Source: Acidimicrobiia bacterium (lineage in GTDB: Bacteria; Actinomycetota; Acidimicrobiia; Spongiisociales; UBA5794). Taken from it: a DNA stretch of 35,839 nucleotides. Each line of letters opens with the position of its first letter. Positions within the stretch are counted from its first letter, which is position 1. This document shows, in pieces, positions 1 through 35,839 of this stretch. The notes under the pieces are model-generated. The model saw nothing but the letters and a program-made list of their open reading frames with translations, was not told the origin of the DNA and ran no database searches. The position numbers and the translations under genes were made by a program. Where the stretch lies: assembly GCA_026985095.1 (NCBI GenBank), contig JALSQW010000055.1, forward strand, positions 1-35,839, given 5' to 3'.

Positions 1-11
1 TCCAGATTCGC

Positions 12-100
12 CTCGTCCCTGCGGTCCTGGTGCCTGAGAGTTTCCCGGGGGTCGCTTGCTCCTTCGGCGCCGGACGACCGGCTCTCCCGCAGGACGTCGA
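12..100 (-). promoter_or_regulatory. Glycine riboswitch aptamer (minus strand)
   Basis: Read on the minus strand, this stretch carries the conserved glycine-aptamer blocks in order: GGGAGAGC, a short stem, GCCGAAGGAGCAA, CTCTCAGGCA, and AGGACCGC. P1 pairs plus-strand 15-24 with 87-95 with one bulged base. P2 is a perfect 5-bp stem, 69-73 with 78-82, around a 4-base loop. The aptamer is therefore complete within the window. The controlled gene lies to the left of base 1, transcribed leftward. By family knowledge it is probably a glycine-cleavage, glycine-transport or related gene, but it cannot be seen. The bases left of 12 resemble the tail seen after single aptamers (CTGGA). Whether a second aptamer follows off the edge is unknown. 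Confidence 0.9.
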
Positions 101-208
101 TGGCGAACCGCAGGCTACCAGAAGGCACGCCGGCGCACCGCGGCCGAAGGACCCTTCCCGCCCGGGCGACGACCGTGGCACACTGGTGGCGGACAAGGAG
201 AGGACGAC

Positions 209-655
209 ATGGTTGCGCGCATCCTGGTGGCGGTCGACGGTTCGGACCATGCGGAGCGAGCCGTCGACTTCGCGGCGGAGTTGACGACGTGCTTCTCCGT
301 ACCCTTGACGATCCTCAACGTGGTGTCGACGACGTCGCCGGTGCCGATGGTGATGGGCACCTACGCGGAGCTGGAGCAGATCTGGCTGAACGCTCGCGGG
401 GCTCTCGAGGAGGCCGGCGAGGAACTCGTCGAAGCCGCCAAGCGCCGTGCCGAGGCGGCCGGCGCCGCCGACGTCGACACCCGCGTCGAGGTCGGGTCGC
501 CGGCTCGCACCATCACCGACGTGGCGACCGAGATCGGCGCCGATGTCATCGTCATGGGCCGACGAGGGTTGGGTGACCTGAAAGGGCTCCTGCTGGGAAG
601 CGTCTCGCACAAGGTGGCGCAGGTGGCCGACGCCACCGTGATCACCGTGAAGTGA
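209..655 (+). CDS. Universal stress protein (UspA family), single domain
   Basis: This 148-residue protein is one complete Usp domain, the usual length for the family. It opens with a beta strand and conserved Asp (ILVAVDGSD, D10) and ends with the ATP-binding signature G-x2-G-x9-G-S (G117, G120, G130, S131), so it should be an ATP-binding type. I chose the ATG at 209 because AAGGAGAGG sits at a normal distance upstream and the Usp fold starts immediately after it. An in-frame upstream ATG at 56 would add low-complexity sequence and run through the riboswitch. Usp proteins act in the cytoplasm in stress survival; the specific trigger cannot be read. The 3' end overlaps the convergent gene on the other strand by 14 bases. 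Upstream it faces the riboswitch-controlled unit divergently. Confidence 0.93.
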   Translation: MVARILVAVDGSDHAERAVDFAAELTTCFSVPLTILNVVSTTSPVPMVMGTYAELEQIWLNARGALEEAGEELVEAAKRRAEAAGAADVDTRVEVGSPARTITDVATEIGADVIVMGRRGLGDLKGLLLGSVSHKVAQVADATVITVK

Positions 656-1046
656 GCAGGCTGCCGAGGCTCTGGACGTCGAACCGGCCCGACGAGATCA
701 GCACGACGATGGCGATCGCGTAGAGCACCGATATCACGATGCCGACGAGCGTCAATACGCCGTAGATCGTGAAGATCGTCTTGAGCTTGCTCGTCGCCTC
801 GACCGCGTCCGTCTCGTTGCCCGACTCGGCGGCCAGTTCGGCCTTGTCCGCCGACTGCCAGAGCAGCACACCGACCCAGATCGGCAGCCAGGCGACGACC
901 AGTCCGATGATCGTGATGCCGATCAGCACCCCGTAGATGATCGACAGGACCCCCATCAGCTTCATCCATCCCTTGGCCTTCGCCAACGGAGAGATGACCC
1001 TGCGGACCGTCTCGTCGTTCATGCTCGGCAGATCGGCCGATGTCAT
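642..1046 (-). CDS. Small integral membrane protein, DUF5362-like
   Basis: The protein has 134 residues. It starts with a short charged cytoplasmic segment, followed by a hydrophobic stretch at about 28-64 containing the run AWLPIWVGVLLWQSAD. A charged helix (about 65-92) rich in Glu/Ala/Lys follows, then a second hydrophobic region (about 93-118). The pattern 'membrane helix, AWLPIWxG, charged helix, membrane helix' is what I know from the DUF5362 family, whose function is unknown. A strong GGGGAGGA Shine-Dalgarno precedes the ATG. Its stop codon lies inside the end of the convergent universal stress gene. I do not infer a function. Confidence 0.75.
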   Translation of the reverse strand: MTSADLPSMNDETVRRVISPLAKAKGWMKLMGVLSIIYGVLIGITIIGLVVAWLPIWVGVLLWQSADKAELAAESGNETDAVEATSKLKTIFTIYGVLTLVGIVISVLYAIAIVVLISSGRFDVQSLGSLLTSR

Positions 1047-1139
1047 GGCGTCCTCCCCTCGTCGCCGGCGTCGTCCAGGCTACCGCGGCGACGCGTCGCG
1101 CCCGATACACTGCGCGTCGGCGATCAGGAGGCGAATCGT

Positions 1140-1922
1140 ATGGCATCCGGCACCGTCCGTCTGGATGTGGACGGCGACATCGCGACGGTCACGCTGGCCA
1201 ACCCGCAGCGACGCAACGCCCTCGGGCAGGCGACCCTCAACGAGCTTCGCCACGCCTTGACGTCGGTTCCCGACACGGCCCGCGTCGTGATCCTCCAGGC
1301 CGAAGGGCCGGTCTTCTCCGCCGGCCACGACCTGGGCGAGATGATCGACCGACCCGGCAACTTCTACGACGAGCTCTTCGCCGACTGCACGCTGGCCATG
1401 GAGACCATCCACCGCATCCATCAGCCGGTGATCGCCAAGGTGCAGGGGCCGGCCACCGCGGCGGGATGTCAACTGGTCGCCTCGTGCGATCTCGCCGTCG
1501 CCTCCGAGGACGCCTGGTTCGCCACTCCCGGCGTGCGGATCGGCCTGTTCTGCACGACACCGATGGTGCCGATCGTCCGCTCGGTGGGCCGCAAGCGGGC
1601 GATGCACATGCTCCTGACCGGAGAGCCCGTCGACGCCTACACCGCCGTCGAGTGGGGACTCGTCAACCAGGCCGTCCCCGCCGAGCGACTCGACGACGCC
1701 GTCGAGGAGCTCGTCGGCAAGATCCTGCAATGGTCCCCCGAGACGATCGCGATCGGGAAGCGGGCCTTCTACGCTCAGGTGGATCTGCCCGAACCAGCCG
1801 CCTACGAGGTCGCCCAGCCGATCATGGCCGCCAACGCCACGACCGCCGACGCCCAGGAGGGCATGGGCGCCTTCCTCGAGAAGCGCCCTCCCCAGTGGAC
1901 CGGCACCCTGCCCCTGCCATGA
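1140..1922 (+). CDS. Enoyl-CoA hydratase/isomerase family protein, ECHDC3-like, without the catalytic glutamates
   Basis: This 260-residue crotonase-fold protein carries the family's acyl-CoA and oxyanion-hole signatures: FSAGHDL (59-65) and GPATAAGCQLVASCDLA (103-119). In true hydratases two glutamates do the chemistry. The first sits in GGxCEL and is Gln here (Q111). The second sits in the 'PE' of the next loop and is Gly here (G131, in ATPGVRIGLFC). This combination is typical of the ECHDC3 branch, whose reaction is not established, so a plain 'enoyl-CoA hydratase' label would be unsafe. The gene has a GGAGG-like site before ATG 1140. Its stop overlaps the ATG of the acyl-CoA synthetase (ATGA), which implies translational coupling and a shared role in acyl-CoA metabolism. 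Confidence 0.92.
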   Translation: MASGTVRLDVDGDIATVTLANPQRRNALGQATLNELRHALTSVPDTARVVILQAEGPVFSAGHDLGEMIDRPGNFYDELFADCTLAMETIHRIHQPVIAKVQGPATAAGCQLVASCDLAVASEDAWFATPGVRIGLFCTTPMVPIVRSVGRKRAMHMLLTGEPVDAYTAVEWGLVNQAVPAERLDDAVEELVGKILQWSPETIAIGKRAFYAQVDLPEPAAYEVAQPIMAANATTADAQEGMGAFLEKRPPQWTGTLPLP

Positions 1923-3529
1923 CCGCGCCGACGTACCGCACCGAGCTGACCCCCCTGGCGTTCCTCGAACGCGCCGCCGAGGTCTTCGCCGACAAGACCG
2001 CCGTGTCGTACGGCGACCGATCGATGACGAACGCCGAGATGGCGGTCACCGTCACCCGGTTCGCCCACGCGTTGAACGCTTCTGGGGTGCGCGAGGGCGA
2101 CCGGGTGGCGGTGCTGCTGCCCAACGTGCCCGAGATGCTGTTCGCCCACTTCGCGGTGCCGCTGGTGCGGGCGGTCCTCGTCCCGATCAACACCCGCCTC
2201 TCGCCCGACGAGATCCGCTACATCTGCGATCACTCCGGAGCGAAGCTGCTCGTCGCCGACACCGAGCTGCTGGGGCCCTTGGCCGGCATCGTCCACGAGT
2301 TCGAGACCGTCGCCGAGGTCGTCGCCGTCGACGACCTGGGGATCGGCAGCCCCGTCCCGGCGACCTCTTGGGGATCCTTCCTCGAACGAGGATCGGACGA
2401 CCCCCTGCCGTGGCGCGTCGACGACGAGGAACGCACCATCTCGATCAACTACACGTCGGGAACCACGGGGAGGCCGAAGGGCGTCATGTACACCCACCGC
2501 GGCGCCTACCTCAACGCCTTGGCCGAGATCATCCATTCACGTCACACGCCCGATTCGGTGTACCTGTGGACGCTGCCGATGTTCCACTGCAACGGCTGGT
2601 GCACGACCTGGGCGGTGACCGCCATCGGTGGCCGTCACGTCTGCCTCCGGCGGGTCGATGCGGCCGAGATCTGGCGGCTGATCGACGCCGAGGGCGTCAC
2701 GCATCTCAACGGGGCACCCACCGTCCTCCTCATGCTGGCGACCGCCGCCGAGGCGCACCGTCTCGAACGACCTCTCGTCGTCACCACCGCGGCGGCGCCA
2801 CCGAACCCGAAGATCCTCGCCGCCCTCGAGGAGCTGGGCGCCGAGATCGTCCACGTCTACGGCCTGACCGAGACCTACGGTCCTCACACCGTCTGCGAGT
2901 ACCAACCGTGGGTCGCCGGGGCCCCCCCGGCCGAGCGGGCCCGGTTCCTCGCCCGCCAGGGCGTCGCCTACATCCACGCCGACCCGATCCGTGTCGTCGA
3001 CGAGCAGATGAACGACGTTCCTCGCGACGGCGCCACCATGGGGGAGGTCGTGATGCGCGGCAACAACGTCATGAAGGGCTACTACGAGAACCCGGAGGCC
3101 ACTGCCGAGGCGTTCCGGGGCGGCTGGTTCCACTCGGGCGACCTTGCCGTCTGGCATCCCGACGGCTACATCGAGCTACGCGACCGTGCCAAGGACATCA
3201 TCATCTCGGGCGGCGAGAACATCTCGACGATCGAGGTGGAGCAGGCCATCGGCTCGCACCCGGCGGTGCTCGAGTGCAGCGTGGTGGCGGTTCCCGACGA
3301 CAAGTGGGGCGAGCGACCGAAGGCCTTCGTGATCCTGAAGGACGGCGCCACCGCCACCGAGGCCGACATCATCGAGCATGTCCGCGGGCTCCTCGCCCAC
3401 TTCAAGGCGCCCGACACCGTCGAGTTCGTGGCCGACCTGCCTCGGACCTCCACGGGCAAGATCCAGAAGTACGTGCTGCGGGAACGCGAATGGACGGGCC
3501 ATGCCTCGCGGATCCACGGCGCAGGGTGA
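1919..3529 (+). CDS. Medium/long-chain acyl-CoA synthetase (ANL superfamily AMP-ligase)
   Basis: This 536-residue enzyme should activate a carboxylic acid to its acyl-AMP and then acyl-CoA. The ANL core motifs are all present: the P-loop YTSGTTGRPKG (178-188), the adenine-binding YGLTET, the hinge-side FHSGD, and the C-terminal PRTSTGKIQK with catalytic Lys514. The N-terminal acid-binding domain is full length. The substrate is not readable; the FHCNGW region resembles AMP-ligases annotated for medium or long chains. I start it at ATG 1919, which overlaps the previous stop by 4 bases. The frame stays open further upstream but that part is arginine-rich shadow sequence. It is encoded with the ECHDC3-like protein. 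Confidence 0.95.
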   Translation: MTAPTYRTELTPLAFLERAAEVFADKTAVSYGDRSMTNAEMAVTVTRFAHALNASGVREGDRVAVLLPNVPEMLFAHFAVPLVRAVLVPINTRLSPDEIRYICDHSGAKLLVADTELLGPLAGIVHEFETVAEVVAVDDLGIGSPVPATSWGSFLERGSDDPLPWRVDDEERTISINYTSGTTGRPKGVMYTHRGAYLNALAEIIHSRHTPDSVYLWTLPMFHCNGWCTTWAVTAIGGRHVCLRRVDAAEIWRLIDAEGVTHLNGAPTVLLMLATAAEAHRLERPLVVTTAAAPPNPKILAALEELGAEIVHVYGLTETYGPHTVCEYQPWVAGAPPAERARFLARQGVAYIHADPIRVVDEQMNDVPRDGATMGEVVMRGNNVMKGYYENPEATAEAFRGGWFHSGDLAVWHPDGYIELRDRAKDIIISGGENISTIEVEQAIGSHPAVLECSVVAVPDDKWGERPKAFVILKDGATATEADIIEHVRGLLAHFKAPDTVEFVADLPRTSTGKIQKYVLREREWTGHASRIHGAG

Positions 3530-3541
3530 CCGCCGGACGAT

Positions 3542-3561
3542 CCCCGTCCCGTCGGGTGGGG
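3542..3561 (+). terminator. Stem-loop just after the acyl-CoA synthetase gene
   Basis: Twelve bases after the stop codon lies an 8-bp stem (6 Watson-Crick pairs plus 2 G-U) closed by a 4-base loop. No T-run follows, so it is at best a GC-rich terminator or an RNA-end-stabilising hairpin. Confidence 0.4.
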
Positions 3562-3634
3562 TGAGCCCGGTCGGCGTGCAGGTTCCACCGGCCAACACCG
3601 ATACGGGCCCATCGGCAGCCACGACGGCGCTCTC

Positions 3635-3659
3635 TTGACACACACACATAGCGTATCCT
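3635..3659 (+). promoter_or_regulatory. Candidate promoter with TTGACA box
   Basis: A perfect TTGACA (3635-3640) is followed by CACACACA and a TATCCT (3654-3659). The region is visibly AT-richer than its surroundings. The 13-base gap between the boxes is too short for a standard sigma-70 promoter, so the true -10 may differ. If TATCCT is the -10, transcription would begin almost at the ATG at 3669, giving a leaderless message. The same TTGACACACACAC string occurs on the minus strand at 23268-23280. Confidence 0.35.
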
Positions 3660-3668
3660 TGATGTGCT

Positions 3669-3767
3669 ATGCGGGGCCTATTCGGACTGCGTTCGGTGGT
3701 GGCGACGATACTTGCAGGCACCATCATCGTTGGATCCCCAGCGGCGGCCTACGCGGGGAACACATGA
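3669..3767 (+). CDS. 32-residue signal-peptide-like mini-ORF
   Basis: The sequence encodes a 32-residue peptide with positive N-terminus (MRGLFGLR), a hydrophobic core (SVVATILAGTIIVG) and a textbook signal-peptidase I site (SPAAAYA before GNT), then stops. The TGA overlaps the ATG of the lipoprotein gene (ATGA), so ribosomes finishing here could restart on it. There is no Shine-Dalgarno before the ATG, which fits a leaderless transcript. About one third of its codons end in A or T, more than in neighbouring genes. It may be a leader peptide, a tiny secreted product, or the remnant of a secreted gene. I cannot tell which, and it may not be translated. Confidence 0.45.
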   Translation: MRGLFGLRSVVATILAGTIIVGSPAAAYAGNT

Positions 3768-4945
3768 AGCGCCGGACGCGCCGCCGGGTCGTGTTCGGGG
3801 CCGTCGTTGCCGGGATCGCCCTGGTCGCCGGCGGATGCTGGAGCCTCGAACGCATGTACACGGTCTACGACACGCTCGGACCTCCTGCCCTCGATCAGGC
3901 ATCCATCGTGGCCATCGTCGACGCCGAGGTCGTCGACGACGCCCCGCCCCTCGTGGAGGGCACCCGCACCTTCGTGCTGGAGAGCCGGTCGGTGCGGTAC
4001 CAGCGCGGGCCCTATCCCATCCGCGGCTCGACCGACCAGATCGACCTGGGAGCCCCCGCCGAGGGAACGACCTTCGAGACGATCACCGACCCGGGAGTGG
4101 AACTCCCCGCCGGATCCCGGGTGACGGTCGTGCTCGACGCGTGGGCCATCGAAGACGTCCCGATCGACGCCGGCCACCGGTGGCACATCCGCTTGGCCCT
4201 GGACGCCGCCGGGCGTCCCGTCCCTGGCACACCGGCGAGCCTGAACGACGACCTCGCCGCGATCCGCGAGCCCCACGACGACCCGGTCGAGGCGCTGGTC
4301 GCCCTCGCCGAGGACCTCGAGGCCTACGGCCGCGCGATCGCCGCCGACCCCTCGACGGTGGAGACCATCCCGATCGGGGACACCCTCGCGCGGCTACGGG
4401 CGCCCCGGCCGGCGACCGCCGCACCGTCACCCTCGGAGTGGCTGTCCCGACCCGACCTCCAACGCCAGCTCCCCCTCGACGAACCGGAGCTCGAGGCACT
4501 CCCCGACGAGATCCGTGCCGCCTTGGGGACGGACCGGTGGGTGCGCTGGACGATCGTCGTCGACTACGACCCGACGGCCGTCGGCAGCATCGCCTACCTC
4601 GGCGCCTCCTTCCCCGGCTACGGGTTCATCGGACCTTACGCCGTCGATCCCATCGGGTTCACCGTGGTCGGCGGCATGGCCCCACCCGACGCCCCGATGG
4701 AGCTGGTCGTGTGGGGGGACGGCATCCCCGCAGAGACGATCGTCGGTCTCGAGGACCGGTTCGCCGACCAGACCATCTCGTCGGCCGAGCGCCTCCCGCT
4801 CGACGCCGTCGCTTCGCCGCCGACCTGGGACTCGGTCCCCGACGGCGGAGCCATCTCCGTCACCTTGGACGGACGTCGCGTCGCGGCTGTCGCGATCCTC
4901 GATCCCGCCGAGTTGCTCGACCTCGTCGAGGGCCACCGACCCTGA
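3764..4945 (+). CDS. Predicted lipoprotein of unknown function
   Basis: This 393-residue protein begins MKRRTRRR, then a hydrophobic stretch ending in VAGGC, a lipobox with Cys25 as the probable lipid-modified residue, so it should sit on the outer face of the membrane. The mature part is acidic, rich in Asp, Pro and Ala, and appears to have an N-terminal beta-rich region (about 40-180), a helical segment around 180-215, and a second mixed region (about 260-390). I recognise no domain. The start at 3764 is chosen for the lipoprotein signal; the frame is open further upstream but adds nothing signal-like. It overlaps the signal-peptide mini-ORF by four bases and is followed after about 50 bases by the nucleotidase gene. 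Confidence 0.82.
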   Translation: MKRRTRRRVVFGAVVAGIALVAGGCWSLERMYTVYDTLGPPALDQASIVAIVDAEVVDDAPPLVEGTRTFVLESRSVRYQRGPYPIRGSTDQIDLGAPAEGTTFETITDPGVELPAGSRVTVVLDAWAIEDVPIDAGHRWHIRLALDAAGRPVPGTPASLNDDLAAIREPHDDPVEALVALAEDLEAYGRAIAADPSTVETIPIGDTLARLRAPRPATAAPSPSEWLSRPDLQRQLPLDEPELEALPDEIRAALGTDRWVRWTIVVDYDPTAVGSIAYLGASFPGYGFIGPYAVDPIGFTVVGGMAPPDAPMELVVWGDGIPAETIVGLEDRFADQTISSAERLPLDAVASPPTWDSVPDGGAISVTLDGRRVAAVAILDPAELLDLVEGHRP

Positions 4946-4969
4946 CCTCCACGAGAGGGGACTCCGGGG

Positions 4970-4983
4970 CGCGGCGAGCCGCG
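4970..4983 (+). other. Inverted repeat just upstream of the nucleotidase start
   Basis: A perfect 6-bp inverted repeat (CGCGGC / GCCGCG with a 2-base centre) ends 11 bases before ATG 4995 and covers the place where a Shine-Dalgarno would be expected. It could be an operator half-site pair or a small hairpin limiting translation; nothing more can be read. Confidence 0.3.
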
Positions 4984-4994
4984 AGAATGGGGCC

Positions 4995-6437
4995 ATGACC
5001 GACCTCTCCATCCCCACCGCTCCCCCCACCCGCGACGTCTACGCCAACCGCACACTCAACCTCCGTTCGATCGCGGCGATCGGCTACGACATGGACTACA
5101 CGCTCGTCCACTACAACGTCGTCGAGTGGGAGAAGATGGCCTTCGCCCAGGGCAAGGCCCGGCTCGCAGAGCTGGGCTGGCCCACCGACGGCGTCGAGTT
5201 CGACCCGTCGCAGGTGATCCGCGGGCTCGTCATCGACGTCGAGCTCGGCAACCTGTTGAAGGCGACCCGCTTCGGCTACGTCATCAAGGCCGCCCACGGG
5301 AGCCGCGTCCTCACCTACGGGGAGCTTCGAGAAGCCTACGCGGAGACCTTCGTCGACCTGTCCGATCCGCGGTTCGAGTTCATGAACACGCTGTTCTCGC
5401 TGTCGGAGGCGAGCCTGTTCCTCCAGTACGTCGATCGCCTCGAAGCCGGCGACCTGCCCCACGGCCTCGGCCATGGCGACGTGTACCACACGGTCCGGGA
5501 GGCGATCGACCGGTCCCACGCCGACGGGATCCTGAAGCGCCAGATCCTCGCCGAACCGGAGCGGTTCATCGACCTCGACCCCGACCTCGTCCTCGCCCTC
5601 CGTGACCTGCGGGCCGCCGGCCGCCAGTTGTTGCTCATCACCAACTCCGAGTGGGAGTACGCCAACGCGATCATGGCCTACGCCTTCGACCGGTACATGC
5701 CGGAAGGGCAGACCTGGCGGGACCTGTTCTCGTGCGTGATCGTGTCGGCCTCCAAGCCGGCGTTCTTCACCGGCGACAACCCTCTGTACAAGGTCGTGGA
5801 CGAAGAGCGGGCGCTGCTCCGCCCCCATCTCGGGGCCATCGAGCCTGGCAGCGTGTTCTTCGGCGGCAACGCCCGCATCGTCGAGCAGAGCCTCGGCCTG
5901 TCGGGCGACCAGATCCTGTACGTGGGGGACCACATCTTCGGTGACGTCCATTTCTCCAAGGCCCTCCTGCGCTGGCGCACCGCGTTGATCCTCCGGGAGC
6001 TGGAGTCGGAGATCGCCGCCCTCATCGAGTTCCTCCCCAAGCAGCGGCAACTCGAAACGATGATGGCGACCAAGGAGCGTCTCGAGGCTCAGGTCGCGTC
6101 GTTGCGTCTGGCCGCCCTCCGCGGGCGGGAAGGCTATGCGCCGCCGCCGGTGCAGGTGCCCGACCCGCAGGCCGAGCTCGAGCGGGTCCGCACCAAGCTC
6201 GCCGCCCTCGACGACGAGATCGCCCCGCTCGCCATCGAGGCGTCACGACTCCGCAACGAGACGTGGGGCCCGTTGATGCGAGCCGGGATCGACAAGAGCC
6301 TCTTCGCCCGCCAGGTGGAACGGTACGCCGACATCTACACGTCCCGGGTGTCGAACTTCCTGTACCCGGGCCCGTTCGCGCTGTTCCGCACCGGACGCCT
6401 CGACCTCCCCCACGATGTCAAGCTCCGCCGCGACTGA
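4995..6437 (+). CDS. HAD-IG family 5'-nucleotidase
   Basis: This 480-residue HAD hydrolase belongs to the HAD-IG 5'-nucleotidase family (cytosolic purine 5'-nucleotidase type), which dephosphorylates nucleoside monophosphates. Motif I is GYDMDYTL with nucleophile D32 and acid/base D34. A later LLLITNS matches motif II. The conserved YVGDHIFGDV carries the motif IV aspartates. After the HAD core, a long charged helical section (around 370-430, rich in Glu/Arg/Leu heptads) looks like a coiled coil, and the C-terminal end resembles the family's usual tail. ATG 4995 is chosen because the family N-terminus (VYANRTLNLRSI) follows closely. The in-frame extension upstream lies in the lipoprotein gene. 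It ends one base before the convergent DUF1684 gene. Confidence 0.93.
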   Translation: MTDLSIPTAPPTRDVYANRTLNLRSIAAIGYDMDYTLVHYNVVEWEKMAFAQGKARLAELGWPTDGVEFDPSQVIRGLVIDVELGNLLKATRFGYVIKAAHGSRVLTYGELREAYAETFVDLSDPRFEFMNTLFSLSEASLFLQYVDRLEAGDLPHGLGHGDVYHTVREAIDRSHADGILKRQILAEPERFIDLDPDLVLALRDLRAAGRQLLLITNSEWEYANAIMAYAFDRYMPEGQTWRDLFSCVIVSASKPAFFTGDNPLYKVVDEERALLRPHLGAIEPGSVFFGGNARIVEQSLGLSGDQILYVGDHIFGDVHFSKALLRWRTALILRELESEIAALIEFLPKQRQLETMMATKERLEAQVASLRLAALRGREGYAPPPVQVPDPQAELERVRTKLAALDDEIAPLAIEASRLRNETWGPLMRAGIDKSLFARQVERYADIYTSRVSNFLYPGPFALFRTGRLDLPHDVKLRRD

Positions 6438-6959
6438 TCATCGACGCGGGGGCCGGTAGTCCCGCTCGCCGGCCTCGACGGGAACGGGCAGCATGTTGCC
6501 GGGCGGCGGCAGCGGGCACGAGAACTCCTCGTCGTACGCGCAGTACGGGTTCGAGGCGTAGTTGAAGTCGACGACGGCCGTCCGGCCGTCGATCTCGACC
6601 GGAACGTACCGACCGCCCGGGTAGGTGCTCCGCCCGCAGGTGGCATCCCGGAACGGGATGAACCAGCCCCCGTCGCCGTCGTCGAGAACCGCCATGCGGT
6701 ACGACTCGCCGGCGATGTCGACCTCCACCCATCCGGCCAGCCGGTAAGCGCTGGTGGTGCCGGTCGAGGCGACCACGTCGACGCGGGCGTCCTCGGGCGC
6801 CGGCGCCCACGATCCGACGAGCCGCCATCGGGGATCGGGGGCGAAGTACCACAGACCGTCGAATCGCTCCATGTCCGCTTCGGGGAGCGGCGACGCGTAG
6901 TGCTCACCGAAGAACACGTCCCGTTCCTTCCGGTGCCGTTCGAGCGCTGCGGTGTTCAT
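6438..6959 (-). CDS. DUF1684 family protein
   Basis: This 173-residue protein shows the DUF1684 hallmark near its C-terminus: DFNYASNPYCAYDEEFSCPLPPPGN, followed by the closing 'VPVEAGE'. The N-terminus (ERHRKERDVFF, then an acidic region and FDGLWYFAPDP) also matches how these proteins begin. They are cytoplasmic, beta-rich and of unknown biochemical function. ATG 6959 is used because the family-like sequence starts right there and the upstream extension is arginine-rich shadow. Its stop codon abuts the stop of the convergent nucleotidase gene, leaving no terminator between them. Confidence 0.9.
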   Translation of the reverse strand: MNTAALERHRKERDVFFGEHYASPLPEADMERFDGLWYFAPDPRWRLVGSWAPAPEDARVDVVASTGTTSAYRLAGWVEVDIAGESYRMAVLDDGDGGWFIPFRDATCGRSTYPGGRYVPVEIDGRTAVVDFNYASNPYCAYDEEFSCPLPPPGNMLPVPVEAGERDYRPPRR

Positions 6960-7131
6960 GACCCGGGAGCCTACGACCTGGCGGTCCGTCCCGGCCGTCT
7001 CCCTCCGCCGCCTTCCCTCCGGGTCGCGAAACAAATCCCGCACGGCCCCCTTGTCAGACCGCGGGTCGACGTGTTGTCTGGAGGTGGGTAGAACGGGTTG
7101 GGAGGCCATTCCACGAGAAGGGGGAAGTGGG

Positions 7132-7431
7132 ATGGATCCGTTGAGGCATCCTGATCTGGAACGCCTCGGGAGGGTTCTGCGGGATCGGCTCGACGAGACC
7201 TTGGACGCCGAGCAGCAGGCCGCCCTGGCCGCCTCGCAGCGCCGCCGCACCCTCCGGGATCGACTCCTCGACGCCGACGACCGCACCGAACAGGTCCTCG
7301 TGTCCACCAGCGACGGACACTTCTATCGAGGCACCGTCGAAGCCGTCGGTGTCGACCATGTCGTCATCCTCGACGGCGACATCGAACGGTTCATCGCCAT
7401 CGCCCACATCGTCGCGCTGGAGGCGCGCTGA
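7132..7431 (+). CDS. Small Sm-like protein heading the Flp/Tad operon
   Basis: This 99-residue protein has a charged helical N-terminal half (about 1-52, with LDAEQQAALAASQRRR) and a C-terminal half that reads as a small barrel: VLVSTSDGHFYRGTVEAVG, then DHVVILDG and FIAIAHIVALEA. That strand pattern, with G-x-x-Y/F-x-G-x-V and a final 'I-x-x-I-x-x-I', resembles Sm/Hfq-like folds, but this is an impression from sequence alone. A GGGGGAAG Shine-Dalgarno precedes ATG 7132. Its stop shares one base with the next ATG (TGATG), so it is the first gene of the pilus operon and co-translated with cpaB. I know no fixed role for such a protein in Tad systems. Confidence 0.75.
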   Translation: MDPLRHPDLERLGRVLRDRLDETLDAEQQAALAASQRRRTLRDRLLDADDRTEQVLVSTSDGHFYRGTVEAVGVDHVVILDGDIERFIAIAHIVALEAR

Positions 7432-8045
7432 TGGCCGTCGGCGTCGACCTCCGTCGCCTCGAGTTCCCGTCGGTGGACCGCCGAACGCTCGTCGGGGTGG
7501 CCCTGGCCGCGTTCGCCGCGGTGGCCGTCCTGACGGCGACCCGGCCGGCTCCGACGGTCCCGGTGCTCGTCGCGACATCGGATCTCGCCGCCGGCGTGCC
7601 GCTGGCGGAACTCGACGTCGGCGTGCGCGAGGTCGCCGATCCCACCGGGCTCGTGGTCGGCGACGACATCGGACAGCTCTCCCAGTGGGTGCTCGCCCGG
7701 CCGGTCGACGCCGGCGAACCCATCGTTCCTTCTCTCCTCCGGCCCCCCGAGACGGTCTCGGCGTCGTCGACGATGGCCCTGTCGCTGGAGGCGACCCACG
7801 CGGTCCTCGGCCGGCTCTCCCCCGGTGACCTGGTCGACGTGTACGTGACCACGGGCGGACCCGGCGAAGGGAAGACGACGACCCGGGTCGCCACCGACGT
7901 GTACCTCGTCGATGCGGTGCTCCGGCCATCGTCGGTCGGTGAGGACCACGTCGATCTCGTCGTCGCCGTCGACGACCCCTTGGCCGCCACCCTGACGTCG
8001 GCTGCCGCGGCGGGCACGATCGACCTGGTGCGGGTCGGACCATGA
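7431..8045 (+). CDS. cpaB: Flp pilus assembly protein CpaB/RcpC-like (SAF domain)
   Basis: The 204-residue protein has one N-terminal membrane helix (about 19-40). Outside the membrane, a SAF-like domain (about 46-108) reads VPVLVATSDLAAGVPLAELDV and continues to the closing 'ARPVDAGEPIVPSLL'. A second part (about 112-200) contains LSPGDLVDVYV, the usual second block of CpaB/RcpC proteins. In other Tad systems CpaB helps organise the pilus channel at the cell surface. There is no secretin in this window, as expected for a monoderm. The start shares its A with the previous stop and the end overlaps the next start by four bases. Confidence 0.85.
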   Translation: MAVGVDLRRLEFPSVDRRTLVGVALAAFAAVAVLTATRPAPTVPVLVATSDLAAGVPLAELDVGVREVADPTGLVVGDDIGQLSQWVLARPVDAGEPIVPSLLRPPETVSASSTMALSLEATHAVLGRLSPGDLVDVYVTTGGPGEGKTTTRVATDVYLVDAVLRPSSVGEDHVDLVVAVDDPLAATLTSAAAAGTIDLVRVGP

Positions 8046-9082
8046 CGGTCCGCATCGCCACCGTCTTGTCGGCTCGGGCATGGGAACCGGGCCTGGTCGC
8101 CTACGCCAGAGAGAGCGCCACGGCTCGGGTGGTGCTCCGGGCCTACCAGCCGTGGGAGATCGAGGAACGATCCGACCAGATCGACGTCGTGGTGGTCGGC
8201 GCCGAGGTCGCCTGGGTGACGCCTGCCCAACTGGCGGCATGGCGTCGTGCCGGTCTGGGGATCGTCGGGGTCTACGCAGCAGGCGACCGCCCGGCCGCTC
8301 GGATGTTCGCCGACGCGGGCGTCGAGGAGACCTTGCCCGACGACGCCCCGGTGACCGCGATCGTCGCTGCGGCCCGCTTCGTCGCCCCCGACGGGCCGAC
8401 CACCGACCGTCCGGCGGTCGGCAAGACGATGGCGGTGGTCGGCGGTCGCGGCGCGCCGGGCTGCACGGAGGTGGCACTGGCGATCGCCTGGGTCGCGGCC
8501 GGCACGCAACGCACCCTCCTGGTCGATCTCGACCTCGACGCCCCGGCCTTGGCGATCCGCCTGGGCGTTGCTCCCCGCCCGGATCTGACCGATGCCGCCG
8601 ATGAGGTCCGCGCCTCGGGGCGCATCGACGGCGTCGAGCTCCGCCGTGTCGGGAAGCTCGACGTGCTCGTCGGCTCGCATCGGCCATCGAGTCCGGAGCT
8701 CCGCCCGTCGTCGATCGACGACGTCCTCGACGCAGCCACCGAGCGGTACGAGCGGGTGGTGATCGATCGCGGTCTCCCACCACCCGACGACCCGATCATC
8801 AAACGCGCCGACGACGCGGTACTGGTCGCCGACGCCTCGGCGGTCGGGATCGTCCGCGCGGCCGCGATCGCGGCGGCCTGGTCCGGACCTCCCCCGTCGC
8901 TGGTGGTCAATCGCGTCCCCCGCCGCGGGGTCCCCGACGCCGTCGCCGCGTCGCGGCGGTGGCTCGGCCTGGACCCTGCTGTCCTCATTCCCGAACGCCC
9001 CCAGGTCCGGGCGGCGGCGCTGTCGGCCACTCCCCCTGACCGACGGCTCCGCCGCCTCCTCGCCCCGTTGGTGGCACCATGA
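8042..9082 (+). CDS. CpaE/TadZ-like MinD-family protein with degenerate P-loop
   Basis: The 346-residue protein has an N-terminal receiver-like part (about 1-115; IDVVVVGAEVAWVT) and a C-terminal MinD/ParA-like part (about 125-346) with strand VDLDLDAPALAIRLG. The place of the deviant Walker A reads GGRGAPGCTEVA (134-145). Neither the signature lysine nor the GKT/GKS core is present, so nucleotide hydrolysis is doubtful. TadZ/CpaE proteins localise the pilus machine at the membrane, and several are known to have altered P-loops, so the protein is probably functional as a scaffold. It sits between cpaB and tadA, overlapping both by four bases, the normal Tad order. Confidence 0.85.
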   Translation: MTVRIATVLSARAWEPGLVAYARESATARVVLRAYQPWEIEERSDQIDVVVVGAEVAWVTPAQLAAWRRAGLGIVGVYAAGDRPAARMFADAGVEETLPDDAPVTAIVAAARFVAPDGPTTDRPAVGKTMAVVGGRGAPGCTEVALAIAWVAAGTQRTLLVDLDLDAPALAIRLGVAPRPDLTDAADEVRASGRIDGVELRRVGKLDVLVGSHRPSSPELRPSSIDDVLDAATERYERVVIDRGLPPPDDPIIKRADDAVLVADASAVGIVRAAAIAAAWSGPPPSLVVNRVPRRGVPDAVAASRRWLGLDPAVLIPERPQVRAAALSATPPDRRLRRLLAPLVAP

Positions 9083-10098
9083 CCACCATCACCTCGGAAC
9101 GCTACGGGTTCGTCGCCGACCTGCTGGCCGATCCCGAGATCGAGGAGATCATCGTCCTCGGCGGCCATCGCACCTTCGTCGTCCGCAACGGCATCAAGGA
9201 GCTCCTCCCCCACGTCGTCGACACCCGGGCGGTTCGCCGGATCGCCGACCAGCTCCTGGCCGGAACGGGGCGACGCCTCGACCTGGCTTCGCCGATCGTG
9301 TCGGCTCAGCTCCCCGACGGGTCGCGTGTCCACATCACCGGGCCACCGGTCACCCGCCACGACCGGCTCAACATCCAGATCCGCAAGTTCGTGGTGGTCG
9401 CCTCCGGGCTGGACGAGCTGGTGGCGCGGGGAACAACGACGGCCGGCGCCGCGGATCTGCTCGCCACCGCCATGCGGCAGGATGCGACGGTGGTGGTCGC
9501 CGGAGCGCCGGGGGCGGGCAAGACGACGCTCGTCAACTGTCTCCTGCGAGAGGTGCCGCCGGACCGTCGGGTCGTGACGTGTGAGGAGGTCTTCGAGATC
9601 GAGGCCGACCTGCCCGACATGACCCAGATGCAGACCCGGGAGGCCGGGCTGGACGGCGGCGCCGAGATCACTTTGCGGGATCTCGTCCGGGAGGCGCTCC
9701 GACAGCGCCCAGACCGGATCGTCATCGGCGAGGTGCGGGGCCCGGAGGCCCTCGACATGCTGATGGCGCTCAACGCCGGATGCTCGGGGCTGGCCACCTT
9801 GCACGCCAACTCGGCGCGCGATGCGCTCGAGAAGCTCGTGTCGTACTCGGTCCTGGCCGGCCAGAACGTCTCGATCCCGTTCGTCCGCCGCACGGTCAGC
9901 TCCGTCACCGACCTCGTCGTGTTCGTGCGGCGGACCCCGGCAGGTCGCTTCGTCGACGAGATCGTCTACGTCCAGACGCAACTCGACAGTGAGGTCTTCA
10001 CGGTCGAGACGCTGTTCCGCCGCCGCCACGGGGCCCTGGAATGGACCGCGGCCAGGCCCGACGACGAGCGATTCGCCGACGTGAGGTGGGTCCGATGA
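9079..10098 (+). CDS. tadA: Flp pilus motor ATPase TadA/CpaF
   Basis: This 339-residue type II/IV secretion ATPase powers pilus assembly at the cytoplasmic face. It has the N-terminal domain typical of CpaF (RTFVVRNGIKELLP around 31-44, ASPIVSAQLPDGSRVHITGPP around 70-90), then Walker A GAPGAGKTT (142-150), an Asp box (EEVFEIEADLPDMTQMQ), Walker B RIVIGEVRGPEALDML (213-228) and a His box (SGLATLHANS). All catalytic motifs look intact. It is shorter than many CpaF proteins because the extra N-terminal extension is missing. It overlaps the genes on either side by four bases each, in a fully coupled operon. Confidence 0.96.
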   Translation: MTTITSERYGFVADLLADPEIEEIIVLGGHRTFVVRNGIKELLPHVVDTRAVRRIADQLLAGTGRRLDLASPIVSAQLPDGSRVHITGPPVTRHDRLNIQIRKFVVVASGLDELVARGTTTAGAADLLATAMRQDATVVVAGAPGAGKTTLVNCLLREVPPDRRVVTCEEVFEIEADLPDMTQMQTREAGLDGGAEITLRDLVREALRQRPDRIVIGEVRGPEALDMLMALNAGCSGLATLHANSARDALEKLVSYSVLAGQNVSIPFVRRTVSSVTDLVVFVRRTPAGRFVDEIVYVQTQLDSEVFTVETLFRRRHGALEWTAARPDDERFADVRWVR

Positions 10099-10901
10099 GA
10101 GGGCTGGCAGCCCTCGCCGCGGCGGGCTCGGTGTGGGTGCTGGTCACCGGCCGCGTTCCGGTCTTCGGGCCGATGGCCGTGGCCGCGCCGCGAGCTCGCA
10201 CGCTGGTCGCCGGGACGCTGACGGGTGCCGTCGGGACGATCCTGGCCCTCGGCCTGTTGGAGGTGCCCGCGGCAGCCGTCGCCGTCGGCGCCATGGTAGG
10301 GATGGTGCCCGTCGGGATCGACGCCTCGAGGATCCGGAAACGACGTGCCCTCGTCACCGATGCGTGGCCCGACGTCCTGGCTCACATGCGATCGCGGATC
10401 TCCGCCGGCGAAACGCTCCCTGCGGCGTTCGTCCACGGCGCGAGGACCGCCGGTGGACCGCTGGCCGACGCCGCTGCCCAGGTCGAAGAGGCCGTGGCGT
10501 TCGGTGACGGCTTCGGCGACGCCCTCGGCCGCTTGCGATCCGATCTCGCGGACCCCACCGCCGATCGGGTGTTGACGACCATCGAGATGGCGCACCGGAG
10601 CGGCGGACGTGCCGTGGGGCGGATCCTGACGGCCTTGGCGGCGTCCGTCGGTGACGAGCTTCGACTCCGTAAGGCACACCATGCAGCGATGACCGAGCAG
10701 CGGATGACGGCGGCGGTGGCGTTGATCGCCCCGTGGTTGCTGCTGGGGTTGACGGTGGCGACGAACCCCCAGGCGGCTGCCGCCTATCGCACGTCGACCG
10801 GGGCCGTGGTGATCGCCGTCGGTTTCGTCGCCACCGGGGCCGGATTCCTGCTGTCGCGGCGCGCCGCGGCGCTGTCGACGATGCCCAGAGTGTTCCGATG
10901 A
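10095..10901 (+). CDS. tadB: Flp pilus inner-membrane platform protein TadB-like (T2SSF domain)
   Basis: The 268-residue protein has two N-terminal hydrophobic stretches (about 1-20 and 35-70). A cytoplasmic T2SSF helical domain (about 75-215) follows, with AWPDVLAHMRSRISAGETLPAAF and the second-half signature 'MAHRSGGRAVGRILTALA'. Two C-terminal membrane helices (about 205-255) end in RVFR. This is the TadB layout. With TadC it forms the membrane platform that TadA pushes against. I start it at ATG 10095, overlapping the TadA stop (ATGA). Its 3' end carries the first copy of a 17-base tandem duplication, described separately. Confidence 0.9.
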   Translation: MRGLAALAAAGSVWVLVTGRVPVFGPMAVAAPRARTLVAGTLTGAVGTILALGLLEVPAAAVAVGAMVGMVPVGIDASRIRKRRALVTDAWPDVLAHMRSRISAGETLPAAFVHGARTAGGPLADAAAQVEEAVAFGDGFGDALGRLRSDLADPTADRVLTTIEMAHRSGGRAVGRILTALAASVGDELRLRKAHHAAMTEQRMTAAVALIAPWLLLGLTVATNPQAAAAYRTSTGAVVIAVGFVATGAGFLLSRRAAALSTMPRVFR

Positions 10902-10918
10902 CACGAGTGTTCCGATGA
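10888..10918 (+). repeat. 17-base-period tandem duplication at the tadB/tadC junction
   Basis: The 14-mer GAGTGTTCCGATGA occurs at 10888-10901 and again at 10905-10918. The first copy ends with the tadB stop (TGA 10899-10901); the second contains the tadC ATG (10915). Either copy alone would give an ATGA overlap like nearly every other junction of this operon. Confidence 0.9.
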
Positions 10919-11730
10919 GCGGGTTGTGGGCAGCCGTGGCCGGGATCGCCGTCTACCTGTTGGTGACCGCGACCCGAACCGTCCGTCTCACCGATCGGGT
11001 CGCCCCCTACCTCCGCGCCCAGCCCGACCGTGAGCCCGACCCCGATCCCGACGATCCCCTGCTCCTCCAGGCCGGGCTGTCGTGGTCACGTGGGGAGCTT
11101 TCGGCACGCAGGGCCGTCGCGCTCGCGACCGGTGCGGCGATCGGGGCCCTCGCCGCTCAGGGTGACCTGTTCGTGGCGGGCACCGGACGATCGGTCCTGC
11201 CGCTCACGATCCTTGGTGGAGCCGGCGGGTTCCTGGCGTTCGCCATGTGGCTGACGACCAGACGAGAGCGGCGGGCCCGGGCGCTGCGCTTCGAGCTTCC
11301 GGTCGTCGCCGACGCGGTGGCGCTCCTGATCCTCGCCGGTGAGCCGGTCATGGCCGCCATCGAAGGCTACGTCGAGCGTTCCTCCGGGGTGGCAGCCGAC
11401 GAGCTCGGCCGGGTCCTGGAGGCACACGATGCGGGAACCGGCGCCCCCGAGGCGCTGGCTCGGGCCGCGCGCACGACCGCGGACATGGAGGCGGCCCGGC
11501 TCTACGGCCTCCTCGGGCATGCCCACGTCACCGGCGGTCGGCTGGTGGAGGCCCTCGCAGATCTGGCGGTCGACTACCGGGCGTCCCTGGCCAGGGAGAT
11601 GAGCTCGGAATCCGGCGGCCGAGCCGTCGCGTCGTACGGGCCGGTACTGGCGTTGATGGTTCCGATCGCCATGGTGTTCCTCCTGTACCCGACGCTGCTG
11701 GGGTTGCGCAGCCTCGCCGGCGGGCCATGA
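10915..11730 (+). CDS. tadC: Flp pilus inner-membrane platform protein TadC-like (T2SSF domain)
   Basis: The 271-residue protein has an N-terminal membrane helix (about 1-20), an Asp/Pro-rich cytoplasmic segment (DPDPDDPLL), a hydrophobic pair (about 64-112), a T2SSF domain (about 115-230; FELPVVADAVALLILAGEPV, then GGRLVEALADLAVDYR), and a final helix ending MVFLLYPTLLGL. This matches TadC, the second platform protein. It begins 13 bases after the tadB stop, whereas most junctions in the operon overlap, apparently because of the local duplication. Its stop overlaps a ten-codon leader ORF that leads into the pilin gene. Confidence 0.9.
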   Translation: MSGLWAAVAGIAVYLLVTATRTVRLTDRVAPYLRAQPDREPDPDPDDPLLLQAGLSWSRGELSARRAVALATGAAIGALAAQGDLFVAGTGRSVLPLTILGGAGGFLAFAMWLTTRRERRARALRFELPVVADAVALLILAGEPVMAAIEGYVERSSGVAADELGRVLEAHDAGTGAPEALARAARTTADMEAARLYGLLGHAHVTGGRLVEALADLAVDYRASLAREMSSESGGRAVASYGPVLALMVPIAMVFLLYPTLLGLRSLAGGP

Positions 11731-11759
11731 GGAACGACGAGCACGCGGAGAGGAGGTGA
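11727..11759 (+). other. Ten-codon leader ORF coupling tadC to the prepilin gene
   Basis: An ATG overlapping the tadC stop (ATGA) opens a ten-codon frame (MRNDEHAERR) that ends AGG AGG TGA. Its last codons are the strong Shine-Dalgarno AGGAGG of the pilin gene, whose ATG lies two bases after this stop. It can deliver terminating ribosomes onto the pilin start, or block the site while translated. Translation is inferred from position only. Confidence 0.45.
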
Positions 11760-11761
11760 AC

Positions 11762-11917
11762 ATGCGGTTCGACGAACGGGGAGCCACCACCGTGGAGTGG
11801 CTCGGTCTGGCCACGATCGCGGTGCTGGTCATCGCCACGTTGCTCCCTCAGGTCCGGTCGGCGGCCACCCAGGTGTGGGCGAGCGTCGTCGCGCAGTTGT
11901 CGGCGTTCTTCGCTTGA
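11762..11917 (+). CDS. flp: Flp-type prepilin (major pilin candidate)
   Basis: This 51-residue protein has the class III signal of Flp pilins: a short charged leader ending in Gly (MRFDERG), then ATTVEW, in which Glu is at +5 and an aromatic residue at +6 after the predicted cut behind G7. A single hydrophobic helix follows (about 14-29, LGLATIAVLVIATLLP), and the tail ends in SAFFA. Mature length would be 44 residues, normal for Flp. It has the best ribosome binding site of the operon (GAGAGGAGG), fitting a product needed in many copies. Its stop shares one base with the next start (TGATG). Confidence 0.88.
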   Translation: MRFDERGATTVEWLGLATIAVLVIATLLPQVRSAATQVWASVVAQLSAFFA

Positions 11918-12294
11918 TGCCCGCACGATTCGGCCGGCAGGACGGGTCGGTGCTCGTGGAGGGCATGGCCGCGATGCTGGTGCTGTTCGTGGTGCTGGTA
12001 CTGATCGTGCAGGTGGCCTTCGTGGTCGTCGCCCACGACGTGGCGGCAACCGCGGCGGCTGCGGCGGCGCGACGGGCGGCCAGGTCGGGCGCGGATCCGG
12101 CGGCGGCACAGGAGCGTCTCACCGCCGAGCTCACCTCGGCGCTGCCGGGCGCCGGCGATGTGGTCGCCTCGGTGCGAGTCGATGCGACGGCGGCTGAGGC
12201 GGTGGCCGCCTTCGACTGGCGCGGTCCGGGACCCGACGTGGTACCGATCCGCATCGTCGTTCGCTCGCGGGTCCCCGTCGGGGTGCCCCCGTGA
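11917..12294 (+). CDS. TadE-like pseudopilin
   Basis: The 125-residue protein starts with a short basic leader (MPARFGRQDG), then SVLVEG: Gly10 is followed by a Glu at +5, matching a prepilin-peptidase site. A strongly hydrophobic helix (about 17-40) follows, then an Ala-rich helix and a small beta-rich C-terminal part (VVPIRIVVRSRVPV). This is the TadE layout, a minor pseudopilin of the Flp machine. ATG 11917 is the one overlapping the pilin stop. The end overlaps the next GTG start (GTGA). Confidence 0.82.
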   Translation: MPARFGRQDGSVLVEGMAAMLVLFVVLVLIVQVAFVVVAHDVAATAAAAAARRAARSGADPAAAQERLTAELTSALPGAGDVVASVRVDATAAEAVAAFDWRGPGPDVVPIRIVVRSRVPVGVPP

Positions 12295-12644
12295 GCCGCG
12301 GCTCGGCACTCATCGAGACGGTCATGGTCGGTTTCGCCGTGGTCCTGCTCGCCGTGCAGTCGATCACCGCCGTCGGCAGGGTGTCCGCCGCAGGTGCCAC
12401 CGCTGCGGAGGCGGCTCGCTACGCGGCCCAGCGGGCGGCTCGGACGGGATCGCTCGACGCTGCCCGGCTCGAGGCACTCACCCTGGCTCCCGACTCGACG
12501 GTCGAAGTCCGGCGAGGCCTCGACGCGGTGGTGGTCTCCGTGTCGATCGAGGTGGCCGTGATCGGACCCGAGGGGTCCCCGATCTCGATGACGGTGACCG
12601 GCCGCGCCGCGGCGACGGTGGGTCGCCACCGGAGCGGAGCATGA
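12291..12644 (+). CDS. Second TadE-like pseudopilin (GTG start)
   Basis: The 117-residue protein starts with GTG inside the previous stop (GTGA). The leader is only MSRG, then SALIET: Glu is at +5 after Gly4, again a prepilin-peptidase-like site. One hydrophobic helix (about 11-28) follows, then an Ala/Arg-rich helix (GATAAEAARYAAQRAAR) and a beta-rich end. The shape is the same as the previous gene, so the two may be a duplicated minor-pilin pair. Its stop overlaps the next ATG by four bases. Confidence 0.78.
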   Translation: MSRGSALIETVMVGFAVVLLAVQSITAVGRVSAAGATAAEAARYAAQRAARTGSLDAARLEALTLAPDSTVEVRRGLDAVVVSVSIEVAVIGPEGSPISMTVTGRAAATVGRHRSGA

Positions 12645-13024
12645 GCGAACGCGGTTCGATGCTTCCGTTGCTGGCCGTGCTCATCTTCGTCGCCTTGACG
12701 GTCACCGCCCTCGCCGCCGATGTCGCCACGTTCGCCGCGACCTATCGGGAGGTGGCGTTCGCGGCAGATGCAGGGGCGGAGGCCGGGGCCGGGACGATCG
12801 ATCCCGCTGCCGCCTATGCGGGCACCCTGCGGATCGAGACGAGCGCGGCGGTGGGCATCGCCACCGACGCCGCCCTCCGAGCCCGGCCCCGTCCCGAGCG
12901 CACCGCCACGGCGACGGCCGACCCGAACCGGGTGTGTGTGACGGTCTCCCAACCGTTCACGCCCCGGTTCCTTCCCGCCGCGACGGTGACGGTCACCGGA
13001 TGTGCGGAGCCGCGACGCGGCTGA
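12641..13024 (+). CDS. TadG/TadE-like pilus-assembly protein (short)
   Basis: The 127-residue protein begins MSERGSMLPLLAVLIFVAL, which matches the N-terminal TadE/G-like region: Gly5, then a hydrophobic helix in which a Pro replaces the usual Glu. An Ala/Gly-rich part (about 40-60) is followed by a segment with two cysteines, CVTVSQPF and VTVTGC, that could form a disulfide outside the cell. It lacks the long von Willebrand-like domain of full TadG. It is the last gene of the operon. Three bases later the convergent YbhN-like gene ends, so no separate terminator is visible. Confidence 0.75.
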   Translation: MSERGSMLPLLAVLIFVALTVTALAADVATFAATYREVAFAADAGAEAGAGTIDPAAAYAGTLRIETSAAVGIATDAALRARPRPERTATATADPNRVCVTVSQPFTPRFLPAATVTVTGCAEPRRG

Positions 13025-13027
13025 CCG

Positions 13028-14080
13028 TCACGACGGGCTCGGTTGGGGCAGGTCCTTGACCTTGCCGTAGCGCATCCGGAACAGGGCGTAGGCGACCGCT
13101 CCGGCGGGGATCGGCATCCAGAACTGGAAGAGCCGGTAGGCCAAGGTGGCCAGGACGGCATCGGACGCGGGGATACCCGACAGGGTGAGGAGCGAGCTGA
13201 GACCGATCTCGACGAAGCCGAGACCGCCGGGGGTGATCGGGATCATGCCGAGCACGGCCGCGCTGGCGAAGGCGAGCAGCACCAGGCTCGCCCGAGGTCG
13301 GGCGCCGACGGCGACCAGCGACATGAATAGGGCCAGGTAATCGAGCAGCCAGTTGAGCACGGCGGCTCCGACGGCTTTCCGCCACCGAGCGCCGAGGGCG
13401 GTGACGACCTCGTCGCGGCGGTGGATGAACGATCCGGTGGACACGTGCCACGGCTTGTGGAAGCGATGCGCCGCCCAGGTGACGGCGCGTTCGATGAGGT
13501 GACCCGCCATGAGCAGCGGCTTGTCCGTCCGGGCCAACACGAGGGCGACGACGAACAGCACCGCGAACAGCACCGTGCCGATGAGCGCCACAGGAAGCAG
13601 ACCTTGGGGGATCGGCGCCGACAGGGCGGCGATGACGATGGCCGCGGCGGGGAGCGACAGCAGCACCAGGGTCGAGATGAACGAGGTGGCGGCGAGCGCC
13701 GCGGCAGCCTGGCCTTGTGGGATCCCCGAGACCGACAGCATCCGGTAGTACAGCGCTCCACCGACCATCGCCCCTCCGGGCATGACCTTGGCGGCGGCGT
13801 TGGCGGCGAGCTGGGAGGTGGCGGCGACGAACCAGGAGACACCAGGGACGGCGATCCGGGTGAGCTCCCAGAAAGCGACGAAGGCCCCCGCCTCGAGGGC
13901 GAAGATGACGACGAACCAGCGGAAGTCGATCGTTTCCAACGCCGGCACCTGTTTCAGCATGCCCAGGAGCTGCGGGAGCAGCAGGTTGAAGACCACCAAG
14001 CCGAGGGTCAACAAGAGGACCCGCTGGATGACCTTCCCCCAGGGAACGGTTCGTGGACCCCGCGGTGCACTGTCGGACAT
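13028..14080 (-). CDS. YbhN/LPG-synthase-TM-like integral membrane protein (UPF0104)
   Basis: The 350-residue protein has about eight hydrophobic segments spread over its length and the family signatures 'AANAAAKVMPGGAMVGGAL' (about 93-111) and 'GMIPITPGGLGFVEIGL' near the C-terminal third. This is the membrane half of the lysylphosphatidylglycerol synthase/flippase superfamily (PF03706) without the soluble transferase half, so it is a probable lipid- or polyprenyl-handling membrane protein of unknown substrate. Start at ATG 14080 gives MSDSAPRGPRTVPWG, a sensible cytoplasmic tail. It is convergent with the pilus operon and divergent from the SIMPL lipoprotein. Confidence 0.88.
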   Translation of the reverse strand: MSDSAPRGPRTVPWGKVIQRVLLLTLGLVVFNLLLPQLLGMLKQVPALETIDFRWFVVIFALEAGAFVAFWELTRIAVPGVSWFVAATSQLAANAAAKVMPGGAMVGGALYYRMLSVSGIPQGQAAAALAATSFISTLVLLSLPAAAIVIAALSAPIPQGLLPVALIGTVLFAVLFVVALVLARTDKPLLMAGHLIERAVTWAAHRFHKPWHVSTGSFIHRRDEVVTALGARWRKAVGAAVLNWLLDYLALFMSLVAVGARPRASLVLLAFASAAVLGMIPITPGGLGFVEIGLSSLLTLSGIPASDAVLATLAYRLFQFWMPIPAGAVAYALFRMRYGKVKDLPQPSPS

Positions 14081-14222
14081 CGGAAACCAATCGGATCTGG
14101 CGTCGGGAATGCCGCAAAGTTACCCGCACATGGACGCGAAGAGGCGCTTTCGAGGCCTCGGAGGGAACCTCGGCGCCGGGTCTGGGCGTCTCATGGTCGA
14201 GTCGAGCCAGGAGAACGATCCC

Positions 14223-14957
14223 ATGCGCAAACCCATCCTGATCGCTGCCGTTGTCACCTTGGCGGTGGTCGCCGCCGCCTGCGGGACGCCGTCGGTGACC
14301 GTCCAGAACGCCGGAACGGACCAGACCGCCACCGGGATCGCGGTCTCGGGAACCGGCGAGGTGACCGGTGTCCCCGACACGTTGACGGTGTCGATCGGCG
14401 TGTCGGTCCTGCGCCCTTCGGTGGACCGAGCCGTGGCCGACGCCGCCGACAAGGCCGACGCCCTGATCTCGGCGTTGAAGTCCGCCGGGGTCGAAGACAA
14501 GGACATCCAGACGGCCAACTACTCGATCTTCCCCGAGTACGACTACCGGGGCGAGGGCCAGGAACTGCGCGGTTATCGGGTCAACAACACGGTCGTCGCC
14601 AAGATCCGTGACATCGACGCCGCCGGATCGGTGATCGACGCCGCCACCGCGGTCGGTGGCGACGAGGTGATCGTCCAGGGCGTCTCGTTCTCGATCGATG
14701 ACGATTCGGCCCTCGTCGAGGCGGCCCGGGCCAAGGCGTTCGACGACGCGAGGAAGAAGGCCGAGCAGCTCGCTTCCCTGGCGGGGGTGAGCCTCGGGTC
14801 CCCGATCTCGATCACCGAGTCGTTCTCGTCGGTGCCGCCGATCCCCTACTTCGGACGCGGCGAGGCCTTGGTGGCCGACCAGGCCGCGACCCCTATCGAG
14901 CCGGGTGAGCAGGCTGTCACCGTCACGGTGTCGGTCCGTTTCGCCATCGGTGGGTGA
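14223..14957 (+). CDS. SIMPL-domain (DUF541) lipoprotein
   Basis: The 244-residue protein has a lipoprotein signal (MRKPILIAAVVTLAVVAAAC, Cys20) followed by a SIMPL domain. The domain starts at ISVSG-like 'GIAVSGTGEVTGVPDTLTVSIGV' and ends with 'VTVTVSVRFAIGG'. A typical middle part, 'QTANYSIFPEYDY', is followed by 'VNNTVVAKIRD'. SIMPL proteins (BP26/OmpE type) are extracytoplasmic; their precise function is not established. ATG 14223 is chosen over 14193 because AGGAG lies about nine bases upstream and it gives a clean signal peptide. Confidence 0.9.
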   Translation: MRKPILIAAVVTLAVVAAACGTPSVTVQNAGTDQTATGIAVSGTGEVTGVPDTLTVSIGVSVLRPSVDRAVADAADKADALISALKSAGVEDKDIQTANYSIFPEYDYRGEGQELRGYRVNNTVVAKIRDIDAAGSVIDAATAVGGDEVIVQGVSFSIDDDSALVEAARAKAFDDARKKAEQLASLAGVSLGSPISITESFSSVPPIPYFGRGEALVADQAATPIEPGEQAVTVTVSVRFAIGG

Positions 14958-14966
14958 GCCCCGGCC

Positions 14967-16313
14967 CTACGCCCGAGGGGCCTCGGCGGGGACCGGCGAC
15001 GGCCGCAGAGCCTCGTCGGCGGCGGCGATCTCGTCCCGCATGAGGTGCTTGTAGGGGAAGAAGTCGACCTGGATCGTGTGACGGGGGGACTCCACGTAGC
15101 GGCGGCGGATCTCGTCCTGCTCGGCGGCGATGACCGCCGCCATCGCGTCCTTCGACGGCAGCGGCGCGCCCCGCAGGATGCGTGCCACCCATTCTGCCTG
15201 GAGTTCGGCCAGCGGCATGATCGCTCCGAGGGGCTGGATCAGCCCGATGAAGTACAGGCCCGGCAGGTCCGGATGCACCACCTTACGGTAGAGCGGGATG
15301 TGGTTGTCCTCGACCCGCAGCACCTCGTCGGGGAGGAACGGGAACGAGATGCGGTAGCCGGTTGCGTAGATGACTAGGTCGGCCTCGGTCTCCGAGTCGT
15401 CGGCGAACCGCACCGTGGATCCGTCGTAGCCGACGATGGCGGGCTTCACGGCGATGTCGCCGCTGCGGACCAGGCCGAGGAGGTCCTGGGAAAGGGTCGG
15501 ATGCTCGGCGAGGAGGGGATGCGCCGGTTCGGGGAACCCGTACTTGGATTGGCGGCCTCGGGCGATCCACAGCAACGCCCGATAGGGGATCCGCTGCCAC
15601 TCGACCGGCAGTCTCGAGATGAGCGGGTTCGTGAACGTGTCGGTGGGCCGGCCCAGCAGGTAGCGGGGGATGATGTGGGCCCCGCGGCGAGTCGCGATCG
15701 TCACTTCGTCGGCGTGCCAGGACACCTCGCAGGCGATGTCGGCCGCCGAGTTCCCCGCCCCCAACACGACGACCCGCTTGCCGTGCGCGACGTCGGGCGT
15801 GCGGTACGAATGCGAGTGCATGACGTCACCGGTGAAGGTGCCGGGGATGTCCGGCCACCGCTCGTCCCAGTGATGCCCGTTGGCGACGAGAACGGCCCGG
15901 TACACCTTGGTGGCGACAACGTCGGTGTCGAGGTGCCGGACGGTCACCTCCCAGCCATCCTCGTGCGGGACGACCGACACGACCTCGGTGCGGAAGGTGA
16001 TGTGCGGCCGGAGGTCGAAATGTTCGACGTAGCGCTCGAAGTAGGCGAGCACCTGGGTGTGATGCAGATAGGCGGGCCAGTGCTTCGGCATCGGGAAGTC
16101 GGAGAAGGCCATCCGGTCCTTCGACGTGTCGATGTGCAGCGAGGCGTAGGCAGCGGAACGGCCGTTGTCGTTGTCGTACCGCCAGTTGCCGCCGATGTCC
16201 GATCCGATCTCGAAGCAGTCGACGTCGATGCCGTGGGCACGCAGGACCTTGAGCGACACGATGCCGGACGAACCGGCGCCGATGATGCAGACGGGAAGGG
16301 TGGATTCGGTCAT
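14967..16313 (-). CDS. Flavin-containing monooxygenase (class B)
   Basis: The 448-residue enzyme has an FAD Rossmann motif, GAGSSG (12-17), then the second FAD region 'EIGSDIGGNWRYDN', the class B fingerprint F-x-G-x-x-x-H-x-x-x-Y at 160-170, and a NADPH Rossmann motif, GAGNSA (185-190). A later ATGY (in 'VIYATGYRISFPF') is the usual third marker. It should use NADPH and O2 to oxygenate a nitrogen, sulfur or carbonyl substrate. Family membership alone does not separate N-oxidising FMOs from Baeyer-Villiger enzymes, although the fingerprint lacks the extended Baeyer-Villiger form. ATG 16313 begins just before the Rossmann strand. It follows the sensor kinase gene by about 257 bases on the same strand; I see nothing clear in that gap. 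Confidence 0.92.
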   Translation of the reverse strand: MTESTLPVCIIGAGSSGIVSLKVLRAHGIDVDCFEIGSDIGGNWRYDNDNGRSAAYASLHIDTSKDRMAFSDFPMPKHWPAYLHHTQVLAYFERYVEHFDLRPHITFRTEVVSVVPHEDGWEVTVRHLDTDVVATKVYRAVLVANGHHWDERWPDIPGTFTGDVMHSHSYRTPDVAHGKRVVVLGAGNSAADIACEVSWHADEVTIATRRGAHIIPRYLLGRPTDTFTNPLISRLPVEWQRIPYRALLWIARGRQSKYGFPEPAHPLLAEHPTLSQDLLGLVRSGDIAVKPAIVGYDGSTVRFADDSETEADLVIYATGYRISFPFLPDEVLRVEDNHIPLYRKVVHPDLPGLYFIGLIQPLGAIMPLAELQAEWVARILRGAPLPSKDAMAAVIAAEQDEIRRRYVESPRHTIQVDFFPYKHLMRDEIAAADEALRPSPVPAEAPRA

Positions 16314-16570
16314 GCCGGCAAGTCTGGCACGGGTCGGCGGATCCGTCGGGCATCCTCCGACCCGCATCATCGGCGACGTGCGTCCTTGCCTGCGTCCTGC
16401 CCGGATGGGGGCGACCCGACCGGGCCGGGCCCGGCGGCGACCACGGCGAGGTCGTCGACGGCTGCGACCGAAGCGGCGAGGGTGGGCGTCGCGAGCATGC
16501 CCCGATGGTCGACCGGCACGATGAGGGGGCGATGGGGACTCGATGAGCACCCGATGAGATCTGGCGCGGG

Positions 16571-17965
16571 TCAGCTCTTCGGAAGCGTCGCCGTCACTCG
16601 GGCACCGCCGCCGGGTTCGTTGGCGGCGCCGATCGATCCTCCGTGGGCGACGGCGATGGATCTGGCGATGGCCAGGCCGAGGCCTGCGCCGGGCCCGCTG
16701 CGGGCGGGGTCGGCACGGTAGAAGCGGTCGAAGACCCGGTCGAGGTCCGCTTCGGGGAAGCCTGGGCCCCGGTCGGCGACGCTGAGGGTGACCGAGGTGT
16801 CGTCGGCGACGAGCTGTACGGACACGGGGCCCTCGCCGTGTTTGTCGGCGTTGTCGAGCAGGATCCTCACCAATCGGCGCAGCATGCCGGCGTCGCCGCG
16901 CACGGTGGCGACGCCATCGACACTCAGCTCCGGGGCCTCCCTCGCACGCTCGAGGAGACGGACCTCGTCCTCGACGACCTCCGACAGATCGACGGTCGTC
17001 TCGGCGCCCAGCGCCCCCTGCTCGCCCCTGGCGAGGGTGAGCAGGTCGTCGACGAGGTCCGCCATCCGATCGGCTTCGGCCTCGATGTCGGCGAGCGATT
17101 CGGCCCGGTCCGTCGCCGAGACGTCCGGGCGTTCCCTCAGGAACCCGGCGTTGGAGCGGATCGTCGTCAACGGACTGCGGAGCTCGTGGGAGGCGTCGGC
17201 GACGAACCGCCGCTGGGCGTCGAGGGCGGCGGCGAGCTCCGTGCGGGAGGTCTCGAGGCGATCGAGCATGGCGTTGAAGCTCCGGGTCAGGCGTCCCACC
17301 TCGTCTCTGGTGTCGTTGGGCGGCAGGCGTCGACTCAGGTCTCCGGTGCCGCCGATCTCGTCGGTCGTCGTCACCAGCTCCCGCAACGGCCGCAGCGCTC
17401 GTCCGCTGACGATCCAGCCGACGGCGAAGGCGAACACGAGGGCGAAGGCGGTGGCGATGGCGAGGAAGGCGGACAGGCCGGCGACCGTGTCGGCGACGGC
17501 TTCGGTGGACTGACCGACGACGACGACCCCACCTGGCATGCCGTCGTGTCGGGTCCATGGCACGGCCCGGAGCCGGACCGCCGTCCCGCCCAACTCGACG
17601 GTGCCGACGTAGCCGTCGTCGGCGGCCGCGCCGTCGACGACCTCGGCGGGGATCTCGGGGGCTTCCCCGTCGACGGCGACGGTCCGGTAGAGCATGGTGC
17701 CGTCGGTGTCCAAGATCACGACGAAGGGGTCGAGGGAGGCGGAGGGGTCGAGCAGCACGGGTGGGGTGACGGGAACCAACGCTTCGGTGGCGGTGGTGGC
17801 CAGGTCGGCCACGGTCGCCGTCGCCAGCGCGTCGAGCGCCCTGTCCTGATCCTCGGGGGCGGACTGCTGGACGAGGAGAAGGAGCAACGCGACGAGGACG
17901 ATGACGGTGGCGAAGGTCACCGCCGCGCCGTAGACGGCGGCTCGGACCCGAACGGAGACCTTCAC
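16571..17965 (-). CDS. Sensor histidine kinase (HisKA/HATPase)
   Basis: The 464-residue membrane kinase has a first transmembrane helix at about 9-33, an extracytoplasmic sensing region (about 34-160, acidic, unknown ligand), a second helix (about 163-186), a HAMP linker (about 187-240, starting GRALRPLREL), a HisKA domain with the H-box FVADASHELRSPL (phosphorylated His260), and a HATPase domain with N box LDNADKHG, DRGPGF and GAGLGLAIA. All catalytic motifs look intact. ATG 17965 overlaps the stop of the response-regulator gene (ATGA), so the two are translated together. It is an MprB/CseC-type actinobacterial kinase by layout. Confidence 0.95.
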   Translation of the reverse strand: MKVSVRVRAAVYGAAVTFATVIVLVALLLLLVQQSAPEDQDRALDALATATVADLATTATEALVPVTPPVLLDPSASLDPFVVILDTDGTMLYRTVAVDGEAPEIPAEVVDGAAADDGYVGTVELGGTAVRLRAVPWTRHDGMPGGVVVVGQSTEAVADTVAGLSAFLAIATAFALVFAFAVGWIVSGRALRPLRELVTTTDEIGGTGDLSRRLPPNDTRDEVGRLTRSFNAMLDRLETSRTELAAALDAQRRFVADASHELRSPLTTIRSNAGFLRERPDVSATDRAESLADIEAEADRMADLVDDLLTLARGEQGALGAETTVDLSEVVEDEVRLLERAREAPELSVDGVATVRGDAGMLRRLVRILLDNADKHGEGPVSVQLVADDTSVTLSVADRGPGFPEADLDRVFDRFYRADPARSGPGAGLGLAIARSIAVAHGGSIGAANEPGGGARVTATLPKS

Positions 17966-18642
17966 GGTTCCCGCATGACGTAGCCGACGCCGCGGACGGT
18001 GTGGATCAGTCTCGGTTCGCCGTCCGCTTCGAGCTTCTGGCGCAGGTACCGGACGTAGACGTCGACGACGTTGGAGGTCGTGTCGACGTCGAGGCCCCAG
18101 ACGTCCTCGAGGATCTGGATGCGGGACCGGACGAGGCGCTGGTTGCGGACGAAGTGCTCGAGGAGACGGAACTCCAGGGTGGTCAGTTCGACGGGTCGGT
18201 CGCCGCGACGGACCTCCATGGCGTCGACGTCGACGCGCAGGTCGCCGCAGCGCAGCACCTTGCGGGAGGGTTCTTGGCTCGAACGGCGCAGGAGGGTGCG
18301 TACCCGGGCGAGGAGCTCCTCGTAGGCGAAGGGCTTGACGAGGTAGTCGTCGGCACCGACGTCGAGGCCGGCGACTCGGTCGGGTACCGAGGTCTTGGCA
18401 GTGAGCATGAGGATGGCGACGTCGTCACCGGCGGCGCGGATGCGCCGACACACCTCGAGACCGTCGATCTCGGGCAGCATCAGGTCCAAGACGATCAGGT
18501 CGGGCATGTCGGCTCGGGCGGCGTCGAGCCCGGCCCGCCCGTCGCCGGCCACCGTCACGTCGTAGCCCTCGTAGGTGAGGGCTCGCCGCACCGATGCCGC
18601 GATGCGGGCATCGTCCTCGACGACCAAGATCCGAGCGCTCAT
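17962..18642 (-). CDS. OmpR/PhoB-family response regulator (MprA-like)
   Basis: The 226-residue regulator has a receiver domain (1-120) with acidic pair E9-D10-D11, phosphoacceptor D53 (VLDLMLP), a conserved Thr/Ser and Lys (MLTAKTS, LVKPF), and a winged-helix DNA-binding domain (about 130-226) ending RLIHTVRGVGYVMREP. It is the partner of the adjacent kinase, with overlapping genes. ATG 18642 is chosen because the receiver strand ARILVVEDD follows at once; the longer frame upstream only reads through the intergenic repeat array. That array occupies most of the region before the gene, so its messenger may carry these hairpins in the 5' leader. Confidence 0.95.
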   Translation of the reverse strand: MSARILVVEDDARIAASVRRALTYEGYDVTVAGDGRAGLDAARADMPDLIVLDLMLPEIDGLEVCRRIRAAGDDVAILMLTAKTSVPDRVAGLDVGADDYLVKPFAYEELLARVRTLLRRSSQEPSRKVLRCGDLRVDVDAMEVRRGDRPVELTTLEFRLLEHFVRNQRLVRSRIQILEDVWGLDVDTTSNVVDVYVRYLRQKLEADGEPRLIHTVRGVGYVMREP

Positions 18643-18690
18643 GCGACCCATTGTGCCATCGGCGGATGAGAGGACGATGAGGCCCGGTTC

Positions 18691-18843
18691 CGCCAACCCT
18701 GGGTTCGCCACACCCCTGGAGGGTGCCCCCAACCCTGGGTTCGGCGGAAACCACGAACCGTGGGCTGGGGACACCCCTGGAGGGTTCCGCCAACCCTGGG
18801 TTCGCCACACCCCTGGAGGGTGCCGCGAACCCTGGGTTCGGCG
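18691..18843 (-). repeat. Array of alternating short hairpin repeats
   Basis: Two short elements alternate. Element A, AACCCTGGGTTCG, occurs exactly at 18695, 18731, 18792 and 18828, and in a degenerate form at 18755 (AACCGTGGGCTG). Element B, CACCCCTGGAGGGT, occurs at 18711, 18772 and 18808. Order on the plus strand: A-B-A, then A*-B-A-B-A. A-to-A spacing is 36-37 bases where B is present and 24 where it is missing. A can fold AACC/GGTT, and B folds ACCC/GGGT around five bases. The array fills the gap between the last gene of the tdh-kbl unit and the response-regulator gene, both transcribed leftward. It is not coding, although several frames stay open through it. Confidence 0.9.
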
Positions 18844-18849
18844 CAGCGG

Positions 18850-19329
18850 TCAGTCGCCGAGAGCTGCCGACAGACGGAAGGGGCGGGCGTTGGCCATGAG
18901 GCGGCCGTCGAGGGCCTCGATGTCGCCGCGTCTCGGCCCCGCGTACACCAACGCAGGGATCGTCACCGCGACGCCAGCCGCCAGGAACGCCGGATGGGCG
19001 AAGGCAAGCGACAGGGCCAGCCCGACGAGTGCCGGCGACCACGCGAACACCGACGACAGGACCATGCGGCGGGTGTAGATCGATCGCAGCTCCTCGTTCG
19101 ACTCGGCGGCGACGACGGCTTCCGCGCCGAGCCGACGGAACCACACCATGGTGGCCAGGTCCGTGATGGAGACGGCCGCCATGATCGCCACGCCGAGACC
19201 GGTGACCTCGCCGTCGTTCCGGCCCGACGCGACGTACACGGCGACGAGCACCCCGACGGTGCCCAGCATCGCCCACCAGATCGCCGCCAGCCGGGACCGA
19301 CGGAGCCCGTCGACGCCGGTCGTCGTCAC
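18850..19329 (-). CDS. Small four-helix membrane protein coupled to kbl
   Basis: The 159-residue protein starts with GTG 19329, overlapping the kbl stop (GTGA). It has hydrophobic segments at about 13-34, 44-62, 95-112 and 115-130, a charged loop in between ([24 protein letters not shown]), and a polar C-terminus. I recognise no family. Because it is translationally coupled behind kbl it may serve threonine/glycine metabolism, for example as an accessory membrane protein, but that is inference from position. The repeat array begins nine bases past its stop. Confidence 0.7.
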
Positions 19330-20513
19330 GATACGACCCCCAACGCCTTGCCGACCCTGGCGAAGGCCTCGGCCCCGTAGGCGAGATCCTCGTCGGAGTG
19401 CGCCGCCGAGATCATGACCCGGATCCGCGCCTTCCCCCGGGGCACGGTCGGATACGCGATGGCCTGGGCGAAGACACCCTCGTCGTCGAACAACCGTCGG
19501 GAGAACTCCCGAGCGACCTTCTCGTCGCCGAGCATGACGGGCGTGATGGGGGTCTCCGAGTGCCCGATGTCGAATCCGACCTCCACCATCGCCGCCTTGA
19601 ACGCGGCGGCGTTCGCCCACAGCCGGTCGACCAGCTCGGTGGAGCCTTCGAGGATGTCGACGGCAGCGATGCAGGCCGCGACGTCCGGTGGGGTCGGCGC
19701 GGACGAGAACAGGAACGGTCGCCCTCGCTGCTGCAACCAGTCGACCAGGACCTTCGACCCGGCGACGTACCCGCCGACCACCCCGAACGCTTTCGACATC
19801 GTGCCGACCTCCACATCGACCCGACCGTGCAGGTCGAAATGGTCCACGATCCCGCGCCCGCCGCGGCCGAGGACCCCTTCGCCGTGGGCGTCGTCGACCA
19901 TCACCATCGCCTGGTACGCGTCGGCGGCGTCGACGATCGCGTCGAGCGGGGCGACGTCGCCGTCCATCGAGAAGACGCCGTCGGTGATGATCAGGATCCG
20001 CTCGGCCCCTTCGTCCCTGGCGGCGGCGAGCTGCTCCCGTAGCCCGTCGACGTCGGCGTGGGGATAGATCTTCCGACGGGCCTTCGAGAGGCGCACGCCG
20101 TCGACGATCGACGCGTGGTTGAGCTCGTCGGAGATGATGACGTCGTCGGGTCCGGTGATGGCGGGGATCACCGCGAGGTTGGCGGTGAATCCCGACTGGA
20201 GCGCGATCGTCGCCTCCACGCCTTTGAACTCGGCCAGACGCCGCTCCAGTTCGTCGTGGATGGTCATCGTGCCGGCGATGGTGCGGACCGCTCCGGGACC
20301 GACGCCGTAGCGATCGAGCGCGTCCTTGGCTGCGGCCACGAGCCGTGGATCGTCGGCGAGACCCAGGTAGTTGTTGGAGCAGAAGTTGAGGACCCGTTCG
20401 CCGTCGACGACGAGCCACCCGCCCTGCGGGGAGTCGATGTGGCGGATGCGGTTGTAGAGGCCTTCGGCTTCCAGACGTTCGAGCTCTCGTGCCAGGAACT
20501 CCATCTTGCTCAT
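19326..20513 (-). CDS. kbl: 2-amino-3-ketobutyrate CoA ligase (glycine C-acetyltransferase)
   Basis: The 395-residue PLP enzyme cleaves 2-amino-3-oxobutanoate with CoA into glycine and acetyl-CoA. It is in the alpha-oxoamine synthase family: [15 protein letters not shown] (43-57), [19 protein letters not shown] (72-90), [11 protein letters not shown] (129-139), [10 protein letters not shown] (207-216), and the PLP-binding Lys241 in [12 protein letters not shown]. Length and motifs match E. coli Kbl closely; the other members (KAS, ALAS, BioF) are less likely because tdh stands directly upstream. ATG 20513 has GAGGAGGAAGG before it; the longer frame upstream is spurious. It follows tdh by 22 bases. 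Confidence 0.95.
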
Positions 20514-20535
20514 GCCTTCCTCCTCGACGGTCCGT

Positions 20536-21603
20536 CTACGGCCCGGTCCCGAGCGGTCCGTCGGCGACGGACGGATCAGGGAACATGACCACCTTGCCAC
20601 AACGCCCGGACTCCATCAGCGCGAAGGCGTCGTGGTAGTCGTCGAGGGCGAAGCGGTGGGTGACGACCGGCGCCAGGTCGACTGCCCCGGATCGGATGAG
20701 GCCACGCATCTCGAGCCAGGTCTCCCACATGCGGCGACCGACGATCCCGTGGATGGTGGCGCCCTTGAAGATGATCGAGTCGTCCAGGTCGAACTCGATC
20801 GATCTGGACGTCAGACCGAGCAATGCCACTTCCCCGCCGGGCTTGAGGAGCCGGAACCCCATGGCGATCGCGGCGGGGGCGCCGGACATCTCGAGGAGGA
20901 CGTCGACACCCGCTCCGCCCGTCGCGTCGCGGATGATCGTCTCGGCATCCTCGCTGGTGGGATCGAGAGCGAGGTCGGCGCCCATCTTGGCGGCGAGCTC
21001 GAGGCGGTACTCGCTCAGGTCGGTGGTGTACACGGCGCGGGCGCCGAGGGCCTTGGCGGTGGCGATCGCCATGATCCCGACGGGCCCGGCACCGGTGACG
21101 AGCACTTTGCGTCCCGACACCTCCGGGACGCTGACGGCGTGGACCGCGTTTCCGAAGTTCTCTTGCAGCGATGCCACCGACAGGGCCATGTCGGGAGGAT
21201 CGACCCAGGCGTTCTCGGCGGGGATGGCGACGTACTCGGCGAACGCTCCGTCGCGGTGGACGCCGATGATCTCGGTGTTCGGACAGAGGTGACCCTGGCA
21301 GGTCCTACACCAGTTGCATCGGTGGCAGATGACGTGCGACTCGGCCGAGATCAGCGAACCGATGTCGGGTTCGGTGACGTTGGCACCCCGTTCGACGACG
21401 ACGCCGGTCAGTTCGTGACCGACGGTGACGGGGGTGACGACGTGGTCGCGGGCCCACGGATCCCACCGGTAGATGTGGAGGTCGGTGCCGCAGATCGAGG
21501 TGGCTCGGACCTCGACGAGCACGTCGTCGGGTCCGATCGTCGGCACGGGGACCTCCACCATCTCCAACCCGGGTCCCGGTGCCGGCTTCCGCAGTGCACG
21601 CAT
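20536..21603 (-). CDS. tdh: L-threonine 3-dehydrogenase (zinc, NAD-dependent)
   Basis: The 355-residue medium-chain dehydrogenase oxidises threonine to 2-amino-3-oxobutanoate, the substrate of the next gene's enzyme. The catalytic zinc ligands are C38 ([10 protein letters not shown]) and H63-E64 (GHELTG). The structural zinc knot C-x2-C-x2-C-x7-C is C93, C96, C99, C107. The NAD fold has GAGPVG followed by [10 protein letters not shown]. The TDH-like block [15 protein letters not shown] supports this over other zinc dehydrogenases. Together with kbl this is the standard two-step threonine-to-glycine route. It is the first gene of the leftward unit, divergent from a small plus-strand gene. Confidence 0.95.
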
Positions 21604-21677
21604 ACCGCAAAGCTAGCGCTCCAGAGGCGCCACCGGGCCGTCGGAATGGACCGGTCCGAAGGTCCGTTGCCTCCACG

Positions 21678-21854
21678 ATGCTCGATCTGCTGTTGCCCTC
21701 CGACGATCGTGTCGTCGTCGTCGAGGTCGCCCTCGCCCTCGTCGGCGGGGCCGTTGCGATGTTCCTCGCCCGCCACCGACCCGACATGCGCGTGCTCGTC
21801 GGCGGCATCTGGATCCTGACCCTCGCCGTCCTCGCCCTGCGAGCGGTTCACTGA
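21678..21854 (+). CDS. Small two-helix membrane protein (hypothetical)
   Basis: The 58-residue frame starts MLDLLLPSDD and has a hydrophobic helix at about 12-30 (VVVVEVALALVGGAVAMFLA), a basic turn (RHRPDM), and a second helix (about 37-55, VLVGGIWILTLAVLALRAV). The distribution of hydrophobic segments and a basic loop is what a real small membrane protein would show. It has no close neighbour on its strand, no clear Shine-Dalgarno, and I do not recognise a family. Confidence 0.5.
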   Translation: MLDLLLPSDDRVVVVEVALALVGGAVAMFLARHRPDMRVLVGGIWILTLAVLALRAVH

Positions 21855-21993
21855 CCTCGACGGTATCGAGCGCCTGATCGAGGCAGGCGAGATACAGATC
21901 CGGGTAGGCATCCGCCAGTCTCGGGCTCGACATCGGCGCCCTCCACGCCGGCATCCTGCATGCATTCGGACCGCCTCCCGGTAGAGCGCGGCC

Positions 21994-22782
21994 TCACCAA
22001 CCGCCGCCGGAAGGTCCGGAGCCCGCGATGGTCACCGTCGTCGCACCGATCGAGTGACCATCGGGGTCCCTGGCGACCACCTCCACCCGCGTCCCATCGG
22101 GCACCATCGTCGGGAAGAGGGCCACGCCCCCGCGAGGCCGCTGCCAGGCGACGAGGTCCCCATCGAACGACATCTCCACGAACGAGGCCCCGACCGGCAG
22201 CGGACCGGTCGCAACGTAGCCTCCGATCACCGGCGGGGACGATCGGTCGTCGCGCCACCGGTACACGCTCACGCCGACCCGAACGGTCGGATCGTCGTCT
22301 CTCGGATCCGATATCGGTCCCGGTCCGCACGACGTTCCGCCGGTGATCCGTCCAGTCACGTGAAGGCACACTGCGGGGCCCATCTGGTCACTCGTCTCGA
22401 ACAGGACGGCTGCCAACCCGTCGACGGTCTGCCCGGCGCTCACCAGGACTCCGGGAGTTCCGTCTTCCATCATCGATGGCGTGACGCCATCCGGCTCCGG
22501 CCCCACATCCGTGGCACCCTGCAGGAGGGGGACCTCCAACGCGGCCGGTGGAAGGCGGCGGGCGGCCGGCGGTGGACCGGGCGCTCCGATGCGAGTCCCC
22601 GGTTCCGGGACGTCCTCCACCGGAACCTCGACCCCCGTGAGCGGGAACTTCAGCAGGATCGGACCGGAGGTCATGGCTCGATCAGTCCCGATCCCCACGA
22701 CGATGCTCGCCAACGCCACCAACGCCAAGCCGAGAACCACACCGGAAACGGAGACCCGTACGGGCCGTGCCACCACGGACAC
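21994..22782 (-). CDS. Membrane-anchored extracytoplasmic protein of unknown function
   Basis: The 262-residue protein starts with GTG (MSVVARPVRVSVSG), followed by one hydrophobic helix (about 12-33), so it is likely anchored with its bulk outside. A Pro-rich stalk (about 50-80) leads to a beta-rich part (about 85-260) with two cysteines close together (CLHVTG and TSCGPG) that could pair. I recognise no domain. It begins three bases after the upstream gene's stop, so the two are one unit and may form a pair. Confidence 0.72.
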   Translation of the reverse strand: MSVVARPVRVSVSGVVLGLALVALASIVVGIGTDRAMTSGPILLKFPLTGVEVPVEDVPEPGTRIGAPGPPPAARRLPPAALEVPLLQGATDVGPEPDGVTPSMMEDGTPGVLVSAGQTVDGLAAVLFETSDQMGPAVCLHVTGRITGGTSCGPGPISDPRDDDPTVRVGVSVYRWRDDRSSPPVIGGYVATGPLPVGASFVEMSFDGDLVAWQRPRGGVALFPTMVPDGTRVEVVARDPDGHSIGATTVTIAGSGPSGGGW

Positions 22783-22785
22783 GGA

Positions 22786-23205
22786 TCAGAACACGAGATC
22801 TGCCACCGACACGGTGGCCGCCTGGCTTCCACCCTGTCGCCAACCCCGCACCGTGTTCCGCCAGGTTCCTGGACCGCACTGGGTCATGATCGTCGTCGGA
22901 ACGCGGCAGCTCGATTCGAGCGGCTCGCAGACATTGGAGTCGTGCCACCTGCGCACTCCGTTCTGGTAGATCGTCTTCTCGACGTGGATGGTGCCGAGAT
23001 ACCAACTGTACGTGCTTCCCTTCGCGGTGATCGTATCCCCGGCCACCGAGATCGACGCCCACACGCACCCGCTCTCGCTCGTCGGGGTGCACCAGCTGTC
23101 GGACGTGTGACCGGCCGACGCCGGCGCAACCGCCAGCCACGCTGACAGAGCGACCACCACGGCGACGATCGATACCCGACGTCTCCAATCGGTCTTCGAC
23201 CACAT
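22786..23205 (-). CDS. Small secreted cysteine-containing protein of unknown function
   Basis: The 139-residue protein has a clear Sec signal peptide: MWSKTDWRRR, hydrophobic core VSIVAVVVALSAWLAV, cleavage after APASA. The mature part (about 108 residues) has five cysteines (WCTP, GCVW, VCEP, SCRV, QCGP) and several Trp/Tyr, suggesting a small disulfide-held extracellular fold. A GAAGGGAGA Shine-Dalgarno lies eight bases before ATG 23205. An overlapping ATG four bases upstream is in another frame. It is coupled to the anchored protein downstream. I recognise no family. Confidence 0.75.
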   Translation of the reverse strand: MWSKTDWRRRVSIVAVVVALSAWLAVAPASAGHTSDSWCTPTSESGCVWASISVAGDTITAKGSTYSWYLGTIHVEKTIYQNGVRRWHDSNVCEPLESSCRVPTTIMTQCGPGTWRNTVRGWRQGGSQAATVSVADLVF

Positions 23206-23267
23206 GCATGTCTCCCTTCACCATGCACGCGTCGGATCACCGATCCTCCACTCCGAATGTCTCACGT

Positions 23268-23280
23268 GTGTGTGTGTCAA
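23268..23280 (-). promoter_or_regulatory. TTGACACACACAC element upstream of the secreted-protein gene
   Basis: On the minus strand TTGACA followed by a CA run lies about 63-75 bases before ATG 23205. The same 13-mer is at 3635-3647 on the plus strand. The TGA in TTGACA is also the stop codon of the SRAP gene (23277-23279). I see no convincing -10 at 16-18 bases, so this may be a regulator site or chance. Confidence 0.3.
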
Positions 23281-23975
23281 CCCCCCCCGACGGCGCCGGA
23301 CTCGAGGGGTTTCACCAGGTCCGGGGTGTCGATGGTGGCCTTGTTGACGAGGGTGGAGACCGGGTACTCGTCGAGGGCGTCGTCGGGGAACGGTTCCGCC
23401 AGCAGCGATCTCAGGGCGGCGGTGTCGGCGAACTCCGGATCGAGCCATGTGGCCCACAGGTCCTGGGGAACGATGACCGGCATCCGGTCGTGCAGCTTGC
23501 CGACGAGGTCGTTCGGTTCGCCAGTGACGATCGTGCAGGAACGGATCCGCTCTCCGGTCTCGGGGTCCTTCCACGACGACCACAACCCGGCGAGCGGCAA
23601 CGGGTCGCCGTCCTTGGCGTGCACGTAGTGCGGCAACTTGCCCTTGTCCAGCTTCTGCCACTCGTAGAAGCCGTCGGCGGGGATCAGGCATCGGCGATGT
23701 TCGAAGGACTCGCGGAACATGGGTTTCGTGTCGAGGGTCTCGAGGCGGGCGTTGATGGCCCGGTTCCCGATCTTCGGATCCTTGGCCCACCAAGGGATGA
23801 AGCCCCAGCGGAACGTCCCGAGCATGCGTTGATGATCGTGTTCGGCGACGGCGTACACGTCGGTGGTGGGGGCGACGTTCCAGCGCGGCTTCAACGCCTC
23901 GGCCTTGACGACGTCGACATGGAAGTACTGGGCGTAGACCTCGGGGGGCTGGGCCTGGACGATCCTTCCGCACAT
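23277..23975 (-). CDS. SRAP domain protein (YedK/HMCES family), abasic-site DNA-protein crosslinker
   Basis: The 232-residue protein covalently shields abasic sites in single-stranded DNA. After removal of Met1, Cys2 becomes the N-terminal nucleophile (MCGR). The other active-site residues are present: Asn33 (RWNVAPT), Asn75 in INARLET, Glu105 (DGFYEWQK) and His162 (LHDRMPVI). The protein matches YedK in length and is probably fully active. It acts at replication-associated AP sites. The gene is divergent from an ABC exporter (49 bases apart) and its stop codon lies inside the TTGACACACACAC element of the next gene. Confidence 0.95.
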   Translation of the reverse strand: MCGRIVQAQPPEVYAQYFHVDVVKAEALKPRWNVAPTTDVYAVAEHDHQRMLGTFRWGFIPWWAKDPKIGNRAINARLETLDTKPMFRESFEHRRCLIPADGFYEWQKLDKGKLPHYVHAKDGDPLPLAGLWSSWKDPETGERIRSCTIVTGEPNDLVGKLHDRMPVIVPQDLWATWLDPEFADTAALRSLLAEPFPDDALDEYPVSTLVNKATIDTPDLVKPLESGAVGGG

Positions 23976-24024
23976 GACACCATGGTACGGGCGCTAGAGG
24001 TTCAGGTTCGGTACGGTCACGCCG

Positions 24025-24960
24025 ATGAACGAGTCCATGGTGCCCGCCATCGAGTTCCGCCGCGTCACGAAGCTGTTCGGTGCGGTCCGCGCCGTGTCCG
24101 ACCTGGAGTTCGTGGCTCCGACGGGCTCGGTCACGGTGCTGCTGGGGCCCAACGGCGCCGGCAAGACCACCACCGTTCGGCTCACCACCGGGGCATTGAC
24201 GGCCGATGCCGGCACGGTGCGGGTGTTGGGGCTGGATCCCTCCGACGACGAGCAGGGCCAGGAGATCCGGTCCCGTTGCGGGGTCGTTCCTCCCAAGCCG
24301 GCGTTCTACGACCAGCTCACCGGATGGGAGAACCTCGAGTTCGCGGCCGAGATCTTCGAAGCCGAACCCGAAGACGCCAGAGACGCCGCGGCGCGTTTCG
24401 GGATCGACCATGCCCTCGATCAGGAGGTGGGCGGCTACTCGACGGGCATGCGGACCCGCTTGGCGCTCGCCCGGTCGGTGATCCACGACCCCGACGTGCT
24501 GCTCCTCGACGAACCCACCGCCGGCCTCGACCCCGAATCCTCGCGAGCGGTCCTCGACCTCATCCGGGACCTGGCCGGACGCGGGCGCACCATCGTGATG
24601 TGCACGCATCTGCTGCATGAGGCCGAGGGCATCGCCGATCAGGTCGTCCTCATGGACGACGGCACGGCACGAGCCGCGGGCCACCCCGACGAGCTCGCCG
24701 CCGCCTACATGCCCGAGCCGATCGTGGTGTTCGACGCCGAGGATCGGTCTGTCCTCGAGCTGCTCGCCGACCTCGACGGGGTCACCTCGATCCATCGCAA
24801 CGGATCGGTGCAGGTGACCCTCGACGACCTCGCCCGGTTGCCGGACATGGTGACGATGCTGGTCGGCGCAGGCGCTCGGCTCACCCGGGTCGAGCGGGTG
24901 ATCCCGACCCTCGAAGAGCTGTACTTCCGGATGCAGCGCGCCCACAAGGACCAGCCATGA
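24025..24960 (+). CDS. ABC-2 exporter ATP-binding protein
   Basis: The 311-residue ATPase has Walker A GPNGAGKTT (41-49), signature YSTGM (138-142, a variant of LSGGQ), Walker B LLLDEP (159-164) and His195. The Q-loop position reads VVPPKPAFY, without Gln. Both variations occur in NatA/CcmA-like exporters. The C-terminal part (about 225-311) is an additional regulatory-like segment ending LEELYFRMQ. It overlaps the permease start (ATGA), so the two form one exporter; the cargo is unknown. ATG 24025 is used; an in-frame ATG four codons later (24037) is an alternative. No strong Shine-Dalgarno is seen. Confidence 0.93.
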   Translation: MNESMVPAIEFRRVTKLFGAVRAVSDLEFVAPTGSVTVLLGPNGAGKTTTVRLTTGALTADAGTVRVLGLDPSDDEQGQEIRSRCGVVPPKPAFYDQLTGWENLEFAAEIFEAEPEDARDAAARFGIDHALDQEVGGYSTGMRTRLALARSVIHDPDVLLLDEPTAGLDPESSRAVLDLIRDLAGRGRTIVMCTHLLHEAEGIADQVVLMDDGTARAAGHPDELAAAYMPEPIVVFDAEDRSVLELLADLDGVTSIHRNGSVQVTLDDLARLPDMVTMLVGAGARLTRVERVIPTLEELYFRMQRAHKDQP

Positions 24961-25781
24961 GGCGCCATCAGGTCCTGGCGGTCGCGGCGGCGGACCTCAA
25001 GCGGCTCTTCAAGAGCCGCGACTACATCATCCCGCTGGCGATCCTGGCCGGGTTGTTCTTCGTGTTCGTGCCCGGGATCATGCTGCCGCTGATCGGCGCC
25101 ACCGAACGCAGCCCCCTGATGGCCCAGATCGGCGACGTGATCGGAACGTTGCCGCAGCAGATCCAGGAGAACATCGCGGGCGACACTCCGGCGGTCCGGA
25201 CCGCCTACGCGTTCGCGGTGTACCTCCTGGCTCCCATCGCCATCGTCGTGCCACTCACGATCTCGTCGGCGGTGGGCGCCAACACGATGGTCGGCGAGCG
25301 CGAACGCGGCACCGGCGAGTTCCTCGCCCACAGTCCGCTGACGGTGCAGGAGATCTACATGGGCAAGCTCATCGCCAGCCTGGTGCCGGGGTACCTGGCG
25401 ACGGCGATCGGCTTCGCGATCTATTCGCTGATCGTGAACCTCACCGTGGGCCGGCAGCTCGGCGGCTGGTTCTTCCCGACAACGGGATGGTGGTACCTGA
25501 TCCTGTGGGTCGTCCCGCCGTTCATCGCCATCGCCCTGGCCGTGATCTTGCGCCTGTCGGCCCGGGTCCGGTCGGCGGCCGCAGCCCAGCAGGCGTCGAC
25601 GCTGGTGACCTTGCCGGTGATCATCGCCTCGTACGGGATCGCCTCCGGACTGCTGTACAGCCCGGCGTACTCGGCGCTCATCGTGGGAGCGATCGCCTGG
25701 ATCGTGGCGATCCTCCTGCTCCGCTCGGGGGCCCGGGCGGTGCGCAGGGAGCGGCTCCTCGGGGTCGCCGCCGACGCGTAG
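24957..25781 (+). CDS. ABC-2 type permease
   Basis: The 274-residue membrane protein starts with the cytoplasmic-side amphipathic segment typical of ABC-2 permeases (AAADLKRLFKSRDYIIPLAI), followed by about six hydrophobic helices (near 25-48, 88-108, 135-165, 185-205, 218-238, 243-260). The motif GERERGTGEFLAHSPLT is the usual coupling region after helix 2. It is the partner of the preceding ATPase. The transported substrate is not readable. Confidence 0.9.
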   Translation: MRRHQVLAVAAADLKRLFKSRDYIIPLAILAGLFFVFVPGIMLPLIGATERSPLMAQIGDVIGTLPQQIQENIAGDTPAVRTAYAFAVYLLAPIAIVVPLTISSAVGANTMVGERERGTGEFLAHSPLTVQEIYMGKLIASLVPGYLATAIGFAIYSLIVNLTVGRQLGGWFFPTTGWWYLILWVVPPFIAIALAVILRLSARVRSAAAAQQASTLVTLPVIIASYGIASGLLYSPAYSALIVGAIAWIVAILLLRSGARAVRRERLLGVAADA

Positions 25782-25849
25782 GCGCCGTTCACTCGCACCT
25801 CCCCATCGAACCCGTGAACCGGACCCGCGTTCTGTCCGTACCTGATGGG

Positions 25850-25866
25850 CGACGGACGTTCCGTCG
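25850..25866 (+). other. Hairpin at the ribosome binding site of the DUF7282-like lipoprotein
   Basis: CGACGGA and TCCGTCG form a perfect 7-bp inverted repeat with a 3-base centre, ending 13 bases before ATG 25880 and abutting the GAAGGGAAGG Shine-Dalgarno. It could be the terminator of the ABC genes, an operator, or a translation-control hairpin. No T-run follows. Confidence 0.4.
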
Positions 25867-25879
25867 AAGGGAAGGACAC

Positions 25880-26749
25880 ATGATGAGGAAGCGATTGTCG
25901 ATCATGGCGCTCGCCGTCGGTCTCGTCGCCGCGGCGTGCAGCTCCGGCGGCGGTGCCGCCGACACCACGACGAGCACGTCGGCCCCGGCGCCGACGACGA
26001 CCCAGGGGCCGACGACCACCGCGGCACCCGAGGGTCCCGCCCGGGCGCCCTCGGTGGTGCAAGCCGACGACCAGGACAGTGACGGGACGACGATCGTGGT
26101 CGCCTCCGTCGAGCTGCCCGCACCCGGCTTCATCGCCGTGCACGCGGACGCCGACGGCGCCCCCGGCCCGGTCATCGGCCACTCCGACCTGCTCCCCGCC
26201 GGCACCAGCACCGACGTCGAGGTCACCCTCGACACGCCGCTCGAGGGATCGGCGCCGGTCTATCCCATGGCGCACGTCGACATGGACGGCGACGGCGTCT
26301 ACACGTTCATGCCGCCAGACAACGCCATCGACGTGCCCGGCCTCACCGCCGACGGCGACGTGGCCGTGACCAAGATCATGGTGACGGTTCCGCCCGCTCG
26401 GGGGCCATCGGCCCTCCAGGCCGACCCGCAGACGAGTGACGGCACGACGATCGTGGTCGCCTCCGTCGAGCTGCCCGCACCCGGCTTCATCGCCGTGCAC
26501 GCGGACGCCGACGGCGCCCCCGGCCCGGTCATCGGCCACTCCGACCTGCTCCCCGCCGGCACCAGCACCGACGTCGAGGTCACCCTCGACACGCCGCTGG
26601 ACGGCTCGGCGACCGTGTGGCCGATGGTGCACATCGACATGGACGGCGACGGCGTCTACACGTTCATGCCGCCAGACAACGCCATCGACGTGCCCGGCCT
26701 CACCGCCGACGGCGACGTGGCCGTGATCCCGGTCGAGATCGAGGTCTGA
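25880..26749 (+). CDS. Lipoprotein with two near-identical DUF7282-like domains
   Basis: The 289-residue protein has a lipoprotein signal with Cys20 (VGLVAAAC), a Thr/Ser/Ala/Pro-rich linker (about 21-58), and two domains of the DUF7282 type. Each domain reads VASVELPAPGFIAVHADA, followed by 'VIGHSDLLPAGTSTDVEV', 'MDGDGVYTFMPPDNAIDVPG' and 'DGDVAV'. The D-M-D-G-D-G-V-Y segment resembles a calcium-binding loop. The repeats lie 119 residues apart and are almost the same at the DNA level, so the duplication is recent or kept by gene conversion. Function is unknown; it is exposed on the cell surface. ATG 25880 has GAAGGGAAGG before it; the next codon is also ATG. Confidence 0.85.
   Translation: MMRKRLSIMALAVGLVAAACSSGGGAADTTTSTSAPAPTTTQGPTTTAAPEGPARAPSVVQADDQDSDGTTIVVASVELPAPGFIAVHADADGAPGPVIGHSDLLPAGTSTDVEVTLDTPLEGSAPVYPMAHVDMDGDGVYTFMPPDNAIDVPGLTADGDVAVTKIMVTVPPARGPSALQADPQTSDGTTIVVASVELPAPGFIAVHADADGAPGPVIGHSDLLPAGTSTDVEVTLDTPLDGSATVWPMVHIDMDGDGVYTFMPPDNAIDVPGLTADGDVAVIPVEIEV
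26087..26369 (+). repeat. First copy of the 357-base internal repeat
   Basis: Bases 26087-26240 are identical to 26444-26597, and 26278-26369 to 26635-26726. Only a short middle piece (26241-26277) differs. Period 357 bases, in frame. Confidence 0.92.
26444..26726 (+). repeat. Second copy of the 357-base internal repeat
   Basis: In-frame partner of the copy at 26087-26369, encoding the second DUF7282-like domain. Confidence 0.92.
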
Positions 26750-26808
26750 TCCTCGACGCGGGTCGGGGGGTCGAGGTCATCGACTCCCCGACCCGCTCCC
26801 CGGGCATC

Positions 26809-28215
26809 ATGCGTCGTATCGCGCTCCTCGTCATCGTCGCCCTGGCTTTCGTGGTGAGAGCTGCACCCGGCCATGCCCACGGCGAGGCGTTCACTCTGGC
26901 GGTGGAGTCCCTCCAGAACGCGGACGCCTCATTCGGCTATGGCATCGCTCTCGGATTCGAGGACGGGGATCCGGCCGAGGGCGCGTCCGTCCGGCTCGAG
27001 GCCGTGGGACCTGGCGGCCGGCAGGTCGAGGAGACGGCGGTGGAGACGGCCCCGGGCGTGTACATCGGAACCCTCGTCTACCCGACGAACGGGCTCTGGC
27101 GGGTCACCGTGACGTTCGACCACGATGAGGGCGGGGGGTCGGCGACGTTCGACGAGATCGTGCCTGTCCCTGCGGGATCGGGAGTCGTGACCGTGAAGGT
27201 CGACAGCGAGCAGCCCGAACGCGAGGGAGCGACGGTGGAGGGGGCTTCGGCGATCTTCGCTCCGTCGGCCACCGACGACTCGGAAGCAGGTCCAGACGTC
27301 GGCGTCGACGTCCCCATCCGGGTCGAGGCCTTGGTGAGTGACGAGGTTCGACCGCTCGAAGTCCGATACGGTGTCGCAGCCTCGCTGGCCCGGCCACCGA
27401 CCATCCGGGCAGTCGGGGAACGATCCGGTCTCTCGCTCGGTCCGCTGCCGCTGGCGCCGGTGGGTGACGGACGGTTCGTCGCCGACGTCTCGTTCCCCGA
27501 TGCGGACGTGTGGACGGTGACGATCCAGACCGCACGCGGCACCGCGACCTTCACCGAGAACCTCCCTTGGCCTCACTACTCGATCGAGGCGGGACATCCC
27601 AAGGTCAAGGTCGACTCGCACGACCCCGGATCCGTCGGTGAGCTCCTCCACGACGTCGAGGCTTCTCCCATCTTCGGCGCGTCGCCGGATACCGGATCAC
27701 CCGCGACCGGCACCAGCGATGCCCCCGCCGCGTCGCCGCCGACGCCGCCTCCCGCGTCCCTGGAGACCGGCGCCGTCGTGATCGACATCGATAGCCCCGC
27801 CGAGGTCCTCCGCGCCCAGGTGCTGTGGCGATGGGCGCACCTGACCGCGATCGCGGCCTGGGTCCTGGGAGTGGGGCTCCTCCTCGCCTCCGGTGACGAT
27901 CGCGTCGCGTCCTGGATCGCCGCCGTCGCCGTGGCCGGAACGGTCGGCACCGGCGGGGCGCTGGTCCTCTACGGCGCGCCCGTGACGTACCCGGGGATCC
28001 TCCGATGGAACGACCTGGCCGAACGGTTGTACGGCGCATCGTATGAAGCGGCCTTCGTGCTCAAGATGGTCGCCGTCGCCCTGGCCATCGCCGGCACCGT
28101 CGCGCTGGTCGCCAGAAGGAGCCGGATCGCTGCGTTCGCGGCGTTGGCAGGTATCGGCGGCGCGGCGGCGGCGGTCACCGCGATGGTGCAGTTCCACCTG
28201 TTCGCCCACCTGTGA
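26809..28215 (+). CDS. CopC/CopD-like (YtkA/FixH-like plus membrane) protein
   Basis: The 468-residue protein has a signal peptide that would be cut to expose an N-terminal His (GHA before HGEA), a feature of CopC-type copper proteins. Two Ig-like beta regions follow: about 25-115, with 'APGVYIGTLVYPTNGLWRVTV', and about 155-270, with 'VADVSFPDADVWTVTIQT', both resembling YtkA/FixH-like domains. A Pro/Ser-rich linker (about 300-330) leads to four membrane helices (about 345-468) that begin RWAHLTAIAAWVLGVGLLL and end QFHLFAHL, reminiscent of the CopD region. A role in copper or other metal uptake is inferred from this layout and not proven. ATG 26809 is chosen for the signal peptide; the upstream frame is shadow. 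Confidence 0.78.
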   Translation: MRRIALLVIVALAFVVRAAPGHAHGEAFTLAVESLQNADASFGYGIALGFEDGDPAEGASVRLEAVGPGGRQVEETAVETAPGVYIGTLVYPTNGLWRVTVTFDHDEGGGSATFDEIVPVPAGSGVVTVKVDSEQPEREGATVEGASAIFAPSATDDSEAGPDVGVDVPIRVEALVSDEVRPLEVRYGVAASLARPPTIRAVGERSGLSLGPLPLAPVGDGRFVADVSFPDADVWTVTIQTARGTATFTENLPWPHYSIEAGHPKVKVDSHDPGSVGELLHDVEASPIFGASPDTGSPATGTSDAPAASPPTPPPASLETGAVVIDIDSPAEVLRAQVLWRWAHLTAIAAWVLGVGLLLASGDDRVASWIAAVAVAGTVGTGGALVLYGAPVTYPGILRWNDLAERLYGASYEAAFVLKMVAVALAIAGTVALVARRSRIAAFAALAGIGGAAAAVTAMVQFHLFAHL

Positions 28216-28271
28216 GCGGTCCCGAGGGCGACGGCATCGCCGCCGCGCCAGCCCCGGCGCGCCCGGCGACG

Positions 28272-28289
28272 CGGCCGCCGAAGCGGCCG
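28272..28289. terminator. Hairpin between convergent genes
   Basis: CGGCCG and CGGCCG with a 6-base loop form a 6-bp stem between the end of the CopC/CopD-like gene and the end of the leftward ABC-2 permease gene. No T-run on either side; a weak candidate for a shared terminator. Confidence 0.3.
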
Positions 28290-28290
28290 T

Positions 28291-29118
28291 TCAGGCCGAC
28301 ACTCGCGAGGCGCGGCGACGTCGGGTGGTCGAACCGGCGGCCGTCGGTTCCCAGGTGAACCAGCGGATCGCCAGGGCGGCGGCGATCACCCCCCACAGCA
28401 CCATGTAGGCGAGGTGGCCCCACTCGAAGGCGGCATCGGTGCGCTGGGGGTCGAAAGCTGCGAAGAAGGCGTCGTTGAAGTGCTTCAGCGGGAAGACGTC
28501 ACCGACGAGCCGCAGCCACGTCGGGGAGTCCTCGGCCGGAACGATGAAGATGCCCGAGAAGAACGCCAGCGGCAGCAGGGTGGCGTTGGCGACGGCGGTG
28601 GCGGCCTGACCCGACGGGGCCACCGCCGAGATGAACAACCCGAGGGCCGAGAACGTGAACGACCCGACGAGGAACGTGAGGATCGCCGCCGGCAGCGTCC
28701 GCCCGTACAGGTTCAAGCCGTAGAACGCCACGCCGACGCCGACCATGATGACGATGCCGATGAGCGCGATGTAGGTGGCCGAGACGATCTTGCCGCCCAT
28801 GTAGATCCACGCCGGCAACGGCGTTCCCCGGATGCGCTTGAGGATGCCGAGGTCCCGCTGGTACGACGTGGTGATCGCCAGGTTCGTGTAGGTCGCCGAC
28901 ACGGCAGCGAACACGGCGAGAGAGGGGGCGTAGTACTGGGCGATGGTGATGTCGAGGTACGGGATCCGTTCGTTGCCGAACACGAGCGAGAAGACGACGA
29001 AGATCATCACCGGGAATGCGAGGGTGAAGAACGCCGAGACCGGGTTCCGCCAGAACAGCTTCGACTGGTAGACGGTCTGGATCCGCAGGAGACGAAGTGG
29101 CGATGGACGGCCGGTCAT
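28291..29118 (-). CDS. ABC-2 type permease (second exporter)
   Basis: The 275-residue protein begins MTGRPSPLRLLRIQTVYQSKLFWRN and has about six hydrophobic segments, with the ABC-2 blocks 'NPVSAFFTLAFPVMIFVVFSL' and 'GILKRIRGTPLPAWIYMGGKI' and the late 'LPLAFFSGIFIVPAEDSPTWLRLVGDVFPLKHF'. These match daunorubicin-resistance-type exporters (DrrB-like). ATG 29118 overlaps the ATPase stop by four bases, so the two are translated together. The exported compound is unknown. Confidence 0.92.
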   Translation of the reverse strand: MTGRPSPLRLLRIQTVYQSKLFWRNPVSAFFTLAFPVMIFVVFSLVFGNERIPYLDITIAQYYAPSLAVFAAVSATYTNLAITTSYQRDLGILKRIRGTPLPAWIYMGGKIVSATYIALIGIVIMVGVGVAFYGLNLYGRTLPAAILTFLVGSFTFSALGLFISAVAPSGQAATAVANATLLPLAFFSGIFIVPAEDSPTWLRLVGDVFPLKHFNDAFFAAFDPQRTDAAFEWGHLAYMVLWGVIAAALAIRWFTWEPTAAGSTTRRRRASRVSA

Positions 29119-30014
29119 GCGGTCACCTCGTCGTCGGTGAGCTGGAGGTAGATGTCCTCGAGGGACGGGCGGTTCACGACGAGGTCCTCGAGCTGGATCT
29201 CGTTGTCCATCGCCCATCGGGTCAAGGTGTACAGGTCGCGAGTGGGGTCGCCGCTCTCGATCTCGACGTAGCCCTCGTCGATCCGCACGGGAACGAGTGG
29301 GAGGCTGTCGAGCGCGACACCCGCCACCTTGAACCGGATCATCGTCTTGGCGTCGGCCCGTCCACCGATCGTCTCGGGGCTTCCCGCCGCGATGATGTGC
29401 CCGCGAGCGATCACCGCCACCCGGTCGGAGAGATGCTGAGCCTCGTCCATGTAGTGGGTGGTGAGCAAGATCGTCTTACCGAGGCTCCTCAGGTTCTCGA
29501 TGACCGTCCAAGCCTGACGGCGCGCCGACGGGTCGAAGCCGGTGGTCGGCTCGTCGAGGAAGATGAGATCGGGATCGCCGACGATCCCCAAGGCCAGTTC
29601 GAGACGGCGGCGTTGACCCCCCGAGAGCGTCTTGACCCTCTCGTCGCGCTTGTCGGTCAACCCGACGAGTTCGATCAGCTCGCCGGTCGCCCGTCGCCGC
29701 GGATAGATGGCGCCGTAGATGTCCAGGGCCTCGGCGACGGTCAGCTCCTGTTCCACGGAGGTCTCTTGTAGGACGATGCCGATGCGTTCCCGGAACTCCC
29801 GGGGAGCGTCTCCCGGGTCGTAGCCGAGCACCGACACGTCACCCGAGGTGCGTTCCCGGTACCCCTCGAGGATCTCGACGGTGGTGGTCTTCCCGGCACC
29901 GTTGGGGCCGAGCAGCGCGAAGACCTCACCTTCGAGAACGGTCAGGTCGATCCCGGCGACTGCTTGGAGCTCGCCGTAGCGTTTGACGAGACCTCGCACC
30001 TCGATCGCAGCCAT
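29115..30014 (-). CDS. ABC-2 exporter ATP-binding protein (DrrA-like)
   Basis: The 299-residue ATPase has all canonical motifs: Walker A GPNGAGKTT (36-44), Q-loop Gln83 (VLQETS), signature LSGGQ (130-134), Walker B LIFLDEP (150-156) and His187. The C-terminal part continues to 'PSLEDIYLQLT', the usual end of DrrA-like ATPases. It forms an exporter with the permease downstream. ATG 30014 is used because MAAIEVRGLVKRYG is the normal start of such proteins; longer frames upstream are shadow. Unlike the first ABC pair in this window, its signature motif is standard. Confidence 0.95.
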   Translation of the reverse strand: MAAIEVRGLVKRYGELQAVAGIDLTVLEGEVFALLGPNGAGKTTTVEILEGYRERTSGDVSVLGYDPGDAPREFRERIGIVLQETSVEQELTVAEALDIYGAIYPRRRATGELIELVGLTDKRDERVKTLSGGQRRRLELALGIVGDPDLIFLDEPTTGFDPSARRQAWTVIENLRSLGKTILLTTHYMDEAQHLSDRVAVIARGHIIAAGSPETIGGRADAKTMIRFKVAGVALDSLPLVPVRIDEGYVEIESGDPTRDLYTLTRWAMDNEIQLEDLVVNRPSLEDIYLQLTDDEVTA

Positions 30015-30040
30015 GTTCCGAGTCTGGGGCCTTTCGCGGG

Positions 30041-30922
30041 TCAAGGCAAACCCCGGTCGGACCAGCGGGGGACCCTGTTGCGGATCCCACCGAAGCCCAG
30101 CTCGTCGCACAACGCCACGAAACGATCCTCCGGCACACCGGACCATCGAAGGTCGCCGAGGTTCTCGGCGAGAGGCACGTCGAGGCGGAGCTGGGCGAGG
30201 TACCGGTACACCAGCGCGTCGCCCATGCGTTCGATGAGGGTGGCGGAGAGCTTGTCGGCGGCGCGGGGCTTGACCTGCCACTGATGGACGTCGACGGGGA
30301 TGTCCTCCACATGGGGGTACCGGGCCAGGACGACGGCGGCCGACTTGGCGCCCCATCCGGGGAGGCCGGGGATGCCGTCGGCGGTGTCACCGACGAGACC
30401 GAGGAAGTCGGGGATGGAGGACGGGGCGACGCCGAAGCGTTCGACGACGGCGTCGGCGTCGACGAAGCGTCCCTTGCGTCGGTCGTAGCCGACGATACGG
30501 TCGTGGCCGTAGAGCTGACACAGGTCCTTGTCGGGCGTCATGACCACGACCTGCTCGACGTCGTGATGCCACCGCACCGCGGCAGTCGCCAGGGCATCGT
30601 CGGCCTCGTACTCGTACATGGACCACACCGTCATCCCGAGCGCCTTCATGGCTCGTTCGGCGAGCGGGAACTGGGCGAGCAGTTCGGGATCGATGCCTTC
30701 GCTCGTCTTGTAGCCGGAGAAGACGCGGTTGCGGAACGACTCGATGACCGAATCGAACGCGGCTGCGACGTGGGTGACGCCATCTTCGGCGAGGAGCCGC
30801 AGCATGCTGGACATGAGGCCGTGCACGGCGCCGACCTCGCGACCGTCGGGCGCCGTTCGGCTGGGCGCCCCGAAGTGGGCACGGAACAGCTCGTAGGTGC
30901 CGTCGACGAGATGGAGCTTCAC
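30041..30922 (-). CDS. 5'-3' exonuclease / flap nuclease domain protein
   Basis: The 293-residue protein is a stand-alone version of the 5'-3' exonuclease domain found at the N-terminus of DNA polymerase I. The metal-binding acidic residues appear in order: D7, D57 (AAAFDSV), E106 with D108-D109 (YEADDA), D131/D133 (TPDKDLCQL) and D179/D182 (VGDTADGIPG). A helix-hairpin-helix (GLPGWGAKSAAVVL) and a clamp region 'RNRVFSGYKTSEG' are present. It should remove flaps or RNA primers. The gene is 26 bases from the ABC ATPase on the same strand and divergent from the next gene. Confidence 0.92.
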   Translation of the reverse strand: MKLHLVDGTYELFRAHFGAPSRTAPDGREVGAVHGLMSSMLRLLAEDGVTHVAAAFDSVIESFRNRVFSGYKTSEGIDPELLAQFPLAERAMKALGMTVWSMYEYEADDALATAAVRWHHDVEQVVVMTPDKDLCQLYGHDRIVGYDRRKGRFVDADAVVERFGVAPSSIPDFLGLVGDTADGIPGLPGWGAKSAAVVLARYPHVEDIPVDVHQWQVKPRAADKLSATLIERMGDALVYRYLAQLRLDVPLAENLGDLRWSGVPEDRFVALCDELGFGGIRNRVPRWSDRGLP

Positions 30923-30977
30923 CCGGCGACCTTACCGGGTCGTCTCCGATGTCACCGGGGGCACTACCGTTACCCGC

Positions 30978-31514
30978 ATGGACGATGACCGGACCCGTCG
31001 GACCGTGGTGGGCCCTGCCCGCCTACGGAGCCCGTGGTTCTCGCACCGTTGGGAGATGGATACGACCGACGGGACGATCGCCGCGATGACCCGTCATCCC
31101 CGCGACCACACCTCGACCGTGGAGCTGGCGGACGGGACGCGATGGCGTCTGGTCCCCACGGGATGGGGACTGATCCGGGCGATCGAGGACGGCGACGAGA
31201 TCGCCCGCATCACTCGCCGGTCGTGGTTGGGCCGTCACTGGGATCTCACCGCGACCACCTGGCACTATCGCCTCACCTCCGATCCGATGCCGAGACGCTG
31301 GCACGTCACCGTCGGGGATCAGGTGGTCGCTCGGATCTCGGGGTCGTTGATCTCGTACAACCGGGTCGATATCGACGCACCCATCGGGGTCCCTCTGGCG
31401 GCGACGATGCTGGCGTGGCACGTGATCGCCCGACCCTGGGAGGCGGCATCCCGGCCCGCGGGCCTCATCCCGGTCATCGAACCCGCTCCTCGCCCGGCCG
31501 CCGGCGCCGCATGA
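30978..31514 (+). CDS. Beta-rich protein of unknown function
   Basis: The 178-residue protein has no signal peptide and no membrane helix. Regular short strands rich in Trp, Arg and Thr (for example TRWRLVPTGWG, HWDLTATTWHYRLT, RWHVTVGDQVVARISG) suggest a beta-sandwich or barrel, loosely like tubby/LURP-one-type folds, but I cannot confirm it. A hydrophobic C-terminal helix (PLAATMLAWHVIARPW) follows. ATG 30978 fits the residue composition; there is no strong Shine-Dalgarno. Its stop overlaps the start of the sulfurtransferase gene (ATGA), so the two are coupled. Confidence 0.72.
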   Translation: MDDDRTRRTVVGPARLRSPWFSHRWEMDTTDGTIAAMTRHPRDHTSTVELADGTRWRLVPTGWGLIRAIEDGDEIARITRRSWLGRHWDLTATTWHYRLTSDPMPRRWHVTVGDQVVARISGSLISYNRVDIDAPIGVPLAATMLAWHVIARPWEAASRPAGLIPVIEPAPRPAAGAA

Positions 31515-32341
31515 CCGCGTCCCTCGTCGCCGTCGACGAACTCGTCGACCGCATCGGTGACCCGGACATGGCGGTGGTCGACTGCCGATGGTGGCTGGAG
31601 GATCCGGATCGAGGGTATCGAGAGTACCTGGCGGGCCACATCCCCACCGCGGTGTTCGCCTCGCTCGACGACGACCTGACCGCCCCGACCGGACCCGGCC
31701 GGCATCCGCTCCCGACGCCCCGGGCGTTCGCGGACCGCATGAGCGACCTCGGCATCGGCCCCGGACGGCACGTGGTGGCGTACGACGACCGGGGCGGCGT
31801 GTTCGCGGCACGCGCCTGGTGGATGCTGTCGGCGCTGGGCGTCGCCGCCGCGCTCCTCGATGGAGGACTGCAGGCATGGCAGCACGCCGATCTCCCTGTC
31901 ACCGACGAGATGCCGACCCCAGCGCCGGTCGACTGGCCCGAGACGCTGCCCGACCGCTTCCCCGGTACGGTCGAACGGGCGGAACTCCGCCGACGCCGCT
32001 CGGAGATGGTTCTGGTCGACGCCCGTGCCCGGGAGCGATACCGGGGTGAGGTCGAGCCGATCGATCCGATCGCCGGGCACATCCCGGGAGCGATCAACGT
32101 CCCCTATGCCGGCAACCTGACCACCGACCTCCGCATGCGTTCGGCCGTCGATCTCCGTGCACGGTTCGTCGCGGCGGGCGTCGCCACCGGTGACCGCACC
32201 GTCGTCTACTGCGGCAGCGGCGTCACGTCGTGCCACCACGTCCTGGCCATGGAGCTGGCCGGCCTCGGACGCCCCTTCCTGTACCCGGGTTCGTGGAGCG
32301 ACTGGTGCACGTCGGGCGAACCCGTCGAAACCTCCTGCTGA
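31511..32341 (+). CDS. Thiosulfate/3-mercaptopyruvate sulfurtransferase (two rhodanese domains)
   Basis: The 276-residue enzyme has an N-terminal, inactive rhodanese domain (about 1-130; VVDCRWWL and AGHIPTAVFASLDDDL) and a C-terminal active one (about 150-276; VLVDARARERYRGEVEPIDPIAGHIPGAINVPY). The active-site loop is CGSGVTSC with Cys234. CGSGVT is usual for mercaptopyruvate sulfurtransferases, while thiosulfate rhodaneses more often have CRxGxT, so the former is slightly favoured. It moves sulfane sulfur to a thiol acceptor in the cytoplasm. ATG 31511 overlaps the upstream stop. Confidence 0.93.
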   Translation: MTASLVAVDELVDRIGDPDMAVVDCRWWLEDPDRGYREYLAGHIPTAVFASLDDDLTAPTGPGRHPLPTPRAFADRMSDLGIGPGRHVVAYDDRGGVFAARAWWMLSALGVAAALLDGGLQAWQHADLPVTDEMPTPAPVDWPETLPDRFPGTVERAELRRRRSEMVLVDARARERYRGEVEPIDPIAGHIPGAINVPYAGNLTTDLRMRSAVDLRARFVAAGVATGDRTVVYCGSGVTSCHHVLAMELAGLGRPFLYPGSWSDWCTSGEPVETSC

Positions 32342-32413
32342 TCCGAGGCGCCTATCCTTCCGCGTGGACGGCCAGGACCGTCGACACCGACCCCGATCAA
32401 GGAGCAAGCGGAG

Positions 32414-32935
32414 ATGACCGACCGAGGACCGGACGACGCCACGGCGCCCGATTCCGCCGAAGAGGACGTCATCCACGCGTTCATCGAGTACGTCAACGCC
32501 AAGGACTGGGACGGCGTCGCCGGGTTGCTGTCCTCGAACGTCGAACTGTCGTTGGGCGGCCCGATCGAGGCAGGCGAGGTGATCTCGTCGTTGACGGAAC
32601 TGACCCTCAATCACCCCGGGATGCTGCTCACCCGCGGCGACCGGGGAACCGAGCCGGTGGCGGTCGCCTGGATCCCCGACGGGGAGGGTAAACCGTGGAT
32701 CCAGGTCGGGTTCTTCACCTTCTCGCTGGTCGACGGCTCCGACCATCCGCTCATCGAGTACCTCGACTACACCGACGTTCCCGACGACGACAACGACCTG
32801 GTCGCCGAAGAACCCGCGCTCGACGAGGTGTCCGAATGGGAGGACTGGAACGAGTGGGACGAGGGCGCTCCCACCGAGGAGCCCGGCGAAACCGGTGAGT
32901 TCGAGATCGTCACACCGGGCGAAACCGCCGAGTAG
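32414..32935 (+). CDS. NTF2/SnoaL-like protein with acidic tail
   Basis: The 173-residue protein starts with a short acidic lead. An alpha-beta region (about 15-120) follows, beginning EDVIHAFIEYVNAKDWDGVAGLLSS, the usual opening of an NTF2/SnoaL-like fold, and continuing to FFTFSLVDG. The last 55 residues (about 118-173) are very acidic and low in complexity (DYTDVPDDDNDLVAEEP, WEDWNEWDEG) and probably unstructured. AAGGAGCAAGCGGAG precedes ATG 32414. Function is not readable; the fold is used for binding and for small enzymes. It converges with the fusion gene, nine bases apart. Confidence 0.72.
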   Translation: MTDRGPDDATAPDSAEEDVIHAFIEYVNAKDWDGVAGLLSSNVELSLGGPIEAGEVISSLTELTLNHPGMLLTRGDRGTEPVAVAWIPDGEGKPWIQVGFFTFSLVDGSDHPLIEYLDYTDVPDDDNDLVAEEPALDEVSEWEDWNEWDEGAPTEEPGETGEFEIVTPGETAE

Positions 32936-32943
32936 CCCCCCAC

Positions 32944-34752
32944 TCAGAATCCCAGTGCCGCCGCGGCACGATCGAGCGTCTGGCCTCCTCGAAGCACGGG
33001 TTCGAACAGGTCGCCGTAGCGACGAAGCCGCTCCCAGATGGTGGCGATGTCGAGATCGGTCGGGCGCACGGTGCCCAACTCGTCCCATGTGATCGGCGTC
33101 GATACGGGCGCCCCTTCCCTGGGCCGCACCGAGTAGACGGACGCGATCGTCTTGCCGGCCGCGTTCTGGTTGTGGTCGATGAGCACCTTGGGACCACGTC
33201 GGGCAACGTCCCACTCCATCGTCGCGTTATCCGGGTCGGCCTCGACGATCATCCGGCCCAGTCGCTCCACGAACCGGCGCACCGTCGCATAGTCGTGAAC
33301 CGGCTCGATGGGAACATAGATGTGGATCCCGGACGCTCCGGACGTCTTCGGATAGGCAGCGAGGCCGAGCCTCTCGAGGAGCACCCGGACGAGACCGGCG
33401 ACGTAGACGACCTGATCCCACCCGGCGCCCTCCTGCGGATCGAGGTCGAAGACGGCGAAGTCGGGGGCGTCGGGGTGCTGCACCCTGCTGAGCCACGGGT
33501 GCATCTCGATGCACCCGAGGTTGGCGAGCCACAGGAGAGCATCGAGGTCGGGGGCGGTACAGAACTCGATGGTCTGGCTGCGATGTTCCGACGGCATCGG
33601 GGCAGTGACGATCCACTCCGGCGCGTGGGGTGGGCAGCGCTTCTCGTAGAAGGACTCGCCGGTGATGCCATCGGGGAACCGGGCGAGCGACAACGGGCGC
33701 CCGGCCAGATGGGGCAGCAGGACCGAACCGATCGAAGCGTAGTACTGGATCAGGTCGCCCTTCGTGTAGCCGTCGTCGGGCCAGAACACCTTGTCGATGT
33801 TGCCGAGGCGGAGCGGCCTGCTGAGGCCGGCAGGAACGAATCGCCCACCGACGACCCGGACCGGGATCGGGTCGGGGAAGTCGACCGCTCCGCTGGTCAG
33901 CAACCGACGTCCGGAAGACGGCTCGGTCCGTGCCCGGCGTTCGCCGGCGCGAAGGTCGGCGAGGATGGCGTCGTGACTCGAGTCGTCCTTGGCTTCGGAG
34001 ATGATGATCGTACGGAGCCCGGCTTCGGCGACGGCTTCGGCGAGGCGATCGGCGCGGAGCGTGCCTTCGCCGTAGGCCACGTGGCGAAGCTCGCCCGTGG
34101 ACCCGAAGACGTTGTCGGTGAACTGGCTGTGGAGGGGATCGATCGCCCAGCCGGGGAACTCCTCGCGCAGGAACGCGATGACGGTCCGGAACGCCTCTGT
34201 GGTCGCGAGACCCCCGCGGGACTTGGCATGGATGTGAGCCCAATCGACGACGGGTCGAACGAACGTGTAGCGGCGGGCGATGAGGGCGATATCGCCAAGT
34301 GATCCGAAGGCCCGGTCGGTTCCGGTCGTCTCGAGCCCGAGTGCGACGCCGAGGGTGCGGATCTTGGGGCCGATGCGGTCGAGTCCGTCGGTGACGAGTC
34401 GGTGCAGCTCTTCGGCCGGTCGGCCCTTCACGTAGCCGGTGTGGGCGACGACGGTGTGGGCTCCGAGTGCGTGCCCGAGCTTCATCGTGTGCTCGAGCGC
34501 CGAGAGGGCCCGCATCCGCTTGTCGGCGTCGTCGACGGTGAGGACGGCGAAGTAGGGGGCATGGACGGACACGGCGATGTTCCTCTGCGCGGCGGATTCG
34601 CCGAAGGTCCGGCATCGGCGTTCGTTCCATGGGAAACCATGAACGAACGCCAGTTCGTAGGCGTCGTGGCCGCGCTCGATCAGCCCGTCGAGGAAGGTGT
34701 CGTCGTCGACGCCGGAGGGTGGCATCCCGGAGATCCCGAACCTGATGAGCAT
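32944..34752 (-). CDS. Endonuclease IV-like TIM barrel fused to LigD-type polymerase domain
   Basis: One uninterrupted 602-residue frame joins two DNA-repair modules. Residues 1-262 are an archaeal-type endonuclease IV-like (xylose-isomerase-like) TIM barrel: RFGISGMPPS, SVHAPY (H64), VVAHTGY (H104), LGLETTG (E141), VVDWAHIHA (D170, H173), LHSQFTD (H208), RHVAYGEG (H224), ISEAK (E253). This covers eight of the nine E. coli Nfo metal ligands; the Asp229 equivalent is Leu222, as in archaeal-like members where the motif also differs. A linker (about 263-312) joins residues 313-602, a LigD polymerase domain of the primase superfamily: GNIDKVFWP, YTKGDLIQYY, GESFYEKRCPPH, FDLDP (D436, D438), SGASGIHIYVP (H477), KVLIDHNQN (D526), YSVRPREGAPVSTPITWDEL. 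Both active sites look complete. No Ku or ligase gene is near. ATG 34752 begins the TIM barrel exactly. Confidence 0.9.
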   Translation of the reverse strand: MLIRFGISGMPPSGVDDDTFLDGLIERGHDAYELAFVHGFPWNERRCRTFGESAAQRNIAVSVHAPYFAVLTVDDADKRMRALSALEHTMKLGHALGAHTVVAHTGYVKGRPAEELHRLVTDGLDRIGPKIRTLGVALGLETTGTDRAFGSLGDIALIARRYTFVRPVVDWAHIHAKSRGGLATTEAFRTVIAFLREEFPGWAIDPLHSQFTDNVFGSTGELRHVAYGEGTLRADRLAEAVAEAGLRTIIISEAKDDSSHDAILADLRAGERRARTEPSSGRRLLTSGAVDFPDPIPVRVVGGRFVPAGLSRPLRLGNIDKVFWPDDGYTKGDLIQYYASIGSVLLPHLAGRPLSLARFPDGITGESFYEKRCPPHAPEWIVTAPMPSEHRSQTIEFCTAPDLDALLWLANLGCIEMHPWLSRVQHPDAPDFAVFDLDPQEGAGWDQVVYVAGLVRVLLERLGLAAYPKTSGASGIHIYVPIEPVHDYATVRRFVERLGRMIVEADPDNATMEWDVARRGPKVLIDHNQNAAGKTIASVYSVRPREGAPVSTPITWDELGTVRPTDLDIATIWERLRRYGDLFEPVLRGGQTLDRAAAALGF

Positions 34753-34804
34753 CCGCTCACGCTACCCCCTGACCGTCTCGGACTCCTGCAGGTAGGCTCG
34801 GGTC

Positions 34805-35287
34805 GTGACCACCAGCAGTGATCTCATCCGGGCCGCACGCCTGGGCTTGGGCAGCACCCTCGATGGGCGGCCGAAGCGACGCCTGGCGGTCGTCACCTGC
34901 ATGGATGCCCGGGTCGATCCATGGCGCCTGCTGCGGGCAGGTGTCGGGGACATGCACGTGATCCGCAACGCCGGCGGCGTCGTCACCGACGACGTGATTC
35001 GGTCACTGTCGGTCTCGACGATGCGTTTCGGGACGAACCAGGTCCAGCTCGTCATGCATACCGATTGCGGCATGCTCGGTTTCGACGAGTCCTCCTTCCG
35101 CCGGGACATGCAGGACATGGCCGGGATGCCTCCGCCGTGGCCGATGATGGGTTTCGACGATCTCGAGGCTGAGGTGGCCCGCGGCGTCGACCTGCTCCGC
35201 TCATCGCCGATGCTGACCGCCGTGGAGCGTATCAGCGGTCACGTCTTCGACGTCCGGACCGGCCGGATGGAGACGGTCGCGGCCTAG
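34805..35287 (+). CDS. Beta-class carbonic anhydrase (GTG start)
   Basis: The 160-residue enzyme interconverts CO2 and bicarbonate. The zinc-site residues are all present: C32 and the D34/R36 pair in CMDARVDP, then H85 and C88 in HTDCGM. The block VIRNAGGVVTDD (52-63) is a family constant. The length and the C-terminal HVFDVRTGRMETV suit the short actinobacterial clade of beta-CAs. The start codon is GTG 34805, 52 bases from the divergent fusion gene. The intergenic stretch must hold both promoters. Confidence 0.93.
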   Translation: MTTSSDLIRAARLGLGSTLDGRPKRRLAVVTCMDARVDPWRLLRAGVGDMHVIRNAGGVVTDDVIRSLSVSTMRFGTNQVQLVMHTDCGMLGFDESSFRRDMQDMAGMPPPWPMMGFDDLEAEVARGVDLLRSSPMLTAVERISGHVFDVRTGRMETVAA

Positions 35288-35315
35288 CCGAAGGAGTCGA
35301 CCCTAGGCTCGGAAG

Positions 35316-35597
35316 ATGTCGATGGCAGCGATCCACGGGTTCGTGTCCGGGCAGGTCCAGGGGGTCGGTTTCCGTTGGTTCGTGCTGCATCGGGCGCGAG
35401 CGCTCGGTGTGGCAGGTTGGGTGCGCAACACCCGGGACGGTCGGGTCGAGTTCTACGCCCAGGGCGACCCCGAGGCCGTGGAGCGCTTCGTGGAGACCGT
35501 TGGCGTCGGGCCACCCGCGGCGAAGGTCGCCGGGCTGGTGTCCTCCGCCGTCGACGTCGATCCGACCCTGAGGGGTTTCGAGATCCGGGCGTCCTGA
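35316..35597 (+). CDS. acyP: Acylphosphatase
   Basis: The 93-residue protein hydrolyses acyl phosphates. The signatures are VSGQVQGVGFR, with catalytic Arg20, and GWVRNTRDGRVEF, with catalytic Asn38. Fold length is standard. GAAGGAG lies about 20 bases upstream of the ATG, a little far, but no better start exists. It stands alone, downstream of the carbonic anhydrase on the same strand. Confidence 0.95.
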   Translation: MSMAAIHGFVSGQVQGVGFRWFVLHRARALGVAGWVRNTRDGRVEFYAQGDPEAVERFVETVGVGPPAAKVAGLVSSAVDVDPTLRGFEIRAS

Positions 35598-35688
35598 CAC
35601 CCCCGCCCGTCTGGGCGGCGCGAGGTCGCGTCGGGAGGGCTTCGACGTGCCTCTGGTTCTGCGGGGTTCCCGCGCGTAGGGTGGGGGT

Positions 35689-35839
35689 GTGAGGGGAAGA
35701 TCCGTGGGTGTGTTGGTCGCGGTCGGTGCGTTGGCCGTCTCGTGCACGGCGGGTGGTACCCCGGCGACGGCCCCGTCGCTTCCTGCGGCGTCGTCGACGG
35801 TCACGACCGTCACCGCCTCGTCCCCCACCACGTCCATGG
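35689..35839 (+). CDS. Lipoprotein gene, 5' part only (cut by window end)
   Basis: From a GTG at 35689 the frame reads VRGRSVGVLVAVGALAVSC, a lipoprotein signal with Cys19, then a Thr/Ser/Pro/Ala-rich linker (PSLPAASSTVTTVTASSP). The right edge cuts it after about 50 residues. This is how many actinobacterial surface lipoproteins begin. What follows is unseen. Confidence 0.65.
   Translation, partial: MRGRSVGVLVAVGALAVSCTAGGTPATAPSLPAASSTVTTVTASSPTTSM

Follow-up and report, generated by a model that had tools for sequence, protein, structure and literature searches.

Within the window, by which we mean the whole stretch of 35,839 nucleotides analysed here, an intact, stop-free frame of 602 codons, started by ATG, lies at 32944-34752 on the minus strand and joins an endonuclease IV-like domain to a LigD-type polymerase domain. 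The features of the locus are as follows.

30041..30922, minus strand: stand-alone PolA-type 5'-3' exonuclease (PF02739 and PF01367)
31034-32341, plus strand: rhodanese gene, a conserved neighbour of the fusion
32944..34752, minus strand: complete fusion gene, 602 aa (ATG start, stop at 32944-32946, full-length homologues)
33958..34752, minus strand: N-terminal endonuclease-IV-like TIM barrel, aa 1-265 (Pfam AP_endonuc_2, PF01261, at aa 27-263, E 1.7e-26, 93.9 bits, cut-off 31.1; VIA-align Z 24.4 to 2x7v)
33820..33957, minus strand: linker, aa 266-311, the least constrained part (dN/dS 0.57; lowest model confidence at aa 277-281)
32947..33819, minus strand: LigD-type primase-polymerase domain, aa 312-602 (Pfam LigD_Prim-Pol, PF21686, at aa 330-583, E 2.1e-91, 306.5 bits, cut-off 27.4; LigD polymerase-domain model TIGR02778, 251.2 bits, passing its cut-off of 214.7; Z 38.8 to 5dmu and 37.8 to 6sa0)

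The sequence-only reading had proposed a single continuous frame, and no stop or frameshift was found between residues 262 and 313, with a domain search on the whole frame placing PF01261 in the N-terminal half and PF21686 in the C-terminal half, both above cut-off. The same two-domain frame recurs in dozens of independently assembled genomes, and the fusion is therefore neither a product of chance nor an assembly chimera or frameshift artefact. Against the closest homologue, dN/dS is 0.19 in the barrel and 0.07 in the polymerase, indicating purifying selection on both halves. Both folds are predicted in an AlphaFold2 model of the fusion with a mean pLDDT of 88.2, built from 30 sequences, 10 of which reach into the barrel.

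The modelled barrel aligns with T. maritima endonuclease IV (2x7v) with an rmsd of 2.8 over 263 residues. Endonuclease IV structures score Z 23–24 against the model, with sugar epimerases just behind at Z 22–24, so that the fold alone cannot decide the identity of the barrel. By sequence, this half is weakly matched to solved structures, with endonuclease IV and UV endonuclease chains outranking sugar isomerases in a PDB profile search, apart from MJ1311, the best match, and TTHB071, which is also among the matches. To our knowledge neither MJ1311 nor TTHB071 has a proven role. The positions corresponding to the metal site of E. coli endonuclease IV (Nfo) are listed below, all on the minus strand.

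34561..34563, minus strand: H64, equivalent to Nfo H69, metal 1, in the motif HAPY (invariant; also in the stand-alone and Nfo homologues shown)
34441..34443, minus strand: H104, equivalent to Nfo H109, metal 1 (invariant)
34330..34332, minus strand: E141, equivalent to Nfo E145, bridging the metals (invariant; profile alignment)
34234..34245, minus strand: D170 and H173 (D-x-x-H), equivalent to Nfo D179 and H182 (invariant)
34123..34125, minus strand: Q210, probably matching Nfo H216 (register deduced from the strand ends of the model and the HxHFSD motif)
34081..34092, minus strand: E221-x-x-H224, replacing Nfo D229-x-H231 (invariant; alignments)
33994..33996, minus strand: E253, equivalent to Nfo E261 (invariant)

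The N-terminal half had been credited with nearly all of the endonuclease IV metal ligands, which is a fair description, with seven of the nine present and invariant (H64, H104, E141, D170, H173, H224, and E253, whose E. coli counterparts are H69, H109, E145, D179, H182, H231, and E261). The remaining two are altered. The position of Nfo D229 is occupied by Leu or Ile, with an invariant Glu one residue further away, and position 210, which probably corresponds to Nfo H216 to judge from the strand ends of the model and the HxHFSD motif, although HMM alignments pair H208 with Nfo H216 instead, is Gln in every member of the order and His in families f52 and f55, in the reversed fusion, and in the stand-alone barrels described below. 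With its altered ligand motifs (E-x-x-H and position 210), the barrel is best regarded as a separate endonuclease-IV-like subfamily and not as Nfo, and its sequence places it in an E-x-x-H subfamily of its own within the endonuclease IV superfamily. A canonical Nfo identity is ruled out by scores far below the family cut-offs (TIGR00587 32.7 against 129.65; NF002198 33.4 against 244) and by a true Nfo (L001) encoded separately in the same genome, which scores 369 bits against the cut-off of 244; most relatives encode a true Nfo as well. The proposal of an endonuclease IV-like barrel thus stands as regards a DNA-repair-type barrel, and fails as regards endonuclease IV proper. In the barrel tree, the branches leading to canonical Nfo and to the isomerase-like row are very long (7 and 10 changes per column), making the placement of both relative to the fusion clade uninterpretable, and the tree shows only that Nfo is remote from the fusion barrels.

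The polymerase half has sequence matches among solved structures to M. smegmatis Prim-PolC, a Methanocella PolDom, and the M. tuberculosis LigD PolDom, and Prim-PolC and NHEJ PolDoms are the structures nearest to its model (Z 35–39). Its nearest multi-domain relatives are LigDs of the Pol-PE-Lig type, at ~50% identity. The residues aligned with the M. tuberculosis PolDom are given below.

33439..33447, minus strand: D436-x-D438, catalytic metal aspartates (invariant; aligned to M. tuberculosis PolDom aspartates)
33175-33177, minus strand: D526, third catalytic aspartate (invariant; aligned to M. tuberculosis PolDom)
33760..33801, minus strand: N318, K321, and K331, equivalent to N13, K16, and K26 of M. 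tuberculosis PolDom (alignment to 2iru)

Residues D436, D438, and D526 do not vary among 30 relatives, bearing out the polymerase metal aspartates proposed for the C-terminal half, and both E141 and D436, singled out earlier as residues for mutation, lie at the positions then named. Lysines 321 and 331 are invariant and N318 is nearly so in the alignment of relatives. N13, K16, and K26 are the residues with which the M. tuberculosis PolDom binds the 5'-phosphate across a gap or break. As judged by these alignments, the polymerase half keeps the three catalytic aspartates and the 5'-phosphate pocket of the NHEJ and gap-filling Prim-Pols.

Six-frame searching of the genome that contains the window, together with 59 relatives, recovered a near-full-length fusion in 34 of the relatives, spread over eight families of one Acidimicrobiia order (50–87% identity), and the fusion in split or partial contigs of two further relatives. 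Beyond the order, fusion homologues of 41–47% identity occur in f52 and f55, other families of the phylum, in a phylum-wide sample, and a scan of 84,980 species genomes placed all further copies in Acidimicrobiia or Actinomycetes records. Searching with the barrel profile alone revealed the same two domains in family f48 in a single frame of ~600 residues but in reversed order, polymerase then barrel. These reversed fusions (L145, L146, and L147) lie near yraN/yifB-like genes, named by reading of the sequence alone, and in one f48 genome (G323) a mutation or a sequencing error has broken the reversed frame into two ORFs. That these two families have been joined more than once, and in either order, speaks more strongly than anything else here for their acting together. 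Stand-alone barrels of ~275–320 residues were also recovered, in this search and a further one, from family f56, one Thermoleophilia record, and Clostridia. A scan of viral contigs with the barrel gave no relative, and a viral origin is not supported; plasmid records matched the polymerase part only, none with 80% coverage. In genus g6 (L169 and L170) the polymerase is kept without the barrel, and DLDP is changed to DLDR.

The sequence-only reading regarded the fusion as undescribed. We found no description of the architecture in open-access PMC papers, with subscription journals outside the scope of the search, and none of the curated family models in the libraries searched describes it. The fusion also proved commoner than that reading had known, being lineage-wide and present in both domain orders. 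Both halves belong to known superfamilies, and the barrel subfamily is the freshest part.

The gene sits beside rhodanese, carbonic anhydrase, and acylphosphatase genes, and these immediate neighbours offer no functional hint. At 10 of 14 loci from the order, the fusion is accompanied by the exonuclease and rhodanese pair, with the exonuclease 2–6 kb away. Cleavage at an AP site leaves a 5'-deoxyribose phosphate, for which reason the fusion would pair naturally with a 5' nuclease, and the 5'-3' exonuclease is a candidate for 5'-end processing. Elsewhere in the genome, LigC is encoded beside a Prim-PolC-like gene (L006), together with a second lone PolDom (L007), Ku (L094), a LigD-type ligase, and a lone LigD phosphoesterase (PE). 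As had been anticipated, the fusion chain has no ligase of its own, and candidate ligases (LigC and the LigD-type ligase) are encoded elsewhere. Contigs C9, C12, C42, C63, and C66 of G000 carry the end-joining machinery as single-domain genes (Ku, LigD-type ligase, lone phosphoesterase, lone PolDom) together with a LigC/Prim-PolC pair, and no full-length LigD was seen among the G000 contigs.

The closest parallel is found in mycobacteria, where endonuclease IV used as bait co-purifies LigC, LigC binds both Prim-PolC and EndoIV, and EndoIV is the best end-processor for Prim-PolC/LigC repair in vitro (PMC5663958). In B. subtilis, LigD together with an AP endonuclease can carry out short-patch repair (PMC4770248). 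The fusion would join the same two activities, as predicted here, for the filling of short gaps after end-cleaning, and mycobacterial Prim-PolC is among the best structural matches of its polymerase (Z 37.8). The mycobacterial complex, however, consists of separate proteins held by LigC and uses a canonical Nfo, whereas the fusion is a single chain with a barrel of a different subfamily, whose polymerase is closer to LigD Pol (~50%) than to the Prim-PolC of its own genome (40%). With DNA ligase D (Pol-PE-Lig or Lig-Pol, TIGR02776) the fusion shares a homologous polymerase domain in which the catalytic and 5'-phosphate residues are kept. Unlike LigD, the chain has neither a ligase nor a LigD phosphoesterase and scores 256.8 bits against the TIGR02776 cut-off of 373.2, ruling out a full LigD identity. 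The barrel resembles Nfo (TIGR00587/NF002198) in its fold and in the conserved metal ligands, and departs from it in family scores, in E-x-x-H for D-x-H, and in Gln at the probable H216 position. Closer in subfamily and motifs are the stand-alone E-x-x-H barrels of Clostridia and Thermoleophilia-like genomes (L142-L144 and L161-L166), with scores of 107–203 bits to the fusion-barrel profile, which differ in being unfused and, in the genomes looked at, in lying away from the PolDom gene. The stand-alone barrels of f56 adjoin phosphomannomutase-type genes.

Taken together, we think it probable that the fusion is a bifunctional excision-repair or end-processing enzyme that cuts or cleans and then fills. 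The barrel would incise next to an abasic site or turn a blocked 3' end into a 3'-OH. The Prim-Pol joined to it, anchored through the 5'-phosphate across the gap, would add one or a few nucleotides, probably ribonucleotides, and the nick would be sealed by an ATP-dependent ligase encoded elsewhere, either LigC or the LigD-type ligase. This reading draws on the conservation of one chain, purifying selection, the association in both orders, and the presence of partners in the genome, as well as on the invariance of most of both active sites in alignments and on the two modelled folds. The mycobacterial EndoIV/LigC/Prim-PolC system is a direct precedent for a cut-and-fill mechanism. From these lines we infer that the barrel is catalytic and acts on an AP site or a blocked 3' end, as well as which nucleotides are preferred and how one domain hands over to the other. 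Incision of AP sites by the barrel is plausible and putative, as the barrel falls in the distinct E-x-x-H subfamily and not in Nfo proper. Several observations speak against the bifunctional reading. The AP-site task is not vacant, since the genome already has a canonical Nfo, and the barrel lies below the curated Nfo cut-offs, with a probable ligand, H216, apparently replaced by Gln across the order and D229 by a neighbouring Glu. Additionally, a polymerase without the barrel exists in genus g6, and the co-occurrence with Ku leans towards end joining. A self-contained enzyme for abasic sites or blocked ends, combining incision or end-cleaning with gap filling in one polypeptide, built on an E-x-x-H barrel subfamily and assembled in two domain orders, is proposed tentatively, as a real possibility.

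Ku-dependent end joining, in which the barrel would clean the 3' ends of double-strand breaks in place of the LigD phosphoesterase, the polymerase would fill, and a separate ligase would seal, is in our judgement rather unlikely. The polymerase is LigD-like with its 5'-phosphate pocket kept, and among the 59 relatives Ku is found with the fusion more often than expected (29/36 against 8/23 without the fusion; P 7e-4, ignoring kinship). Full-length LigD, with Pol and PE in one frame, is present in 5/23 relatives without the fusion and 0/36 with it, and only 4/36 fusion relatives have a PE domain, with kinship likewise ignored and some of the genomes incomplete. The Ku enrichment leans towards end joining, and the Ku, LigD, and PE counts allow an end-joining role as well. 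No Ku was detected, however, in seven fusion genomes, of which four have a completeness of at least 91%, so that the fusion is not tied to Ku-dependent end joining; furthermore, the fusion gene does not adjoin Ku, and the window's genome already possesses Ku, a lone PolDom, a LigD-type ligase, and a lone PE domain.

The remaining explanations concern the barrel. A catalytically altered or dead barrel, acting mainly as a DNA-binding module that recognises lesions or gaps for the polymerase, would fit the fixed change of the probable Zn2 ligand H216 to Q210 across the order, the lack of Asp at the D229 position, and the loss of the barrel from genus g6. We nevertheless regard such a module as improbable, with the seven ligand positions and E-x-x-H invariant across all fusions, His retained at position 210 in families outside the order and in the reversed and stand-alone forms, and the low dN/dS of the barrel. 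An incidental fusion, with a barrel that acts on small molecules in the manner of a sugar isomerase or otherwise, appears very improbable. Epimerases fall only slightly short of Nfo in their match to the model, and Thermoleophilia-like stand-alone barrels lie beside a phosphomannomutase-type gene; however, the profile ranking given above favours the DNA endonucleases, the metal-1 and metal-3 histidines H64, H104, H173, and H224 are as in Nfo and have no equivalents, apart from the shared D-x-x-H, in the one isomerase-like sequence compared (L003, a paralogue on a long branch), and the barrel has been joined to a DNA polymerase repeatedly and in both orders. A placement of the barrel in a sugar-isomerase clade, which would have undone the earlier proposal, was not found, although structure alone cannot separate Nfo from the epimerases.

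Beside end joining, a role of Prim-PolC and LigD Pol in base excision repair has so far rested on pull-downs and reconstitution, and a natural covalent link of an endonuclease-IV-type barrel to a LigD-type polymerase, found order-wide and in both domain orders, offers independent genetic evidence of coupling between the two steps. The fusion also provides one purifiable protein on which this coupling can be tested. Furthermore, it points to an uncharacterised barrel subfamily with a likely DNA-repair job that stands alone in Clostridia, from which some of the closest stand-alone PolDoms likewise come.
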